A model generated the notes under the pieces. It made no database searches and had not been told where the DNA came from. It was given only the letters and a program-made list of their open reading frames with translations. From contig NZ_PDBS01000001.1 in NCBI RefSeq assembly GCF_002572525.1, positions 248,001-312,000 of the forward strand: a DNA stretch of 64,000 bases. The letters run 5' to 3'. Shown here one piece after another: positions 1 to 64,000 of the stretch; the stretch's first letter is position 1, and every line of letters begins with the position of its first letter. The position numbers and the translations under genes were made by a program. The stretch is from Natrinema sp. CBA1119. GTDB taxonomy: Archaea; Halobacteriota; Halobacteria; Halobacteriales; Natrialbaceae.

Positions 1-474
1 GTCCGGATCGCTCGAGCCGCGGCCGCAGACGACGACGGCGACGTCGTCCGCCTCGCGGTCGACGCCCAGTTCACGTTCGACGGCCGCGGCGCGGTCGTCC
101 AACAGGTCCAGAATTGCGGGATGGACTCCCAAATGCGCGCCGTTGGCGATCTCGAGGTCGCGCTCGGCTCGGGCCTGTTCGATCGCCAGGGGAACGTCGT
201 TCTTGACGTGGCTCGCGGCGAACAGCGAGCAGTGGACGACGGTAACCTGCGACGCGACGGGTTCGAGCCCCGCGAAGGCCTCGTCGATCGCCGGCTCCGC
301 GAGCTCGAGGAACGCGGCGTCGACCGGGATCCCCAGCCGGGACTCGAGGTCGGCGGCCAGTTCGCGGACCTGTTCGTTCGACTTCTCGCGCCGGGAGCCG
401 TGCCCGATCAGCAGGACGGCCTCGTCGTCGAAGCCGGCCGCGGACGCGGGTGTGGTCTGGTCGGGAGTGCTCAT
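1..474 (-). CDS. cbiX: CbiX sirohydrochlorin cobaltochelatase, 3' end cut by the window
   Basis: The 158 visible residues contain the CbiX opening: a short hydrophobic strand followed by LLIGHGSRREKSN, with the metal-binding His of the GHGSR motif. A second conserved stretch, VVHCSLFAASHVKNDV, follows. Enzymes of this family insert Co2+ into sirohydrochlorin (factor II), which starts the early-cobalt branch of B12 synthesis in the cytoplasm. The short archaeal form is about 120-140 aa; this protein is already longer and carries on past the window edge, so it is probably a long CbiX with a C-terminal extension. The start is the ATG at 472-474, 13 bp after the preceding gene, and it is the last visible gene of the cbi operon. 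The family call is secure; the C-terminal part is unknown. Confidence 0.88.
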   Translation of the reverse strand, partial: MSTPDQTTPASAAGFDDEAVLLIGHGSRREKSNEQVRELAADLESRLGIPVDAAFLELAEPAIDEAFAGLEPVASQVTVVHCSLFAASHVKNDVPLAIEQARAERDLEIANGAHLGVHPAILDLLDDRAAAVERELGVDREADDVAVVVCGRGSSDPD

Positions 475-487
475 CGATTGTGGTGTC

Positions 488-1216
488 CTACGTCTCGTCG
501 CCGTCGTACGCCGACGCCTGCTCGAGGCTCTTCTCGAGTTTGCGGCGGCGACTCGGCGCGAACAGGCCGGTTTCCTCGCAGTTCTCGTAGAGCCACGTGC
601 CGAAGTCGGGCGCGGCGTCGTCGTCGACGCCGAACCAGTAGCCGCCCGACGAGGTTTCCGAGAGGTCGCCCATCGGAGCATCGATGGGGCACTCCGCGAT
701 CAGCTCACGGGCAAACTCGAGCAACTCCTCGTCATCGTGGACGAACGAGATGCCGACGGTACCACTCGAGGACTTGAAGCAGATGGTGCCACAGCCCTCG
801 AGCAGCCCGCGGAGCAGTTCCCGATCGTAGCTCGAGAACGCGCCGAAGCGGTAGTTCCCGCGGCCGTCGACGGGGAGGCCGAGCGCGCCGCTGCGCCCGA
901 GCAGGCCGGCATCGTCGCTCTCGCCGCTTCCACCTCCGTCACCGTCATCGCCGATCGAGAGCGTGTACTCGTCTTCGGTCCGCGTGATCGAGGTGTCGTG
1001 GGCGTAGTCGCGAGTGGTCGTGTCGTGCTCGAGGTCGCCGCCCGCGACCGCAGCAAGCACCTGCGCGGACGCCTCGTCGTTGGTGACGACCTCGATGCTG
1101 TCGTCCGAAACGTCGCCGCTCCCGGCGACGTGACCCCAGAAGTACGCCGTCGCGGCGTGGCCGGCCAGCGGGTCCGACGGGACCTCGATCTCGGTCGCGG
1201 ATTCCGCGTCGCTCAT
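488..1216 (-). CDS. Cobalamin-cluster protein of unknown role with LAGLIDADG-like repeats
   Basis: This 242-aa acidic protein is encoded between the ferredoxin and cbiX, overlapping the ferredoxin stop by 4 bp (ATGA). Two segments look alike: AYFWGHVAGSGDV near residue 24, and ELLRGLLEGCGTICF at about 135, which is followed by a strand and a helix (HDDEELLEFARELI). That pattern resembles the helix-turn plus beta layout of LAGLIDADG homing-endonuclease domains, but the catalytic acidic residue at the end of the motif is replaced (G-C-G instead of D-x-D/G). I therefore read it as a non-nuclease relative, perhaps a ligand- or nucleic-acid-binding protein. Its operon position suggests a job in corrin ring synthesis, possibly one of the steps with no known haloarchaeal enzyme. 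No function can be assigned from sequence alone. Confidence 0.7.
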   Translation of the reverse strand: MSDAESATEIEVPSDPLAGHAATAYFWGHVAGSGDVSDDSIEVVTNDEASAQVLAAVAGGDLEHDTTTRDYAHDTSITRTEDEYTLSIGDDGDGGGSGESDDAGLLGRSGALGLPVDGRGNYRFGAFSSYDRELLRGLLEGCGTICFKSSSGTVGISFVHDDEELLEFARELIAECPIDAPMGDLSETSSGGYWFGVDDDAAPDFGTWLYENCEETGLFAPSRRRKLEKSLEQASAYDGDET

Positions 1217-1479
1217 TCGCCCACCTCCTCGACGATGATCGCGTCCGTCGGACAGGCCGCGGCGGCCTGCTGGGCCTCGTCGATGCGGTCGTCGTCGAAC
1301 GTCGCGACGACCCGTTCGTCGGTGTCGGTGACCTCGCCCTCGCAGTCGTAGACCGGATCCGCGCCGGGGTCGATCGTCGCGAGGCCGTCCTCGCCCTCGA
1401 CGAATCGCGGGTCGCGGGTCAGGCAGGCGAAGATGCCGTCGCAGGCGTCTTTCTCGATGGTAACTTCGTATCGTGACAT
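1213..1479 (-). CDS. Single-cluster ferredoxin of the cobalamin operon
   Basis: This 88-aa protein has cysteines at 13, 19, 46 and 76, with the last in the CPTDAI context (ACPTDAIIVEE) typical of the C-terminal half of 3Fe-4S/4Fe-4S mono-cluster ferredoxins. The first part, DACDGIFACLTRDPRFV, fits the N-terminal cluster-binding loop. It probably carries electrons in the cytoplasm for a redox step of corrin synthesis, such as ring contraction by a CbiH-type enzyme or the reduction normally done by CbiJ. The ATG at 1477-1479 is chosen because upstream in-frame sequence overlaps cbiH and has no family similarity. It lies 23 bp after cbiH1 and overlaps the next gene by 4 bp. The ferredoxin call is firm; its partner is inferred. 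Confidence 0.85.
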   Translation of the reverse strand: MSRYEVTIEKDACDGIFACLTRDPRFVEGEDGLATIDPGADPVYDCEGEVTDTDERVVATFDDDRIDEAQQAAAACPTDAIIVEEVGE

Positions 1480-1502
1480 TGTGGATGTGCTCCGAATCGC
1501 GC

Positions 1503-2540
1503 TCAGTAGTCGTACTTCGTCTCGTAGCCGCGCGGGGTCACCATCCGGTCGTCCCAGACGTAGGTGTCCTCGTTGCCGACGACGATCGTCGTCGTCATGT
1601 CGACGATCTCGCTCTCGCCGAGTTCCTCGAGTTCGCCGAGTTCGGTGATCAGCACCTGCTCGTCGTCGCGGCCGGCGCCGTGGACGATGCCGACCGGCGT
1701 GTCCGCGTCGCGGTGCGCCAGCAGGATCTCGCAGGCCTTCTCGAAGTTCTCCCGGCGCTTGCGGCTCCAGGGGTTGTAGATCGTGATCGTGAACGATTCC
1801 TTGGCCGCGGAGTGGAGTCGCGACTCGATCTCGGGCATCGGGACGAGGTGATCCGACAGCGAGATCGAGACGGTGTCGTTGACCAGCGGCGCGCCCAGCC
1901 GGGCCGCACAGGACTGGGCCGCCGGGACGCCCGGCACGGCCTCGAAGTCGACCATCGACGCCGTCGCGCCCTTGGACTCGAGGATCTCGAGTGCGAGGCC
2001 GCCCAGCGCGTAGACGTTGGGGTCGCCGCTGCCGACGATGGCGACGTCGTGGCCCGCCAGCGCGCGATCGATCGCCTCCTCCGTTCGCGACACTTCGCCG
2101 CACATCGGCGTGTCGTACAGCTCGTCGGCTTCTTCGGTGATCTCGTCCGGAATGAGGTCGATGTAGGTCGTGTAGCCGACGATGTGGTCGGCCTCGAGCA
2201 GCGCCGTCTTCGCGCGGTCGGTCATCCCCTCCGGGTGGCCGGGACCGAGGCCGACGGCGCTCAGCTGGCCCGGCTCGGCGTCGAAGTCGTCGACCGTCGA
2301 GCCGACCTCCTTCTCGTTGGAGCTATCGTCGTCCGAACTCGAGGCCCCGCAGCTACTCGAGGACGACGAGGAACCGGAACTCGAGGAGGCTCCGCACGTG
2401 GAGCCACTCGAGTCGTCTGTGCTGGTCGATGCGCCGCAGCTGCTCGAGCTATCGGTACTCGCCTCGCTGGAGGAGCTCTCCGTGCTCGAGGCACCGCATT
2501 TCGAAGTCGATTCGGCGTCCGCGTTGGTATCAGTACTCAT
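1503..2540 (-). CDS. cbiH: CbiH-type precorrin-3B C17-methyltransferase with Cys-Gly-Ala-Ser tail (CbiH1)
   Basis: The catalytic domain starts near residue 92 with SAVGLGPGHPEGMT, the SAM-binding GxGPG loop of tetrapyrrole methylases. It continues with HDVAIVGSGDPNVYALGG and EAVPGVPAAQSCAARLGAPL, both typical of CobJ/CbiH. The family methylates C17 and contracts the ring of cobalt-precorrin-3. The first 85 residues are unusual: a Ser/Asp-rich, low-complexity tail with four evenly spread CGAS units (Cys 15, 35, 49, 64), absent from ordinary CbiH proteins of about 250 aa. The ATG at 2538-2540 is in a convincing frame and the tail has normal haloarchaeal GC3 bias, so it appears translated. The gene is 18 bp downstream of a second CbiH paralogue and 23 bp upstream of the ferredoxin. 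Confidence 0.88.
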   Translation of the reverse strand: MSTDTNADAESTSKCGASSTESSSSEASTDSSSSCGASTSTDDSSGSTCGASSSSGSSSSSSSCGASSSDDDSSNEKEVGSTVDDFDAEPGQLSAVGLGPGHPEGMTDRAKTALLEADHIVGYTTYIDLIPDEITEEADELYDTPMCGEVSRTEEAIDRALAGHDVAIVGSGDPNVYALGGLALEILESKGATASMVDFEAVPGVPAAQSCAARLGAPLVNDTVSISLSDHLVPMPEIESRLHSAAKESFTITIYNPWSRKRRENFEKACEILLAHRDADTPVGIVHGAGRDDEQVLITELGELEELGESEIVDMTTTIVVGNEDTYVWDDRMVTPRGYETKYDY

Positions 2541-2558
2541 GATTGTGTCTCGTCTGTT

Positions 2559-3452
2559 TCAGAAGTCGTCGACGTCACGCCCGCCGCGCGGGGTGACGAG
2601 GTACGTTCGGTCGTCGTTGCGCCAGGTCTCGGTCTCGTGGTTGCCGATGATCAGCGAGGTGCCCATCCCCGACACCTTGTCGTCGTGGTCGGCGGCCTCG
2701 CCGAGGGTGGTGATGAACTGGCTCTCGCCGTTGCGGCCGGCGTCTTCCCGGCCGGCGTCGTTGACGATGGCCACGGCGGCGTCGTCAGTCCGCTCTTCGC
2801 GGACGATGTCAACCGCTTTCTCGTAATTCCGCCAGCAGTTGTAGAGGACGATCACGAAGTCACTGATCGCTGCTGCGCGAAGTTTCTCCTCGATCTCGTC
2901 CCAGCCGCGCCACTTGTCCGACAGCGAGACCGTACAGAAGTCGTTGCACAGCGGCGCGCCGACGTTGGCCGACCCGCCCAGTGCCGCCGTCAGGCCGGGG
3001 ACGATCTCGATCGGAATATCGGTCGCGTCGTCCTCGTCGGCCATTTTGAAGATGAGGTCGGACTTGCCGTAGACCGACGGATCGCCGCCGGAGACGTGGG
3101 CCACGTCCTTCCCTTCGCGGACGTACTCGAACGCCGCGCGGGCGAGTTCGATCTGGCGGCCCATCGTCGAGCGGATGATCTCCTGTTCGAAACCGTCGTC
3201 TCGGATCGCGATGCCATCGTCGTCCGTCGCCTCCTCCGGTAGCAGGGTTCCGTCGTCGCGCAGGAACTCCTGGTAGAGGCTCGAGGCGATGACGACCTCC
3301 GAGGACTCGATGACCTCCTTGGCCCGCTTGGTCATGTGGTCGGGCAGGCCGGGGCCGATGCCGACGACGTAGAGGGTGCCGTGGTCGTCGGGGGTACCGC
3401 CGGCGGCGTCCGCGTTCGCGTCCATCTCGGTGGCCTCAGCGTCCGAACTCAT
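2559..3452 (-). CDS. cbiH: Second CbiH-type C17-methyltransferase paralogue (CbiH2)
   Basis: This 297-aa tetrapyrrole methylase opens with LYVVGIGPGLPDHMT (SAM loop). It contains KDVAHVSGGDPSVYGKS and EIVPGLTAALGGSANVGAPL, matching CobJ/CbiH proteins, and the C-terminal ITTLGEAADH...LIIGNHETE strand pair. It differs from the neighbouring CbiH1 throughout, so it is an old duplication rather than a recent copy. Having two CbiH genes with no cbiD in the window suggests one may have taken over another methylation or the deacylation step; that is inference. The ATG at 3450-3452 overlaps the cbiG stop (ATGA), implying translational coupling. The N-terminal 25 residues are an acidic extension. Confidence 0.88.
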   Translation of the reverse strand: MSSDAEATEMDANADAAGGTPDDHGTLYVVGIGPGLPDHMTKRAKEVIESSEVVIASSLYQEFLRDDGTLLPEEATDDDGIAIRDDGFEQEIIRSTMGRQIELARAAFEYVREGKDVAHVSGGDPSVYGKSDLIFKMADEDDATDIPIEIVPGLTAALGGSANVGAPLCNDFCTVSLSDKWRGWDEIEEKLRAAAISDFVIVLYNCWRNYEKAVDIVREERTDDAAVAIVNDAGREDAGRNGESQFITTLGEAADHDDKVSGMGTSLIIGNHETETWRNDDRTYLVTPRGGRDVDDF

Positions 3453-4447
3453 CGACCGATCGCCACCGTGACCTCGTTCTCGTAGCCGATCTTCTCGAGG
3501 ACGAGTTCCTGTTCGGCACCGCCCGCGATCGCGGAGGCCTCGGAGACGCCGGGCCAGCCGATCAGCTCCTTCGACTTCGAGGGGGTCGGTCCCTCGTGCT
3601 CGAGCAGCGTCTCCTTGTCGAAGGCGACCACACCGAGGTCGAGTTTCTGGGCAGCCTCGAGCAGCCCTTCCTCGTCTTCCTTCCGGGTCGCAGTCCCGAC
3701 GAACTCCACGTCGGAGAGATCGTAGTCGGTCTGCTCGAGGGCTTCCTCCCACGCGGCGATGAACGACTCCGTGCTCGCACCGGAGACGCTGCCGGTGCCG
3801 ATGACGATCCCGTCGTCCATGTTGCGCTTCAGGACGGTCACGTCGTCGCCGACGAGGACGGCTTTCGGGCCCTCGAGCCGAGCCACGGGACCGAGGTTCT
3901 CATCGAGGACGGCGAGGTTCGTCTTCACCGTCGAATCGCCGTTGACGACGTGGGTGTCCATCGCCTTCGCGCGGGACTCGACGCCCTGCTTGCCGGCCGC
4001 CTCGGAAGCGGTGGTCATCGCCGGGACGGCCCCCATCGTCGCCAGGTCCTGTGCGACCTGGTTCGCGCCGTGGTGGCCGCCCGTGATCGGAATGGCCCAC
4101 GTCAGCTCCTCGTCGACGACGCAGATCGCGGGGTCCTCCCACTTGTCGTCGAGCAGGTGGGCCGTCTTCCGCATCGCGATTCCCGAAGCCATGAGGCCGA
4201 TGAAGCAGTCGTACTCGCCCCAGTGCTCCTCGAAGACGTCGCCGTGGTACTCGATGATGTCGATCGCCTCGTAGCGATCGCCGATCTCGGCTTTGATCTC
4301 CTCGGCGGTGTCCATCTTCCGACCGAAGGAGACGATCGCGATCTCCTCCGCGACCTCGCCGTCCGAATCCGCCGTCGAACAGTGGCCGCCGCCGGAATCC
4401 GTACTCGAGTCGTCCGTCGTATCCGCGTTCTCAGTTCCTGAACTCAT
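3449..4447 (-). CDS. cbiG: CbiG cobalt-precorrin-5A hydrolase
   Basis: This 332-aa protein has the two-part CbiG structure. The N-terminal domain has EIAIVSFGRKMDTAEEI, then FIGLMASGIAMRKTAHLL and WAIPITGGHHGANQVAQDL, the signature GGHHGAN loop. The C-terminal domain has GTGSVSGASTESF and GVSEASAIAGG (the VAxxEAxALA-like region). CbiG opens the delta-lactone of cobalt-precorrin-5A and releases acetaldehyde. An acidic N-terminal tail with a GGGHC motif at residues 19-23 precedes the fold. It overlaps cbiH2 by 4 bp and is separated from cbiF by a 204-bp gap, the only sizeable gap in the operon. Confidence 0.92.
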   Translation of the reverse strand: MSSGTENADTTDDSSTDSGGGHCSTADSDGEVAEEIAIVSFGRKMDTAEEIKAEIGDRYEAIDIIEYHGDVFEEHWGEYDCFIGLMASGIAMRKTAHLLDDKWEDPAICVVDEELTWAIPITGGHHGANQVAQDLATMGAVPAMTTASEAAGKQGVESRAKAMDTHVVNGDSTVKTNLAVLDENLGPVARLEGPKAVLVGDDVTVLKRNMDDGIVIGTGSVSGASTESFIAAWEEALEQTDYDLSDVEFVGTATRKEDEEGLLEAAQKLDLGVVAFDKETLLEHEGPTPSKSKELIGWPGVSEASAIAGGAEQELVLEKIGYENEVTVAIGR

Positions 4448-4651
4448 TGGTCGATTGCTGTCATAGCGAAATTGTTCGTTCCACGTTCGATCGACCCGAC
4501 CGGACCACCGCTCGGGTGGGACCGAAAGGGGCTGCCTCGGTCGATCCGGCGAGGGGAAGTAAGGACCGCAGCGGAGCGAGGACCGCAGCGAGCCGCAGCC
4601 GGTCGAGCGAGGCAGGGGCTTTCATCGTGTTTGCGGTTGTAATGACTCGCC
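4448..4651. other. 204-bp intergenic gap inside the cbi operon
   Basis: No gene is supported here. It contains the 10-bp direct repeat GACCGCAGCG at 4565-4574 and 4582-4591, in a purine-rich patch (4551-4620) built of GGAGCGAGG/CAGCGAG units common in haloarchaeal spacers. It could hold a processing site or a weak internal promoter for cbiG-cbiX, but I see no clear TATA/BRE pair. Confidence 0.5.
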
Positions 4652-5548
4652 TCAATCATCGCTCGCCTCCGTCTCGCCTGCATTTCCCGAAGAACTGCGG
4701 TTCGCCCAGTCGCCGTAGAGGAAGGAGCGCTCGTAGCCCGCGCCGGTCACCGCGTCGCCGATGACGACCAGCGCCGAGGCGCGATAGCCCGCCTCCTCCA
4801 CTTTATCGGCAATATCGCCGATCGAGCCGATGATCACGTCCTCGTCCGGCCACGAGGCGTGGTAGATCACCGCGACCGGCGTCTCGGGGTCGTGATCGTC
4901 CTCGAGCAACCGATCCATCGTGTCCCGAACCGCGTGGGTCCCGAGGTAGATGCAGGTCGTCACGTCGCCCATCTCGACGAAGTCGGAGATGTGGTCCTCC
5001 TCGGGCGTCAGGGTCTTCCCCTGCGGCCGGGTGAAGGAGACGTGGTTCGACACTTCGTTGAGCGTCAGTTGGGTCCGCAGCGTCGCGCTGGCCGCGAACG
5101 CCGACGTGACGCCCGGGATGAAGTGAGTCGGGACGCCCTCGTGTTCCAGCGCGTCCATCTGCTCGAGCGCGGCCCCGTAGATGGCTGGATCGCCGCTGTG
5201 GAGTCGCACCACGTTTTTCCCCTCCTCATAGGCATCCCGCATCAGCGGGATCAGTTCCTCGAGGTCCTTGCCCACCGAATTGACCAACTCGGCGTGGCCA
5301 CAGTACTCGTCCAACAGTTCGCTGTTGACCAGCGAGCCCGCGTGGACGACGAGGTCGGCTTCCTCGAGCAGTTCCTTCCCGGCGACGGTCAGCAAGCGCG
5401 GGTTGCCGGGGCCGGCACCGACGAAGGGAATTCCCTCCTGTTCGTCGCCGGCGCTGTGTTCGAAGATCCGGTCGTCGAGTTCCTCGCGGCGGGCTTCGCC
5501 TTGCGAGTCAATCGCGTCCTGCGGGTCGTTCGGTGTCTCGTCAGTCAT
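4652..5548 (-). CDS. cbiF: CbiF cobalt-precorrin-4 C11-methyltransferase
   Basis: This 298-aa tetrapyrrole methylase has the CbiF/CobM hallmarks: IPFVGAGPGNPRLLTVAGK, ADLVVHAGSLVNSELL, VVRLHSGDPAIYGAALEQM and GVTSAFAASATLRTQLT, followed by ATCIYLGTHAV-like and PVAVIYHASWPDE segments. The enzyme uses S-adenosylmethionine to methylate C11 of cobalt-precorrin-4. About 35 acidic residues precede the domain and a short Ser/Asp tail follows, a common halophilic pattern. The start at 5546-5548 overlaps the cbiL stop by 4 bp (ATGA). The family assignment is strong because the AGSLV and RLHSGDP motifs separate CbiF from its sister methylases. Confidence 0.93.
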   Translation of the reverse strand: MTDETPNDPQDAIDSQGEARREELDDRIFEHSAGDEQEGIPFVGAGPGNPRLLTVAGKELLEEADLVVHAGSLVNSELLDEYCGHAELVNSVGKDLEELIPLMRDAYEEGKNVVRLHSGDPAIYGAALEQMDALEHEGVPTHFIPGVTSAFAASATLRTQLTLNEVSNHVSFTRPQGKTLTPEEDHISDFVEMGDVTTCIYLGTHAVRDTMDRLLEDDHDPETPVAVIYHASWPDEDVIIGSIGDIADKVEEAGYRASALVVIGDAVTGAGYERSFLYGDWANRSSSGNAGETEASDD

Positions 5549-6363
5549 CGGTGTCCTCCGCGGTGTCCGCCACAGTCGCCGCCCTCGCAGCCTTCAGCGT
5601 GCTCGATCTCGATTAGCCGACCGCCGTCGGTCACCGGCTCACCGTCTGCGGTCGTTTCGTCTGACCCCCCCTCGTCGTCGGTCTGGAAGGCTGCCGTCGC
5701 CTGCTCGACCTCGAGGCCGTCCTTCTCGGCGTACGCCAACGTATAGTAATCGCGCTCGTCGATTTCTCCAGGATCGTCCGTCACCAGGGTCTCGCCTTGC
5801 TCCATGAACAGCCGACGGCCGTAGGTGACGTCGTAGCCGGCCTCGAGGAGGCCCTCGTGAGTCGCCGGCGCGTCGGTGACCTTGAACAGGATCATTCGAT
5901 CCGGACCGGTCGGACTCGCCCCGCTTGCAGCTTCTCGCAAAGAGAGCCCCGCACCGGCCTCGATCTCGACCCCCATCGCGGTCGCGAAGGCCGTCACCGC
6001 GCTCACGCCGGGGACGATCTCCAACTCGACGTCCGGGTGAAAGGCGTCGATCGTCCGGCGCAGGTGACCAAACGTCGAGTAGACGTTGGGATCGCCAAGC
6101 GTCACGAAGGCGACGTCACCGTCGCGGGCGTTCGGGGCGATCTCCGCCGCGGCCGCCTTCCACGCCGTTCGCAACTTCTCTTCGTCTTTCGTCATCGGGA
6201 AATCGAGGTCCCCGATCTTCGACTCGTCGACGTGGTTCAGCGCGACCGTCCGCGATAAGCGGCCCGGCGAGTACACCACGTCACACTCCTCGAGGACCTC
6301 CTTCCCGCGAACCGTGACGAGGTCGGCCTCGCCGGGGCCGAGTCCGACGCCGTAGAGCGTCAT
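5545..6363 (-). CDS. cbiL: CbiL cobalt-precorrin-2 C20-methyltransferase with Cys/His tail
   Basis: The protein opens at its first residue with LYGVGLGPGEADLVTVRGKE, the classic CbiL/CobI start. It goes on with VAFVTLGDPNVYSTFGHL and EIVPGVSAVTAFATAMG, which define C20-methyltransferases. It methylates C20 of cobalt-sirohydrochlorin right after CbiX. At 272 aa it is longer than typical CbiL (about 230-240). The extra length is a C-terminal tail ending with Cys 259, Cys 264, His 267 and His 271 in a Gly-rich stretch, which could bind a metal ion. It overlaps cbiT and cbiF by ATGA on each side, so the three genes are coupled. Confidence 0.92.
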   Translation of the reverse strand: MTLYGVGLGPGEADLVTVRGKEVLEECDVVYSPGRLSRTVALNHVDESKIGDLDFPMTKDEEKLRTAWKAAAAEIAPNARDGDVAFVTLGDPNVYSTFGHLRRTIDAFHPDVELEIVPGVSAVTAFATAMGVEIEAGAGLSLREAASGASPTGPDRMILFKVTDAPATHEGLLEAGYDVTYGRRLFMEQGETLVTDDPGEIDERDYYTLAYAEKDGLEVEQATAAFQTDDEGGSDETTADGEPVTDGGRLIEIEHAEGCEGGDCGGHRGGHR

Positions 6364-7064
6364 CGCTCGGCACCTCGCGCTTTCGAATCGCCTGTAGCGA
6401 TTCGACCTACGCCGGAGCGCTGCTCCGACGAGGATCGCGATTCAGCGAATCGCTCACCGCCGCTTCCGTCCGCGACGACTTTCTCGCCGTCGTCGCCGTC
6501 AGTCTCTCCGTCGGGTGTCGCGCTCCCGACCAGCATGTACACCGGGTTATCCGAGTTGAAACTCGTCGCGCCGGCGAGTTCGTAGCCGTGGCTCACCTGA
6601 AACTGGACGACCTCCTCGAGCAAGTCCCGCTCTCGGAAGGCTTCGGTCGCTTTGCCGGCGACCTCGAGTCGCGACACGTTCATGATCACGCGATCGGTTT
6701 CGGTCTCGACGGCGTGATCGAGCACTTCCTCGAAGTTGCGGCTTCCGCCGAGAAAGAGCGCGTCGGCGTCGTCGGGCAGCCCCTCAGGCGCTTCCGCGTT
6801 TCGCAGTTCGACGTCGGCGCGGACCGACTCCTCGTTCGCGGCGAGGTTCTTCTCGGTCGTCTCGAGTCGCTCGGGTTTCCGCTCGAGGGCAGTCACTCGC
6901 CCGGCTCGCTGTGCGGCTTCGATCGTGACGGCCCCCGTACAGGAGCCGACCTCCGCGAAGTGGTCGTCCGGCTCGAGCGCGAGCTTCGAGCCGACGACAG
7001 CGCGGACCTCCGACTTAGTCGGTCCGGCCTTCGCGTCGTGTGGCAGCGCGATGGGTGGCATCAT
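6360..7064 (-). CDS. cbiT: CbiT cobalt-precorrin-6B/7 C15-methyltransferase (decarboxylating)
   Basis: This class I SAM methyltransferase has the CbiT order: LPHDAKAGPTKSEVRA at residue 7 (the family's substrate-binding entry), then DHFAEVGSCTGAVTIEAAQ (SAM motif I, normally DxGxGTG; here EVGSCTG), and DALFLGGSRNFEEVL. It methylates C15 and removes the C12 acetate carboxyl. CbiT is usually about 190 aa. This one has about 45 extra C-terminal residues, the last 30 encoded by a set of palindromes (6384-6453). Two adjacent ATGs begin the gene (7062-7064 or 7059-7061). It is the first gene of the operon, and its upstream region carries repeated AACAA/TTGTT dyads. Confidence 0.92.
   Translation of the reverse strand: MMPPIALPHDAKAGPTKSEVRAVVGSKLALEPDDHFAEVGSCTGAVTIEAAQRAGRVTALERKPERLETTEKNLAANEESVRADVELRNAEAPEGLPDDADALFLGGSRNFEEVLDHAVETETDRVIMNVSRLEVAGKATEAFRERDLLEEVVQFQVSHGYELAGATSFNSDNPVYMLVGSATPDGETDGDDGEKVVADGSGGERFAESRSSSEQRSGVGRIATGDSKARGAER
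6384..6453. repeat. Three tandem palindromes inside the 3' end of cbiT
   Basis: Three short inverted repeats follow one another: CGAATCGC with GCGATTCG (6384-6404, 5-nt loop), CGGAGC with GCTCCG (6413-6427, 3-nt loop), and GCGATTC with GAATCGC (6437-6453, 3-nt loop). They lie in frame and encode an Arg/Ser-rich tail unlike the rest of CbiT. A similar element is found inside cbiE. This looks like a palindromic insertion that has been absorbed into the reading frame, or a 3' regulatory hairpin set. Confidence 0.75.
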
Positions 7065-7160
7065 CAGGTGGAACAGAGGCCGCCCCTAAAACAATTTTGT
7101 TTGGAGTAAAACAACTGCAATTGTCAATGTGCACTTGGAGTAGAACAATTGCGTTTGATG
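7065..7160 (-). promoter_or_regulatory. cbi operon promoter region with AACAA/TTGTT dyads
   Basis: Between cbiT and the upstream gene lie a perfect AAACAA-TT-TTGTTT dyad (7089-7102), an ACAA-N6-TTGT dyad (7111-7124) and a further GAACAATTG (7143-7151). Two copies of the frame GGAGTA(A/G)AACAA (7103 and 7138) sit inside. The spacing, 25-90 bp before the cbiT start, and the AT-richness against a GC-rich background suggest overlapping TATA elements and operator sites. The regulator is not identifiable. Confidence 0.6.
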
Positions 7161-7313
7161 CCCGGATCAACCGTTCGTCTCGGGCGAAAAACACGGTCGA
7201 GAACTGCTGAAGCGAAGTAGAAACGGAAACCACTGGACGTTTCTCGGGCCGACACACCACCACAGTAGTGACGTTCTGTGGCTACGACAGTTCGAATTCC
7301 GCCAACCGTATCG

Positions 7314-8096
7314 CTACCACTCCATGCCACCGTTGATCCCGAGGACCTGCCCGGTCATGTACTCCGCCTGATCGCCGACGAGGAACCGGACCATCCCGAC
7401 GATGTCCTCGGTCGTTGCGAACCGGCCCAGCGGAATATCTTCCCGGATCTTCTCCTGGACTCGCTCGGGAACCTTCTCGAGCATGTCCGTCTCCGTGAAA
7501 CCCGGTGCGACGCAGTTCGCCGTGGAGCCGTGGCTGGCCAACTCGAGGGCTAGCGTCCGGGTAAAGGCGAACAGGCCCCCCTTCGAGGTCGCATAGTTGG
7601 CCTGTCCGTAGTTGCCCTGCTGGCCGACGACGCTCGAGATGTTGATCAGTCGGCCGTGATCGGAGGTCTTGATGTCCTCGTAGAACGCTTTCGTGCAGTT
7701 GAACGTCCCGTTGAGGTTGACGTCGATAACGGTTTGCCAGTCCTCGTAGGTCATGTCCTCGAACGTGCGGTCGATCGTGATCCCCGCGTTGTTGACGAGG
7801 ACGTCGATCTCGCCCAGTTCCTCGTGAATCGTCTCGGCCATCCGTTCGACCTCCTGCGGTTCGGAGATGTCCGCCTGCACGGGGACGGACGTCTCGCCGT
7901 TGGCTTCGATCGTCTCCGTTACCTCCAGCGCGCGGTCCTCAGCCGATCGATAGTTCACTGCCACATCGGCCCCACTACGGGCGAATTCGAACGCGATCTC
8001 GCGACCGATCCCCCGTGAGGACCCGGTGACGAGACAGGTTCGGTCGGTCAGTGGACGGCGCTCCAGGGGCTCGAGGCGCTGCATCGTTTCGGCCAT
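7314..8096 (-). CDS. SDR-family 3-oxoacyl-ACP/acetoacetyl-CoA reductase (FabG/PhaB type)
   Basis: A short-chain dehydrogenase of about 260 aa with the full set of motifs: TGSSRGIG (NADP-binding TGxxxGxG), NNAG followed by the NVNLNGTF helix, INISSVVGQQGNYGQANYATSKGG with the catalytic Ser-Tyr-Lys (Y-x-x-x-K in YATSK), and VAPGFTETDM. Such enzymes reduce 3-ketoacyl-thioesters with NADPH; haloarchaea use them for polyhydroxyalkanoate precursor supply. The ATG at 8094-8096 is preferred over the GTG 12 bp upstream. A MaoC/PhaJ-type hydratase lies 12.7 kb away, but the PHA synthase is not in the window, so acetoacetyl-CoA specificity is only a possibility. Transcribed alone. Confidence 0.85.
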   Translation of the reverse strand: MAETMQRLEPLERRPLTDRTCLVTGSSRGIGREIAFEFARSGADVAVNYRSAEDRALEVTETIEANGETSVPVQADISEPQEVERMAETIHEELGEIDVLVNNAGITIDRTFEDMTYEDWQTVIDVNLNGTFNCTKAFYEDIKTSDHGRLINISSVVGQQGNYGQANYATSKGGLFAFTRTLALELASHGSTANCVAPGFTETDMLEKVPERVQEKIREDIPLGRFATTEDIVGMVRFLVGDQAEYMTGQVLGINGGMEW

Positions 8097-8178
8097 ACGG
8101 GTACCCACGTCGAGGGTCGTGTTAATGATTTGACCCTCGTTTCAGATTTCGTGAACGGGGGCTCAAGGACTCGATGGA

Positions 8179-8697
8179 TTACTCGAGCGACGAACAGAGA
8201 CAGAACTGCTCGATGTCGTGGTCGAACGTAACGACACGTTCGTGAACGGTCGCTGCCACCGATCGCATCGTACGCACTTGTGCCTCCGTCGTCACGGTCG
8301 TTCCGTAGTAGTGTTCGGTCCGACGAGCGTCGTACAGCGCTTTCAGCGAATCGATCGTTTCGTCTTCGAGCGGGACCTGCCCTTTCGCGAACTCGTACGG
8401 CGACGTGTGATTCCGCAGTTCGTTCACATCGGTTCCGGTCACCGCTAGTAGATATCCCTGAAACGTATGCTCGATAATGATAAACGAATGCTCCAGAATA
8501 GCTCCGTAGTAGTCACCGACGTCGTCGATTCGGTTCGTCAGTTCGAGAAGGCGACACGCTTTCTGGGTCTGGACTTCACCGTCGTCGGCGTCGGGAGCCG
8601 CGTTTAGTTCCGGTTCGAACGTCGGCCGACCGTGGGCGTGTCCGAAGGCGTCCGCGGCCGCGTCGATTCGCTCCAGTAGTTCGATGGGGTCACTCAT
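8179..8697 (-). CDS. HEPN-domain protein, likely toxin of an MNT-HEPN pair
   Basis: The 172-aa protein begins MSDPIELLERIDAAADAF and is almost all helical. Its central part has LTNRIDDVGDYYGAILEHSFIIIEHTFQGYLL, and its C-terminal part carries ALYDARRTEHYYG, an Arg...His-Tyr arrangement like the HEPN RNase/AMPylation-target motif. The ATG overlaps the stop of the upstream nucleotidyltransferase by 8 bp (ATGAGTGA). In known MNT-HEPN pairs the HEPN protein is an RNase toxin and the MNT neutralises it by AMPylating a tyrosine next to the active site; the YY after the His could be that target. Assignment rests mainly on the pairing and the motif, so moderate confidence. Confidence 0.75.
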   Translation of the reverse strand: MSDPIELLERIDAAADAFGHAHGRPTFEPELNAAPDADDGEVQTQKACRLLELTNRIDDVGDYYGAILEHSFIIIEHTFQGYLLAVTGTDVNELRNHTSPYEFAKGQVPLEDETIDSLKALYDARRTEHYYGTTVTTEAQVRTMRSVAATVHERVVTFDHDIEQFCLCSSLE

Positions 8698-9496
8698 CGG
8701 CGAGTACCTCCAGTTTGACCCGCTCGAGCGTTTCCGTGGATCGGAGCGTGATGCCTTCACCGAACAGTTTCTCGGCGTCGACCCGGTCCGATTGACCGAT
8801 AATCGATTGGGGTGTTTCGACGACCATCTCGAAGGAATACCGCTCTGCTGACGCCCATTGCTGGTCCTCAGCCTCGAGTCGGGTTTTGATCTCTCCCCAG
8901 TTGGAATCGAAGTCAGCAGCCGTCGCGTCCGCGGCCGCGACGGTCGGCGGGATCCGGAGATCAGCGAGACGGTTCGCGAGTTTGTTCGCTTCGTGTCGCC
9001 GTTGCAGGTGGTCCCCGTCGACGAGTATCCAGAGGTCGATATCCGACTGCCGGTCGGCCTCCCCGCGGGCGACGCTCCCGAACAGTACGATCCCTTCGAC
9101 GCGGTCGAGTTCATCGTCGATGTACTGTTGTGCGACGCGAACGGGCGTCTGAAATCGGGTCTGTGGGACGCTGCGTATCGGGTCGTTCGGCCGGTCGAGT
9201 CGCGTCCGGTTGATGTGGACCCGCCGCGCATTTCCCTCGTGAAACGTTTCGACGAGGTCGTTGGCCTCGAGTGCGTCGACCGCGTCCCGCGTCGCGCGCT
9301 CGCTCACCGGCGTCACCGTCGCGAGTTGGCGAACCGAAACGTCGATGTCGGGGTTATCGCTGAGGAAATTGAGAACGTGCGGGCCGGCACTGTGTTTGAA
9401 AAGCCCAGGATCCCGTACGGGAAGCGCTAACCCGATGGCGGCACCCGCCGATTCGTTCCGGTCGGTCGATCGATCTCCGGAACTGTGATGTTGCAT
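8690..9496 (-). CDS. Winged-helix/minimal nucleotidyltransferase fusion, MNT-type antitoxin
   Basis: 268 aa in two parts. Residues about 40-105 form a winged helix (VSVRQLATVTPVSERATRDAVDALEANDLVE followed by a wing GNARRVHINR). Residues about 125-220 form a nucleotidyltransferase core with GSVARGEADRQSDIDLWIL, which has the GSxxxG and DxD catalytic motifs of the Pol-beta superfamily. A longer C-terminal region follows. Free-standing MNT antitoxins are about 100-130 aa, so this is an expanded haloarchaeal version with its own DNA-binding domain, which could allow autoregulation of the pair. It overlaps the HEPN gene by 8 bp. A TATA-like ATATATAG tract is seen at 9519-9526 just upstream. Confidence 0.85.
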   Translation of the reverse strand: MQHHSSGDRSTDRNESAGAAIGLALPVRDPGLFKHSAGPHVLNFLSDNPDIDVSVRQLATVTPVSERATRDAVDALEANDLVETFHEGNARRVHINRTRLDRPNDPIRSVPQTRFQTPVRVAQQYIDDELDRVEGIVLFGSVARGEADRQSDIDLWILVDGDHLQRRHEANKLANRLADLRIPPTVAAADATAADFDSNWGEIKTRLEAEDQQWASAERYSFEMVVETPQSIIGQSDRVDAEKLFGEGITLRSTETLERVKLEVLADE

Positions 9497-9574
9497 GCGA
9501 CATCGTAGTTCGATGGCACATATATAGTTTATTACAAGCCACGGTTCCTGCCCCCGAGTCGACCGCGAACACGC

Positions 9575-10894
9575 TCAGTTCGTTGAGACGCGCTCGAGGA
9601 ACCGATCGAACGCCCCGCTCTCGGGATGGACGTGAACGTAGGTTCCCAGCGACTCGTACTCGGTCAATCCATCGTGGTCGCCGTCAATGCCGTCGCCACG
9701 AACCGTCTCGAAGGCGAAGCTGGCATCGCCGTCGACCGCGGCGCTCGAGTAGTGGAACTCGTGGCCCCGTATCGTCTCCCCGGCGTGTGCGGTCAGCGTT
9801 CCGCCGGTGGCCTCGAGTTCGACGTGATCGAGCGCCTGATAGCGGTCGTGCATGGTGACGTCTGCAGGGAGAATGCCGGCCATCTCGCTCCGTTCGCCGT
9901 CGACCGTCGTCAGCGACTGGCTCATCGCCATCAGGCCGCCGCACTCGCCGAGTACCGGCATCCCATCAGCCGCGAGGTCACCGAGCTCCGAGAGGGTGCC
10001 CGCCGACTCGAGTTCCGCGGCGTGGAGTTCGGGATAGCCGCCGGGAAGATAGACGGCATCCGCGTCCGGGACGGCGTCACCCGCGACTGGCGAGAACGTG
10101 ACCAGTTCGGCCCGCTCGCGGAACCGCTCGATCGTCGCGGGATACCGGAAGCAAAACGCGGCGTCGCTGGCGACGGCGATCGTGGCGTCGACCGATTCCG
10201 CGCTCGCGACGCTCGGCGACGGTGACTCGGGAGCGGGCGGCTCCCTCGCGACGTCCGCCAGCCGCTCGGCCGCGAGCGATTCGGCGGCCTCCCGCAGCGC
10301 GTCTCGCGGCAGCGCGGCCTCTGCCCCCATCTCGAGGCCCAGATGTCGGTCGGGAATCCCGAGGTCGTCGTTCGGCGGAATTCGACCGAAGAACTCCATG
10401 TCGTCTGGCAGCGCGTCGCGGATCCCCTGTTCGTGGCGACCGCCGTGGGCGCGCTGGGCGACGACGCCGGCGACCTCGATGTCCCGCCCGATCGTCTCGG
10501 CGTATTCGCGGAATCCCAGTGCGGTCGCCGCGACGCTCTCCATGCCCGCCTTCGCGTCGACCACGAGGACGACGGGGAGATCGAGCGCTTCGGCGACCAT
10601 CGCAGTACTCGAGCCGTCGCCGTCGTAGAGCCCCATGACTCCCTCGACGACGCAGACGTCGCCCTCGCCGCGCCGGTAGTTCCGACGGAGACCGTCCGCG
10701 CCCTCGAGCCAGCGATCGAGCGTGCGGGAGGGACGCCCCGCGATCGCTTCGTGATGGCTCGGATCGATGAAGTCCGGCCCCGCTTTGGCGGGCTGGACCT
10801 CGTGGCCGGCGTCCTCGAGGGCCTGCACGATCGACAGCGTCGCGACCGTCTTCCCGACGCCGGAGCTGACGCCGCCGAGGACGAACCCCTTCAT
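9575..10894 (-). CDS. cbiA: Cobyrinic acid a,c-diamide synthase (CbiA/CobB)
   Basis: 439 aa with the N-terminal dethiobiotin-synthetase-like ATPase fold (VLGGVSSGVGKTVATLSIVQAL, Walker A; AKAGPDFIDPSHHEA) and VVEGVMGLYDGD. A C-terminal class I glutamine amidotransferase domain has LPGGYPELHAAEL and VLGECGGLMAMSQSL, with the nucleophile Cys in GECGG and a partner His in RGHEFHYSS. The enzyme amidates the a and c side chains of cobyrinate using Gln and ATP. An Ala/Pro/Ser-rich linker lies between the domains near residue 225. It is a single-gene unit between the two cobalamin operons, and its upstream region shares a 14-bp motif with the cobN-chlID promoter. Confidence 0.94.
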   Translation of the reverse strand: MKGFVLGGVSSGVGKTVATLSIVQALEDAGHEVQPAKAGPDFIDPSHHEAIAGRPSRTLDRWLEGADGLRRNYRRGEGDVCVVEGVMGLYDGDGSSTAMVAEALDLPVVLVVDAKAGMESVAATALGFREYAETIGRDIEVAGVVAQRAHGGRHEQGIRDALPDDMEFFGRIPPNDDLGIPDRHLGLEMGAEAALPRDALREAAESLAAERLADVAREPPAPESPSPSVASAESVDATIAVASDAAFCFRYPATIERFRERAELVTFSPVAGDAVPDADAVYLPGGYPELHAAELESAGTLSELGDLAADGMPVLGECGGLMAMSQSLTTVDGERSEMAGILPADVTMHDRYQALDHVELEATGGTLTAHAGETIRGHEFHYSSAAVDGDASFAFETVRGDGIDGDHDGLTEYESLGTYVHVHPESGAFDRFLERVSTN

Positions 10895-10976
10895 GGTCCG
10901 CGTCCCGGGATCCGCTCCGCCGCTCCGGTGATCCGTTCGTATCGGGTTGTCGTCTCGAGGCCGTTCATCAATACGT

Positions 10977-10990
10977 TTGTATTAGAACAA
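10977..10990 (-). promoter_or_regulatory. Shared B12-gene motif upstream of cbiA
   Basis: The 14-mer TTGTATTAGAACAA also reads as TTGT-N6-ACAA. It lies 83 bp upstream of the cbiA start and matches 12 of 14 positions with the motif between cobN and chlID (TTGTATTAGCGCAA at 17410-17423). On the gene strand it includes CTAATACAA, which could be a promoter element. It is likely an operator or promoter element common to B12 genes. Confidence 0.55.
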
Positions 10991-11125
10991 CTAAACTTGA
11001 ATCCATCGGTGGCACCGACCGGTCAGATCACCGCTCATCGCAGCGACGATCCGCACTGATCGGATGGGGCCCCGGACAGATGGCCAGCGACACTCGCTCC
11101 AAGCGACATACTATCATATCAGGCA

Positions 11126-11168
11126 CAAAAGTCGTGTTTTGGAAATCGGGTTACAAAACGTCGTTTTG
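11126..11168 (+). promoter_or_regulatory. Paired CAAAA/TTTTG operator-like dyads
   Basis: CAAAA-N6-TTTTG at 11126-11141 and CAAAAC-GTC-GTTTTG at 11154-11168 are two dyads with centres 28 bp apart, about 65-110 bp before the start of the 55-aa gene. The paired palindromes stand out in AT content from their surroundings and look like binding sites for a dimeric regulator. Confidence 0.5.
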
Positions 11169-11233
11169 GCGACTGTTTTCGGACCACCGACGAACTTAAC
11201 CGCTCGAATCGGTTACGACCGCCCCCTCAAACT

Positions 11234-11401
11234 ATGAGTGAAGCAAACGGAACCGACACCGAACGGCACCTCCGCGAGGCGCTTCGTCACCTGGGTCAGG
11301 CACAGGACGACGATACTCTCAGGAAGACCAACGCCGTCGCGCTCGAGGAAGTGTCGAACACCGTCTCGTCGGTACTGCGCGAGTACGAAGGAGACGAATA
11401 G
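11234..11401 (+). CDS. Small acidic protein of unknown function (55 aa)
   Basis: Starts at the ATG in CTATGAGTGAAGC and encodes MSEANGTDTERHLREALRHL followed by a second helix rich in Leu and Val. Codon use has the strong C/G third-position bias of neighbouring genes, and a TATA-like ACTTAACC lies about 35 bp upstream, so it appears real. The composition predicts two amphipathic helices and no membrane segment or metal motif. I do not recognise the family with certainty; similar tiny acidic proteins are common in haloarchaea. Confidence 0.6.
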   Translation: MSEANGTDTERHLREALRHLGQAQDDDTLRKTNAVALEEVSNTVSSVLREYEGDE

Positions 11402-11518
11402 AACCGTTCACAGTCGATTTTTCGATGCCACAGGTCGTCTCTGAGTTCCGACCTCGAGCGATGTCTAGCCCTCTCCACGGTATGATTTAACATACCATGG
11501 TGTGTACGAACGATCGTG

Positions 11519-11740
11519 ATGCAGCCCGAAACCGACCACCCGTCGAACGCGGACGAACTGCGTAACAAAGACGAGACCGAGATCCCGATCGGCGAGGCCC
11601 AGGAGCCCGAGAGCCGCGGGAGCACCATGTGGCGCTGTCGGTCCTGCGGCGAGATGGGACGGCTCGAGGGGGAGCTGCCGGAGGCGTGTCCCGGGTGCGC
11701 CGCACCGCGGGAGGAACTGTACTACTGGGTTGCCGACTGA
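11519..11740 (+). CDS. Rubredoxin-like zinc-ribbon protein (DUF7130-like)
   Basis: 73 aa ending with MWRCRSCGEMGRLEG and CPGCAAPREELYYWVAD. This is one zinc ribbon made of CRSC and CPGC pairs, with the rubredoxin/rubrerythrin-type GxPxxCPxCGAP pattern. Haloarchaeal proteins with this ending are annotated as a rubrerythrin-like domain family. The ATG at 11519 is used in preference to the GTG just before it. An AT-rich TATGATTTAACATA at 11481-11494 provides a TATA element about 30 bp upstream, consistent with a leaderless message. Function unknown; electron transfer or a zinc structural role are both possible. Confidence 0.7.
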   Translation: MQPETDHPSNADELRNKDETEIPIGEAQEPESRGSTMWRCRSCGEMGRLEGELPEACPGCAAPREELYYWVAD

Positions 11741-11806
11741 CGGTCGCCCGGCGCTCGAGAACGGGGCCGTCTCGAACCGGACCGCGGCGAGACGACGACG
11801 CGACCG

Positions 11807-12646
11807 TTATACCGGCTGTCGCACCGCGAGCACAACCAGATCCGAAAACGGCGTGTCGTCTTTCCCGTTCCCCCCGGCGTGTTCTGCCAGTTCACCGAGC
11901 GTGAACCGGTGGATCTGTTCGCCCTCGTGGGTCAGCTTCTCGAGCACCAGCGCCTCGAGGTCGGGCTCAGCACCCTCCTCGAGCAGAAATTTCGCGATAT
12001 CGCCGGGCATCCGGTCGTACGGCCGGGGGAGCACGAGCAGGTGCCGGTCGTCGACCGTCGCTGCGGCGGCGAGTCGGTCCATGTCCGCCTCGAGGTCGCC
12101 GCTCTTGTGCAGCGTGACGAACTCGGTGTCCTCCATCGGCGTCCGGGCGCGGCTGGCGGCCATCTGGATCGAGGAGATACCGGGAATGACGCGAACCGAA
12201 ATTTCGGAATCGTGGCGTTCCACCGTATCCTGACGAGCTTGCGAGTCAGGGCTCGTGGAACTGCGTTCCACGGCGTCCTGGACCTTCCCGACGAACTGGT
12301 AGCCCGAGTGGTTCGGATCGCCCATCGCGACCGCGGTCCCCGACTCGCCGGCGGCGACGCGCTCGCCGAACGCCTCGAGGGCTTCGGCCTCGTCCTTGTA
12401 CCCGCAGGTCAGCAGGTCGGCGTCGGTCAGTTCCTCAACGAACTCGACGACGGTCGCGAAGCCGACGACGACGTCGGCCTCGCGGATCGCGCGCTCGCCG
12501 CGGGGGGTGAGATACTCCTGATTGCCAGGGCCGACGCCGACGGCGTAGACCGGGTCGTCGGCCGCTTCGTCGATATCTGACTCCGTCGCTCCCGCCGCAA
12601 ACGTCGCCGGATCCGGGCCAGCATCGAGATCGTACTCGCCGCTCAT
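11807..12646 (-). CDS. cbiE: CbiE cobalt-precorrin-7 C5-methyltransferase
   Basis: 279 aa, with a 30-aa acidic lead and then YAVGVGPGNQEYLTPRGERAI, the CbiE SAM loop. ADVVVGFATVVEFVEEL, TAVAMGDPNHSGYQFVGKV and RVIPGISSIQMAASRARTPMED follow; the last is diagnostic for CbiE. It methylates C5 before CbiT acts at C15. Between the GDP and PGISS motifs sits a polar insert (about 20 residues around RSSTSPDSQARQ) encoded by palindromes at 12212-12271 and not expected in the family. The start overlaps the cbiC stop by 4 bp. It is the last gene of the cobN operon. Confidence 0.92.
   Translation of the reverse strand: MSGEYDLDAGPDPATFAAGATESDIDEAADDPVYAVGVGPGNQEYLTPRGERAIREADVVVGFATVVEFVEELTDADLLTCGYKDEAEALEAFGERVAAGESGTAVAMGDPNHSGYQFVGKVQDAVERSSTSPDSQARQDTVERHDSEISVRVIPGISSIQMAASRARTPMEDTEFVTLHKSGDLEADMDRLAAAATVDDRHLLVLPRPYDRMPGDIAKFLLEEGAEPDLEALVLEKLTHEGEQIHRFTLGELAEHAGGNGKDDTPFSDLVVLAVRQPV
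12212..12271. repeat. Palindromic insert inside cbiE
   Basis: GTGG-CGTT-CCAC (12212-12223), CCTGAC with GTCAGG (12229-12250) and GTGGAAC-TGC-GTTCCAC (12255-12271) follow each other within the coding frame. They sit between two conserved methylase motifs and encode a hydrophilic loop. The design, short arms around a trinucleotide centre, resembles the element at the end of cbiT. Confidence 0.7.
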
Positions 12647-13395
12647 CGGTTCCGGCCGTCCGCGGCTCGCGTTTCGGCGTCGAGCTCGAGGTCGATTTCG
12701 TCGGTCCGGACGTCTTTCGCGACGTGAATCAGTTCGTTCGTCAGCGCCGCCGCCAGTCCGCTGCCGCCGCGGCGGCCGACGTTGGTGATCGCCGGCACAT
12801 CGTATTCTTCGCTGACTTCGCGGATGCGCTGGCGACTCTCTTCTGCCTTGACGAAGCCGACGGGGGTCGCGACGATGGCGGCCGGTCGAGTACCGTCCTC
12901 GATGCAGTCCGCCAGCGCGAAGGCGGCCGTCGGCGCGTTGCCGATCGTCGCGATCGCGCCGTCGTAGACGCCCTGCTTATCGAGCTCGAGCACCGAGGCC
13001 GCGGTCCGGGTCATTCCGGTCTCCTTCGCCAGTTCCGCACCGTTCCCGATCGCTTTCCGCTTCTCGCAGTTGTGGCCGCGACCGGTGATGCCGGCCTTCG
13101 ACATCGTGATGTCGGTGACGATGGTCGCCTCGTCGAGCACGGCTCGAGCGCCGGCCCGGACTGGCGCGTCCTCGTCGTCGCCGAGTTCGTCGCTGCCGGT
13201 GAACTCGATCAAGTGCTGAAACTCGATGTCGCCCATCGAGTGAACCGACTTCTGTCGGATTCGGTCGGCCAGCGTCTCGTCCGGCACGAACTGCCGGACG
13301 ATGTCCATGCTCGTCTCCGCGATGTCCATCGCGTTCTGCGTCGTTGCACCCAGATCGGCGTACTCGTTTTCGAACTCCTGTTGCTGGTCACTCAT
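12643..13395 (-). CDS. cbiC: CbiC cobalt-precorrin-8 methylmutase
   Basis: 250 aa with the CobH/CbiC signature: KSVHSMGDIEFQHLIEF, holding the catalytic His after SVH, then VTDITMSKAGITGR, IGNAPTAAFAL and PVGFVKAEESRQ. It moves the methyl group from C11 to C12, giving (hydrogeno)cobyrinate. Family length is about 210-230 aa; the extra residues are an N-terminal helix and a short Asp/Glu-rich C-terminus. The start codon overlaps the stop of a 23-codon ORF (ATGA), and the stop overlaps the cbiE start. All four units appear translationally coupled. Confidence 0.94.
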   Translation of the reverse strand: MSDQQQEFENEYADLGATTQNAMDIAETSMDIVRQFVPDETLADRIRQKSVHSMGDIEFQHLIEFTGSDELGDDEDAPVRAGARAVLDEATIVTDITMSKAGITGRGHNCEKRKAIGNGAELAKETGMTRTAASVLELDKQGVYDGAIATIGNAPTAAFALADCIEDGTRPAAIVATPVGFVKAEESRQRIREVSEEYDVPAITNVGRRGGSGLAAALTNELIHVAKDVRTDEIDLELDAETRAADGRNR

Positions 13396-13463
13396 CGGGA
13401 ATCACTCTGCGTGCCGCGGGTATCGTCAGTCGGCCGAACGCGTTCGCGCTCGCCGTCAGTCAT
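13392..13463 (-). CDS. Possible 23-aa coupling ORF between cobN and cbiC
   Basis: An ATG at 13461-13463 overlaps the cobN stop by 8 bases (ATGACTGA), and the frame runs 23 codons to a TGA that overlaps the cbiC ATG (ATGA). The peptide starts MTDGERERVRPTDD. It therefore bridges the 60-bp gap exactly, as a reinitiation relay would. The peptide has no recognisable domain. It may be a coupling device, a remnant, or chance, since ATGA overlaps are easy to form here. Confidence 0.4.
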   Translation of the reverse strand: MTDGERERVRPTDDTRGTQSDSR

Positions 13464-16400
13464 CGGTCGACACCTCCGCACCGACGCCCTCGTTTGTCGT
13501 CCGCGCCTCGAGGTCGCCTTCCACCTCGAGGTTCAGGTCTCGAAGCCGATCGATCGTCTCGTCGTCGGCGTCCCAGAGGTCACGCTCGATGGCCTCGAGA
13601 AGGGTGTCCGTAATGGACTCGAGCGCCCACGGGTTCACGTCGCGCATCCACTCCTGGCGATCCTCGTCGAAGGCGAACTTCTCGGCGACCTCCTCCCACA
13701 GCGTGTCCGAGACGACGCCGGTTGTCGCGTCCCAGCCCAGCGTCACATCGACCGTCGTCGAGAGGTCGCCCGCGCCCTTGTAGCCGTGTTCCTCCATGGA
13801 CTCGAGCCAGTCGGGGTTGAGCACGCGCGAGCGCATCGCCTTGCGGACCTTTTCCTCGTTCGTGTAGACGTCGACGTTGTCCGGGTCCGAGGAGTCGCCG
13901 ACGTAGGAGGCGGGCTCCTCGCCGGAAATCTCGCTCACGGCGGAGATGAAGCCGCCGTGGAAGGCGTACCAGTCCGAGGAGTCGAACTCGTCTTGCTCCA
14001 TCGTGTCCTCGATCTTGACCGTCGCGTCGACGCTCGAGAGGCGACGCTCGAAGGACGCGTGGGCGTCGGAAACCCGACCGCGCGAGCCCATCGCGTAGCC
14101 GCCCCACTGGACGTACACCTCGGCGAGGTCCGAGCGGTCGTCCCAGTTTCCCTCGTCGACGGCCTTGTTCGTCCCGGCACCGTAGCCGCCGGGCCGAGTC
14201 GTGAACACGCGGTGCTTCGCCGCTTTTCGTGCATCTGATTCGTCGAGGTCCTCCTGGTCCTGCAGTTCTTCGGCCTCCTCCTCGACGTGCTTTTTGACGT
14301 AGTTCATCTCGAGGGGCTCGTCGAGGTCGACCACGGCGTCGACGGCGTCGTGGATGACGCCCGCCGCGGCCGGGAACGCATCCCGAAAGAGGCCGGAGAC
14401 GCGCGTCGTCACGTCGACGCGGGGTCGGTCCAGTTCCTCGAGCGGGATCGGTTCGACATCGTCGATCCGCCCGGCGTCGGTCCACTGCGGTTCGACGCCC
14501 ATCATGGCCAGCACCTGGGCGATGGTCTCGCCGCGAGTGCGAACGGTCGGCGTTCCCCAGGCGACCACGCCGATCTCCTCGGGGTACTCGTCGTTTTCGC
14601 CGTGGTGGCGCTCGAGCACCCCTTCCGCGACTTCGCTCCCGACCTGCCAGGCTGCCTTGGCCGGCACCTTGCGCGGGTCGAGCGTGTAGAAGTTCCGCGC
14701 GGTCGGCAGCAGGTCGACGCCACCACGGGTCGGCGCGCCGGAGCCCCCCGGCTGCACGTACTCGCCCGAGAGGGCGTCCGCGGTTCTGGGGATCTCGTCT
14801 TCGGCCCCCTGTACGCGGGGCTGGGCCTCCTCGCAGATGTAGGCGAGGGCCTTCCGCAGGTCGTTGTGGGCCCCCGACTTCGCGCGTCCGTCGCCGATCG
14901 TCTCGAGGTCGACGATCAGGAGATTGACGTTCACCTCGTCCTCTGGATCGGCCTCGCGCCCCGAGACCGGGATGTCGAAGTCGTGTTCCGCGAGCGTTTC
15001 GATCAGGTCGACGCTGGTCTCGTAGACGACGTCCGCGGCCTCGGCGTAGGTCATCCCGAGATCCTCGGCGTACTCGCCGGGCGAGTCGAGCATCGTCTGA
15101 TACTCGACGCCGAGCGCACCGGCGACGCTCTCGCGAAGGCTCGGTGCGCCGGGGTTCTCGAGTCGCGTCAGGGCGACCAGATACTCGGTGAGACGTTCAT
15201 CCTCCGGCGGTTCTGACATCGTATGCAGCCCGAGCCGGATCTGCGTCGTCTTCACGTCCGTGAGGTATTCGTGGATTCGTTCGACCAGTTCGTCGATGTC
15301 GACCTCATCGCCCGACACGTCGCCTTCAGCGAGGCTCGAGCCGGCCTCGTCGGGCCCGCGAACGTCGGCCTTCTCGTCGATCGTCCCGGTAATACCCAAC
15401 TCGACGGCGAGGTCGAGTTCCTCGACTTTCTCGCGCATGAGGTCCTCGAGGTGCTGGCCGTCGTCGGCGCGGGCGTCCTCCATCCCGGCCTCGCGGTACT
15501 GGTTGGCGAGTTCCTCGAGTTCGGATAACTCGTCGTAGGTGCCCGCGTTCCGCATGACGGGCGTCAGATAGTCGACGATCGCGGCGTAGGAGCGGCGCTT
15601 GGCCTGGGTCCCCTCGCCGGGGTTATTGACGATGTACGGGTAGACGTTCGGGATGTCGTCGATCAGCTGATCCGGTGCGCTCTCGCCGTTCAGACCGACG
15701 GTCTTGCCCGGGAGCCACTCGAGGCTGCCATGGGTCCCCAGATGGACGACCGCGTCGGTCTCGAAGCTGTTGCGCAGCCAGCCGTAGAAGGCGTAGTAGT
15801 CGTGTGGGGGCTGCAGGTTCGAGTCGTGGTAGACCTTCGAGGGATCCATCCCGAACCCGCGCGGGGGCTGGACGGTGACCAGCACGTTCCCGAACTCGAC
15901 GCCCGGAATCGCGAACGGGCGGTCGGGGACCTCGCCCCACTCTTCGACGATATTCTCCTGAAAGCGCTCGTCGGCGTCGGCGAACCACTGCTCGTACGTG
16001 TCCGGTGAAACGACGTCGACCGAGAGGTCGCGGACGTCCTCCGGTGCGACCCAGCGGTCCTCGAGCGTGAGCTGTGCGGTCAGCTTCTCCACCAGCGACT
16101 GCCCGCTGTCGGGCATTTCATCGCCGAGGTCGTACCCACGCTCATCTAGTTCCTCGAGTAGATTGACCGTCGACTCCGGCGAATCGAGGCCGAACGCGGT
16201 CCCGATCCCGTCGTCGCTCGGCGGGTAGTTGTGGAGGACGACGGCGACCTGTTTGTCCTCGTTGGGCGTATGCCGTAACTCGGCCCAGTTGACCGCGAGC
16301 CGCGTCGCGTGATCGATCCGGTCCTCGATCGGGAAGTGATGTTTCGGCGCGGAGCCGATCCCGGCCTCGTCGTCGGTGCGCTCCTTCCCCGAGATGGGGT

Positions 16401-17391
16401 GCGTGATCACGTTCCCGTCGAACTCCGGCAGCGCCACGGAGAGGGCGAGTTCGAAGCCCATCACGCCCGTGTCGCTGGATTCGTACCGCGAGCGCGAGCG
16501 CATCGTGGTGACCGTCTGCAGAACGGGAACCCCGAGACGATCGAGGAAGACATCCTCCGCGGAACTCCCTTCGTCGTCGGCGCTGCGGCCGCGCTCGTCC
16601 ATCGAGAGGGAGAACATGAACGAGGAGAGCACGGCGTCGACGGTGGACTGTCCGTCGACGGTTCCACCGCCTTCTCGAGGCGTCTCCGACGCCTCGCCGT
16701 CGATCAGCCAGTTGTCCGTCACCCACTCGGCGTCTTCCTGTTCGTCCGTATCGGTCGCCGGGTTACAGAAAATCGGCAGGGCGTTGGCACCCTGTTCCTC
16801 GAGTGCCCGGACCTGCGCGTCCACGTACCGGGTGTTCTCGTGGGTCCAATGGGACTCGTAGAACCAGACCGCGACGGTCGGCTTCTCGGGATCGTGCGTC
16901 GCGAGCAGGTCCTCGTACTCGATCCCCGGATGATCCGGGTGGTAGACGCCCTCGGTGGGGAGTTCCGTCGGCTCGTCGTATTCGACGTCGCGACCCTCGT
17001 ACTCGGCGGCGAGGAACCGACACAGGTTTGCGGTGTTGATCGTCCCACCCTTCTCGAGGTAGTCGTAGACACGGTCTCGGTGGGCCGCCGAAACCGTCGT
17101 GTCCTCGACGGCGAAAGCGTCGCCGGTCGCCTTGACGATCAGCGGGACGCCCGCCTCCTCGAGGGCGCCCGTCGCGTAATCGTAGCCCGGCATGCTGTCT
17201 TCGGCCCCGTGCAGCCAGAAGACGGCCGCCGCGGCGTCGCGCAATTCCTCGACGAACTCCTCGACGTCGGCCTCCTCGTCGAGGTCGCTCTCCGACCGGA
17301 CGACCAGCTCGACCCCCTCGAGGCGCTGTGCGGCCCGGCCGATCGAGCCGAGTTCGTTCTCCGTCGCAGTGTAGATCCCGATCCGTGCCAT
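13456..17391 (-). CDS. cobN: CobN cobaltochelatase large subunit
   Basis: 1311 aa, the usual CobN/ChlH size. It starts with MARIGIYTATENELGSIG. Hallmarks include AVWFYESHWTHENTRYVDA in the N-terminal half, HLGTHGSLEWLPGKTVGLN and YPYIVNNPGEGTQAKRR in the porphyrin-binding core, VVAWGTPTVRTRGETIAQVL, and the C-terminal DWYAFHGGFISAV. It binds the corrin substrate and, with ChlI/ChlD-type ATPase partners, inserts cobalt (late route). The start at 17389-17391 is chosen by homology; upstream in-frame sequence overlaps the divergent gene. The partner ATPase fusion is transcribed divergently 34 bp away. Its presence with CbiX means both cobalt-insertion modes are encoded. Confidence 0.95.
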   Translation of the reverse strand: MARIGIYTATENELGSIGRAAQRLEGVELVVRSESDLDEEADVEEFVEELRDAAAAVFWLHGAEDSMPGYDYATGALEEAGVPLIVKATGDAFAVEDTTVSAAHRDRVYDYLEKGGTINTANLCRFLAAEYEGRDVEYDEPTELPTEGVYHPDHPGIEYEDLLATHDPEKPTVAVWFYESHWTHENTRYVDAQVRALEEQGANALPIFCNPATDTDEQEDAEWVTDNWLIDGEASETPREGGGTVDGQSTVDAVLSSFMFSLSMDERGRSADDEGSSAEDVFLDRLGVPVLQTVTTMRSRSRYESSDTGVMGFELALSVALPEFDGNVITHPISGKERTDDEAGIGSAPKHHFPIEDRIDHATRLAVNWAELRHTPNEDKQVAVVLHNYPPSDDGIGTAFGLDSPESTVNLLEELDERGYDLGDEMPDSGQSLVEKLTAQLTLEDRWVAPEDVRDLSVDVVSPDTYEQWFADADERFQENIVEEWGEVPDRPFAIPGVEFGNVLVTVQPPRGFGMDPSKVYHDSNLQPPHDYYAFYGWLRNSFETDAVVHLGTHGSLEWLPGKTVGLNGESAPDQLIDDIPNVYPYIVNNPGEGTQAKRRSYAAIVDYLTPVMRNAGTYDELSELEELANQYREAGMEDARADDGQHLEDLMREKVEELDLAVELGITGTIDEKADVRGPDEAGSSLAEGDVSGDEVDIDELVERIHEYLTDVKTTQIRLGLHTMSEPPEDERLTEYLVALTRLENPGAPSLRESVAGALGVEYQTMLDSPGEYAEDLGMTYAEAADVVYETSVDLIETLAEHDFDIPVSGREADPEDEVNVNLLIVDLETIGDGRAKSGAHNDLRKALAYICEEAQPRVQGAEDEIPRTADALSGEYVQPGGSGAPTRGGVDLLPTARNFYTLDPRKVPAKAAWQVGSEVAEGVLERHHGENDEYPEEIGVVAWGTPTVRTRGETIAQVLAMMGVEPQWTDAGRIDDVEPIPLEELDRPRVDVTTRVSGLFRDAFPAAAGVIHDAVDAVVDLDEPLEMNYVKKHVEEEAEELQDQEDLDESDARKAAKHRVFTTRPGGYGAGTNKAVDEGNWDDRSDLAEVYVQWGGYAMGSRGRVSDAHASFERRLSSVDATVKIEDTMEQDEFDSSDWYAFHGGFISAVSEISGEEPASYVGDSSDPDNVDVYTNEEKVRKAMRSRVLNPDWLESMEEHGYKGAGDLSTTVDVTLGWDATTGVVSDTLWEEVAEKFAFDEDRQEWMRDVNPWALESITDTLLEAIERDLWDADDETIDRLRDLNLEVEGDLEARTTNEGVGAEVSTDD

Positions 17392-17395
17392 CGTG

Positions 17396-17423
17396 TTTTT
17401 AAACCTCTGTTGTATTAGCGCAA
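17396..17423. promoter_or_regulatory. Compact divergent promoter of cobN and chlID
   Basis: Only 34 bp separate the two start codons. TTTTTAAA (17396-17403) is placed about 25 bp before the chlID ATG at 17426. On the other strand CTAATACAA (17410-17418) is about 25 bp before the cobN ATG at 17391. Both transcripts would be leaderless and the promoters interlock. The cobN element is part of the 14-bp motif TTGTATTAGCGCAA shared with the cbiA upstream region, so one regulator could switch both directions. Confidence 0.65.
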
Positions 17424-17425
17424 GT

Positions 17426-19666
17426 ATGGTTGCAAACGCCGGGGGCAAAAAGCTGTCGTCACTCCCCTTTCCGGCGATCGTCGGACAGGACGATCTGAAA
17501 CGCGTGCTGCTGACTGTCGCGGCCAACGACGGCCTCGACGGGGCCCTGATCGTCGGCGAGAAGGGAACCGCGAAGTCGACCGCCGTTCGAGCGCTCGTGG
17601 ATCTCCTCCCCGAGCAGCGGGCCGTCACCGACTGTCCGTACGGCTGTTCGCCCGACGACCCCGATCTGCAGTGCGATGAGTGCCGCGAACGCGACTCCAA
17701 CGACCTACCGATCGAGACGCGACCGGTCCCGCTCGTCACCCTCCCGCTGGGCGCGACTCGAGACCGCGTCGTCGGCACCCTCTCGGTCGAAGACGCGCTG
17801 GCGGGCGAGGCGGATTTCGATCCCGGGCTGCTGGCTCGCGCGAACCGCGGCATCCTCTACGTCGACGAGGTCAACCTGCTGGACGACCACCTCGTCGACG
17901 TGATCCTCGACTCCGCCGCGAGCGGCGTCAACACCGTCGAGCGAGACGGTATCAGCGTCTCTCACCCCGCGAGCTTTACCCTGATCGGCACGATGAACCC
18001 CGAGGAGGGGGAGCTGCGGCCCCAACTGCGGGATCGATTCGCCCTCCAGACCACCGTCGAGGGCTGTCGGGAGATCGATGACCGCGTCGAAATCATCGAC
18101 CGCGCGCTCGAGGCCGACGGCGGCGCTGGCGGCGCTCCCGGTCCGCGAACGGAGTACGCCGACGAGGTCGAGACGCTGCGCGACGACCTCGCCGCGGCCC
18201 GCGATCGCCTTTCGAGCGTCGATCTCCCGCCCGATTTCAAAGCGGAGATCGCCGAACTCTGCCTCGAGGCCGGCGTCGACGGCCACCGCGGTGACGTGGC
18301 GACGGCTCGAACCGCCATGACGCTGGCCGCGCTCGAGGGCCGAGAGACCGTCATCGAGCCCGATATCCACGAGGCCGCGACGTACGCGCTCCCTCACCGC
18401 CTCCGGAGCACCCCCTTCGAGGACGAACCGGAGCTCGACGACCTGCTCGAGGACCGATTCGACGAGGGGTCGCCGGACGAGGGAGAGGGTGACAGCGAGA
18501 GCGACGCGGACGACGGTGACAGCGAGGACGGAGCGGACGGCACGGACGAGGAAACTGAATCGGAACCCGGCGACGGGGACGAACGCGGAGACGGCGGCGA
18601 GGGCGACGGCGGCGCGGACGGCGACGGCGAGAGCGACGAGGAGGGTTCCGACGGCGACGAGTCCGGAACCGGTGAGGACTCGAGTCCCGAACGGCGACCC
18701 GACGACGGCGAGCGACCGGCGTCGGCGAACCAGTCGCCCGCTGAAGCCGGTGACGGCGAGTCGGACGACGATTCGAGCGAACAAGATTCGGAATCGGACG
18801 AGTCGTCCGAGGACGGCGGGGACGATGGGGACGACGAAACCGCCCAGCCACTGGTCCCCGGCCAGCAGCGGGCCGGCGTCGGCGAGGCGCGGGCACCGGA
18901 CCTCGAGACGCCGACGGCCGAACGCGGCGGGAGCGCGACGGCGACGGGGTCGCGGGCGAGCACGGCACCGAGTACGGACAACCGGGGCGCTCGGGTCCGC
19001 ACCGAGCCCGCCTCGGGCGAGGGGGCGATCGACGCCGCGGCGTCGGTCCGATCGGCCGCGTCCCGGGGCGAGTCCCGCATCGAGGAGCGGGACCTCCGGC
19101 AGTTCGTCCGCACCGGCGAGACGTCGGTGACGATCGTCTTCGCCGTCGACGCCAGCGCGTCGATGCGGCCGGCGATGCGAACCGCGAAAGGCGTCGTCCT
19201 CGAGCTATTGCGCGACAGTTACGAACACCGGGATCAGGTCTCGTTCGTCGCCTTCGCCGGCGAGGACGCCGACGTCTTGCTCCCGCCGACCGACAGCGTC
19301 TCGCTGGCCGCTCGCCACTTGAAGGACCTCCCCTCGGGCGATCGGACGCCGCTGCCGGCCGGCCTCGAGACCTCGAGACGCGTCCTCGAGCGTGCCGACA
19401 CCGACGCCTCTGTCGTCGTCCTCGTCACCGACGGGCGAGCGAACGTCGCCGACGGGAGCCCGACCGAGGCGACGCGAACCGCGGCTCGAGCGCTCGCGGC
19501 GGGGGACACTCGAGTGATCGTCGTCGACGCCGGCGACGACTCCCGCGCCGGCCTCTCGGCACTCGTCGCGAGCGAAACCGACGGCGAACTGGTCGACCTC
19601 GCCACCCTGTCGGCCGACGCCGTCAGAACGGCCGCCGAGCGTGCGGCCGACGAGACGGAGCGATAG
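17426..19666 (+). CDS. ChlI-ChlD fusion: AAA+ chelatase ATPase with VWA domain, CobN partner
   Basis: 746 aa. The AAA+ part (residues about 12-330) has GEKGTAKST (Walker A, 44-52), LYVDEVNLLDDHLVD (Walker B and the chelatase loop) and GTMNPEEGELRPQLRDRF. Four cysteines (70, 74, 83, 86) after Walker A probably bind zinc. A very acidic Asp/Glu/Ser/Gly linker spans about 345-485, followed by a VWA domain with VFAVDASASMRPAMR (MIDAS DxSxS). The fusion couples ATP hydrolysis to metal insertion by CobN. The ATG at 17426 is preferred over 17393 because the TATA element lies between them. Confidence 0.92.
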   Translation: MVANAGGKKLSSLPFPAIVGQDDLKRVLLTVAANDGLDGALIVGEKGTAKSTAVRALVDLLPEQRAVTDCPYGCSPDDPDLQCDECRERDSNDLPIETRPVPLVTLPLGATRDRVVGTLSVEDALAGEADFDPGLLARANRGILYVDEVNLLDDHLVDVILDSAASGVNTVERDGISVSHPASFTLIGTMNPEEGELRPQLRDRFALQTTVEGCREIDDRVEIIDRALEADGGAGGAPGPRTEYADEVETLRDDLAAARDRLSSVDLPPDFKAEIAELCLEAGVDGHRGDVATARTAMTLAALEGRETVIEPDIHEAATYALPHRLRSTPFEDEPELDDLLEDRFDEGSPDEGEGDSESDADDGDSEDGADGTDEETESEPGDGDERGDGGEGDGGADGDGESDEEGSDGDESGTGEDSSPERRPDDGERPASANQSPAEAGDGESDDDSSEQDSESDESSEDGGDDGDDETAQPLVPGQQRAGVGEARAPDLETPTAERGGSATATGSRASTAPSTDNRGARVRTEPASGEGAIDAAASVRSAASRGESRIEERDLRQFVRTGETSVTIVFAVDASASMRPAMRTAKGVVLELLRDSYEHRDQVSFVAFAGEDADVLLPPTDSVSLAARHLKDLPSGDRTPLPAGLETSRRVLERADTDASVVVLVTDGRANVADGSPTEATRTAARALAAGDTRVIVVDAGDDSRAGLSALVASETDGELVDLATLSADAVRTAAERAADETER

Positions 19667-19790
19667 CGCAGTTCTCGAGAGGATCCCTCGAGCGACAGCA
19701 GTGAGAACGAACCAGCAATCCGTTTTGACCGACACTCGGAGCGTCGCATGCAACCCGGCGTTCTAAGAGCGAGCGGCCCCCAGTCGGTGT

Positions 19791-20618
19791 ATGGCAGAAC
19801 TCGAACTCGACGACGGGACCATCTGGTACGAGACGACCGGTGACGGGCCGCCGCTCGTGTTTGTCCACGGCGGCTGGATGGACGGGACGACCTGGGAGCC
19901 ACAGATCGAACACTTCGCCGACGACTATCGGGTCGTCACGCTCGACGTGCGGGGCCACGGCAACACCGGCGTGACGGAGCCCGATGAGTACTCGATCGAC
20001 CTCTTCACCGACGACCTCGAGGCACTGCTCTCGCGACTCGAGATCGAACGGCCAATCCTCTGTGGGCTCTCGCTGGGGTCGATGGTCGTTCAGGAGTATC
20101 TGGATCGCCATTCCGACGACGCGGCGGGCGCGATTCTGGGCGGAGCAGTACGGTCGATGCCACCCGTAGAAATGCCGTCGGGAGTGAAATCGTTCTGGTC
20201 GCCGATGCCCGCGCTGGCCACGTCGCTGTCGGTCTCGGGGTCGGCGGGGACCTTCCGCTCGATGCTGTATTCGATCCAGGCGACGACCGGTGAGCGATGG
20301 CTGTCGGTCGACCCCGAGACCAGGGCCGACGCGATCGATGACGTCGGCGACATCCCGTCGGCCGAGTTCCGGAAGATCTTCGACGCGCTCTACCGGTACG
20401 ATCCGCCCGAGCTATCCGGCATCGAAACGCCGACGCTCGTCGTCCACGGCGAGCAAGAGGCTCCGCTGGTCAAGCGACAGGGTCGACAGATCGCCTCGGC
20501 CGTCGCCGACGGCACGCAACTCGAGCTCGCGGAGTCGGGACACCTGGTCAATCAGGATCGGCCGCGAGCGTTCAACGCGGCGGCGACCGACTTTCTCGAG
20601 GACCTCCCCGCTGCGTAG
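19791..20618 (+). CDS. Alpha/beta-fold hydrolase
   Basis: 275 aa with the alpha/beta hydrolase order: LVFVHGGWMDGTTWEPQ (oxyanion HGG), VVTLDVRGHGNTG, the nucleophile elbow CGLSLGSM (Ser 94), a strand-end acid in LVVHGEQEAPLV, and the catalytic His in ESGHLVNQDRP. Substrate cannot be told; the fold covers esterases, lactonases and C-C hydrolases. It lies 124 bp after chlID in the same direction but with its own upstream AT-poor gap, so shared transcription is uncertain. No signal peptide, thus cytoplasmic. Confidence 0.85.
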   Translation: MAELELDDGTIWYETTGDGPPLVFVHGGWMDGTTWEPQIEHFADDYRVVTLDVRGHGNTGVTEPDEYSIDLFTDDLEALLSRLEIERPILCGLSLGSMVVQEYLDRHSDDAAGAILGGAVRSMPPVEMPSGVKSFWSPMPALATSLSVSGSAGTFRSMLYSIQATTGERWLSVDPETRADAIDDVGDIPSAEFRKIFDALYRYDPPELSGIETPTLVVHGEQEAPLVKRQGRQIASAVADGTQLELAESGHLVNQDRPRAFNAAATDFLEDLPAA

Positions 20619-20852
20619 GCGGTCGCTCCCTCTCGAAACCGATTCGCCGGACCGCTCCGGTGAGTCGCTCGCACAGGGATACCGTCAGTCGCAGTCGACG
20701 CCGATCGCTGTCCGGAGTCGCCCATCAACGCTCACGAGAGTCACGGTTGGCGGCCCAACATGATTTGGCGATACCACGAAGGCAGCGACCGTGGTACGCA
20801 CTTGCGGCATCGGCAGGTCACTCGAATGACACTCCGACCCAGAACCAGATCA

Positions 20853-21506
20853 ATGAGTAGTCACTGTACGGACACCGACAGCGTCGACTCCGCTCCAGCA
20901 ACTGAGCAGTGGGCCAATATCTCGAGACACGTCTTCAACAGCTACGTCGAGGCCAACAACGTCTTCCTCGCCGCGATGGGGTTGACACGTCCGAGCGAGG
21001 CATCCGCCACCCAACCGGACGTGGACACGACGACATCGACGCCGGCCGTCGAGGTCGCGTTCGGCGACGAGAACTGGGTCATGGAACGGTCGACCGACGA
21101 CTTCGATACCCTCGGCGTCGGCGACTACGTCCGATTCACGAAACCGATTATGGACGCCGACGTCACGGCGTTCGCACAGGTTTCCGGCGATACGAACCGG
21201 CTCCACCTCGAGCCCGAGTTCGCCGAAGCCACCCAGTTCGGTGGCCGGATCGCCCACGGGACGCTCGTGGCCGGCACCATCAGCGCCGCGCTGGCCCGCC
21301 TGCCCGGGGTAACCGTCTACCTCTCGCAGGACCTCGAGTTCGCAGGGCCGGTCCGAATCGGCGAGACAGCCACCGCCGAGTGTGAGATCGTCGAGGATCT
21401 CGGCGGCGATCGCTACCGGCTGCACACCGCGGTCGTCGACGAGGACGATGAGACGGTCATCGACGGCGAAGCCGTCGTCATCATCAACGAACTGCCCGAC
21501 GAGTGA
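20853..21506 (+). CDS. MaoC-family (R)-specific enoyl-CoA hydratase (PhaJ-like)
   Basis: The C-terminal hot-dog domain (from about residue 85) reads YVRFTKPIMDADVTAFAQVSGDTNRLHLE, then GRIAHGTLVAGTISAALARLPG. It contains the hydratase-2 signature with catalytic Asp (SGDTN) and His (IAHG). Such enzymes hydrate 2-enoyl-CoA to (R)-3-hydroxyacyl-CoA, often feeding polyhydroxyalkanoate synthesis. The N-terminal 80 residues include WANISRHVFNSYVEANNVFLAAMG, an amphipathic helix often found in haloarchaeal members. The ATG at 20853 is the most likely start; in-frame ATGs at 20826 and 20760 are possible. A PhaB-like reductase is in the same neighbourhood. Confidence 0.82.
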   Translation: MSSHCTDTDSVDSAPATEQWANISRHVFNSYVEANNVFLAAMGLTRPSEASATQPDVDTTTSTPAVEVAFGDENWVMERSTDDFDTLGVGDYVRFTKPIMDADVTAFAQVSGDTNRLHLEPEFAEATQFGGRIAHGTLVAGTISAALARLPGVTVYLSQDLEFAGPVRIGETATAECEIVEDLGGDRYRLHTAVVDEDDETVIDGEAVVIINELPDE

Positions 21507-21773
21507 CGCGTCGCTCGAGGCGAGCGGACGAGTAGCGACAACGCCGGTCGCCCGTTTCGCAACCGAAACTTCGGACGCCGAGCGATATGAGCGACCGAGC
21601 GTTGGGACGACAGGATGGATAGCAGTCGCTCTCCGTTCGGATACAACCAGTGCGACGGACTCGGTTGATTTGGCGTCGAATGGTATATCCGGTTACAGTC
21701 GACGGCGTATCGGCACGGGGACTCGTCGCGAAGAACGCAAAGCTGGTACCCTTCGAGTGAGACCGTCGTGACG

Positions 21774-23123
21774 ATGACAGACGATTCACGTGCCGTCGAC
21801 GGGCGATTCGAGACGGCACACAGTCGGCGCCGAATACTCCAGGCCGTCGGCACTGCAACGGTTGCGACCGCCGGGATCGCGGGCTGTCTCGGGCAACGCG
21901 GTACGGACGAAATTCCACTGGCGAACACCGGACTCGAACAGACCGTTCCCGACGGCGTCGCCCAGTTCAGGCGCTCGCTCGAGCGGTGGGGGTACTATCC
22001 CGACGCCACGGTTCCCGACGAGGTCGAACGGGAGTGGCGGCTCGACCGACTCAATACGGGCTCCCACGGCGCCGCGAAGGCCAGCGCCGTCCCCTTACCG
22101 GACGGCGGTATTGTCTTCCCCGGCGATACGGGGTACCTCGTCGCGCTCGACGCCGACGGCACCGAGCGCTGGCGCACCGGGACGGACACCGACAGCCGCG
22201 GCATCCACGGAACCCCAGCGATCGCCGATGGCCGCGCGTACGTCGGTGCGTACGACGGCGTGCTCTACGCCATCGACCTCGAGACCGGCGACATCGAGTG
22301 GCGAAACGACCTCGGCGACGCCATCGGCTCGAGTCCGCTCTATCACGACGGCACCATCGTCATCGCCGTCGAATACTACGATCCCGAGGGCAACACGTTC
22401 GTGGTCGATGCCGAAGACGGATCGATCGTCTGGGAGGAGCCCGAGGGGCGGCCGACGGATCACCCGCACTCGACGCCGGCGATCGATCCCGACTCCGGCC
22501 ATCTGGTCTGTGGATCGAACGACGGCAACCTGTACGGGTGGCGCTACTCCGACCTCTCCGACCTCGAGTTCGCCTGGTCGTTCGAGACCGAGGACCGAGA
22601 CGACAACAACAGCGAGATCAAGGGACCGATCGCGACCTACGACGGCGGCGCCTACTTCGGCTCGTGGGATCACAACGTCTACCGGGTGAACCTCGAGGAC
22701 GGCACCGAAGACTGGTCGTTCCAGACGGGGAACCTGGTGATGTCGGGGCCGGCGCTCGATCCCGAACTGGACACGGTCTTCATCGGGAGCCACGACGGCA
22801 ACCTGTACGCGCTCGACGCGCAATCGGGCGAGCGACACTGGTCGTTCGAAACCGACCTCGCGATCACGGGCTGTCCGACCGTCTGCGACCAGCGGGTGCT
22901 CGTCGGCTCGAAGGACACGACGCTCTACGCGCTCGAGAAACGCACCGGCGAGCCGATCTGGGAGGTCGACAACGACGGCGTCGTCACGAGCACGCCGCGC
23001 GTGATCGACGGCGCCATCTACTACGCCGAACGCGCCCCGAACCCGCCGGAAGACGACGAAGACTCGTCCGACGAGGATATCGATACCGACGGTGGCGGCT
23101 ACAAGCTCGTCGACGCCGAGTGA
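21774..23123 (+). CDS. Tat-exported lipoprotein with PQQ-type beta-propeller
   Basis: 449 aa. The start has a twin-arginine signal (SRRRILQAVG, then a hydrophobic stretch) ending in the lipobox AGIAGC, so the mature protein is a lipid-anchored surface protein. The body consists of repeated blades with the pattern AxDxxTGxxxW, for example LYAIDLETGDIEWRNDLG, LYALDAQSGERHWSFETD and LYALEKRTGEPIWEV, which make a PQQ-like propeller. No dehydrogenase active-site residues are obvious, so a binding or scaffold role is more likely than an enzyme. The C-terminus is Asp/Glu-rich. The ATG at 21774 is preferred over a GTG 6 bp upstream. Single gene. Confidence 0.88.
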   Translation: MTDDSRAVDGRFETAHSRRRILQAVGTATVATAGIAGCLGQRGTDEIPLANTGLEQTVPDGVAQFRRSLERWGYYPDATVPDEVEREWRLDRLNTGSHGAAKASAVPLPDGGIVFPGDTGYLVALDADGTERWRTGTDTDSRGIHGTPAIADGRAYVGAYDGVLYAIDLETGDIEWRNDLGDAIGSSPLYHDGTIVIAVEYYDPEGNTFVVDAEDGSIVWEEPEGRPTDHPHSTPAIDPDSGHLVCGSNDGNLYGWRYSDLSDLEFAWSFETEDRDDNNSEIKGPIATYDGGAYFGSWDHNVYRVNLEDGTEDWSFQTGNLVMSGPALDPELDTVFIGSHDGNLYALDAQSGERHWSFETDLAITGCPTVCDQRVLVGSKDTTLYALEKRTGEPIWEVDNDGVVTSTPRVIDGAIYYAERAPNPPEDDEDSSDEDIDTDGGGYKLVDAE

Positions 23124-23264
23124 GCGATCGACTGGCGGCTACAGTCAGTGATCGGCTGACGGCGATAGTCTGCGATCGACCGATTCGACGACTGCGTTTC
23201 GAAGTCAGCCACGCGCGACTACCACCAGCATTAATACTACCACCACCACAATCAGTGGCCGAGA

Positions 23265-23582
23265 ATGACCGATCGGCCGCCATCCCCATCGACACCGACT
23301 GCCGCGCCTGCGATCGCGAATACCGGACCCGAGGATCGCGTTCTCGCGACGACGACCCAGTTGACCGACTCGATCGAGACTGCGCTCGGCTGCCGGCTCG
23401 ACGAAACGGTTCTCAAGGACCTCCTGCTCGAGTTGGACCGTCACGACTACGTCGACTGGGTGACGGTGTCTCGCGGTGGCGACCACGTGTGGGACCTCTC
23501 GGAGTCGGCTGATCGCATCGGTGACGCCATCGCCGCTGCTATCACCGAACAGGTCCGGTCGTGGCTCGACATCGACGAGTAA
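23265..23582 (+). CDS. Haloarchaeal protein of unknown function, 105 aa
   Basis: After a Pro/Ala-rich lead of 20 residues, the protein has helices TTTQLTDSIETALGC and LDETVLKDLLLELDRHDYVDWVTVSRGGDHVWDLSES. This could be a small winged helix (helix, helix, beta wing). It ends with an amphipathic helix and WLDIDE. Codon bias is like the core genes, and the start ATG lies in a normal context about 40 bp after an AT-rich ATTAATACTACC tract. No function can be assigned. Confidence 0.6.
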   Translation: MTDRPPSPSTPTAAPAIANTGPEDRVLATTTQLTDSIETALGCRLDETVLKDLLLELDRHDYVDWVTVSRGGDHVWDLSESADRIGDAIAAAITEQVRSWLDIDE

Positions 23583-23696
23583 CTCACCCCATCATATTGG
23601 AGACAGTGAGTAGGAGACGTGCCTCTTCCTGCGAGTTCATGCAATGGTCGCTTCACTCTCTACTTTACCGGGGGCGATTTCTCAACCTGAAAAAGT

Positions 23697-24563
23697 CTAC
23701 TTTCCCAACCCGAATAGCCGCTCCCGAAAGGAACGTCTCGTTGGACGCTCGGCCAGTAGCACCGAACATTCCAGTTCGTTAACCACACCCACCACCAGTG
23801 ACCCAGTCACCAAACGGGCCAACAGTCCTCGCTCGCTCGCTCCGATTATGACCATCGTCGCATCTCGGGCGGCCTGCTCGATAGCTGCTTCTACATCGCC
23901 GGACTCAACCCGAAGGGTTGCGTCCTCTAGGTCGTGCTTAGCGGCCCACTCTCGGAGGATAGATTCGCCCTCGTCCAAATCGTCGGCGACGTGTAGTAAC
24001 GTCACCTCTGAGCCATGCTCCTGACGGAGCAGGGACGCGACTTCCGCACTGAGATCCGAGTCGGGACCGCCTGCAGTTGGTACCAGAACGTGTGCCGGAT
24101 CGAACCCTCGATCTCGCAACACGAGGAAGTCGCATGGTGGATTTCCCGTGAGTTCATCGAGGCGTGTCTCGGCGCGGGCGTGGCCGTGTTCACCCCAGCC
24201 CATCACCACTATGTCGGCCCCGTAATTACGGGCCGTATCGAAAATTTGCTCAAAGCCACGGTGTGCGAAGATAGTGTGAGTCTCGATGTCAACGCCGAAG
24301 ATATTTGCGTCCGAACGCGCACTTGCGAGAAGGTCCGCTGATTCATCGTCTCTCTCATCGACGTGACTGGCAGCTTGCTCGAGGGGCGTTTGATCGGGCA
24401 CAGTTACGATGTGAACTGCTTCAACTACGCCGCCACGGTGTTTAGCGATAGTCGAGGCGAGTTTGATAAGGTCCTGTTCGTGTTCAGGATTGGACAGGGG
24501 AACCATCACGCGGTACTGTCCGCCGTCGGGCCGGATGATCGTTGAGACGGTATTATCGGGCAT
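23697..24563 (-). CDS. Tandem universal stress protein (two Usp domains)
   Basis: 288 aa with two Usp folds: VMVPLSNPEHEQDLIKLA... with DIVVMGWGEHGHARA (first), and ..HVLVPTAGGPDSDLSAEVASLL with MVIIGASERGLLARLVTGSLV (second). The second has the G-x2-G-x9-G(S/T) ATP-binding pattern; the first is more altered. The opening lacks a membrane region. Haloarchaeal amino-acid transporters often carry such a double Usp tail, so this gene may be a free-standing version or a remnant of one. A perfect palindrome (24580-24594) lies 17 bp upstream. It marks the end of the GC-rich region. Confidence 0.85.
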   Translation of the reverse strand: MPDNTVSTIIRPDGGQYRVMVPLSNPEHEQDLIKLASTIAKHRGGVVEAVHIVTVPDQTPLEQAASHVDERDDESADLLASARSDANIFGVDIETHTIFAHRGFEQIFDTARNYGADIVVMGWGEHGHARAETRLDELTGNPPCDFLVLRDRGFDPAHVLVPTAGGPDSDLSAEVASLLRQEHGSEVTLLHVADDLDEGESILREWAAKHDLEDATLRVESGDVEAAIEQAARDATMVIIGASERGLLARLVTGSLVVGVVNELECSVLLAERPTRRSFRERLFGLGK

Positions 24564-24579
24564 CTTACGAAGTCATCAT

Positions 24580-24594
24580 CCTATTGGCAATAGG
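24580..24594 (-). promoter_or_regulatory. Perfect 15-bp palindrome upstream of the Usp gene
   Basis: CCTATTG-G-CAATAGG, 7-bp arms around one base, begins 17 bp before the start codon. It overlaps where a leaderless promoter's TATA element should be. This is consistent with a repressor operator controlling the Usp gene. Confidence 0.55.
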
Positions 24595-24847
24595 AGAATG
24601 ACAAGGCTCACTGTCTTGGTTGTCTGTACCTGATGAAAACGTCCCACTACAGGCTGTTGGATTCTAATCAAGTCGCGAAAACATGGGCGCTGCAGGCATC
24701 GGTTCGACTCTCGAACACGAGAGTTTCAACCGGTTCCAGTCGTCCCCTGAGCGATCCTACTTCAACAGACCCAGTGGCGATACTGTTCGTTCTCTCATCC
24801 CGGGCCAGTCGATCGTCGGTGATCGGTTCGCCACCCGACTGGCAATT

Positions 24848-25858
24848 ATGTCACTGGAACCAATCGACCCAGAGACGGCACTCGAACTGTACATAGCAGA
24901 CAGAGAAAACGAGCTGACCGAAGCAACAATCTACTCGCACCGGTCGCGGCTCGGGCACTTCGTTCGCTGGTGCGACGAACAGGGTATCGGGAATCTCAAC
25001 GATCTCACCGGTCGCCAACTTCACCGTTACCGACTGTGGCGGCGCGACGAAGGCGATCTCTCACTTGCCTCGGAGAAGACTCAGATGGACACCCTGCGAG
25101 TCTTCGTCCGATGGTTAGAGCAGGTGGATGGAGTTGAGCAGGACTTGAGCACGAAGGTTCGCTCCCCCTCACTGACGCCAGAGCAGAACACTCGGGATGT
25201 CATGCTTGATTCGGATCAGGCTACGAACGTACTGGCTCACCTCGAAAAGTACCAGTACGCGACGTTGGGACACGTCACAATCGCCTTACTGTGGCACACG
25301 ATGATGCGCGTCGGAGCCGCGCACGCATTGGACCTTGGTGACTACCACCCAGACGAGCAGTACCTCGATGTCCGTCATCGCCCAGACCAGGGGACGGCAA
25401 TCAAGAACAAGGAGGACGGGGAGCGACTCGTGGCACTGTCTGATCAGCTCTGTGAACTCCTGAATGACTGGATCGCCGACAAGCGCCCGGACGTAACGGA
25501 TAACCAGGGACGAAAGCCGTTACTCGCGTCACGCCAAGGTCGAGCACACCGGACGACGCTACGCGGATATTGTTATCGGGCGACTCGACCATGCGAATAC
25601 GGTGCCGAGTGTCCGCACGACCGCGATCCAAAAGACTGTGAAGCGACTGATCGGGACGCTGCGTCCAGCTGTCCATCGAGTGTGAGCCCGCACGCGATTC
25701 GTCGTGGGAGCATCACGCACTCACTCAACAACGAAATACCTGAAAACGCCGTTTCAGACAGAGCGAATGTCTCGAAAGTCGTGTTGGAACAGCACTACGA
25801 CCGCCGGACAAAGCGCGAAAAGATGGAGCAACGGCGGGATTACCTGGATAACCTCTGA
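24848..25858 (+). CDS. Tyrosine recombinase/integrase (XerC/D-like) with Cys insert
   Basis: 336 aa. The N-terminal SAM-like core-binding domain (residues about 5-110, ALELYIADRENELTEATIYSHRSRL) is followed by the catalytic domain. Visible catalytic residues are the Arg in MMRVGAAHALDL, HAIR in SPHAIRRGSITH (HxxR) and the Tyr in VVLEQHYDRR. Before the HxxR box is an insert with Cys/His residues (RPCEYGAECPHDRDPKDCE, then SSCP), likely zinc-binding. It is the first gene past the composition change and probably belongs to an integrated element. A tRNA att site was looked for upstream and not found. The ATG at 24848 fits the domain start. Confidence 0.88.
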   Translation: MSLEPIDPETALELYIADRENELTEATIYSHRSRLGHFVRWCDEQGIGNLNDLTGRQLHRYRLWRRDEGDLSLASEKTQMDTLRVFVRWLEQVDGVEQDLSTKVRSPSLTPEQNTRDVMLDSDQATNVLAHLEKYQYATLGHVTIALLWHTMMRVGAAHALDLGDYHPDEQYLDVRHRPDQGTAIKNKEDGERLVALSDQLCELLNDWIADKRPDVTDNQGRKPLLASRQGRAHRTTLRGYCYRATRPCEYGAECPHDRDPKDCEATDRDAASSCPSSVSPHAIRRGSITHSLNNEIPENAVSDRANVSKVVLEQHYDRRTKREKMEQRRDYLDNL

Positions 25859-26129
25859 CAGGCAGTACTACTGCGCTGTCCAGGGGTCAGACGATCTCAT
25901 CAATTAATCCGTATCCATTTTTGAATCGGCCGCGATCTTCGAAGCCCTTCGCTGAGAGTGCGGCGACGACCCTCTCCCTGCATCAGTATCTGTGGTCATG
26001 ACGAGCTCCGCACTACCGTTGCTCAAGCATTCGACGACGACACTCGGTCCTTCTCCGGGATTCTCGGTCTGTTACCCAGCCGGCATTGATGGCTGTTTTC
26101 AGAACTTTTCTTGTCAACGAACGGCGCTC

Positions 26130-27512
26130 TCAGGCGTGTTGTGTGACGTCGCGCAGGTCGAACACATGTAGGTCATCGCGTTCGGAGACCGCTTCCTGTA
26201 CGGATTGTGTGACGCCGCTACGCGTGAACAATGCGTATTCCATCTTGGTGTCGCCAGTATCTGGAGTCCAGCGGATTTCCGCAGAATGGTCTTCGAGTGA
26301 GGCGAGCGCACTGTAGTCAAGGGGTGCGTTCGTGAACTTACACTCCCCGGCAACCACGGTTCCGTTTGTCGTGAATCCGACGACATCAACCTCATGCTCC
26401 TTGTACCACCAGCGGCCGATATCGAGGAACGTCTCCTCGGGAAACAGATTCGGCAGTGCATCCTGACAGAGCTTCTCGAATTCTTGGCTCACGAAGTCAG
26501 GAAGTTCTGGTTCGATAACCGCCTCGTAGGCGTCTTCACCCAAACGTTCGTATCGGTCTTCCTTGCCGTAGACGAAGCGGAACCAGAAGCGAAACAGGGG
26601 ATCAAGGATCCGATAGCGTCCGCGGCGTGATTTCGCTTTCTCTTCGGTAATTGGAACCTCACGCTCGATGAGTCGGAGCCGTTCTAACTTCTGGGTGTAC
26701 GTCGAAATCTGCTTCCCATCGATCCCTACTGCTTGCGCAATCTCGTTTGATGTCGTCTTCCCTGCAGCGATCGTAGTGAGGATCGCAAAGTACCGATTCG
26801 GGTCTGTGAGTTCTGTTCGGAGGACGTACTCTGGTTCATTGTGGAGATACCCCTTCTGAGAGAGTACTTCCTCAGTGAGAACGGCTCCGAGATCCTGATC
26901 AAGATTGACACCGTCAAGGTAGTACGGGACACCGCCGAAAATGCCCCACGTGAAAATCTGCTCTTCAGGCGAGTAGTCGTCCGGAAGGAACTCCTGTGCG
27001 GCTGCGAAATCGAGTGGTCGGAGGTCAAGTTTCTCGGTAAACCGCCCGTACAGTGGGCTGTTTCCAAGCAGAGTCGCTTCTTCCATCATGCTAATCGAGG
27101 ATCCGACCAGAATGAGCGTACCCGAGGTGTTCTGGAAGCGTTGGTCCCACAGCCGCTGAATAACCGAAGGAAGGCTTTCGTCGGCATCGATGAGATAGGG
27201 GAATTCGTCAAGGACCACAATTCCGTCGTGGTCGCCGAGATACCCTAAGAGGGACTCCCAGTTCTGTTTGATCTCCGTTATCCCAGGAAACGTGTCGGCC
27301 GCAACATCGACGAACTCGTCAAGTTGTATCTGTGAAGTGGTCTCCGTGGCTTGGTAGACGACGGCGTCGTCCCGGTCGGAAAGCGAGTGCTGGACGAGCT
27401 GTGTCTTCCCGAGTCGTCGCCGACCAAAAATAACGACCATCTCGGCGTCGTCAGATTCGTAACATCCACGCAGCCGTGAGAGTTCCTGTTCCCGATCCAC
27501 GAAGCGTTCCAT
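26130..27512 (-). CDS. Archaeal STAND-like ATPase with DUF234 domain
   Basis: 460 aa. Residues 1-230 form the archaeal ATPase domain: FVDREQELSRLRGCY, VVIFGRRRLGKTQLVQHSL (Walker A GRRRLGKT) and GIVVLDEFPYLID (Walker B). A winged helix follows (TTSNEIAQAVGIDGKQISTYTQKLERLRLIERE). The C-terminal DUF234 part has RYRILDPLFRFWFRFVY and an HEVDVVG...VVAGECKF segment with the PD-(D/E)XK-like D...E-C-K pattern. These proteins are frequent in archaeal mobile regions and suspected of toxin or defence roles. ATG 27512 is preferred to the GTG 18 bp upstream. A 9-bp-arm palindrome lies about 40 bp upstream. Confidence 0.85.
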   Translation of the reverse strand: MERFVDREQELSRLRGCYESDDAEMVVIFGRRRLGKTQLVQHSLSDRDDAVVYQATETTSQIQLDEFVDVAADTFPGITEIKQNWESLLGYLGDHDGIVVLDEFPYLIDADESLPSVIQRLWDQRFQNTSGTLILVGSSISMMEEATLLGNSPLYGRFTEKLDLRPLDFAAAQEFLPDDYSPEEQIFTWGIFGGVPYYLDGVNLDQDLGAVLTEEVLSQKGYLHNEPEYVLRTELTDPNRYFAILTTIAAGKTTSNEIAQAVGIDGKQISTYTQKLERLRLIEREVPITEEKAKSRRGRYRILDPLFRFWFRFVYGKEDRYERLGEDAYEAVIEPELPDFVSQEFEKLCQDALPNLFPEETFLDIGRWWYKEHEVDVVGFTTNGTVVAGECKFTNAPLDYSALASLEDHSAEIRWTPDTGDTKMEYALFTRSGVTQSVQEAVSERDDLHVFDLRDVTQHA

Positions 27513-27550
27513 GTGTCTACTCTCTCCCACTGGAGAATAATACTTCCGGA

Positions 27551-27587
27551 TAGCCTATTTCAGAATAGGCTAACTCAGAATTGGCTA
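27551..27587 (-). promoter_or_regulatory. Operator-like palindrome plus extra half-site before the ATPase gene
   Basis: TAGCCTATT and AATAGGCTA form perfect 9-bp arms around TCAG (27551-27572). A third half-site, CAGAATTGGCTA (27576-27587), repeats CAGAATAGGCTA (27561-27572) with one change at 15-bp spacing. The site lies 39-75 bp upstream of the ATPase start, where it would control transcription. The ATPase's own winged helix is a candidate reader. Confidence 0.6.
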
Positions 27588-27756
27588 TTTAATAATTCCT
27601 TCCCATGATATGCCCGGATGGATTGAGAACCAGCCGTAACTAATCTCTGTTAAACGGCCTGTTCCAATATCTTATTTTTCAATTATTCCCGAGTTGTGGA
27701 GGGCCTGTGTTTCCTCAACCCATGGTATCTTTACTGAGTTACTGAAACAAGACAGC

Positions 27757-29798
27757 ATGCTTGACTCTACTGCCGCTGGCGACATTTCTGCGGTGCGTGA
27801 ACACACTCACGAACTCATTGAGGATGCCGGTGACGCAGAGGAACCCGTACTCATCGAAGCACCTCCGAATAGCGGTAAAACAACAAACGCCGTCAAATTA
27901 GCACTCGAAGCAGAGAAGCCGGTCACGTATCTCGCACGCCGAATTGATCTGTATGAACAGGCCGAAGAGAAAGCAGAGGAACATGGTGAGATCCGGTATG
28001 AGCGAATTCCCGCACCCCAGCGTGATTGCGAGACATTCCTCGGAGAAAACGAGGGGTCCGCAGCAGATATTCAACGTCTCTATGAGAAGGGGTATTCAGG
28101 GCGGACGATTCACTTAAAATTCCAAGAGCAGGCTCCCTGTGGGATGGACTGCGACTATATGGAGAAGATGGAGACGATTGATGGGGAAACTGCGTCGATT
28201 GACCTCCTTATCGGGCATCATAGCCACTGTAAACGACGTCAGTACATCCAAGATCGGATTGTAATCATTGACGAATTCAACCCTGGACCATTTCTACAGC
28301 CTTTCCCTGGGGACAATTCAGATGTTATCGACAATCCCGGTGATATTGTCCCCAGCTTCCTTCACGCATTGGACGAGGGGGACACAGACTTCCCAACAAA
28401 CGTCTACAATGATGTCACTGACCTGATTCAGAGACGAGACGGCCCCAAGGGCTGGCAGGAAGCAATCAACTGGTTCCAAGAGCATAAAGCGAGTCGTCGT
28501 GAGGCCCAGAACTCTGATCTCTTAGATCCTACACTTGAGAAGTATGATGATGTTCACGCCTATGCGCCGTTTCTTACGTTTAGCTTGCTCTGTATGGAGC
28601 GAATCGGTCCAGGGATTGACCTCGCTCCACCACCTGGTGGTTCACTTGACGAGATATGGCAAAGTGCAGACCTTGGACCTGCGACGAAATGCCTTCGAGA
28701 TCGAAATACGGGAGAGATGTATGCTCTAATCCCCCAAATCTTTCCGAGGCAGAGCAGGTTATCGGTCTCGATGGGACACCTACCATTGACTTGTGGAATC
28801 TCCTCTTTGCACCAGAGGATGGGTTTGATCATCAGCAGGTAATTGACCGCGAGGATTTCCCAACGTATCTCCGTTCTGCGATGAACATGTCGCTCATCCA
28901 GATCGGTGATGGATGGTACCCATATGCGGCTGGAGATATTAGTGACTCAGACCCAGACCGGTTTGCTGCTGTTCAGGCGCTTGAAGAAGACCCATTCGCA
29001 CTAATTTCGACAAAGCGAGCGTTAGAGAGGTATCAGAACAGAGGACTACTGGACACTTTCGTCAAACAAACTGATTCTGAGCGGGAGACCGACGATACCC
29101 GAGTGTCCGATAAACATCAGGCACTACATTATGCAACGGTCAAAAGCTCGAATGACTTCGAAACAGAATCCTTGGGGGTCGTCGCCGGCATGCCTCACCC
29201 AGGAGACGATCTTGTCCGTCTCTGGGCGGGGTTATGCGGCGAGGCAGTCGAAATAACACGTAGCGACGATGAGGACGTTGAGAAGTCATTCGGCGACCTT
29301 GGCGATAAGATCTACCAGTATTTCGCTCATGATCAAGTCGTACAGGCGGTACTCAGATTTGGTCGGGATCAAACCGTATTCGAAAACGGCGGTGCGACAG
29401 TCTATATTAGCACCTACGCGCTTCCAGACTGGTTCGATGTAGAGACTGAATTCAACGTTCAGTCGAAAGAGTTGGAAGGCGCAGTTCTCGTAAAACTATT
29501 CGAGGTATTTCAACAGGAGGACAATCCAGACCGAGCGCTACGGTCGATCACGAAAATCCACGAGCTGATCGATGAAGATAACCGGTTAATGGAAGATCCT
29601 AGCAAGAAAGGGGTGCGGAACGCGATTGAACGAGTTGTAGCAAAGGACTACGTGACTGTCGAACCTAACCGCGGAAAATACTCCGCTGATCTATACAGAT
29701 GGGATGGCGACGGCGAAATCCTTCTGGCAAAAGATGGTACGACGCTACTTCACGTTCAAGACGACATTCACGTGATCCAGTTAGAGGGAGAGTGGTAA
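27757..29798 (+). pseudogene. Frameshifted Walker-type ATPase/helicase-like gene (about 680 codons)
   Basis: Two frames join into one protein. The first (27757 to about 28735) has LIEAPPNSGKTTNAVKLA (Walker A), a Cys/His stretch (CGMDCDYM...HHSHCKRRQ) and RIVIIDEFNPG (Walker B DE). The second (to 29798) picks up at NLSEAEQVIGLDGTPTIDLW and runs to the end, with a helicase-like region and a C-terminal winged-helix-like end (VVAKDYVTVEPNRGKYSADLY). The switch is at a run of five C (28731-28735). One more C would give ALIPPNLSEAEQ in a single frame. So it is either a real single-base deletion or a sequencing error. Composition is lower in GC than the chromosome. Family not firmly recognised; related proteins occur on haloarchaeal plasmids and proviruses. 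Confidence 0.7.
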
Positions 29799-29871
29799 TT
29801 CCATTCCGACAATCCAAGTCAGCCGATCTCTCCTACTAAGAATTCTGGCGCAGGTCAGTAAGAGAGATTCG

Positions 29872-31059
29872 TTATCCAACTATCTGTGTCGCTTCTTCCG
29901 TCGGTTCAATACGACTGTTTTCGTTCCGACGGTAGTAATCGTCCAGGTGTTGTGAAAGGTACTGCCACGCCTCTTTCCCAGTCTCGAACCCCCACTCTGA
30001 AGCGAGGTCTCCATTCGACGTCGGTGCCAACCGGATAATATCTGCTACTCGCTCCCGTTCCTGCTCCGAGAGCTCACCCCCTACCGGAGATTCCGAATTT
30101 AATAAGCTAGTGTCATCATCCGTTGCTCCATCAGTCGTTGATGTCGAGGTCTCCTGTGACTTAGAACCATCCTGCGTAGATTGTGAACTGCTGCCCATGG
30201 CCTGCGCCGAAGTGTCCTCTGTAGACGCCAGCGCTTGCAACGGTGTTCCGTCTGGGATCTCGTCCATCAGTTCCTGCGCAATAAGTGAAAGCATCTGTTG
30301 CCGTCGCTCCGGCGTAACCGAGAACTCATATCGAATCTTTTCCTTCACAACCCCATCGGTCTGATGACCCTCAAACACACTATGGGTATAGGACATCCGC
30401 TGAAGATCCACCTCTCCTGGAAGGTTTGGGGCGACCGTGATCCCGAGCGTCCATGATTTTGGTTCGAGTTTAGTGTAGTTGGTCGAAAACTGTGGAGACA
30501 GTTTCGTGTCACGCGGGTCTACGTTGGGTGGGATATCGGCCTCTGTTGATGCCAAATCATGGGTCGGTGAATACGTTTGCCCGTCACTCCCGACGAATTT
30601 CGTTTTGCTGATTCCATTCCATTTCTGTACGTACTCGGAGGTGTTCTCGATTCGAGTCACACAGAGAAATCGGTTCTCAGTCTGGATAGAATCAACCTCG
30701 TGTGGCCAAGCAAGTGGTTCGATGTCGGTTCGGAACAGTCCGACAAGGGAAACGCGCAGTGGCCCCTTCTCGATTGTTAAACCATCCGCGAGCGTGCCCT
30801 CTATCGACGCTGCACTCACAGGTGTGCCGAGTGCCGCAAGTCCACGGGCAAATCCGCTGAACGTACTGGTACCGTCCGTGGAACCAGCAGTTGGATCACC
30901 GTTCTGGATCTGCTCGTACGCATCTTGGATCTCTTGAAAACGCTCTTGGCTCCCGCCCTGATCTGGGTGATGTTCCTTTACCAGTGCTCGATATGCAGCT
31001 TCGACCACGATCTCACTCGCATTTTTTGTTATTCCGAGGACATCGTACGGATTGGGCAT
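29872..31059 (-). CDS. DnaJ-domain protein with C-terminal DUF5797-like domain
   Basis: 395 aa. The J domain is at the N-terminus: PYDVLGITKNASEIVVEAAYRALVKEHHPDQGG with the HPD motif that activates DnaK. A middle region with beta-rich repeats (about 90-260) follows, then a Ser/Thr/Asp linker. The C-terminal 65 residues (LSEQERERVADIIRLAPTSNG...SEWGFETGKEAWQYL) match the haloarchaeal DUF5797 pattern as I remember it. The zinc and substrate domains of true DnaJ are missing, so this is a specialised co-chaperone. ATG 31059 is chosen because the J domain starts right there; an upstream ATG at 31110 is possible. Next to the histidine kinase gene in the same direction. Confidence 0.8.
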   Translation of the reverse strand: MPNPYDVLGITKNASEIVVEAAYRALVKEHHPDQGGSQERFQEIQDAYEQIQNGDPTAGSTDGTSTFSGFARGLAALGTPVSAASIEGTLADGLTIEKGPLRVSLVGLFRTDIEPLAWPHEVDSIQTENRFLCVTRIENTSEYVQKWNGISKTKFVGSDGQTYSPTHDLASTEADIPPNVDPRDTKLSPQFSTNYTKLEPKSWTLGITVAPNLPGEVDLQRMSYTHSVFEGHQTDGVVKEKIRYEFSVTPERRQQMLSLIAQELMDEIPDGTPLQALASTEDTSAQAMGSSSQSTQDGSKSQETSTSTTDGATDDDTSLLNSESPVGGELSEQERERVADIIRLAPTSNGDLASEWGFETGKEAWQYLSQHLDDYYRRNENSRIEPTEEATQIVG

Positions 31060-31156
31060 ACGCACAAATGCGAGTCTGGCAAGAAATCCATTTCCCTTAG
31101 AGGGTGTCATAGAACGGTTGGCACACCCAAGTTGCTGATTGATGGAGACAGCAGCC

Positions 31157-33406
31157 CTATTCAGTAACTGCTTCTACGCCGTGAATCTCGAACCTGGCCC
31201 CGTTCGTGGTACTATCCGTGACACGAATCTGCCAGTCGTGGGCTGCAACAATCTGTTTGACGATGCTCAATCCGAACCCAGTGCCATCCTCACTTGTTGA
31301 GTAGCCAGCTCTAAGGACATCTTCACGCTTGTCGGCCGGGATTCCTTGCCCATCGTCCTCAACGTAGAATCCATCATCGAGTGCACCGACCGTTACGGTG
31401 ACGTCTTCACCACCGTGGTCGATAGCGTTACGAATCAGATTCTCAAACAGCTGTTTGAGCCGACTTTTATCTGCCCGAACGGTGCGGTCGGTGTCGGTGA
31501 TAAGCGTGGCAGCACCCGTCTCAACGGTTGCCCAACACTCCTCTACCAGTGGATCGAGCGCGACCAGATCGAAATCCGTAACGGCGTCTCCCTCTCGTGC
31601 TAACGATAGGAGTTCATCTATCAGCGTCCGCATGCGCTCGTGGGCTTGTTCAATTGAGTCCAAATGTTCACTGTCGCACTCCGTCGCCGCCAGCTCCAAA
31701 CGCCCTTCGGCAACGGTGAGCGGATTCCGAAGATCGTGACTGACGATACTGGCGAACTCTTCGAGTCGGTCGTTTTGCTCGGTGAGTTCTCGCTCACGGG
31801 CACGGAGCTGCTCGGTTCGTTCTAACTGTTCAAGCGCTGTCGCCAGTCCGCCGGCCAGAATCTCACCCAGGAGTGCGTCCTGTTCGTCGAAGGTCTCTGG
31901 GGACGATGACCCGGCGAGCAAAACCCCGTATTTACCGAGTGGCAAGATAAGCTCGCTCCGAATCGGCGTGGCTGGATTATACCGGTCCGGATCCTCGTGA
32001 ACATCATCAACAGAGAGTGTCTCCCCGCGTTGATAAACCCGCCACGCAATACTGTCACCACCCGCAAATGTGGGTGGCTCGCCAATAAGATCGTATACGG
32101 CGTCGGTGGATGCCACCGGAACGAGCCCGTCGGCAACATCGTCGTACAGATGGATTGAATTCGCTTCTAATTCCAGAAGATCTCTCATCGTCTCCACACC
32201 GATCTCGGCGACCTCTTCCCGCGTGTCCGCACTCATCAACTCCTGGGTGACCCGATTCAACGCTTCGAGTTGCCGTTCACGGGTCTTCCACTCATCAACA
32301 TCGAGGTGAATGCCGACCGCACGGATTGGCTCACCGTCGTCATCTCGCTCAACGATTTTGCCGAGATCCCGAATCCACTTCCACTCACCATCAGCAGTTC
32401 GCATTCGGTGTTCGGTGTCGTAGTAGTCCGTTTGCTGCTGGCGATGAGCCTCAAGGGCAGCCGTCACGTCATCAAGATCGTCCGGATGAACCCGCGACTC
32501 CCATGTGTGGAGGTGTGGTTCGAGTTCGTCAAGCGTGTAGCCGAGCATCTCGGCCCACTGCTCGTTGAACTCGACTTCATCGGTCGTCATGTCCCAATCC
32601 CACACGCCGAGGTTCGCGCCTTCGATTGCGAGTTCGAGACGTTCCTTGAGCCTCTCGATTTCTTCAATCCGCTGCGTTCGCTCAGTGATGTCCCGCGAGA
32701 CGACCATAAATCGGTCACCATCTCCCACCGGGAGGCGAGTAAGGTGAACTTCGACCGGAAACCGTGTTCCGTCATGCGTCTCGAACTCCGTTTCGATTCG
32801 TTTCCGATCTCCAACGTCCATTCCATCCCAAATGGCCTGTAATTCGTCTGAGTCGATTTCCTGATCGATGTCCCAGACTTTCTGCCCGACAATCTCGTCT
32901 TTTGGTTGGTTGAACGCCTCGCAGAATTGCTGGTTGACATCAACGATAGTCCCATCAGTGGTATGAATATCGATCATATCAGGGGAGCTTTCGAAGAGGG
33001 CTTCGAGACGGGCTGTGGTCTGTTTGAGACGGTTCTCACGCTCTTTGGTTTCCGTAATGTCGCGCACACTCACGACGTATCCGCCAATCGCGGTCGCCGT
33101 TTGGTTACTCCCTCTGGTCTCAAGCCAGATCCATGAGTCATCCTTGTGCCGGTAGCGAAATTCATCGGTAACAACCTCATCGTCTTCAGCGTCGAGGATT
33201 TCAGCGAACGTCTCACGAACTTTCTGTTGATCGTCGGGATGGACGTGTTCGAATACCTGATTACCGACACGCTCAGCAGGCGGATACCCGGTAATACGCT
33301 GTACAGACGGGCTTTCGTACAGAATATCGCCTGACTCACCCACGATGAGAATCCCATTAGAGAGATGCCTGACGAGTTCCTGGTATTTCTCTTTCGGCAA
33401 CTCCAT
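31157..33406 (-). CDS. PAS-PAS-PAS-GAF sensor histidine kinase
   Basis: 749 aa with no membrane segment. Three PAS/PAC units cover about 5-385 (ILYESPSVQRITGYP, IVDVNQQFCEAFNQP and EFNEQWAEMLGYTLDE, each ending in a VVSxRDITE-like linker). A GAF domain covers about 395-535. A HisKA dimerisation helix carries the phosphoacceptor in SIVSHDLRNPLTVAEGRLEL. The HATPase has NLIRNAIDHGG (N box), VEDDGQGIP (G1) and GTGFGLSIVKQIV (G2). It phosphorylates a response regulator in a soluble signalling path; no receiver gene is adjacent. The family call is secure; the signal is unknown. Confidence 0.93.
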   Translation of the reverse strand: MELPKEKYQELVRHLSNGILIVGESGDILYESPSVQRITGYPPAERVGNQVFEHVHPDDQQKVRETFAEILDAEDDEVVTDEFRYRHKDDSWIWLETRGSNQTATAIGGYVVSVRDITETKERENRLKQTTARLEALFESSPDMIDIHTTDGTIVDVNQQFCEAFNQPKDEIVGQKVWDIDQEIDSDELQAIWDGMDVGDRKRIETEFETHDGTRFPVEVHLTRLPVGDGDRFMVVSRDITERTQRIEEIERLKERLELAIEGANLGVWDWDMTTDEVEFNEQWAEMLGYTLDELEPHLHTWESRVHPDDLDDVTAALEAHRQQQTDYYDTEHRMRTADGEWKWIRDLGKIVERDDDGEPIRAVGIHLDVDEWKTRERQLEALNRVTQELMSADTREEVAEIGVETMRDLLELEANSIHLYDDVADGLVPVASTDAVYDLIGEPPTFAGGDSIAWRVYQRGETLSVDDVHEDPDRYNPATPIRSELILPLGKYGVLLAGSSSPETFDEQDALLGEILAGGLATALEQLERTEQLRARERELTEQNDRLEEFASIVSHDLRNPLTVAEGRLELAATECDSEHLDSIEQAHERMRTLIDELLSLAREGDAVTDFDLVALDPLVEECWATVETGAATLITDTDRTVRADKSRLKQLFENLIRNAIDHGGEDVTVTVGALDDGFYVEDDGQGIPADKREDVLRAGYSTSEDGTGFGLSIVKQIVAAHDWQIRVTDSTTNGARFEIHGVEAVTE

Positions 33407-33645
33407 TATTGTAATCTCTTAATCACTAACCGGCAAAGAACCCTTGTATTCCATACGCAGTTCTATCTACCGGAATATTCAGCGAACAACGAGCGTTAGA
33501 AAACACTTGTGAATAGTTCTATGACACTCTTTTCCCTTATCCAAAAGGGGCTCATCTCCCAAGGACGATATTTACCGATTAACCCTCGCAAACGGGCCAG
33601 AACCAAGGATAGAATGCAGGGTATTCTAGAAAAACACAACATTAG

Positions 33646-34216
33646 TTAGACGGTCTTTGACATCTGACCGTCCGCCCAAACCGATTCCTCATAAATATCA
33701 ACCACTACCTCCACCGACTCCGGCAGACCGCCCACGTCCACCATTACGATGATAGGATAGACTCGTTCCACCTCCTCGCTCACGATTGCCAACATCTCCT
33801 GCTGATTTTCCGTCAACCGAACTCGATTTCCGCTCGATACCGCCTTCACCTCCACCGCGTAGTACGCCAGCAGATCTGTCGTCGGATCCAACTCCTCTCT
33901 CGAACGTGACGGACTCGGTGCCCCCTCCAGTGGAGCCAGTGCCTTCGCCACTAGGATATCGTCAGGTATCCAGCCTTGCGAATACCCCCAGTCACCGTCT
34001 TCCGGCAACGTAACACCCTAAGTGAGTTTCCTTTGTCAGACTCCGACTCTTCGAATGAATTCGGACGTCGTCTTTGCTATACTCCTCATTCTCAGGTTGG
34101 TCTGTCGCGTGTGCCGTAATTGTCTCCTCAAGCCGCTCCGGAAACCCGCCGTGCCGCCCTGCAATCATCTCTGCAATCAATCCTACGTCCATTCTCGATA
34201 GGTCGTACGTAACCAT
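33646..34216 (-). pseudogene. Broken gene with a PD-(D/E)XK-like end
   Basis: Two minus-strand fragments read as one. The N-terminal one starts at ATG 34216 (VTYDLSRMDVGLIAEMIAG, ending KETHLG); the C-terminal one, in another frame, begins near 34008 (PEDGDWGYSQGWIPD). The latter continues to YYAVEVKAVSSGNRVRLTENQ, a beta-strand with E-x-K as in restriction-enzyme-like nucleases. A TAG in the second frame, just upstream of the join, means one base has been lost or gained near 34013-34020. The protein would be about 190 aa. Its original role was probably as a nuclease or defence accessory; not recognised. Confidence 0.45.
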
Positions 34217-34831
34217 TGGCTCTGGTTTGTCCTTTCCCGTCAGCCGCTTTGTATTGGACGGTTCAGGGGATAGTCATTTGCCACTATCTACCATGCTAAC
34301 CCTTTCAATCCAGCGTACATTTGACCTACTACCATCGATAAGACAACCTAAGTCTATGATTATTGGTTAGAGGGGCCTGCTCTCCACATCTAACCTCCTG
34401 GCTTCCTGATCAGTAGAACACTCCTCCTCTAGCTTCGATTGGAATTGGCATTCAGATCCAGTGAAAGGAGCATCTCTGTTTTACGGAATCCACAGCCAGG
34501 GAGTGATCAGCTCACGCTCCGCCAGCTCCGTCACCGTATGGGCGGCCCGCGCTGATTGCGCTGGCCGCCCAATCGTAGATCACCATACCGGTTGAGAGTG
34601 TAGCGGCTGTTCAGGCCGTTGTTGTACGGATCTACGGAATGCCTGGCCGCTCTGCGTGTTGCCCGTAGGTGCGCATGAGGGCAACACAATGCCCAGAACA
34701 GGAAATCAAATCCACGAAGGAATCGCCTTTGAAGAACAGCACAATCCTCGAACCAGATATCTCCCCGCTCACCCTCAGCAGTGTTCTCACCGAGTGATTG
34801 AGAGAGACCGTAGCCAGCGAGGTGATAAGCG
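34217..34831. other. 615-bp gap between the broken gene and the second integrase
   Basis: No long gene is supported. It contains a strong hairpin (34540-34570), a 7-bp-arm inverted repeat GTTGCCC/GGGCAAC (34659-34686), and a 48-codon ORF (34689-34835) coupled to the integrase. The hairpins directly before the integrase could be part of its recombination site or a regulatory RNA. The 34217-34530 part shows nothing I can name. Confidence 0.5.
34540..34570. repeat. GC-rich 13-bp-arm hairpin before the integrase
   Basis: GGGCGGCCCGCGC and GCGCTGGCCGCCC pair with one mismatch around the 5-nt loop TGATT. This is a very stable stem in an otherwise lower-GC gap. It could be a terminator-like element for leftward transcription or part of an attachment site. 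Confidence 0.55.
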
Positions 34832-34835
34832 ATGA
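34689..34835 (+). CDS. Possible 48-aa ORF overlapping the integrase start
   Basis: ATG at 34689 opens a frame beginning MPRTGNQIHEGIAFEEQ that ends with a TGA overlapping the integrase ATG (ATGA). It is rich in His, Arg and Gln, unlike acidic haloarchaeal proteins, so a coding role is uncertain. The exact ATGA overlap favours translational coupling to the integrase. Confidence 0.35.
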   Translation: MPRTGNQIHEGIAFEEQHNPRTRYLPAHPQQCSHRVIERDRSQRGDKR

Positions 34836-35938
34836 GCAGCAAGGATGACGATCCGAATGATCGACGAGTCGGTTCGGATCCCAACAGGTCGAACAATACT
34901 CGTGGAGATCCCAGATCAACCAATCTGAAGCCGATCTCGCCAGCAGAGGCCGTTGAATGGTATCTTCACCGACGTCGTAATGAACTCGCCTCTTCGTCAT
35001 TGAAGACACATCGTTCCAGTCTCCGTCATTTCACGAAGTGGACAGAGCAGGTCGGCATCGAAAACCTCAACGAGCTAGATGGTCGTGCGATCCAGCGCTA
35101 CCTCACTTGGCGTGCCGAAGAAGCTCCAACGAGTGTTGATCACTTAGCTCCTAAGTCAGAGAAGACGCAGATCGACATCACTCGGAAATTCGTTGAGTAC
35201 TGCGAAACGATCGATGCTGTCCGAGTCGGGCTCCATGAGCAGATTCTCCCATTCCGCGTCAAGGAAGCTGACGAAGTCCGCGACGAGATGCTGGATATGG
35301 GACGGATCTCGGAGATTCACAATTACCTGGAGACGTATCACTACGCATCCAGGGATCATATCATCTGGACGCTGCTCGCCGAATCAGGATTCCGGATTGG
35401 CGCTCTCCGCTCATTGGACGTTCAGGACTTCGATCCAGACAATCGGACGCTTCGACTCCGTTATCGGCCAGAATCGGAGACATCGCTCAAGAACGACCGT
35501 GGGAGCGAGCGGCTCGTTGGCTTGATCCGAGACGGGACGGTCGAAGCCCTTCAGGCGTACATCGATGATCAGCGCGTCTCAGCCACTGATGAGTACGGTC
35601 GTGAGCCCTTGCTCACGACCCGCAACGGAAGAGTTGCTAGATCAACGATCCGGAAGTCCGTTTATCGGTGGAGTTGCCCACAGGCGCTCGGAGACGAGTG
35701 TGATCACGATGATTCGATGACGTCATCTGACGCGTGGCGATGCGGGAACAACGCCTGTCCGCACATGGTTCGTGCCGGTGTGATCACGTATCTCCTCCGG
35801 GAGGACGTCCCAATCGACTACGTCTCTGATCGTTGTGATGTCAGCCCATCCGTGATTCGGACGCACTACGATGGTCGTAGTGAGTCCGAGCGCATGGAAG
35901 CCCGAAGTCAGGCAATTGCAGAGCAGCTCGCTAACTAA
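34832..35938 (+). CDS. Second tyrosine recombinase/integrase of the same subfamily
   Basis: 368 aa with a 40-aa polar lead, then the core-binding domain (PAEAVEWYLHRRRNELASSSLKTHRSSL) and the catalytic domain. Catalytic residues are the Arg in SGFRIGALRSLD, HMVR in CPHMVRAGVITYLL (HxxR) and the Tyr in VIRTHYDGRS. A Cys/His insert (SCPQALGDECDHDD, then WRCGNNACPH) sits before the HxxR box as in the 24848 integrase. The two proteins share order and many positions (SEKTQ, a YHYAS/YQYAT-like helix, the insert) but differ much in sequence, so they are distinct elements' recombinases, not a recent copy. It may mark the end of an integrated unit. Confidence 0.9.
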   Translation: MSSKDDDPNDRRVGSDPNRSNNTRGDPRSTNLKPISPAEAVEWYLHRRRNELASSSLKTHRSSLRHFTKWTEQVGIENLNELDGRAIQRYLTWRAEEAPTSVDHLAPKSEKTQIDITRKFVEYCETIDAVRVGLHEQILPFRVKEADEVRDEMLDMGRISEIHNYLETYHYASRDHIIWTLLAESGFRIGALRSLDVQDFDPDNRTLRLRYRPESETSLKNDRGSERLVGLIRDGTVEALQAYIDDQRVSATDEYGREPLLTTRNGRVARSTIRKSVYRWSCPQALGDECDHDDSMTSSDAWRCGNNACPHMVRAGVITYLLREDVPIDYVSDRCDVSPSVIRTHYDGRSESERMEARSQAIAEQLAN

Positions 35939-35961
35939 CCCCGGTTTTCGAATTCATAGAC

Positions 35962-36516
35962 ATGACAGAGTTCCACGACGCAGATAGCATCGGCACTGAT
36001 AGTAATAGACACGTCCTCCCATCGGGCCCAGAGATCTACTCTCATGAACATCAGGAGGTGGATCGACGACAACTCTTGTGCATCGATGGCCTGACGGCGT
36101 ACGAAGTCTTCTTGGAATGCCAGTCGGATGGTTGCTCCGAAGAAGCGAGCCTCATCTTCGCAGAAGGGGATTTCCCAGATTCGCCAGAAGAAGTAGACGA
36201 TCTGATGTACGACGTGTATCGATGGTTCCGCGAGAATGCTGCTGATCTGGTACCGTATAAGGAGGATGCTTCGCTATATATCGCAACCTACGTCCTGATC
36301 GCTGGTGAGGAGAACGATCGTAGTTTGTTACGATCCCGAATTGCCCTGTTCCTTGCTGCCGATGAGGGATATCAAGATGGGGATCACAGTCGCCTCCCGA
36401 AAAAGAAGGGGGAGCTCCTACGTACTGTGAAACAACAAACACGGGACGCAATCCAGGCTCTTGGATCGGGACAGAATCCTGCCCTCAACCAGCTTCACCG
36501 AGAGATGGAGGGATAA
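35962..36516 (+). CDS. Unknown acidic protein following the integrase (184 aa)
   Basis: Begins MTEFHDADSIGTDSNRHV, 23 bp after the integrase stop in the same direction. A central segment (LLCIDGLTAYEVFLECQSDGCSEEASLIFAEGD) with Cys residues is followed by mainly helical sequence. The second half includes LLRSRIALFLAADEGYQD and KKKGELLRTVKQQTRDAIQALG. No membrane segment or catalytic motif is evident. Because of the close spacing it is likely co-transcribed with the integrase and may act as an accessory (excisionase-like) factor; this is only contextual. Confidence 0.6.
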   Translation: MTEFHDADSIGTDSNRHVLPSGPEIYSHEHQEVDRRQLLCIDGLTAYEVFLECQSDGCSEEASLIFAEGDFPDSPEEVDDLMYDVYRWFRENAADLVPYKEDASLYIATYVLIAGEENDRSLLRSRIALFLAADEGYQDGDHSRLPKKKGELLRTVKQQTRDAIQALGSGQNPALNQLHREMEG

Positions 36517-36910
36517 ATCGAATTAGGCTACCGTCTTCACAGCTTCAATTCCAAATTCCGGCCGCAGGGGTTCGCCCAGACATGGGCGGGTGGAGGCTTT
36601 CCTCCATGACACCAGTTCGAAGACACGACCGGAGAGGTATCGAATTAGAACAACTCATTCTCGAAGAGAGACTTATCAAATCCGCTCTCAGAATTTCTTT
36701 TTCGCGCCGATCAGGGATCCCACTACAGGGGGAGAGCATTCGGCAGTCGCGTCGGACTGCTAGAACCATTCATGACGCCGATCTACGAGAGCAACTGACC
36801 GACCACGTTGCCGAAGTGCTACAGACACTACTACTGTCTGTAACCAATTGCATACATCATCATCGTATCTATCAGATCATCATCAGTTGGTTCCCGCAGC
36901 TTGATGCGGG
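36517..36910. other. 394-bp gap with paired hairpins
   Basis: There is a weak possible reading frame from 36606 to 36923, but it is Arg-rich, has no acidic bias and overlaps the next gene, so I do not call it. Two tandem hairpins sit at 36573-36606. A terminator for the integrase unit or an RNA element is the most reasonable reading. Confidence 0.45.
36573..36606. repeat. Two adjacent 6-bp hairpins with tetraloops
   Basis: CGCCCA-GACA-TGGGCG (36573-36588) is followed after 2 bp by TGGAGG-CTTT-CCTCCA (36591-36606). Both are perfect with 4-nt loops. They follow the stop codon of the preceding gene by about 60 bp. Possible transcription terminator or small structured RNA. Confidence 0.5.
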
Positions 36911-37939
36911 GTGGTCTGTGTGAGCGGTGAGACCAATCGCGTGAGATTGAATCTCCGTATCGACGAAGACGTGAAACGGAATTTCAACAACGCAATCAAG
37001 GCCAAGTTCGGAAAGTGCCGGCCATATGCCGGTATCGAGTTGGAACGGGAGTTCCGATACTTCCTCCACCAGGGAGAACTCGCGGATCTACAAGACGCAG
37101 TTGATGACCTCACGGACACCTTGGGTGGTTCAGAAAGCAAAGAAAAAACTCGTGAGGTTAATCGAGGAGAGACAGTCGTTGCTTCCCACCGAATCGAAGA
37201 AAACGTTCGTACAGCCCTGATATCGGCTTCTCAAGACGATTATCGTTCCGCCGGTGAACTAGCAGAGGCGATTATGTACGGATACATCACCGACGGTAGC
37301 GTAATCGAACGGGTAACACAGACGCTTCAGAGGATCTCGGAGGAGTCTCAACCGGATGTCGATAATTCGATGGGGGCGAAAGAACGTCGTACCAACACGA
37401 TCGTTAACGAACTCGGACGACCTAAAGAGGGAGGATTCACTCTCGATGATCTCGATCAGGCTATCGAGGCTGCCAAAGGTATCAGTGCTAGCGACTACAC
37501 TCGTGAGCAGTATCTCCCCAGAGTGCTTGATGAATTGGATTTCACGTGGCATCCGAATAACTCAAAGTTATACGTTAATCCGGAAGGGTTAGAGCTCACG
37601 GATCCACGAGATCCGACTAAAAAGCCGTTGATGCTTATGGATCGAGATGACAAGCGGCTAGCTATCAAGGTTGCTGCGTACCGCTCCGATGATACCACCT
37701 CAATAAAAGCGGCCTTCAGCATTCCCGATGCAGTTGACCTATTCAAAGGTCAAATACGGAAAAGTACGATCCGGCAATTGATGCGAGAAATCGCTGAGTC
37801 CTCACCAGGATACGAATACAACCAAGATCGGGAAACACTGGGAGTTGATGTGAAAAGGGTGAAACGCCACGATCTGGAGAATGAGGACCTACTAAAGATC
37901 GAGGGTGATGAGTTAATTCTCATGGGAGACGATGCTTAA
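36911..37939 (+). CDS. Ribbon-helix-helix-like DNA-binding protein of unknown function (342 aa)
   Basis: The start is GTG (36911 or 36920); no ATG is near. The N-terminus RVRLNLRIDEDVKRNFNNAIKA looks like an RHH/CopG strand-helix pair, and a second similar stretch (VVASHRIEENVRTALISASQDDYRSAGELAEAIM) starts near residue 90. The C-terminal half has GGFTLDDLDQAIEAAKG and a long mixed region with no catalytic motif that I recognise. Its setting between integrase and defence genes suggests a partitioning or transcription role for a mobile element. It ends 56 bp from the convergent coiled-coil gene. Confidence 0.6.
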   Translation: MVCVSGETNRVRLNLRIDEDVKRNFNNAIKAKFGKCRPYAGIELEREFRYFLHQGELADLQDAVDDLTDTLGGSESKEKTREVNRGETVVASHRIEENVRTALISASQDDYRSAGELAEAIMYGYITDGSVIERVTQTLQRISEESQPDVDNSMGAKERRTNTIVNELGRPKEGGFTLDDLDQAIEAAKGISASDYTREQYLPRVLDELDFTWHPNNSKLYVNPEGLELTDPRDPTKKPLMLMDRDDKRLAIKVAAYRSDDTTSIKAAFSIPDAVDLFKGQIRKSTIRQLMREIAESSPGYEYNQDRETLGVDVKRVKRHDLENEDLLKIEGDELILMGDDA

Positions 37940-37995
37940 GGTTCGCTGAGAGGTCTCCGTTTGTCGATGAATTCGATGATTTTGCTGTACCGACT

Positions 37996-39162
37996 CTAGT
38001 CGTTAGAGGAACTGCAGGCTCTACATCGAAGAGAGTCTTTGATGGTATTCAGTGGATTCTCTACGCTCAACACACTATCACATGAAGAACACTGGACGGT
38101 GTCCATAGTCCCGATCCCGCTCCCATATCCGAGCGTCACCGTTCGGGAAACTCCCTGCTCAGCCAGTTCGATATCGATCTCTCCCCGTTCGTACTCTACC
38201 TGTGTTACCGTGAGGGGAGCCACTCGAATATCCAACGCATGCCGCTTTCGGATCTCATCCTGCTTCTGGGGAAACCCCTGGTCTCGTCGTTCGTGCAGAG
38301 CACGCAATTCCGAATCGACATCTTCATACTCAGCTTTTGCCTCTTTCCGTTTCTTCAGTGCCTCCACGCGATCGTCCTGATCACCGCCATTGATCGATTC
38401 ACTCAACTCATCGATCTTCGAAGACAGCTTAGAACGTTCCTCCTCCAGCTCTTGGATCCGTTGTTGTTGCAGTTGGCGGTACTCTTCGACCTCTGCGTCC
38501 GCTGCTCTGGATGCCTCATTATGGACCTCCTCAATCTCGTTCTGGATGCTCTTCATCAGCTGATCCTGGGCTGTGTTAAGCAGTGATCGTGCGTCTGTCT
38601 CCGACAATGACGATTGCGTGGTAGTGGGAGAGCCGTTCGTGGTTATCGACGTCATATGAAGAAACGTCTCTTCCAACGCTGGAAGTCTCTGCTCCGAGCG
38701 ATGGTCGATAGCAATGGCGCGAAGGAGCTCTTGTTGGTACTCACTGACGGTTTCGATACTCACCTCGAAGAGAACCACAATCGCTGTGCGGTCGTAATAC
38801 GGAGTGAACTGGGCCTCCTTGACTTCGACGTCACCTTCTTTGATCCACTGGGGGATTTCCACATCGTCCCAATCGGCTTCTATCGATAGTTTCCCGGTGG
38901 GATGGCGCTCAGTTGCCTCTCTGAGGATCCGCTGAAAAAACTCACTCTCTGGATGAAGAGACTCTCCGGTAGCATCTTCGTCTCTGTCTGCGCCACAAAG
39001 CAACGATAGGCTTCCCGCCGGCAATTCCGTATCCTCATTGTCTGGGATCGTAACTTCCCAGGTGTCCCCTCGTTTCTCAATGGTGCCACCGAGTGACTCC
39101 AAGTAGCCTTCGGTGAATATCTCAACGAGAGACTGCGTGACCGCGAGTGCTGCCTCAGTCAT
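37996..39162 (-). CDS. Coiled-coil/zinc-ribbon protein coupled to the SNF2 helicase
   Basis: 388 aa. Residues 1-190 are a mixed fold (LAVTQSLVEIFTEGYLESLGGTIEKRG...). A long coiled coil (about 210-300: QNEIEEVHNEASRAADAEVEEYRQLQQQRIQELEEERSKL) follows, and the C-terminus carries a zinc ribbon (CSSCDSVLSVENP...RCRACSS). It overlaps the helicase stop by 8 bp, so the two are coupled. I do not recognise the family, but its place beside an SNF2 helicase and opposite a DUF499 ATPase suggests it is a subunit of the defence complex, perhaps the oligomerising or DNA-loading part. Start chosen at the ATG at 39160-39162. Confidence 0.7.
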   Translation of the reverse strand: MTEAALAVTQSLVEIFTEGYLESLGGTIEKRGDTWEVTIPDNEDTELPAGSLSLLCGADRDEDATGESLHPESEFFQRILREATERHPTGKLSIEADWDDVEIPQWIKEGDVEVKEAQFTPYYDRTAIVVLFEVSIETVSEYQQELLRAIAIDHRSEQRLPALEETFLHMTSITTNGSPTTTQSSLSETDARSLLNTAQDQLMKSIQNEIEEVHNEASRAADAEVEEYRQLQQQRIQELEEERSKLSSKIDELSESINGGDQDDRVEALKKRKEAKAEYEDVDSELRALHERRDQGFPQKQDEIRKRHALDIRVAPLTVTQVEYERGEIDIELAEQGVSRTVTLGYGSGIGTMDTVQCSSCDSVLSVENPLNTIKDSLRCRACSSSND

Positions 39163-40909
39163 CGCTTTCTCCCAGGTCGAATCCTTCGAAGACTCCGTTG
39201 TTGAACTCCTCCAGTTTGTCCGCAAGTTCACGTTGTTCCTGCAGATCAACGGCCATCGCATCGAAATCGTTCTCCAGATCGACCTCTGAACCAGCATTAA
39301 CCAGTCGCTCGAAAATCTGGTCCTCAAAGCTCGTACCAGACTCTTCTAACCGACTCAAGATCGCACTTAGCTCGCCCACGCTCTGTTGGAACAGGTCGAT
39401 TTTGTGGTAGAGCCGTTCTAAAACGTACTCTTCGACCGTATCTTTCAGTGCCATGTTAAAGATGAATACGTCTCGTTTCTGCCCGATTCGATGTACGCGT
39501 CCAATACGTTGTTCGACGCGCATCGGGTTCCACGGCAAGTCTAAATTGACTAATATGTTACAAAACTGTAAGTTACGGCCTTCACTCATTGAGTCGGTTG
39601 AAACGAGGATCCCACCCTCATCCTCGAAGTCCTCAATGATTTGTTCCTTCTCGCTACTGGAGTGTCCACCGTGAAACGCGTGTACCGTGTACCCCTCCGT
39701 AGTGAGCCTATCGAGAATCTGCTGTTGAGTTGCTCGGAACTGCGTGAAGACGATGACTCTCCCCATCTCGACGTTGTCACGGGCTTCTTCGACAATGTCC
39801 AGGAGTCGTTCCTGTTTGGTCACCGTATCGATCTCATCAATCAAATCTAAGATGGACTCCAGTTCGTCCGCGTGCGTGAGCTCCGACTGGTCGTAGAGTC
39901 GCTTCTCGATAGTCTGCTTGAGCGCGACCGGGCTGCTGACGACCTCCTTCTGTAAGAGCATCAGTACGAGCTTCTGGCCCTGGTCTTGGCTGTAGGCACC
40001 TTTCACATAGTCAGAGACCGCCTGATAGAGTTCACGTTCCTTCGGAGTTGGATCGAACGTCCGTGTGTCGATAGTCCGGTCGGTGAAGTCGATGTCCGTG
40101 TCCTCCCGTCGGTTCCGGATCATGACTCTGTTCAGGCGGTCCTGAAGTTCGTCTCGGTTCACCAGCGTCTCCTGATTACTGTTCACGAAGTACTGGTGGA
40201 AGACGTCGCGTGTGCCGAACAGTCCGGGACGGAGAAGCGAGACGACGTTATACAGGTCCGTTAGTTCGTTCTGGATCGGCGTCGCCGTGAGGAAGAACGC
40301 GTAATTATACGAAAGTCGGTTGATCAGGTCGTATCGATCCGTCTCTTCGTTCTTGACGTAGTGCGCCTCGTCAAGAACCAGAACGTCCCAGTCACGGTCG
40401 AGAACCGTCTGACGGTGTCTCTCACTCTTCGCGGTGTCGATGCTCGCAATGATGTAGTCATGTGTGTCGAAGTCCTCGAATTCATCGTCGTAGTTGCAGA
40501 CGAATTCAAGGCCGAACTTCTCACGGAGTTCAGCCTGCCACTGTTTCGCCAGCTGCGCAGGCGTGAGAATGAGGACCGACTCGTCCGTCTCTCGAAAGTG
40601 CATCTCCTTGAGAATCATCCCAACTTCGATGGTCTTCCCCAGCCCGACCTCGTCAGCGAGAAGGGCCTTCCCGTCCATTTCGAAGAGGGCCCGATAGGCT
40701 GCGTCCACCTGATGTTCCAGTAGCTTGACGGAGTTTTCGTCCAACTCTTTCAGCGACCGAAGTTCGGAGTCCGGCTGGCCCGCTTGGAGACGAAGAGCTT
40801 GGATGCTCTGTAAATGATCCTCCTCTGCACCATCCTCAGACAATGAATCGAGAAGATCGTCCGCAGACTCGTGTGTGACCTCAACATCAACGAGGTCGTA
40901 ACTTCCCAT
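39155..40909 (-). CDS. SNF2/RapA-type superfamily 2 helicase
   Basis: 584 aa, complete. It has LLEHQVDAAYRALFEMDGKALLADEVGLGKTIE (motif I, GLGKT), VLILTPAQLAKQW (Ia), WDVLVLDEAHYVKN (II, DEAH), FFLTATPIQN (III), VIVFTQFRATQQQIL (IV), and SEGRNLQFCNILVNLDLPWNPMRVEQRIGRVHRIGQ (V-VI). This is a DNA translocase. Helicases of this kind occur in DISARM-like and DUF499/DUF1156-linked defence gene sets. It is divergent from the DUF499 gene (141-bp gap) and runs into the coiled-coil gene. GC content is higher than in the genes further left. Confidence 0.93.
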   Translation of the reverse strand: MGSYDLVDVEVTHESADDLLDSLSEDGAEEDHLQSIQALRLQAGQPDSELRSLKELDENSVKLLEHQVDAAYRALFEMDGKALLADEVGLGKTIEVGMILKEMHFRETDESVLILTPAQLAKQWQAELREKFGLEFVCNYDDEFEDFDTHDYIIASIDTAKSERHRQTVLDRDWDVLVLDEAHYVKNEETDRYDLINRLSYNYAFFLTATPIQNELTDLYNVVSLLRPGLFGTRDVFHQYFVNSNQETLVNRDELQDRLNRVMIRNRREDTDIDFTDRTIDTRTFDPTPKERELYQAVSDYVKGAYSQDQGQKLVLMLLQKEVVSSPVALKQTIEKRLYDQSELTHADELESILDLIDEIDTVTKQERLLDIVEEARDNVEMGRVIVFTQFRATQQQILDRLTTEGYTVHAFHGGHSSSEKEQIIEDFEDEGGILVSTDSMSEGRNLQFCNILVNLDLPWNPMRVEQRIGRVHRIGQKRDVFIFNMALKDTVEEYVLERLYHKIDLFQQSVGELSAILSRLEESGTSFEDQIFERLVNAGSEVDLENDFDAMAVDLQEQRELADKLEEFNNGVFEGFDLGESDD

Positions 40910-41050
40910 AGTCTCGTAGAGACAGGTTCGCGTGAAATACGTTTTGTGACCGACCGAAGCAGGCGAGCACGTCTGGTTGGTCCTGAGAAGGAGATGTTCG
41001 CAGGACCATAGTGTTTATTGGGTGTCCAAGAGGTGTGTTTAAGTATCAAG

Positions 41051-44000
41051 ATGGCACAGACAGGATCCTTGTCGAACACCCTCGAAGACACGGTAACTCT
41101 CAGCCGTGAGCTTCGGGAAGAGGGGCAGATCGATGGCCAGGTGAAGCTCTACAACGTGGATGACGATGACGAGTTCGAGTCAGACGCGGAACTCTTCTTT
41201 GAGCGAACCCTGATGACCCAGGGGCTCCGTGAGGCGCTTTCGATTCTCCGTGATTCGCTCACGGGCGGTGACCCGCGCGGGACGCACATTCTCTACGGTC
41301 CGTACGGCAGTGGGAAGTCCCACCAGATGGTGGCGCTGTACCACTGCTTCGACGACCCCGACGCAGCAGGTACGTGGGCAAGCGACTCGGTCGAAGGCTT
41401 CGACACGGCACTTCCCGAGTCGGCGACGCCGGTCACAGTCGCTATGCAGAACGAGCAGTATGAGTATCTCTGGGAACCGTTCTTCGAGGCGCTCGATTAC
41501 GATCCTGGAACGTTCAGTTCGGGCGGGTATCCCGATATGCAGACGATTCAGGACGCCGTCGGCGACGACACGGTCGCGTTCTTCGTGGACGAACTGGAGG
41601 ACTGGTTCGATACACTCCAGGGCGACCGGAAAAGTGCGAACAAAGCCTTCCTCCAGTCGCTCCTCGAATCGACGGCGCTCTCCGATCTCGAACTATACAC
41701 TATCGTCTCTGTCCTCCGTGAGGGCTCCGAGGTCCACGACATCCTGAACCGGGAACAGGCGGTCGAGGTCAACATGAATAATCAGGTGGACAAACGCGAG
41801 GTCCTGCGTCACCGCCTGATTGATTCAGTGAACGAGAACGCCGCCCGCGAAATCGTCAATGGGTACTACGACGCGTACGACCAGTCCGATCACGTCTCCA
41901 TTCCCGATGATCTGCTGTCGGAGATGCACGATCTCTATCCATTCCATCCCGTGCTTCTGGACGCGCTTGAGACGCGGTACTACGCTGACGAGGATAACCA
42001 GAACACGCGGGGGATGATCTACCTCTTCTCGAAGGTTCTCTTGGAGATGCAGGATCAGACGGATCTGATCACGCACGGTGATATCGACGCTATCGAGTTT
42101 GAGGACGAGCTGGCGAAGATCAACTACGAGCGGTTGAACGCGGCGACGGGCGACATCAAAAGCCGCATCGATGAAGACGATGTTCCCCACGGCCGACGTA
42201 TTCTGAACACGATCCTCCTGTACTCGCTGAAGCCGAGCGAGGGCGAGGGCGCGGAGGTCTCGGAGATCGTCATGGGTGCCTACCAGACAGGCGATCTCGT
42301 CTCAGACGTTGTCCTCAACCTCGAACGTCTCCACGGTGTCGCGTGGCATCTCCACAAGCTGAACGGAAAGTACGCGATCCGCGACCGGCAGAACCCGAAC
42401 GCGCTCATCCGGAACGCGGCCGTAGACGTCTCTGAGACGTCGGCGAAGGCTGAAGTCGCGGACTTCATCACCGATATCTTCGGGTCGAACGCGCATCCGG
42501 TCGGATTCCGGACGAACGATATGCGGGACATCCCGGACGACCGTGAGGTCAAGGTCGTCGTGAAGGACGACCAGTGGACGAACGAGGAGGTCGAGAAGGT
42601 CATCACGAACGACGGGCGTGGCCGCGAGTGGCGTAACACGCTCGTGTTCGTCCAACCCTCGGGCGACAAGGCCATCGAGTCGGGGACACGGTATATCGAC
42701 AAGGCGCGGTACATCGAGGGCGCACGGCAGGTACTCGCCGACGAATCCCTCGATAACGAAATCCGGGCGTCGATTCAGGGCATGAGGGAGCAGGAGGAGA
42801 ACGAACTCCGCGAAGAACTCCAACTCCTGTACGGAGAGGTGCTTGACGGGAACGACCTTCTCAATGACTGGGGGCAGATGACGCCGATGGAACTTGACGT
42901 GTACGTTCACGACGAGGCAGAGCTGAATGCCTCGAACATCGCGGACTCAGCATCCGCAGACCCATTCGACCTCCAGTCGCACGTCTGGGATATCGCTGAA
43001 GATCTCTTAGAACGACGCGGGGAGATCTCGGTTGAGGACATCTACGAGCAGTTCCTCCGCGACCCGGACCTTCCGATCCCTGGCAGTGCGAACGACGTCC
43101 TAAATGCGACTGTCAAAGCGCTCTCGGACAAACCGGTGCTCGCCCGTGACACTGGAGGGTTCCGCGATGATCTCTCCGGGAGTTCGCTGGACACCGTCCT
43201 CGTCCAGCAAGACGACGTGGACGTGTGGGGTGTCGATGATGTCGAGCAGGAACTGCGTCAGCGGTTCGGGAGCGGAACGACCGCCCTCGATATCGGTGAC
43301 TTCGAACTGGAACTCGTCGAAGACGGCGAGATCTGGATCGACGGCGACAGCCACGACGTCGTGATGCGGGCCATCGGTCGGCTCGCTCGTGAGGAGCAGT
43401 ACGTCATCGTCAAAGGGAACGAGATCCTCGATAAGCCCCAATCCGACGCGACGGTCCGCGACGTCGGCGGTGCGGAGGTCGTCGGTGCATCGTCCCTCGT
43501 AGATCGCATCGAGACGCACATCGACGACGACGGTTACGCGAACCTCGACACGATCATCGGCGAAATCCGTGCCGAGGAGTCAGTATTCCTCCCGCCGGAC
43601 GAGACCGAGTCCGTCGCCCGCGAGGCAGTCAACGAATTCCTCGTAGACGACTACGTCCTGGAAGCCGGCGGTCGGTATCTCGGTTCGCTGGGCGACCGTG
43701 ACCCGACGACGGTAAAGATCGTCCCGACCGTTCCCGAGCGGATCGGCGACCAGATCCTGGAGTACATCGAGGACCTGGAACCCGGGGATCAGTTCACGGT
43801 GAACAAGGTCGGCGACCGGTTCGACAGCAGCGTTACCGAGTACATGGTGCGGACGTACCTGCTGGAGAACATCGGAAAGGACGAAGAACCCGAGTACGTC
43901 GTCAACACGACCGGTTCGGAGAAAGCTTCCGACTGGGTCCCCGGGTACCCGTTCCGGAAGGCCGACACGGAGATACCCACGTGGCGCTTCGAGTACAACG

Positions 44001-44257
44001 GCGATGACGTCGCCGCGATGCGGAGCAAGTGGCGGAACAACCACCAGACGGGAAGTGTCGATTACGGCGACGTCACGTTCATGCTGCCCGACAGGGAGGG
44101 TGTTCCCGGTGCTCTTCAGGGGACCGCCGACGTCGAGCGCACACAGGTCAGCTTGACGTTGCGATCCGAACAGGACTACACGAAGGTGCAAGACCTCTTC
44201 GAGCGGATGCCGGAAGAGGCGTCGAGCCTAAAAATCGAGATCAGCTTCCAGAAGTAA
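41051..44257 (+). CDS. Giant DUF499-type ATPase, anti-phage associated
   Basis: 1068 aa. The N-terminal part holds a P-loop (THILYGPYGSGKSHQMVALYH, GSGKS) and a Walker B-like AFFVDELEDWFD. The middle and C-terminal parts are long alpha-rich regions with repeated winged-helix-like stretches, as in DUF499 proteins (about 1000-1100 aa). The architecture is also reminiscent of BREX BrxC/PglY ATPases. Proteins of this family pair with DUF1156 DNA methylases and helicases in defence islands. ATG 41051 is chosen because the in-frame sequence before it lacks a start other than a weak TTG. The DUF499 assignment is from memory of the P-loop context and length; the ATPase assignment is firm. Confidence 0.8.
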   Translation: MAQTGSLSNTLEDTVTLSRELREEGQIDGQVKLYNVDDDDEFESDAELFFERTLMTQGLREALSILRDSLTGGDPRGTHILYGPYGSGKSHQMVALYHCFDDPDAAGTWASDSVEGFDTALPESATPVTVAMQNEQYEYLWEPFFEALDYDPGTFSSGGYPDMQTIQDAVGDDTVAFFVDELEDWFDTLQGDRKSANKAFLQSLLESTALSDLELYTIVSVLREGSEVHDILNREQAVEVNMNNQVDKREVLRHRLIDSVNENAAREIVNGYYDAYDQSDHVSIPDDLLSEMHDLYPFHPVLLDALETRYYADEDNQNTRGMIYLFSKVLLEMQDQTDLITHGDIDAIEFEDELAKINYERLNAATGDIKSRIDEDDVPHGRRILNTILLYSLKPSEGEGAEVSEIVMGAYQTGDLVSDVVLNLERLHGVAWHLHKLNGKYAIRDRQNPNALIRNAAVDVSETSAKAEVADFITDIFGSNAHPVGFRTNDMRDIPDDREVKVVVKDDQWTNEEVEKVITNDGRGREWRNTLVFVQPSGDKAIESGTRYIDKARYIEGARQVLADESLDNEIRASIQGMREQEENELREELQLLYGEVLDGNDLLNDWGQMTPMELDVYVHDEAELNASNIADSASADPFDLQSHVWDIAEDLLERRGEISVEDIYEQFLRDPDLPIPGSANDVLNATVKALSDKPVLARDTGGFRDDLSGSSLDTVLVQQDDVDVWGVDDVEQELRQRFGSGTTALDIGDFELELVEDGEIWIDGDSHDVVMRAIGRLAREEQYVIVKGNEILDKPQSDATVRDVGGAEVVGASSLVDRIETHIDDDGYANLDTIIGEIRAEESVFLPPDETESVAREAVNEFLVDDYVLEAGGRYLGSLGDRDPTTVKIVPTVPERIGDQILEYIEDLEPGDQFTVNKVGDRFDSSVTEYMVRTYLLENIGKDEEPEYVVNTTGSEKASDWVPGYPFRKADTEIPTWRFEYNGDDVAAMRSKWRNNHQTGSVDYGDVTFMLPDREGVPGALQGTADVERTQVSLTLRSEQDYTKVQDLFERMPEEASSLKIEISFQK

Positions 44258-44289
44258 CTACGTACCTGCTAAGCGGCGTGAAATCGACG

Positions 44290-45852
44290 TCAGCTGTCAT
44301 TCCACTCTCTCATAAACTGCTTTACTGACCCAGCCAAGTCTGGTATCTGAGGGTCTTCAGCGTTAATCTCTCGCGCCTCAATCCAACTACTGAAACTTCG
44401 ATTCATCAAGTTCCCCGCTTCGACGACCGCGTAGGGGTTCTTATACACAGGCCTAAACTCTGGAATCTTGTGATACTGGTGTAGCGGATTATGACACGTG
44501 ACTAAATTCGCTTTGTCCATCGCATTCCACTGGCCATGCACTGCGGCGCTGTACTGCTGGAAACGCATATCGTAGACATCCTTACAGCCAGCTTCCTGAG
44601 CGAGTTCTCGGGTATTCTTATCCGCCCAATGACCCACATCTACCGGCAGCAGGTACATCGCTCTCTGTGCTTCGATTTTCTGCTCTAAGTCATCCAATCC
44701 TTGTTCAAGATCCCCCACCTCTTCATCTGGGAATTCGGAGGCCACGTTCTTGGAATGCTCCAGCAGTAGCTTCTCTTGGCCGAGACCGTATTCAATGAAA
44801 TCCTGGTAATCACTACGGCCACCCTTTTGATTGAGCCACTCCAGCGTGATATGCGTCTCAGCCATACACCGAAGGATGATACTGCCGATGTCGTGTGACC
44901 ACATTGCCGGAGTCCCTGCAAGGGATGTAGCCAAGTTAACCTGTCTCAGAAGTAAACCGTCCAGTACCTCGTGTTTTCCGGTGAACTCCGCATCATGCTT
45001 CGCATCCCACCAAAGATCAAGTAGAGTGGTTCGAAGCTCTGTCTCGTATTCATATCCGATTGCCGCAAGTTCCTGAAAGAACTCTTGATCGGGGTTCTCT
45101 CCCTGTTCCTCCGCGTCTTGGTCCTCCTGCGGAAAGATACACTCTGTTATCTCAAATCCCCTCTGCCAGAATCGACGAGCCCAGTCACTCTGGTTTTCGT
45201 CGGCCTCATCCGAGGCATTAGTCGCTTTGGTCGATGCTCTCACTACCGACGCTAGCTCCCTTGACTTCTCCGTATCCGGGTATCGAAACACTTCGTTGAT
45301 ATCCGCAAGAGGGCTATCCGGAGGAATCATCATTCCACCTGTCGCCATCAGAGTTCCGACAAAAATACCCTGAACGTACGTGGAAAGGTGAGACCGTCGG
45401 TCCGAAAGTTCATCCACGATCTCAGCCAGATAGCCGAGGTGATGATCTTCTTCCGGTGGTGTTTCATCAAAGAGTGACGCCTTAGGATACGACGGATAGT
45501 AGGCGATAAGTGGCTCTAAGCCGTGAAACAGATCCTCAAGGACATCGTCATCCAATGCCTCTTTCAGGCTACCGAATTCTGAGGATGAGAGTTCATCGTA
45601 GTCGCTGGAAAGAACGAAATCCCCTCCCTCATGAATCTCTTGTGCCTCCTCTGCGCAAGCGATAGCGATATCAACTGTCCGCTTTCCACCGACAGCATCG
45701 TACATTAACGCGATCCCGAGGAAGTCAGGCATTCGCTCACGAGCCCACCGCACCATCTCCATAGATCCCCCAACAGAATCAACAAGGGGTGGGACGAGGG
45801 TCGTCCGCCGCCAGCGGTGATCGCCTAAAATCTCGTCGTTATCGTCAGCCAT
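44290..45852 (-). CDS. DUF5677-like, all-helical protein of unknown function
   Basis: 520 aa, convergent with the DUF499 gene (32-bp gap). The C-terminal half has the pattern of DUF5677 proteins: DIGSIILRCMAETHITLEWLNQK, then YEFG/GQEKLLLEHSKNV, and DMRFQQYSAAVHGQWNAMD, where the H-G is like the His of HEPN-type domains. The N-terminal half (WRRTTLVPPLVDSVGGSMEMVRWARERMPDFLG) is helical and unknown. A HEPN-like RNase or an interaction role is possible but unproven. It lies inside the spread-out DUF499/DUF1156 set, with lower GC than its neighbours, so it may have been inserted there. Confidence 0.6.
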   Translation of the reverse strand: MADDNDEILGDHRWRRTTLVPPLVDSVGGSMEMVRWARERMPDFLGIALMYDAVGGKRTVDIAIACAEEAQEIHEGGDFVLSSDYDELSSSEFGSLKEALDDDVLEDLFHGLEPLIAYYPSYPKASLFDETPPEEDHHLGYLAEIVDELSDRRSHLSTYVQGIFVGTLMATGGMMIPPDSPLADINEVFRYPDTEKSRELASVVRASTKATNASDEADENQSDWARRFWQRGFEITECIFPQEDQDAEEQGENPDQEFFQELAAIGYEYETELRTTLLDLWWDAKHDAEFTGKHEVLDGLLLRQVNLATSLAGTPAMWSHDIGSIILRCMAETHITLEWLNQKGGRSDYQDFIEYGLGQEKLLLEHSKNVASEFPDEEVGDLEQGLDDLEQKIEAQRAMYLLPVDVGHWADKNTRELAQEAGCKDVYDMRFQQYSAAVHGQWNAMDKANLVTCHNPLHQYHKIPEFRPVYKNPYAVVEAGNLMNRSFSSWIEAREINAEDPQIPDLAGSVKQFMREWNDS

Positions 45853-46060
45853 AGAGGTATAAGTGTGTCAGTTGAAATAAAGCGTGAGGGAACCGACTAT
45901 CTCTGATGTCCCAATGATAGCCCCTGTTTCCTATCTCCTGACGCGCTCACGAACGTTTCATTGGGATTACTGTTATCGGGAATCTCAGAACTCATCTGGC
46001 CAATCGCTGTGATGGAGGACCCACACTTATACGGCCTCTTCATAATGATATCTTTATAAT

Positions 46061-47323
46061 ATGCCTTCACTTGATAAGTCGGAGCTCCATTCGCTTGTTG
46101 TAGAGTCGATTGGCAATGACGTAGTTCAAAATAGTGGTGTTGATTCGGACCCGCCTTTCGAAGTGTACTTGGAGGAGGGAGAACCCTCCAGATGCCGATT
46201 CTACATGTTCACTTTGACTTCTACTGGATCAGAACATCGATCAGAAGATGAATATCGAATCGACCTAAGATTGCCAAACCACGAGGGGGGAAATGTTTCC
46301 CCCGCGGCTCCAGACCGTTCAGGGGACTACTTGGTTCTAGTTGGCGGGTACAACCCAGAAAGGGAGGTGTTCGCCTTCTGGGACGATGATTTGTATGACA
46401 GTTACGGTTGGGTACGGCATCTACAAATCAAAGAGGGAACCCTCGACGAAGCGGAAACAAAAGGAGTCGGCTTTCAGCATCGTAACGGTGGTTCGGGGGG
46501 TGAAACCGTGATCGCAGCCAGGAAAGGCTCCCTTCGACGCGCCGTTCAGATGCGGTATCGATTAGAACACACCCGGGACCTTCTTTCAGAGTATCTCCCA
46601 GGTGATTGGCGTAGCAACTCATCAGATGATGAATCGATCCGGATTCATCGCTTCGAGCTTTTTGTTGACTGCTTCTTTACACAAACTGATCAAACACACA
46701 CAGTTTCTGAACGATGTAATCGTGCCGAAGAACTCTCGCATAATATTACATCTGATATTTTGAATCAGATTGGATTACCGGATAAACCGGGACTATATGA
46801 TATCTTGTCGAGAATGGGATCTGATTGGTTGGGAGAGCCTACACCGCATGAAATCGAAGCGGAACGTGATTCGGTCGAAGAACAGATTCCATCTGAACCG
46901 ACACTCACTGAGGAACAAGAGGAATTCAATGAGACTCAACGCCGTGCACGAGACTCTGCATTCACTAAGGTAGTGAGAGATGCCTATGACGAAAGATGTG
47001 CTGTCTGTGGGAGCAAACGGTTGTCACCTGCTGGGAACCCTGAGGTAGAGGCAGCGCACATCTTCCCGAAGAGTATGAATGGCCGTGATCACGTTCAAAA
47101 CGGTATTGCCCTCTGTAGACTCCATCACTGGGCCTTTGATTGTGGGTGGATCTCGCTCTCTGACGACTACGAGATCCTTGTCAAGGATGAATCGGGGCTA
47201 AACGGGTATGACGATTTCAGCCCGTTAGAGGGTGATAGGATACACCTTCCTGAAGAAGACGACAAGAGACCACACCGCAAATTCCTTGCGGAACATCGGC
47301 AGATGAACGGATTTGACTCCTGA
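46061..47323 (+). CDS. HNH endonuclease with N-terminal recognition domain
   Basis: 420 aa. The C-terminal HNH domain reads CAVCGSKRLSPAGNPEVEAAH, then IFPKSMNGRDHVQNGIALCRLHHWAFDCG, with the metal-binding AHI..N..H pattern. The N-terminal 180 residues (FTLTSTGSEHRSEDEYRIDLRLP, YLVLVGGYNPEREVFAFWD) form a beta-rich domain, possibly the DNA recognition or modified-base sensing part. A Dam-type methylase gene lies 20 bp away on the opposite strand, so the pair probably forms a type II restriction-modification system. Low-GC codon use marks it as a recent arrival. The start ATG follows an AT-rich CTTTATAATATG, with a second TATA-like element near 46035. Confidence 0.82.
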   Translation: MPSLDKSELHSLVVESIGNDVVQNSGVDSDPPFEVYLEEGEPSRCRFYMFTLTSTGSEHRSEDEYRIDLRLPNHEGGNVSPAAPDRSGDYLVLVGGYNPEREVFAFWDDDLYDSYGWVRHLQIKEGTLDEAETKGVGFQHRNGGSGGETVIAARKGSLRRAVQMRYRLEHTRDLLSEYLPGDWRSNSSDDESIRIHRFELFVDCFFTQTDQTHTVSERCNRAEELSHNITSDILNQIGLPDKPGLYDILSRMGSDWLGEPTPHEIEAERDSVEEQIPSEPTLTEEQEEFNETQRRARDSAFTKVVRDAYDERCAVCGSKRLSPAGNPEVEAAHIFPKSMNGRDHVQNGIALCRLHHWAFDCGWISLSDDYEILVKDESGLNGYDDFSPLEGDRIHLPEEDDKRPHRKFLAEHRQMNGFDS

Positions 47324-47343
47324 TCGCTATTAGACGGTCAAGC

Positions 47344-48186
47344 TCATTCGTCAGAGTGGCCTGAAAGCGTCGTTTGACTACCAGTCTGGAAAGATCCCAC
47401 CTCGCTTGGATCGTAGTTCATCACAAGACGCTCAGTGACTTCTGTGCTACGAGTCTCGTTGTCGTGCTGTTTGTTCATAAACTGGGAGCGGCCTTGCTCC
47501 ACAACGTGGTATTTCTTCAACCGCTCAGGGAGTCGCTGGTAGGAGACTGCCCACTTCCCATCCATTTCTTCGAGCGTATCGACGAATCGGTCGTGGTCGA
47601 ACTCCCCGTGGCGGTACAGAGCGTCGCCTTCATCAACGTACGGCGGATCAGCGTAGAAGAAGGTTTCCTCACTGTCGAAGCGATCCATCAGGTCTGCGTA
47701 ATCAAGGTTCTCAATCTGGACGTTTTGGAACCTCTCAGCAAAACTATGGAGTTTCTCTGTCGCATTACGGAGCTTTCGAGCCTTATTCCGTTGGCTTGCG
47801 GATGCGAATCCCGATTTTGTTCGGTATTTTGAGGCGTATTGAGAGTACCGAAGGTAAAAGAATCTCCCTGCCCGCTCGATGGGGTCATCCGGTCGCTCGC
47901 CGGAATAGAAGTCCTCTTTCCATTCCTTGTGGAGATCCCTTGCGTACGGGGTTTTGTCGAGCCAATCTACCAGATCTTCTTCGTGGTCTCGTAGCACTTT
48001 GAAGAACTGAACAAGATCCCCGTCTCTGTCGTTGTAGACCTCTGTGTGACTCTCTTCCTTTGTGACGAGGACGGCAGCACTCCCACCGAACACTTCGACG
48101 TAGCACTTGTGAGATGGGAAATGTTCGATGATCCAGGGAGCGAGATAGGCTTTTCCCCCAGGGTACGGAAACACCGACTTAGTCAT
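47344..48186 (-). CDS. Dam/D12-class adenine-N6 DNA methyltransferase
   Basis: 280 aa, typical of the D12 class: SVFPYPGGKAYLAPWIIEHFP (SAM-binding FPYxGGK) at the very N-terminus, VEVFGGSAAVL, and FFYADPPYVDEGDALY (catalytic DPPY). The target of this class is often GATC, but the specificity cannot be read from the sequence. It would protect host DNA from the adjacent HNH nuclease. It faces the nuclease gene (convergent) and its 5' end is 141 bp from the DUF1156 methylase gene. Confidence 0.9.
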   Translation of the reverse strand: MTKSVFPYPGGKAYLAPWIIEHFPSHKCYVEVFGGSAAVLVTKEESHTEVYNDRDGDLVQFFKVLRDHEEDLVDWLDKTPYARDLHKEWKEDFYSGERPDDPIERAGRFFYLRYSQYASKYRTKSGFASASQRNKARKLRNATEKLHSFAERFQNVQIENLDYADLMDRFDSEETFFYADPPYVDEGDALYRHGEFDHDRFVDTLEEMDGKWAVSYQRLPERLKKYHVVEQGRSQFMNKQHDNETRSTEVTERLVMNYDPSEVGSFQTGSQTTLSGHSDE

Positions 48187-48327
48187 ACGTCTCTTTTCTC
48201 AACACCCAGTTATAACACTTCCACCATCAGCGGGTCCTTTAGGGAACGGGCTCTTAATTCGTTAAGTGGAGTCGTGGAGACTGCACACTTAAGGGGATAG
48301 TTCTGTATCCCTTTACCATACTGAATC

Positions 48328-50997
48328 ATGTCTGAACAATCTGGGTCATCACCCGAGACGTCTGAGCGGACGGAACTTCCGATTGAGCGAGGCTTCCCTA
48401 TTGAGCGCGTGAATGAGTTGGCCGAGCGAGAAGGGCGAGCGAAAATGTACTACCGCCCTATCTACACCATGCACAAATGGTGGGCCCGTCGTCTCGGGTG
48501 TGTCTTCCGAGCGATTTCACTCTACTCGCTCCTTGATGACCCAGATACAGTGGATGTGTTCGAGCCGGGCGACAATGGGGAGACGCTGGCGAGCTGGAAT
48601 GATGATGGCTCTGCCGAGTTAGATATTGCTTCCATTCTTGAACGGGTCGATATGGCGGACCCTGAGAGTCTTTGGCAGTTGTATCCAAAGGATGTCCGGG
48701 TTGAAGGTAAGAAAGTGCTCGATCCCTTCATGGGTGGTGGAACTTCACTGGTTGAAGCATCACGTTTCGGAGCAGAAGTGGTCGGGAATGATTTGAACCC
48801 TGTGGCTTGGTTCGTCACGAAGAAGGAGCTCGAAGCTGGCCAGACAGACGTAGATGAACTGGAAGACGCCTTCGAGAAAGTGAAGAAGGATGTCGCCGAG
48901 GAGGTCACCCAGTACTACAAAACGCCCTGTCCTAACGGCGACCACGACGCAGATGTGATGTACAACTTCTGGGTGAAGGAATTAGACTGTGTCTCCTGTA
49001 GCCACACTGTACCGCTGTTCAAGGACTACAGAGTGGCCAAGGGTCGTTATGAGAACGACGATAAGTACAACGTCCTCTGTCCGGATTGTGGGGCGGTTAC
49101 TTTAGTGGACGACTGGCAGTCTGAAAGCCTCTGCGATGCCTGTGGTCATAGTTTCATCCCGAAGAACGGGAATGTGTCGCGGGGAGGGAAGTACAACTGC
49201 CCTGACTGCGGTCAGAAGTACGCAATTACGGACGCCATCCAGGAACAGGGCCCACCAAATCTTCGTCTTTACGCGGTCGAGTATTACTGCGACCACTGCG
49301 AATCCGCCGGTGGGGAACGAAGTGAATATAAAGGGTACAAACGCGTCGAAAAGGCGGACATCGAACTCCTCAATGAGGCAATAGAGGAATGGGAGAGTAG
49401 TGATGACCTTCATAAGTACGTCCCCGACGAAAAAATCCCAGAAGGAGCAATTACTGCGTCCTCTGAGCTGGCTGGGAATGATGTCTTTGACCACGGATAC
49501 GAGTACTGGACTGATATGCAAAACGAGCGTCAGTTGCTCTCAATTGCGAAGATTATGCGGTCTATCGAAGATGTGGATCCGCCGTTACGAGACTACCTCC
49601 TCTTGGCTCTAACGGACTCCCTCATGTTCCAGAATATGTTCTGTATCTACAACCAACCTGCAAACAAGGTTGAGGGCGTCTTCCGGATGAACTCGTTCGT
49701 CCCGACCTCAGAGGCTATTGAGAACAATGTCTGGGGCGCTTCAGCAGGTCGAGGTACGTTCTCAAACTCTGTTGATAAAGTGATGAGCGGTGTTGAGTAT
49801 GGATCTTCTCCGACGGAGCGGTTTATTGAAGACGGGGAAACCCAGGAAACGGGAAAGTTCGCACAGTCAATTGGTGAGGACTTCTCTCTTCACCAAGGGG
49901 ATATGCGGAACCTCGACTTCGAGGATGAATTTGATGCAGTGATTACTGACCCGCCATACTACGACAACATCATTTACTCGGAGGTCTCCGACTACTTTTA
50001 CGTCTGGCAGAAGATTCTGCTTGAAGATGAATACCCTGGATTTGACCACGACCAGACACCGCGCGCCGAATCAATCGTAACTAACCCGTATCTGGACAAA
50101 ACAGTCGAGGACTTCGAAACCGAGATTGGGCAAGCCTTCGCTGTAATCCGACGAGCTCTAAAGGACGATGGGGTTCTGGCGTTCACCTATCACCACTCTG
50201 ACTCAGAGTCGTGGGGCGAATTGCTTGCATCGTTATGTGCTAACGGATTCGAGGTCACAGCGACGTATCCAATCAGTGCGGACTCTAATAAATTCATCAC
50301 GGGGGAGGCCGTGTCCTTCGATATTGCCGTCGTTGCTCGGCCTATCGATGAGACAGACCCGGCGTCGTGGAACTCCCTCCGCCGCGACATCTACCGTACG
50401 GCCCGACGGACCCGCAAGCAACTCGAAGAAAACCGTGACCTCTCTCGCGGCGACATCGGCGTGATGGAGATGGGTGCGTGTTTCCGCGAGTACTCCAAGC
50501 ACCACGGTAAGGTCCAGCGCGACGGAGAGATCATGTCCGCAAAGGAGGTCGTCCAGGAGATCTACGGCATCATCCAAGAAGCAAGCGACATCGGCGTCGA
50601 GGACGTGTTCATCGACCTGCTGGACACGCCGAATCCCTCGTTCGACGACGTCAACAAGCTCTGCCGCGGGACGAACGCCACACCCGAAGATCTCAAGGAG
50701 ACGCGCCTGTACAACCAGGACGACGGCTTCGAACTCGGCACTTGGGACAACGAGAAGCGCCAGGCGTACATCCAGGAGCGAGTTAACGGCGACGGTGGCG
50801 ACCACCTCTCGAACCTCGATAAGCTCCAGTTCCTGCGGTATCGCTACGAGAAGGGACAGGCGATCCAGAACTACGTCGAAAAGTGGGACGTCGATGACGA
50901 CCTGCGCGAACTCGCCGGTCGGCTCGCCGACGTGACCGGCGACGACACGTACACGCGCGTGCTCGGGGATCGGGACATCACGAGCTACGGCGAATAG
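48328..50997 (+). CDS. DUF1156-type adenine-specific DNA methylase, mosaic in composition
   Basis: 889 aa. The N-terminal DUF1156 part starts LPIERGFPIERVNELAEREG, then MHKWWARRLGCVFRA. SAM-binding KVLDPFMGGGTSLVEASRFG (about 131) and catalytic VITDPPYYDNIIYSEVSDYFY (about 540) define an N6-adenine methylase. Between them are several Cys pairs (LDCVSCSH, LCPDCG, LCDACGHSF, NCPDCGQ, YYCDHC) making zinc ribbons. The C-terminal 220 residues are of clearly higher GC than the rest, with a switch near 50330. Genes of this type pair with DUF499 ATPases in anti-phage sets. It is in the same direction as the DUF499 gene but 4 kb away because of inserted genes. Confidence 0.85.
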   Translation: MSEQSGSSPETSERTELPIERGFPIERVNELAEREGRAKMYYRPIYTMHKWWARRLGCVFRAISLYSLLDDPDTVDVFEPGDNGETLASWNDDGSAELDIASILERVDMADPESLWQLYPKDVRVEGKKVLDPFMGGGTSLVEASRFGAEVVGNDLNPVAWFVTKKELEAGQTDVDELEDAFEKVKKDVAEEVTQYYKTPCPNGDHDADVMYNFWVKELDCVSCSHTVPLFKDYRVAKGRYENDDKYNVLCPDCGAVTLVDDWQSESLCDACGHSFIPKNGNVSRGGKYNCPDCGQKYAITDAIQEQGPPNLRLYAVEYYCDHCESAGGERSEYKGYKRVEKADIELLNEAIEEWESSDDLHKYVPDEKIPEGAITASSELAGNDVFDHGYEYWTDMQNERQLLSIAKIMRSIEDVDPPLRDYLLLALTDSLMFQNMFCIYNQPANKVEGVFRMNSFVPTSEAIENNVWGASAGRGTFSNSVDKVMSGVEYGSSPTERFIEDGETQETGKFAQSIGEDFSLHQGDMRNLDFEDEFDAVITDPPYYDNIIYSEVSDYFYVWQKILLEDEYPGFDHDQTPRAESIVTNPYLDKTVEDFETEIGQAFAVIRRALKDDGVLAFTYHHSDSESWGELLASLCANGFEVTATYPISADSNKFITGEAVSFDIAVVARPIDETDPASWNSLRRDIYRTARRTRKQLEENRDLSRGDIGVMEMGACFREYSKHHGKVQRDGEIMSAKEVVQEIYGIIQEASDIGVEDVFIDLLDTPNPSFDDVNKLCRGTNATPEDLKETRLYNQDDGFELGTWDNEKRQAYIQERVNGDGGDHLSNLDKLQFLRYRYEKGQAIQNYVEKWDVDDDLRELAGRLADVTGDDTYTRVLGDRDITSYGE

Positions 50998-51383
50998 GAA
51001 CCCCGAAGCTGAACGCGAAGACAACTCCCGGTGGCGCTTTTCGATAAACCATTTCGAAACTCTCGCTGAGAGTGCATCCGTTGCTTGCCGTACCCCATCT
51101 TCCCACGGCCTGTCTAAGGCGAGTCGGCGATATGGTCGTGCTGTGAGTCTGCTGCCCTGACTCTCAATCCGGATATTGGACGTATAGGCTCTATTGGGGC
51201 GATATCACGGTGTTCCAAGGGCAGAGGTTTTTACCCACCTGGTTACTCCACTATTCCGGAGTATGATACCGAAAGCACATTTCGACTCAACGGTGCAATT
51301 CCGGATTCGGTCGTTGGGTACCGACCCCATCTACCGGTTACGAAGAGTTCGACCAGTGAGTTCCTACTGTATAACGAGAGGTG
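50998..51383. other. 386-bp gap with a hairpin after the DUF1156 gene
   Basis: Holds a hairpin ACTCTC-GCT-GAGAGT (51059-51073), 62 bp after the stop, possibly a terminator. Near 51226 there is a TATA-like GTTTTTACCC. The remainder is without a convincing coding frame or repeat. Confidence 0.4.
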
Positions 51384-51974
51384 ATGCTGATGGCAGCAAC
51401 GGAGCGTAGAGTTCTGATCGTAGAAGAGGTCCCGGCATACAGTACAATCTCGATCACACGGGAAGAACGGCAGGAGATACTACATAATGTGACTGAGAAG
51501 ATCGAGTTCCAATCTCAGAAAGACGATCTCTCTCAAGTAAACCCGTGGTTACAACACCTACACGACACCCTCCGGCGGCAAGGTTCGACAATCGATTTGC
51601 ATAGAAAAGAACATAGTCAGCTGAACATGATCGCCAAACGGAGGATGAGGTCAGAGGAACTGATAGAACGATTAAAACGCGGAAGACCAGAGTGCCGTTG
51701 GTGTGACGGATCCGCCAGATATCAAATTCATCTCGATGAGTCAGATCCGGAGTTGATCTGTGGTGAATGTATGATGGTACTCACTACGCCACATGCCTAC
51801 CGACTGTTGCAGGAGATTGATCCGACAGTTGCACCAGCAACAGAGATCATGATTAATGATTCCGCGGTGTTTCCTCCAAGAAGCAAGAAACAGACGTTCT
51901 TGTCGAGTTTTGCTGACTCAGATCCAGAGATACCGAAACCTGATGAATCCGACCAGCTGATGTGGACGACCTGA
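51384..51974 (+). CDS. Unknown protein with one zinc knuckle (196 aa)
   Basis: Starts at ATG 51384 (or 51390). The N-terminal half is helical (ISITREERQEILHNVTEKIEF, LHDTLRRQGSTIDLHRKEH). A knuckle-like segment CRWCDGSARYQIHLDES...LICGECMM has two Cys pairs (CRWC, CGEC). The C-terminal part is Pro/Ser/Asp-rich. No enzyme motif is visible. It is transcribed alone, rightward, between defence clusters. It may be a small regulatory protein of the element, but no evidence for a specific role. Confidence 0.5.
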   Translation: MLMAATERRVLIVEEVPAYSTISITREERQEILHNVTEKIEFQSQKDDLSQVNPWLQHLHDTLRRQGSTIDLHRKEHSQLNMIAKRRMRSEELIERLKRGRPECRWCDGSARYQIHLDESDPELICGECMMVLTTPHAYRLLQEIDPTVAPATEIMINDSAVFPPRSKKQTFLSSFADSDPEIPKPDESDQLMWTT

Positions 51975-52152
51975 TTTCTGACTGAATATTCTTAGAAGAT
52001 CGCGTCGGCTTCACTTTCTGTCCAGTTCGTATCGTAGATTGAGAACACCTTAGACCTCTCTAGCTTCTATCGTGCATTTATTCAACTACCTGTTGGGAAG
52101 AAAAGTGTCTGGCCGCTGGTTTCAACAGGGTTACTTGAGAGGACATCGCCTG

Positions 52153-52449
52153 TTACGCGGTTTTGAGGATGACGAGTGGCGTGCCGTATTCTGTCGAGGT
52201 GTTTAGACTGCGTCCGAGATGCTCGGGGTATTCTTCGCGCATTAAACTACATACTGCGGAGTACGTAACATCGTAGTAATCAGCGATAGCGTTGATTTCA
52301 GCGTTCGCACCAGTAATCACGACGATGTCTTCAGTCTCGTACGCGACATCGTACTTCTCACGGATCTCCTGGAGGTGTTCCGTATAGAATGAGTAGATGT
52401 CATCCCGGGTTTGCTGGTCGATGCGGTCAGATGTGCTCGCTGTTACCAT
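52153..52449 (-). CDS. Unknown 98-aa protein, helix-turn-helix-like
   Basis: The chain RIDQQTRDDIYSFYTEHLQEIREKY is followed by the segment EDIVVITGANAEINAIADYYDVTYSAVCSLMREEYPEHLG. The latter contains INAIADYYDVTYSAVCSLMR, which could be a recognition helix pair (turn at DVT). A role as a small transcription factor is possible. The start ATG is followed by a Thr/Ser lead. The gene is flanked by gaps on both sides. Confidence 0.5.
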   Translation of the reverse strand: MVTASTSDRIDQQTRDDIYSFYTEHLQEIREKYDVAYETEDIVVITGANAEINAIADYYDVTYSAVCSLMREEYPEHLGRSLNTSTEYGTPLVILKTA

Positions 52450-52868
52450 TACATGTTGTTATACCCTGCTGCCACGTATAAAGCTCAGCCCCCGGTATAC
52501 CATCGGGCCGCTCTACGTTTAGTCGGGGTAGAGTTGCGCTCCCCTCAACCAGGTTTAGATGTGTGAGCTTAGAACGCGACGTGACATCGTCGCCAACTGA
52601 TGGGGGTACTGTTGAACCCGATGACCTACGACTAGTCATGTCTGCTCAAAATTAGCAAGACTACACCGAGATAGTGCTTTCGTGGCATCTTCCAGGCCCC
52701 CACCCGCTGTTCTCACCTTAGGTATCGAATACCACAGCACGCAGATTTACTTACCAACGCAGTCGTTTGAGCTTTAGACACCTATCTGAATATAGAAATC
52801 CCGTTAGCAACTACTGGGAACTACGGTACCGTATCCATTTTTGTCCCTTCGGAGTCGTTGTATGCGTA
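52450..52868. other. 419-bp gap, nothing recognised
   Basis: Between two divergent small genes. No gene is supported: the frames found are short and not acidic. AT-rich stretches near 52460 and 52745 may be promoters of the flanking genes. No repeat or hairpin stood out. Confidence 0.4.
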
Positions 52869-53252
52869 ATGGCAGGTCCCGGACAGATACCCGGACGCTA
52901 CAATCTCGTTATCGAAGGTGCGTATGAGACCTTCGAGCATCAGATTCCTGTGGAAGAGTTTGTACAGCGACTCCAAGAAGACGATGTTCCAGATAGTGTG
53001 AGTGTTGTTGGTCTCGCAGATGCCTTGGCGGATGAGGATCTGGCGGATGAGTTGGCCCGCGAGATGGATCAACGTGCAAACGATTTAGAGTACCAGAGTC
53101 CGACAGTACAGTTTGTCGTCGAAGGTTCGTTCCATCGTAGTGGGAAAACGTACGACCTTCGGTACGAGGGTGAACTTCACTCTCTCCAGCAGGTTTTCGG
53201 CCCCCAACTTGAACGGAAAGAAGATGGCAAGTGGCTCGTCGCACCGTTCTGA
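52869..53252 (+). CDS. Unknown acidic protein, 127 aa
   Basis: Begins MAGPGQIPGRYNLVIEGAYE. Two beta-rich segments (YNLVIEGAYETFEHQIPVEEF and VQFVVEGSFHRSGKTYDLRYEGEL) look like repeats of one another. They are separated by a helix-rich middle (LADALADEDLADELAREMDQRAND). This might be a dimeric or duplicated small domain. No motif for catalysis. The ATG at 52869 was chosen over the upstream in-frame start, which extends into a non-acidic stretch. Confidence 0.5.
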   Translation: MAGPGQIPGRYNLVIEGAYETFEHQIPVEEFVQRLQEDDVPDSVSVVGLADALADEDLADELAREMDQRANDLEYQSPTVQFVVEGSFHRSGKTYDLRYEGELHSLQQVFGPQLERKEDGKWLVAPF

Positions 53253-53311
53253 CCAGAAACCTGAACCACGGAATCAATAGCCTCTCTGAAGAAACTGCCC
53301 GGCTGACGGAA

Positions 53312-53950
53312 TCAGTAGTCCACGATTTGTGCTGGCGTTAGTGTGATTGAGTCGATCTTCTCTCTGGCAAGTTCCTGTTTGAGACCATTCTCACTGGTCA
53401 GTCGAAGCTTCGCTTTCGGGCCCGTATTAATTGCTTCAACGGAGGCTGCATAGTACGTTTCTTTCTCACCATCTACCCAGCATTCGACTTGAAGCTCTCC
53501 TCCTTCGACGTCGCCGCTCCACTGACGATCAACGTAGTTCTGCCAGCAGTCTTCGCAAACCTCGTCCATCTCTGTCTGAAGATCACCAGTAAAGGACGTA
53601 GGCTCGAACGTGATTTCATAGTGGAGAGGTCTCCCCCGACAGAGACGACGAGCCCCGATTAGTACCCCATCACCATCCCGACGAATTCTAACCAAGCAAC
53701 TTCGAATACCCGCGATATCGTCGTCTCCAAGACCCACATACGATTTGCCGAGCTGGTCACGGCAACGTTCGCACGTTATCGACTCCTCTGTAACATCCTC
53801 TTGGAGTTCGAAGTGCTCTCCTTCAATGGGAATTCTCTCTATATCACAGAGACTATCCCAGCCGAATCCTTCGCTCGGAGGCAGATTATTGTCGTAGAAG
53901 ACGTGTGTCGTTCCTTCGTTGGTCGTCCACTGGTACGGTGCTTGGTACAT
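53312..53950 (-). CDS. Unknown protein with two Cys pairs (212 aa)
   Basis: The N-terminal part has GTTHVFYDNNLPPSEGFGWDSLCDIE, and ESITCERCRDQLG (CxxC) at about 55-65. A second pair, EVCEDCWQNYV, is near 135. Strands follow: EGGELQVECWVDGEKETYYAASV and AKLRLTSENGLKQELA. Two zinc ribbons joined by beta-rich linkers are likely. It starts 7 bp downstream of the mcrC stop in the same direction, so it is probably in the mcrBC transcript and may be an accessory subunit. Its GC is lower than mcrC. Confidence 0.5.
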   Translation of the reverse strand: MYQAPYQWTTNEGTTHVFYDNNLPPSEGFGWDSLCDIERIPIEGEHFELQEDVTEESITCERCRDQLGKSYVGLGDDDIAGIRSCLVRIRRDGDGVLIGARRLCRGRPLHYEITFEPTSFTGDLQTEMDEVCEDCWQNYVDRQWSGDVEGGELQVECWVDGEKETYYAASVEAINTGPKAKLRLTSENGLKQELAREKIDSITLTPAQIVDY

Positions 53951-53957
53951 ACTATCT

Positions 53958-55715
53958 CTATAAAAGTTTCAATGGGCCTTCCTTCTCAACGTCTCCCCCG
54001 CCGCCTAGGAAGTATAGGTCGATCCACTCTTGCCCCTGGTCACGACAGAACACCGGTACGCACGTCGTCGTATGCTCGTAGCGCTGTTCACACCGCGTTT
54101 CGATCTGCTCTCGCGTCCAGTCGCCGTCCTGTTCTAAGTCATACCGATTGCGGACTTCCCACGAGTGTTCGTCGGCAGCAGCCTTGAGGACGCGGAGCGA
54201 GAAGTCCCGTGTGTCCTTGAAGGTGAACGGGCCGCTCATCGACTTCGCATCGCTCAGGTCCGTTTCTTCGACGCCGTCGAGGCACAGCCGGTTCTCCGCG
54301 ACAGCGCGGAAGGCTTCGAGTTCGGGTGATATCGTGACGAGGACGTCGTGTAGGTAGTCGTGGACGACATCGCCGTATCTGTCCAGAGTGAACTCCTGCA
54401 CGGGTGAGACGATCTGCAGTTCGGCTCCAGTCTGGGCGACGCGGCGACGCTTCGGTTCGAGCAGCGGACACAGGAACGCGAGCCTATCAGAGTGGAGAAG
54501 GTAGGCGTAGCTGAACAACCGCGACCGGGACGGCGATTCCTTCACCGGATCGTGGCCTTCTGCGTAGTATTTCGAGTCCAGCACCGCCAGCGTTTCGTCG
54601 CCCTCCTGTACCGCATGATCTGGTTCGTGGTAGATCTGGCCTTCACCCTCGAACGGATTCACGGACGGTGACCGGACGGGCGTCACGTCGTTGAGGTCGC
54701 CGAGGTGGTCGTAGGACTTGATGTACGAGAGTTCGCGCTCAATGACGACCTGAGAGTACTGCTCGAACAGCGACTCCATATTCAGGACGTAGTCCACGAC
54801 CAGCTCTCGTGGTCCATCACGGAGTTGCTGGCCGAGCGACGACGACATCACTGCCTTGGCAACATCGAACGCCTTCTGGTAGTACCGTCGCTGCTTTGGA
54901 AGGTCGCTGAGTGAGAGGCGTCGATACTCGTCCATCCTGTCCAACCCGCTGCTGACACCCATACTCTCCAGGCGCTCCACCTCGCGGTGTACTTCCGAGA
55001 AGATTCGATCGTATGCAGGGTGGTCGTTTTCGTGGGTATTCTGCCGGAAGAGTCGAAGGAGCGTCTTTCCAGCGAAGTGGAGTAGCGAGTTCGCAGCGTT
55101 GTCATACTCGGTCTCGTTGCGGATCCAGTGTGGCTCCAACGTCCCGCGCCCGTGGTTCAACAGCGTTTGTTCGACGTCGATCTCCCCCCGTCCGTCAAGA
55201 CTGTCGAGCCGGCGGATGACCAAGTCGCGGATGTACCCCTGCCGGTGGATCGTCTCCAAGCCATCCAGGTAGTTGATCGCCAGCACCACGAACACGTCGT
55301 CAAGATGGATATCGTCGGAGAGAAAGTCCTGCAGCGGGATCCCGTGATACTCGATAGACCGGTTCTGGTCGTAGACGGCCAGGAGCATGTCGAAGATGTG
55401 TTCCCAGTCGATCTTCGGATCGACCTGCACCTTCGACGACGGCGTGAGACTCACGACGCCGATGATGTCCGTCGCCTCAACGTGGAGTACCTCGTTTTCG
55501 TCGCCATCTACGGTGACCGTGACAACTTCGTACTCCTGCTCACCGTCGAGTGCCGCCTGGCTCTTCGTGAAGAAGCCGGGGCTCTCCTGCGTGAAGGACG
55601 CGCGACGAAGCTGGTCCCCGATGGACGACGGACAGCCCTCTATCCGGATTTCCCCGCGCTCAGGGACGTTGAAGGTGTCCTGCCCGTACTCGTAAACTTC
55701 GTCAACCGTACTCAT
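53958..55715 (-). CDS. mcrC: McrC-type nuclease subunit of an McrBC system
   Basis: 585 aa. The N-terminal region (GEIRIEGCPSSIGDQLRRASFT...DIIGVVSLTPSSKVQVDPKID) is typical of McrC, including the VGVVxL...KV(Q/E)V(D/Y)PKI motif. The C-terminal half has a PD-(D/E)XK core, AVLDSKYYAEGHD, then LFSYAYLLHSDRLAFLCPL (the Q/Y helix). McrC is the DNA-cutting subunit that works with the GTP-dependent McrB motor to cut modified DNA. The ATG overlaps the mcrB stop by one base (TAATG). At 585 aa it is longer than E. coli McrC (about 350), as in many archaeal forms. Confidence 0.88.
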   Translation of the reverse strand: MSTVDEVYEYGQDTFNVPERGEIRIEGCPSSIGDQLRRASFTQESPGFFTKSQAALDGEQEYEVVTVTVDGDENEVLHVEATDIIGVVSLTPSSKVQVDPKIDWEHIFDMLLAVYDQNRSIEYHGIPLQDFLSDDIHLDDVFVVLAINYLDGLETIHRQGYIRDLVIRRLDSLDGRGEIDVEQTLLNHGRGTLEPHWIRNETEYDNAANSLLHFAGKTLLRLFRQNTHENDHPAYDRIFSEVHREVERLESMGVSSGLDRMDEYRRLSLSDLPKQRRYYQKAFDVAKAVMSSSLGQQLRDGPRELVVDYVLNMESLFEQYSQVVIERELSYIKSYDHLGDLNDVTPVRSPSVNPFEGEGQIYHEPDHAVQEGDETLAVLDSKYYAEGHDPVKESPSRSRLFSYAYLLHSDRLAFLCPLLEPKRRRVAQTGAELQIVSPVQEFTLDRYGDVVHDYLHDVLVTISPELEAFRAVAENRLCLDGVEETDLSDAKSMSGPFTFKDTRDFSLRVLKAAADEHSWEVRNRYDLEQDGDWTREQIETRCEQRYEHTTTCVPVFCRDQGQEWIDLYFLGGGGDVEKEGPLKLL

Positions 55716-56944
55716 TACTCGTAGGAGCCCATCTGGCGTCGTTCCTGTTCGAGTTCCCGTTCGGCGAGCTCAGCAGCAGGGGCGAGATCGAACTCCTCGA
55801 ACTCGCCGTTCATCGCGCGGTAGTGTTCCGCGATCCGCTCGATCTGTGGGAACGCGGCGGCGTTCAGGAGTCGCGGAACGATGTACGTCCGGAATGCCTG
55901 TCCGACCGCGTCTGTCTGGTCGTACTCGTACTCTCCGCCTTCCCGACAGCCAACGCCGAGGAAGACGGCGACGTCGCGGTAGTGCATCGGACCGAACCGC
56001 ATGATCGACCCCTGCGACGTCGATTCATGGCCGTGATTGATACCCTGGTAGTCCCGCTCGAACAGCCGGAGAATCTCGCTTTCTCCAAGATCTGTGTGGT
56101 CCGTGACGTGCGTGGTGATCCAGTCTTTGAACAGCTGACGGCGCTTGTCCTCCTCGTACTCGTCTAACTCGATCATGGCGAACCGGCGGGTGATGGCGTT
56201 ATCGAGTTCGTTCACCGTCCGGTCGGACATGTTCATCGTACAGATGATGTTCACCCGCTCGTCCAGCTCAATAGTCTCACCTTCGTCAGTCTCAAAGATG
56301 GTTTGGTGTGGGTTCTCGATTGCAGTGTACAGCGGGCCAAAGATCTTCGATATGTCCGCTCGCGTAATCTCATCGAGGATGACGCCGTATTCGACGTCGA
56401 ACCGGCGAGCACGCTGAACGGCTTCGGACACGCAGCCGAGTTTCGTCCGGTAGCTTAGTGAGTCGCCGGTGTAGTCCGGACTGATGCCGCCGATGATGTC
56501 CGACGGCGTCCACGAGGGTGTCGCGGTGTTGAGGGTGTATCCGATTCCGGTTTCACGAGCGAGTTGCTTAGCAAACGTCGTCTTCCCTGTCCCGGTCGGC
56601 CCATACAGGACGACTGGCTTGCCCGCTTCCAGCGCGACCTTCGCGTTCCGCTCCACGTCGTTTGGAACGAGTATCTCTTCAGGTGTTTCGTCGCCGCGGA
56701 GACTTACGACACGCTTGAGTCGATCTGACGCCAACCGCGACTCAAGTACGGCACGTCGAACCTGACCCAGACCACGCTCTCCGTCGTGGACCACGTCGAG
56801 TTTTTCGTCCTCAATCAAAAACTCCAGTACGTCTTCGCTCTCCGCGTTCTGGATTGCTTCGACGACGTCGTCGGTTACACGTCGAAGAATTCCGACTTCG
56901 TCTTGGGCGTCCTCAAGCGTATAGTCGTCCGACGAGTCACTCAT
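55715..56944 (-). CDS. mcrB: McrB-type AAA+ GTPase motor
   Basis: 409 aa with a 110-aa helical N-terminal region, then VVLYGPTGTGKTTFAKQLAR (Walker A), VEYGVILDEITRADISKIFGPL (Walker B and sensor), and the McrB signature NIICTMNMSDRTVNELDNAITRRFAM (normally MNTADRS; here MNMSDRT). This signature selects GTP in McrB. The N-terminal specificity domain of E. coli McrB is not visible; another DNA-reading domain may be carried by the N-terminal helices or by mcrC. ATG 56944 is preferred because a TTTTATATA box ends 24 bp upstream. Confidence 0.9.
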   Translation of the reverse strand: MSDSSDDYTLEDAQDEVGILRRVTDDVVEAIQNAESEDVLEFLIEDEKLDVVHDGERGLGQVRRAVLESRLASDRLKRVVSLRGDETPEEILVPNDVERNAKVALEAGKPVVLYGPTGTGKTTFAKQLARETGIGYTLNTATPSWTPSDIIGGISPDYTGDSLSYRTKLGCVSEAVQRARRFDVEYGVILDEITRADISKIFGPLYTAIENPHQTIFETDEGETIELDERVNIICTMNMSDRTVNELDNAITRRFAMIELDEYEEDKRRQLFKDWITTHVTDHTDLGESEILRLFERDYQGINHGHESTSQGSIMRFGPMHYRDVAVFLGVGCREGGEYEYDQTDAVGQAFRTYIVPRLLNAAAFPQIERIAEHYRAMNGEFEEFDLAPAAELAERELEQERRQMGSYE

Positions 56945-56967
56945 TACCAGATACAGGTAGGGCTGAG

Positions 56968-56976
56968 TATATAAAA
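56968..56976 (-). promoter_or_regulatory. TATA box of the mcrBC unit
   Basis: TTTTATATA on the minus strand is centred 28 bp before the mcrB ATG. This is the spacing of a leaderless haloarchaeal promoter and supports the start at 56944. The GC-rich surroundings make it stand out. Confidence 0.7.
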
Positions 56977-57038
56977 TCCCGTTCAAGAGATAAGCAGATT
57001 CCTATTGGTCTGCTGGTGAGGATGCTATAGAACAGTTT

Positions 57039-57559
57039 GGCTCTGTTGAAATCCTATTGGTCGGACACTATATGCGGTGAAACAGCCGGTGAGTGGGTGT
57101 GCCTACCGAACAGTTAGTACACCCGCAGGGATGGTGGACTGCGTGTCACAAGCGCCGTCAGAGGCTCTGTTATGCTGGGACTTCGGAACAGCAAGATTGC
57201 GACTATACGGCGAAGTAGGCACCGACGCCGAGGATGAACAAGCCAACTGCAATGGCAGGGACACGGATTGATTGTTCTGAGGACGGCGTGGAGGTGGACT
57301 CACGGAAGAAAGAAACTCCACCAAGAGCGAGAAATACGACACTCAGGAATGCGGAGAACAGTGCGACAGGCTCGAGTGATGGATCAAGCGCGAATCGAAT
57401 GAGTCCGATTGTGCCAACGAAGGCGAAACTGATTCCCGCGATATCGGTTCTATCCATACTATGGGAATCATTTACGCTGGAGAAAAAACGTTTGGTTCAC
57501 TCTGTTTCACTTACCTATCATCCCCAAATCTGTCACGGGTCAAGGACTTCAACAGAGCC
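57039..57559. mobile_element. 521-bp non-autonomous IS6-like transposon with a cargo gene
   Basis: The left end GGCTCTGTTGAAATCCT and the right end (as its complement GGCTCTGTTGAAGTCCT) are inverted repeats with one mismatch in 17. The element is flanked on each side by the 8-bp direct repeat AACAGTTT (57031-57038 and 57560-57567), an exact target-site duplication. The end sequence and the 8-bp duplication are those of the IS6 family. No transposase gene is inside; the only gene is a membrane-protein ORF (57203-57457). It must have been mobilised by a transposase elsewhere. Confidence 0.9.
57203..57457 (-). CDS. Small membrane protein carried by the IS6-like element
   Basis: 84 aa with three hydrophobic segments (IAGISFAFVGTIGLIRFAL, VALFSAFLSVVFLALGGVSFF and VPAIAVGLFILGVGAYFAV) and short polar loops. 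It has no charged catalytic motif. It lies wholly inside the transposon, reading opposite to the left end. It could be cargo that benefits the host or element, for example a small membrane-active protein, or an orphan gene captured between two ends. No family recognised. Confidence 0.65.
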   Translation of the reverse strand: MDRTDIAGISFAFVGTIGLIRFALDPSLEPVALFSAFLSVVFLALGGVSFFRESTSTPSSEQSIRVPAIAVGLFILGVGAYFAV

Positions 57560-57761
57560 AACAGTTTGTATACCTTGTTCTGGTGACCTCGGGAAGCGAT
57601 AAGTACAGACCTAGGACTGACCGTACCCGAAGATTGGGTGGACGAAGCAGAGCATAAGACTCTCGGTGAGTTCTGATTTCTGCGTGATTCGGTGATAGAA
57701 CGCAGACCCCGGTACGTTTGTGGAGTGGTTTTATATAGCATGTCACCCAATAAGTAGGAAA

Positions 57762-58763
57762 ATGGGTGCTGGCGAGAGTAGCGAAACCATCCCAAGGTCT
57801 CTGGAAACCGTCCAGGAACGCACGCAGTGGATTCGAGACCGAGAAATAGCCGACACGGCGCTCAGAGACTTCCTCCGAAACCACGACAAAGAACACCCCA
57901 ACGGAGATCGAGATCTTGAGGAGCACGTGGCCAAAGTCCTCAATGAGGTTGAATTCGACGACTTCCGGAAGCAATTCCGGTTCGGAGGGAAACAAAGCCT
58001 GAACTTCTTCGTCTTGACAGGGATCTCCGACGAATTCGACGACATCCCAGCGAGTATCGTCAGCGAATTCCCGCGAGCCGAAGAAGTTCAAGACCAGAAA
58101 GGCGAACCGTTCCTTGTCGATACCGAAGAATTCGACAACAGACTGTATGTCATCCTTGGCCGGTACGTGTCGATGAAGACAGTCGATCCATCTACCGGTA
58201 AGCCACAGCGCGACTTGAAACCAGATGAGTGCGTGGCCGTCATCAACAAAGACACTGACTTAGTACACGTCCGAACGGCTGAGGTTCCGTTGGCCCGACG
58301 GATTTGTCGGAAGATCGCGTCCTCGGTTGGGATGGATTACAATAATGAGGACGTGTTCTACAAACCGTCCTTCGATCAGGCGTTCGTTGACGAGTTCAGC
58401 GACCAGATTGAGAAGTACGTGAACCTGAACGTTGTTGTGAACGAAGGCGATGGTCGGACAGCAAGTTCAGTCCGGTATACCTCGAAGAAAGACGAAAGCG
58501 GAGATTACATGAACTTGCTTGAGGACGACCAAGTACAGCAAGAGCTTAACGAAGAAGATGGTGAGATATCGAAGGGGTACGTCAAGCTCAATGACGGCGA
58601 CTTCGCGCTGTACCTGAATCGACCCCAAAGCAAAATTTGGTTCAGGAGCTACGAACGGGAAGGGCGACTCAACGAGATTGAGGAACTCATCAATGATGTT
58701 CTCAGAGAAAGTGGAGGATATCCCCAACAAAAACTTCAGGGATTTGAAAACATCCCTGAGTGA
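57762..58763 (+). CDS. Unknown 333-aa protein, first gene of a putative two-gene defence module (possibly KwaB/DUF4868-like)
   Basis: A TTTTATATA box at 57729-57737 sits about 25-33 bp before the ATG at 57762, supporting this start. The protein is acidic with a helical first quarter (TALRDFLRNHDKEHPNGDRDL), then a mixed alpha/beta middle with LYVILGRYVSMKTVDP and DTDLVHVRTAEVPLARRICRK. It ends with GDFALYLNRPQSKIWFRSYE, followed by a helix. The pattern has some resemblance to DUF4868/KwaB-like proteins of the Kiwa system, but I cannot confirm this by eye and no kwaA partner is adjacent. Its 3' end overlaps the next gene by about 70 bp in another frame. Confidence 0.55.
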   Translation: MGAGESSETIPRSLETVQERTQWIRDREIADTALRDFLRNHDKEHPNGDRDLEEHVAKVLNEVEFDDFRKQFRFGGKQSLNFFVLTGISDEFDDIPASIVSEFPRAEEVQDQKGEPFLVDTEEFDNRLYVILGRYVSMKTVDPSTGKPQRDLKPDECVAVINKDTDLVHVRTAEVPLARRICRKIASSVGMDYNNEDVFYKPSFDQAFVDEFSDQIEKYVNLNVVVNEGDGRTASSVRYTSKKDESGDYMNLLEDDQVQQELNEEDGEISKGYVKLNDGDFALYLNRPQSKIWFRSYEREGRLNEIEELINDVLRESGGYPQQKLQGFENIPE

Positions 58764-59582
58764 GCTTCAGACCGAGCAAAATCGATTCACTCGGTCGGGC
58801 TTAGCGAAGCGTTCGGGGGTCGATGAGTCACAAGTTCTTGTGTTCCTCAGTGAGTTGTGCGATGAAGGGGTGGTTGCGGCGAAGCTGAAGGTTCGGTGCC
58901 CGAACTGTCACCAAGAGCACGGGACATATGCCTCTCGTAGTGATGTGCCGAGTGGACCAATACATTGCTTCTGTGGTGAGGAGTTCAATCCGAGCGAGAA
59001 AACGAATTGGTCGGTGGTTTACGAGTTCGTGGAGGACGTCGATTTTTTTCTGACCTCAAACTGGAGTTCGAGACCTTCGTAGATTCAGCGACGACCTTGA
59101 GTGCAGAGTATTTCCAGACGAAGTTCGAAGAGCTAGAGAATATCGACGATAGTGCAACTAGGGGCCGGTATTTCGACTACTTCGTTGGTCTGTTGTTCAA
59201 CCAGCTTCCCGATGTTAACGTGGTGATTGGTCGGGAAATAGCGACAGGGGAGATTGATGTTTTTGTGGCGTGTTTAGACGCTCCGGATTGGCTGCACCGA
59301 CTAGTGGGAGACGCGACGCTATTGGAGAACAAGTGGCGTGAGAAGCCTACCGGGACAGATGATATTAGCGTGTTTCACGATAAGGTCACAATGGCAACTG
59401 CTTCGTGCAAAGTGTGTTATTTCGTCAGTATGAGCGGGTTCACGTCGGAGCGAAATATTGGTGCAGAGCAGTTGATGCAGTCAAAGACTGATCCGAAGAT
59501 GGTAGGATGGGACCGAGAGGATGTAAAGGAGATGGTTCGTGAGGGGACGCCGGAGTCGTTGTTGCGGTCACACGTTATGTAG
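58693..59582 (+). pseudogene. Winged-helix/zinc-ribbon/PD-(D/E)XK nuclease gene split by a frameshift at a T run
   Basis: The first fragment (ATG 58693 or 58696) starts with helices, a winged helix (RFTRSGLAKRSGVDESQVLVFLSEL) and a zinc ribbon (VRCPNCHQEHG...IHCFCGEEF), then VVYEFVEDVDFF. At a run of seven T (59043-59049) the frame changes. The second fragment goes on SDLKLEFETFVDSATTLS and carries RGRYFDYFVGLLFNQLP with GEIDVFVACLD and LLENKWREKP, the D...E-x-K pattern of a PD-(D/E)XK nuclease. One more T restores a single frame of about 297 codons. It overlaps the preceding gene, so they act together. This could be inactivated, a read error, or programmed frameshifting. Confidence 0.7.
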
Positions 59583-59646
59583 CGAGGATTCACCGTGCCA
59601 TTCGCGGAAGAACTCCGCTCGGTGCGGTGATCGGATAGGTTACTTG

Positions 59647-59658
59647 GGCTCTGTTGAA
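59647..59658 (+). repeat. Solitary IS6-like end
   Basis: GGCTCTGTTGAA is identical over 12 bp to the ends of the 57039-57559 element and is followed by ACCTTAAATAG. No matching inverted end was found nearby, so it is probably the remnant of a deleted or degraded insertion. Confidence 0.55.
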
Positions 59659-59782
59659 ACCTTAAATAGCTAATAGGTTCTGCCTTTCAACTGCTAAGTG
59701 TAGGGTTTCTATACGGTGTTCAGTTCAACTATACGTGTTATTGAAGCCTCGCTTATAATAATCGGGCCCACTATTCGTCCGT

Positions 59783-59893
59783 ATGGACTGGGCTTTCAGA
59801 ATTCGAAAAGACGTCCCGTCTTGGGTAATGAAACTCGTACTAGTTGGTTCCATCCTGCTAATCGCTAGTCTCCAGTACTTTGATATCATCTAA
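59783..59893 (+). CDS. 36-aa small single-span membrane protein
   Basis: ATG 59783 opens MDWAFRIRKDVPSWVMK and is followed by one hydrophobic stretch (LVLVGSILLIASLQYF). A TATA-like CTTATAATAATCG at 59752-59764 is 20-30 bp before the start, a good leaderless context. Charged N-terminal residues suggest the N-terminus stays inside. Small hydrophobic proteins of this kind can be toxins or small membrane regulators, but no antitoxin RNA was recognised. It may also be part of a degraded IS. Confidence 0.45.
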   Translation: MDWAFRIRKDVPSWVMKLVLVGSILLIASLQYFDII

Positions 59894-60026
59894 ATGCGCG
59901 TGAATTCCCACGTTTGACACCGATAGGTGGGCAGACCTACTTATCGACGTGTTCACCGTAGAGCTAGGTGAACTCAAGGCCGTGTGAAACGTTCCATGAC
60001 ACCCTCCCGAAGGTGCTTATATCCAG

Positions 60027-60695
60027 CTAACCGTTCTTATTGAGGCTGAGATACTGTTCCTTTCTGTCCATGATACCGGACATCGTTGATGGGACAATCT
60101 CCAGTTCGTCCTCCACCTCACGGTAGGTCGATCCAGTCTCAACCATACGAATTGCTTCGAGTACGGTGTCAAATTCCCCGTCACGATCAGGTACCCATTG
60201 TTCTCCCTCGTTATCGAATCGAAATCCGATTGGTGGGCGACCGTGGTCGTACCCTTTGTCCATCCGCTCTTGGACAGCCTCGCGTGCGCGCTCAATTTCT
60301 TTTTTCTTAGCTTCGTGCTCGCTAGCTGCTTGGAGAACTTCGACGGCAGCTTGAACTGGATCGGAGAGGTCGAGCTGCCCCTTTTGGAAAGTATGGGCTT
60401 CAACATCGTATTCACGGAGATCCAGGATGAGCCTCATCGTTTCGTCGAAGTCGCGTGCGAGACGGCGTTTATCGTTGATAACGATTGCATCAATTTCTCC
60501 AGATTGGACACGACTACGGGCCTGTTGATACTCCTCCCTGCTCTCATCCCAACCTGATGTTCTCTCGCCGTCGTCGTAGATCCGTTCGAGGGACATCTCG
60601 TGTTGATCAGTGTATTCCCGAATGTGGCGCTTTTGACGCTCAATAGATGTATCTGAGTCCTGTGAGAGTCGAGTGTATCCGATTACCTCAGCCAT
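60027..60695 (-). CDS. Serine recombinase/resolvase
   Basis: 222 aa. The N-terminal catalytic domain opens EVIGYTRLSQDSDTSIERQ, with the nucleophile Ser at residue 11 (Y-x-R-L-S), and has IDAIVINDKRRLARD with the Arg of the active site. A long helix (LQAASEHEAKKKEIERAREAVQERMDKG) leads to a small C-terminal DNA-binding helix-turn-helix (EDELEIVPSTMSGIMDRKEQ). It cuts and rejoins DNA at a res/att-like site. It overlaps the preceding zinc-protein gene by 8 bp; the abrB-like gene is first in the operon. It may belong to an integrated element or plasmid. Confidence 0.88.
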   Translation of the reverse strand: MAEVIGYTRLSQDSDTSIERQKRHIREYTDQHEMSLERIYDDGERTSGWDESREEYQQARSRVQSGEIDAIVINDKRRLARDFDETMRLILDLREYDVEAHTFQKGQLDLSDPVQAAVEVLQAASEHEAKKKEIERAREAVQERMDKGYDHGRPPIGFRFDNEGEQWVPDRDGEFDTVLEAIRMVETGSTYREVEDELEIVPSTMSGIMDRKEQYLSLNKNG

Positions 60696-61086
60696 CGTCT
60701 TCACCTCGGGGGTCACCGACCGGAACTGCCCCATACTCAGGGCAGTCAATCCAACCTTGTCCGAATGCGCCGCCCATTCCACTGTCGGGATACCATTCGT
60801 GCAGCTCTCCACAGACGTTGCACTCTACTAGCGGTGGATTCTGTTCAAGCGCCTCCTGCTCGATATAGTGATTTCCTTGGTATGAGTCGCAATGTTCGCA
60901 GACATTCCCCCAAACCTCTCTCCCCTGGGTCCTACTGTACACCCTTTGGACTAGGTACTCGTCTGTTTCTGCTAGCTGCTCACCTACGTCACTATTCAGA
61001 TGTCCTTCCTCTGGCCAAACAACGGGTGTCTCCCGTTCACATTTCCAGCACTCGGTATTCCATTCAAGCACGGAAACATCACTCAT
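60688..61086 (-). CDS. Small protein with three CxxC pairs
   Basis: 132 aa. Pairs are CWKCERETPVVWP, VCEHCDSYQGNH and VECNVCGELHEWYPD, spread along the chain and followed by a Gly-rich, acidic end. Two zinc ribbons sharing the middle pair are possible. It overlaps the abrB-like gene and the resolvase gene by 8 bp each (ATGAGTGA, ATGGCTGA), so the three genes are coupled. Function unknown; perhaps a DNA- or protein-binding accessory of the recombinase. Confidence 0.6.
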   Translation of the reverse strand: MSDVSVLEWNTECWKCERETPVVWPEEGHLNSDVGEQLAETDEYLVQRVYSRTQGREVWGNVCEHCDSYQGNHYIEQEALEQNPPLVECNVCGELHEWYPDSGMGGAFGQGWIDCPEYGAVPVGDPRGEDDG

Positions 61087-61231
61087 CGACAACGGTCACC
61101 TCCAATGTGTTCCCCGACTTGACTTTCCATTCTAATCGTCGTCCATCCAAGGCCATCGCTTCCGCGATCCCCTTCGGAACAGTGACCTTGTACTGTCCAT
61201 TCGCCCCCTGACTGACTCTTGTCTTTGGCAT
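61079..61231 (-). CDS. AbrB/MazE-type DNA-binding protein (50 aa)
   Basis: MPKTRVSQGANGQYKVTVPKG is the swapped-hairpin AbrB fold start (T/K-V-T-V-P-K). It goes on with IAEAMALDGRRLEWKVKSG and LEVTVVDE. Such proteins bind DNA as dimers and act as antitoxins or transition regulators. It heads a three-gene operon with the zinc protein and the serine recombinase. Direct repeats around ATAGGCCT (61237-61265) next to its start are likely its operator. Confidence 0.8.
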   Translation of the reverse strand: MPKTRVSQGANGQYKVTVPKGIAEAMALDGRRLEWKVKSGNTLEVTVVDE

Positions 61232-61236
61232 CTCTG

Positions 61237-61265
61237 TATAGGCCTTTAGATAGGCCTATATTTAG
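61237..61265 (-). promoter_or_regulatory. ATAGGCCT repeats before the abrB-like gene
   Basis: TATAGGCCT (61237-61245) is followed by ATAGGCCTAT (61250-61259), a perfect palindrome; each is followed by a TTTAG. The spacing places the repeats at 6-35 bp before the start codon. The ATATAGG inside may serve as the TATA element, so binding would block transcription. Likely autoregulatory operator. Confidence 0.6.
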
Positions 61266-61279
61266 TACTAATCCATGTT

Positions 61280-61506
61280 TTCGAGAAACCGGGGTTTCTC
61301 GAACAAAGGCAGCGTGATCAGTGACACAGTTCTTAAAAAGTATCTGCCACTCTGGAGTCTCGATTGCATCTTGTCGCTGTACCAGACCAAATCTACTCGG
61401 ATAAACGGTGATTTGAGTCGATACAGCGAATTGCCCTACCAAGCAGGATTGCGTTTCGAGTTAATGCCAGTACGACCATCGTGGTAGCCACCACGCCACA
61501 CGATGG
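61280..61506. repeat. Inverted repeats in the gap before the membrane protein gene
   Basis: TTCGAGAAACC and GGTTTCTCGAA form perfect 11-bp arms around GG (61280-61303). Further on, CCATCGTG and CACGATGG (61476-61483 and 61499-61506) form a hairpin with a 15-nt loop. The 601-bp gap 61232-61832 shows no convincing gene. The repeats resemble ends or remains of small insertion elements, or strong terminators. Confidence 0.5.
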
Positions 61507-61832
61507 TCCGGCATTTTCGGGAACACATTCTCTCTCTCTCACGGATGCCGTGTGTTAACTCCCACGGCAACTAAACACAGTGCAGAAAGCCCCATAAACA
61601 GTCGTATATCACTTCGCAGGTTGAGACTCAGAATATCACGTGTAAATCAATATTTTGGTGAATCAGCTGTATGTCGGATGATTCCACAAAGTCTGGGCGA
61701 AATTCTGTAGTACTCTGGAGACCGATCGTACTTTGACCGGTAAGGAGCGTTGGCTTGTTCTGTAGATTCCGAACGACAGCATACGTCGAGTAGGTATCGG
61801 ACGTAGCGCGGACGCGGGTCGGTTAGCGTCGT

Positions 61833-62114
61833 CTACGCCAGCGCGATTCCGGCACCGACGGCGATACTCGTCAGCGCGAGACCCGCGAGTGCGACTGTTG
61901 TCCAGTCGTAGTGTCCATCGAGGTCATCGCCGGAGTCGAACCCACTGATACCGGTCAGAACGCCGTGGCCGACAGCGACCGCGGAGAGACCACCGGTGAG
62001 CGCCGGCGTCGTCCAGATTTCGAGTCCGTTCTGTGTGACTTCTCGTGGAGCCGTCCCAGCGAGAAGGACGCCAGTTGCTATCGGGGCCGCGGCTGCCGCT
62101 TTTTTGTAGGCCAT
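61833..62114 (-). CDS. Small membrane protein, 93 aa
   Basis: Begins MAYKKAAAAAPIATGVLLAG, a hydrophobic N-terminal segment, followed by ALTGGLSAVAVGHGVLTGISG and, at the end, WTTVALAGLALTSIAVGAGIALA. Two or three membrane spans with short loops are predicted. No charged active site. The GC content is high again, like the chromosome. It is not recognised, and is transcribed leftward and alone. Confidence 0.6.
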   Translation of the reverse strand: MAYKKAAAAAPIATGVLLAGTAPREVTQNGLEIWTTPALTGGLSAVAVGHGVLTGISGFDSGDDLDGHYDWTTVALAGLALTSIAVGAGIALA

Positions 62115-62304
62115 CGATTAGGTTCCCGACGTGATTCCGAAAACTGTGGCAATGCCGCTCCGCGGACAGTGGTCAGTACAGGGACCATACTTACTGACTC
62201 TCTACAAATCTATCAAGAGACGTGGATTCGAAAAGAGCCGAATGTGGTGAATCTAGTCGAGAGAAGTTAAGAACGCTGTCAAGGCACTCTTTGGAGTCAA
62301 CAGT

Positions 62305-62376
62305 ATGGGATATCTGAGCGATCTAGCAAATCCGTTGCGTGCATTAAAATGGAGTCCGCTCGTCCTCAACATATGA
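62305..62376 (+). CDS. Possible 23-aa leader ORF
   Basis: ATG 62305 opens MGYLSDLANPLRALKW and stops immediately before the next ATG (TGAATG at 62374-62379). This tight spacing would allow reinitiation. The peptide is not distinctive, so the call is weak. Confidence 0.25.
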   Translation: MGYLSDLANPLRALKWSPLVLNI

Positions 62377-63414
62377 ATGCTATCTGAGAAAGAGTGTTGC
62401 GAGGACTACATAAAACAACAATCGGAGGCATACGAGCGAGAGGTCAAAGTGGCGAATGCCCTCCTGAGAGATACTGATCACCTTATGGATGCGGCAGCTG
62501 GCGCATTCGCTGGTTCGATCGACGCACTATACACGCAATCCGATGTCGGCCGTGAGCGGCTCGTAGAGTGCAAGACCTCCCCGACCTTTCGAGGCCTCGG
62601 CCAACTCATCCTCTATACATACTTCCGGCGGCGCGACCGTGAACTGGTTCGACAGCAAGACAACGACAATGAGACAAACTGGGAGACGACTAAGGAGATT
62701 GAGAAAGACGAGACACACCTGATCGAGAAGGGTTGTGGGACCGAACGAACAGTCCACGCGAAACCGGCACTTGAGGAGATTGAGCAAATCCTTGCAGTCT
62801 GTGAGGTTTCTCCCTCAGACGCCCCGCTTCTCTCAGCATACCTCGATCTGGGAATGACGGTTAAACACCGGACAAGCGGGACGTGGCGGGAGTTGAACGC
62901 CGACGTGGTCGGCGTGGGGTCTCCTGATGGAACACCCCCAATAACGGGTTGGATTGAGGGGGTTTCCCGCGACTCGCTCGGCAGTTCCACTGAAGAACAG
63001 CTCTGGGAAGCTGTTTCAGGAGTGTTTGAGAACGAGCGTGTGTTCAAAGAGGTTCCAATTGGATCTCATCTCTACCCGGACAAACAGACATCGCTTAGAG
63101 CGGACGTAGTGGTTCCAGTAAACGATCACTGGTTCGTCATCGAGATCAAGGAGAGTATGAACGACACGGCAATTTCGGATTTCCAGCGAGCGTTCGGGCA
63201 AGCCGTTGGCTACGCAAGTCTGTTTGCTCGTGAGTGGGACCTGCCCCAGAATCAGGTTATCCCGGTTGTCGTCCAGCAACCGCTTGCACTCGTCGGGGAG
63301 GTCTATCGTACTGACCGATATGATGACGATGACGATGTCGATATGATGGCAAGCTCCGCCTTTAGCAGTATGACGGAGCCGTTAGTTCTTGGAGACCCAC
63401 AGACGTTTGGGTAG
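62377..63414 (+). CDS. Protein with two PD-(D/E)XK-like nuclease modules
   Basis: 345 aa. First module: AAGAFAGSIDALYTQSDVG...LVECKTSPTFRGLGQLILYTYFRRRD, with the order D...E-C-K...Q. Second module: LRADVVVPVNDHWFVIEIKES...FQRAFGQAVGYASLFAREW, with D...E-I-K...Q. Both keep the order of the restriction-endonuclease fold (acid, E-x-K, Gln in the next helix), so the protein looks like an internal duplication with both active sites intact. A defence or DNA-repair nuclease role is likely. The start is ATG 62377; the upstream small ORF ends right at it. Confidence 0.72.
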   Translation: MLSEKECCEDYIKQQSEAYEREVKVANALLRDTDHLMDAAAGAFAGSIDALYTQSDVGRERLVECKTSPTFRGLGQLILYTYFRRRDRELVRQQDNDNETNWETTKEIEKDETHLIEKGCGTERTVHAKPALEEIEQILAVCEVSPSDAPLLSAYLDLGMTVKHRTSGTWRELNADVVGVGSPDGTPPITGWIEGVSRDSLGSSTEEQLWEAVSGVFENERVFKEVPIGSHLYPDKQTSLRADVVVPVNDHWFVIEIKESMNDTAISDFQRAFGQAVGYASLFAREWDLPQNQVIPVVVQQPLALVGEVYRTDRYDDDDDVDMMASSAFSSMTEPLVLGDPQTFG

Positions 63415-63699
63415 TCACCACCCGTTGTGGCCCTCACGTCCCTCAGGGACATCACTGGCAGGATGGAAGCGCGACAGTGACAGCGTTTCCACTCATGAGG
63501 AGAGGTACTAGACCAGTAACTACCGGTGGATCAGGTTGTCAGGTAGTCGGTTCGTGTGGAGGGCCCGACGCACCGGGAGGATCGTCCATGGAGTCCGCCG
63601 AACCATATTGACGAACTTATTGCATGGCCACCACCAGAGGCAACGCCCCCCTCGGCGCGGCGTCGCCGTCTTTGAACACACCTTCAGTAAGCAGCCGTT
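63415..63699. other. 285-bp gap, nothing recognised
   Basis: Between the nuclease-like gene and a broken small gene. It is GC-rich and contains a short GCGCGGCGTCGCC stretch near 63654. No coding frame with acidic bias, clear hairpin or repeat is evident. Confidence 0.35.
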
Positions 63700-63955
63700 C
63701 TAACTAACTGGCTTTGTGAGGTGTTGATAATCCTCTTCGAGGAGATGTTTGTATGCTTGGAACTGGCCTATAGTCTTGAACGAGAAGGGGGCTCGTTTTG
63801 CTTCGGAGATAGTAGCCAGTTCCTCTTCAAAATCGTCTGATTCACGGAGCCCCCGGATTTAATCTTCTCACACGGCTTTCTGCGATATCTGGAATACTAG
63901 CGAAACATTCCTTGATACGGTTCGTATACCAGATGATTTCCCCAGAGTTGTTCAT
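63700..63955 (-). pseudogene. Frameshifted small gene (about 85 codons)
   Basis: ATG 63955 begins MNNSGEIIWYTNRIKEC and continues to AESRVRRLNPG, then hits a stop in its own frame. Another frame goes on with LRESDDFEEELATISEAK and QFQAYKHLLEEDYQHL, a plausible C-terminus ending at 63700. The join is at a run of five C (63850-63854) on the plus strand; one base fewer gives one frame (LNPGLRESDD). Protein identity is unknown. Confidence 0.5.
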
Positions 63956-64000
63956 GGTGCGTATCGAAATCACGATCAGGATTGTCTGCAGATCGCAAGT

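Follow-up and report, generated by a model that had tools for sequence, protein, structure and literature searches.

Structure and insertion site of the 521-bp element

The window analysed here is a 64,000-nucleotide stretch of the 4.09-Mb chromosome of Natrinema sp. CBA1119 (NZ_PDBS01000001.1, positions 248,001 to 312,000), a congener of Natrinema ejinorense and Natrinema sp. DC36. Upstream of mcrB, the window contains a 521-bp element (57039–57559) with inverted ends that is flanked on both sides by exact copies of AACAGTTT (57031–57038 and 57560–57567), an 8-bp target-site duplication. The 12-bp ends GGCTCTGTTGAA are exact at 57039 on the plus strand and at 57559 on the minus strand. With one mismatch allowed, the inverted repeat is 17 bp long, giving GGCTCTGTTGAAATCCT on the left (57039–57055, plus strand), which is of the transposase-distal type (IRR), and GGCTCTGTTGAAGTCCT on the right (57543–57559, minus strand; 16/17 identical to the left repeat), which is of the transposase-proximal type (IRL). 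Between the ends lies a gene for a small membrane protein of 84 aa (57203–57457, minus strand). An earlier note had described the locus as a non-autonomous mini-transposon with a cargo gene and an 8-bp duplication, and the exact ends, the exact flanks and the 84-aa open reading frame support that description. No similarity to a transposase was found within the 521 bp; hence, the element is a derivative and not an IS.

Exact copies of the 12-mer GGCTCTGTTGAA number 15 in the 5.06-Mb genome, as compared with 0 for a reversed control, and when ends were paired in related loci, 10 strict pairs were obtained with the real end versus 0 with seven scrambled or reversed ends. Thus, the ends of the element do not arise by chance. 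A lone GGCTCTGTTGAA end lies at 59647–59658 and has no partner within the window. A search for further copies, which the earlier note had proposed, found the full-length element once in its own genome. Among 391 other genomes of the order there was no full-length match, and only the left ~65 bp matched elsewhere. The insertion may be recent, as suggested previously, to judge from the intact duplication.

The sequence interrupted by the insertion is the outer end of another type of IS/MITE with GAGGGTGTCATAGAAC ends. Its left piece (GAGGATGCTATAG..) is found at 57018–57030 and its right piece at 57568–57611 (both plus strand), and the rejoined end measures ~62 bp. This block is unbroken and has unrelated flanks in two other genomes (G016 and G020), with a single AACAGTTT in G016 and AACTGTTC in G020. 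The empty site that was to be looked for in relatives therefore exists as an unoccupied target with one copy of AACAGTTT; however, since the block is the end of a dispersed IS/MITE, both sites are paralogous, and they were rejected as the orthologous empty locus. DL31, which gave the closest match to the region upstream of mcrB, was likewise rejected for this comparison, as the intergenic region is not preserved. Another same-ended element in G004 (L048/L309, contig C86, about position 50469) is inserted 2 bp away in the same type of 62-bp end, which suggests that such an IS/MITE end is a preferred target.

The insertion point lies upstream of mcrB, ~86 nt from its start codon. A TATA-like motif that would belong to the mcrB promoter, recognised by eye at 56969–56978 on the minus strand, appears intact after the insertion, and no consequence for mcrBC can be deduced. 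On the other side, none of the two to three plus-strand ORFs (57720–59582) scored above cut-off against Pfam, NCBIfam or PADLOC. The previous placement of the element between two defence clusters is therefore correct on the mcrBC side only. The same ORFs are bracketed by ends of the GAGGGTGTCATAGAAC type at 57018–60006, which are not accompanied by a duplication (5/8), and this segment is possibly a third, older cassette whose end received the 521-bp element. Elsewhere in the window, a second transposase-less element of 2432 bp (31100–33531) has GAGGGTGTCATAGAAC and, inverted, AAGAGTGTCATAGAAC at its ends and an exact 8-bp duplication, TTCCCTTA. It carries one gene, for a 749-aa PAS/GAF sensor histidine kinase, and the other 28 genomes of the genus contain no full-length match to it, only partial matches of 66–68%.

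Ends shared with IS5-family elements and the varied cargo of the group

The same ends, in a 17/17 inverted repeat, and an exact 8-bp duplication are found in a 1254-bp IS of N. ejinorense (G010). Its transposase, of 273 aa, scored 207.8 bits against the NCBIfam IS5 model NF033579 (cut-off 140). Named relatives of this transposase in annotated plasmids are those of ISHla2 (81%) and ISHxa2 (80%). The 521-bp element thus has the ends of IS5-transposase elements together with an 8-bp duplication, and no IS5 transposase of its own. Two intact cognate transposases of 273 aa are encoded elsewhere in the same genome, on contigs C2 and C8, and are respectively 90% and 79% identical to the reference. 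The transposase may belong to the ISH1 subgroup of IS5 as defined by ISfinder, an assignment to be used as a lead only.

All 80 loci returned by a search with the N. ejinorense transposase are haloarchaeal, and 29 of them could be delimited by both ends and an 8-bp duplication (identical copies in 28, 7/8 in one); the elements are 1176–2808 bp long, and their transposases share 79–100% identity with the query across genera. Nearly every clean element includes at least one further ORF between the transposase stop codon and the far end, and these ORFs are mostly unrelated to one another. Products identified using Pfam are an O-methyltransferase, a TehB-like methyltransferase, a SnoaL-like protein, a RibD C-terminal domain, DUF1801, an alpha/beta hydrolase beside an HTH_10 regulator, a hexapeptide acetyltransferase and a PLP-dependent enzyme; other cargo consists of small membrane proteins or is lipoprotein-like. 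In ISHxa2 from Halopiger xanaduensis (2490 bp, exact 8-bp duplication), the transposase gene is followed by two more, which encode a 236-aa protein and an RDD-family protein, and a few elements contain a nested second transposon (e.g. L135 and L158). A cargo gene, which had been considered unusual in the earlier note, is therefore the rule in the group that shares these ends. The methyltransferase cargo is common to elements of Halostella, Halorussus and G402; hence, cargo also moves with the element between genera. Many autonomous relatives (L115–L194) have perfect ends and non-matching 8-bp flanks, a pattern that recombination between ends of different insertions, or their joint use on either side of a host gene, could explain.

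The transposase-distal end is conserved over ~65 bp across 41 distinct elements, and the sequence beyond is unrelated. The left end of the 521-bp element aligns with it along this length, and the corresponding subterminal region (57039–57105, plus strand) is common to the IRR of IS5-group elements and of other transposase-less cassettes; over 67 bp it is 88% identical to that of a 586-bp cassette in G286. The right end matches the transposase-side end of the group and departs from the autonomous elements beyond the first 17 bp. Its IRL-type sequence (57530–57559, minus strand) shares 26/30 positions with the IRL end of the same 586-bp cassette (L286). These matches on both sides indicate that the 521-bp element is a transposase-less version that has both recognised ends.

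Further transposase-less elements were sought with the 65-bp end in 125 genomes of the family, and the end was present in 51 of them. When ends no more than ~3 kb apart were paired, 15 elements had a duplication matching at 7/8 positions or better; scrambled ends gave 0–2 pairs under the loose rule, and the strict rule yielded the 10 versus 0 given above. Exact duplications flank the 586-bp cassette, which encodes an Amphi-Trp protein, and a 2718-bp element with an acyltransferase gene and a second ORF. In a further set, they flank elements of 752 bp (lipoprotein-like ORF) and 1844 bp, the latter coding for an HTH-like protein and containing a nested IS6-like piece. Duplications of 7/8 were found for elements of 651 bp (pyridoxamine oxidase), 1182 bp (DUF7537) and 1476 bp (PAS), and for one of 855 bp that has a MOSC protein gene together with transposase remnants. 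The 521-bp element resembles the 586-bp cassette most closely at both ends, and the cargo of that cassette is entirely different.

Origin of the 84-aa protein gene

Two hydrophobic segments are clear in the 84-aa protein and a third is weaker; they would place it in the membrane. Searches against Pfam, NCBIfam and PADLOC returned nothing above cut-off. Full-length relatives with 34–40% identity are encoded in three genomes of another family (G128, G060 and G033), found in a sample of the order, and the first two and the last residues are conserved between the 84-aa protein and these relatives. The chromosomal relatives adjoin serS, the seryl-tRNA synthetase gene, which was recognised from sequence, and no IS5-type ends were found near them. 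No homologues were detected in plasmids, viral contigs or genome contigs. A profile built from the four sequences had matches in 224 genomes; beyond the four known members these are weak (E about 1e-5 or poorer) and mostly lie inside much longer frames, and they were left out of the cargo analysis. The presence of full-length relatives beside serS on other haloarchaeal chromosomes indicates that the 84-aa ORF is a real gene, and the gene was probably captured by the cassette. A T-rich stretch 26–31 nt before its start codon, read by eye, could be a candidate promoter for a leaderless transcript, and the cargo may thus be expressed from a promoter of its own.

It is unlikely that the 521-bp element is a plain decayed IS or MITE whose 84-aa ORF has arisen fortuitously. 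Stretches of 500 bp in haloarchaeal DNA do contain fortuitous short ORFs, overlapping ones are present here, and the lack of a Pfam or PADLOC match would fit such an origin; however, a chance frame would not be expected to have full-length relatives in three genomes of another family, with both termini conserved and at a fixed place by serS, and clearly real genes are carried by other elements of the IS5 group.

That the protein serves the IS group as an accessory factor in transposition or immunity, and is not a passenger, is very improbable. This explanation draws on the small membrane proteins encoded in the same place in several autonomous relatives, for example those from N. ejinorense (71 aa) and Halogranum (90 aa), and in an element of the same genome (122 aa). 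However, the small membrane proteins of different elements are dissimilar to one another, the same place elsewhere holds genes for methyltransferases, acyltransferases, PLP enzymes and regulators, and the chromosomal relatives of the 84-aa protein lack such ends nearby. Since the cargo differs between elements, the 84-aa ORF was rejected as a standard accessory gene of the group.

Proposed mobilisation and relation to known systems

The ends had been called IS6-like in the earlier note. The IS6 transposase family (PF13610) has 21 matches in the genome, and two copies with resolvable ends are ~745 bp long and end in GGCACTGTCTAGTT, one of them with an exact 8-bp duplication. No GGCTCTGTTGAA end lies within 1.5 kb of the other IS6-type loci, except at one decayed copy beside an IS5-type end; an IS6 transposase with these ends, which the earlier note had recommended searching for, was thus not found in this genome. 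Although IS6-type transposases are numerous here and an 8-bp duplication fits IS6 too (PMC7986276), recognition of the 521-bp element by an IS6 (IS26/ISH14-like) transposase can practically be dismissed, and IS6 membership was rejected, because the resolved IS6 copies end in GGCACTGTCTAGTT, no IS6-type locus of the genome has GGCTCTGTTGAA ends around its transposase, and GGCTCTGTTGAA-type ends consistently bracket IS5 transposases.

The 521-bp element is best explained, with a probability of roughly 0.87, as a mobile insertion cassette (MIC), i.e. a transposase-less relative of the haloarchaeal passenger-carrying IS5-family elements (ISHla2/ISHxa2-like) that is moved in trans. It combines IS-type inverted ends, a target duplication and the absence of a transposase with a gene unrelated to transposition. 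The cassette would have kept the sequences that the transposase needs, namely the 17-bp inverted repeat with ~65 bp on the transposase-distal side and ~30 bp at the other end, and the single membrane-protein gene would fill the space between them in place of the missing transposase gene. A cognate IS5-family transposase produced from a complete element elsewhere in the genome would recognise both ends and move the cassette in trans from a donor site, as it would its own element. Its insertion upstream of mcrB, within the terminal block of another IS/MITE, would then have generated the 8-bp duplication. The cassette would gain spread by this route, and the membrane-protein gene would travel along.

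Several observations count against the MIC assignment. No second copy is present in the same or related genomes, the right end diverges from the usual transposase-side end past its first 17 bp, and the unoccupied targets are dispersed-repeat copies and not the orthologous locus. In addition, the IS that bears one of the two intact cognate transposases in this genome has no matching duplication.

A close parallel is provided by the mobile insertion cassettes of the IS231-MIC231 group, which belong to the IS4 family and were described in Bacillus cereus (PMC3913671, PMC1196294). As in the 521-bp element, the inverted ends of an IS enclose an unrelated gene that replaces the transposase gene, and the cargo is modular. 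However, MIC231 depends on an IS4 transposase, occurs in bacteria and has other ends and other cargo; mobilisation in trans has been demonstrated for MIC231, and we infer it for the 521-bp element. ISHla2 and ISHxa2 are haloarchaeal IS5-family elements with the same ends that, unlike the 521-bp element, encode a transposase.

ISH2 of Halobacterium and HqIRS32 of Haloquadratum (520–531 bp) have one short ORF and are moved in trans (PMC10264941, PMC3119063). ISH2 resembles the 521-bp element in its similar size, single short ORF and lack of a transposase, and is moved by an unrelated full IS, ISH8. However, ISH2 has a 10-bp duplication (PMC10264941) and ISH8-type ends, whereas the duplication here is 8 bp and the ends are of the IS5/ISHla2 type. 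An ISH2-type MITE was therefore rejected on the length of the duplication.

Transporter ISs (tIS) with passenger genes are also known (PMC7986276, PMC3129680), and their description fits the autonomous IS5-group relatives; the 521-bp element differs in that it lacks a transposase. A role in virus exclusion has been proposed for a passenger gene of a haloarchaeal transposon (PMC10544981).

Given that MICs and passenger-carrying ISs are already known in bacteria, it is the extent of cargo variation in the haloarchaeal IS5 group that is of interest. No description of this diversity was found in a search of the open-access literature. A tentative and rather doubtful extension is that the group serves haloarchaea as a general system for capturing and dispersing genes, in which one transposase and two constant ends accept almost any gene, new cargo is often acquired, and transposase-less cassettes such as the 521-bp element spread it in trans. 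If so, the IS5 group would be a functional counterpart of bacterial cassette systems. The observed pattern, in which closely similar transposases are accompanied by mostly unrelated passengers and transposase-less cassettes add others, provides a concrete and testable route for the transfer of single genes, for instance those for regulators, enzymes or surface proteins, from one archaeal genome to another. Passengers in the haloarchaeal IS5 group are usually annotated just as neighbours of a transposase.
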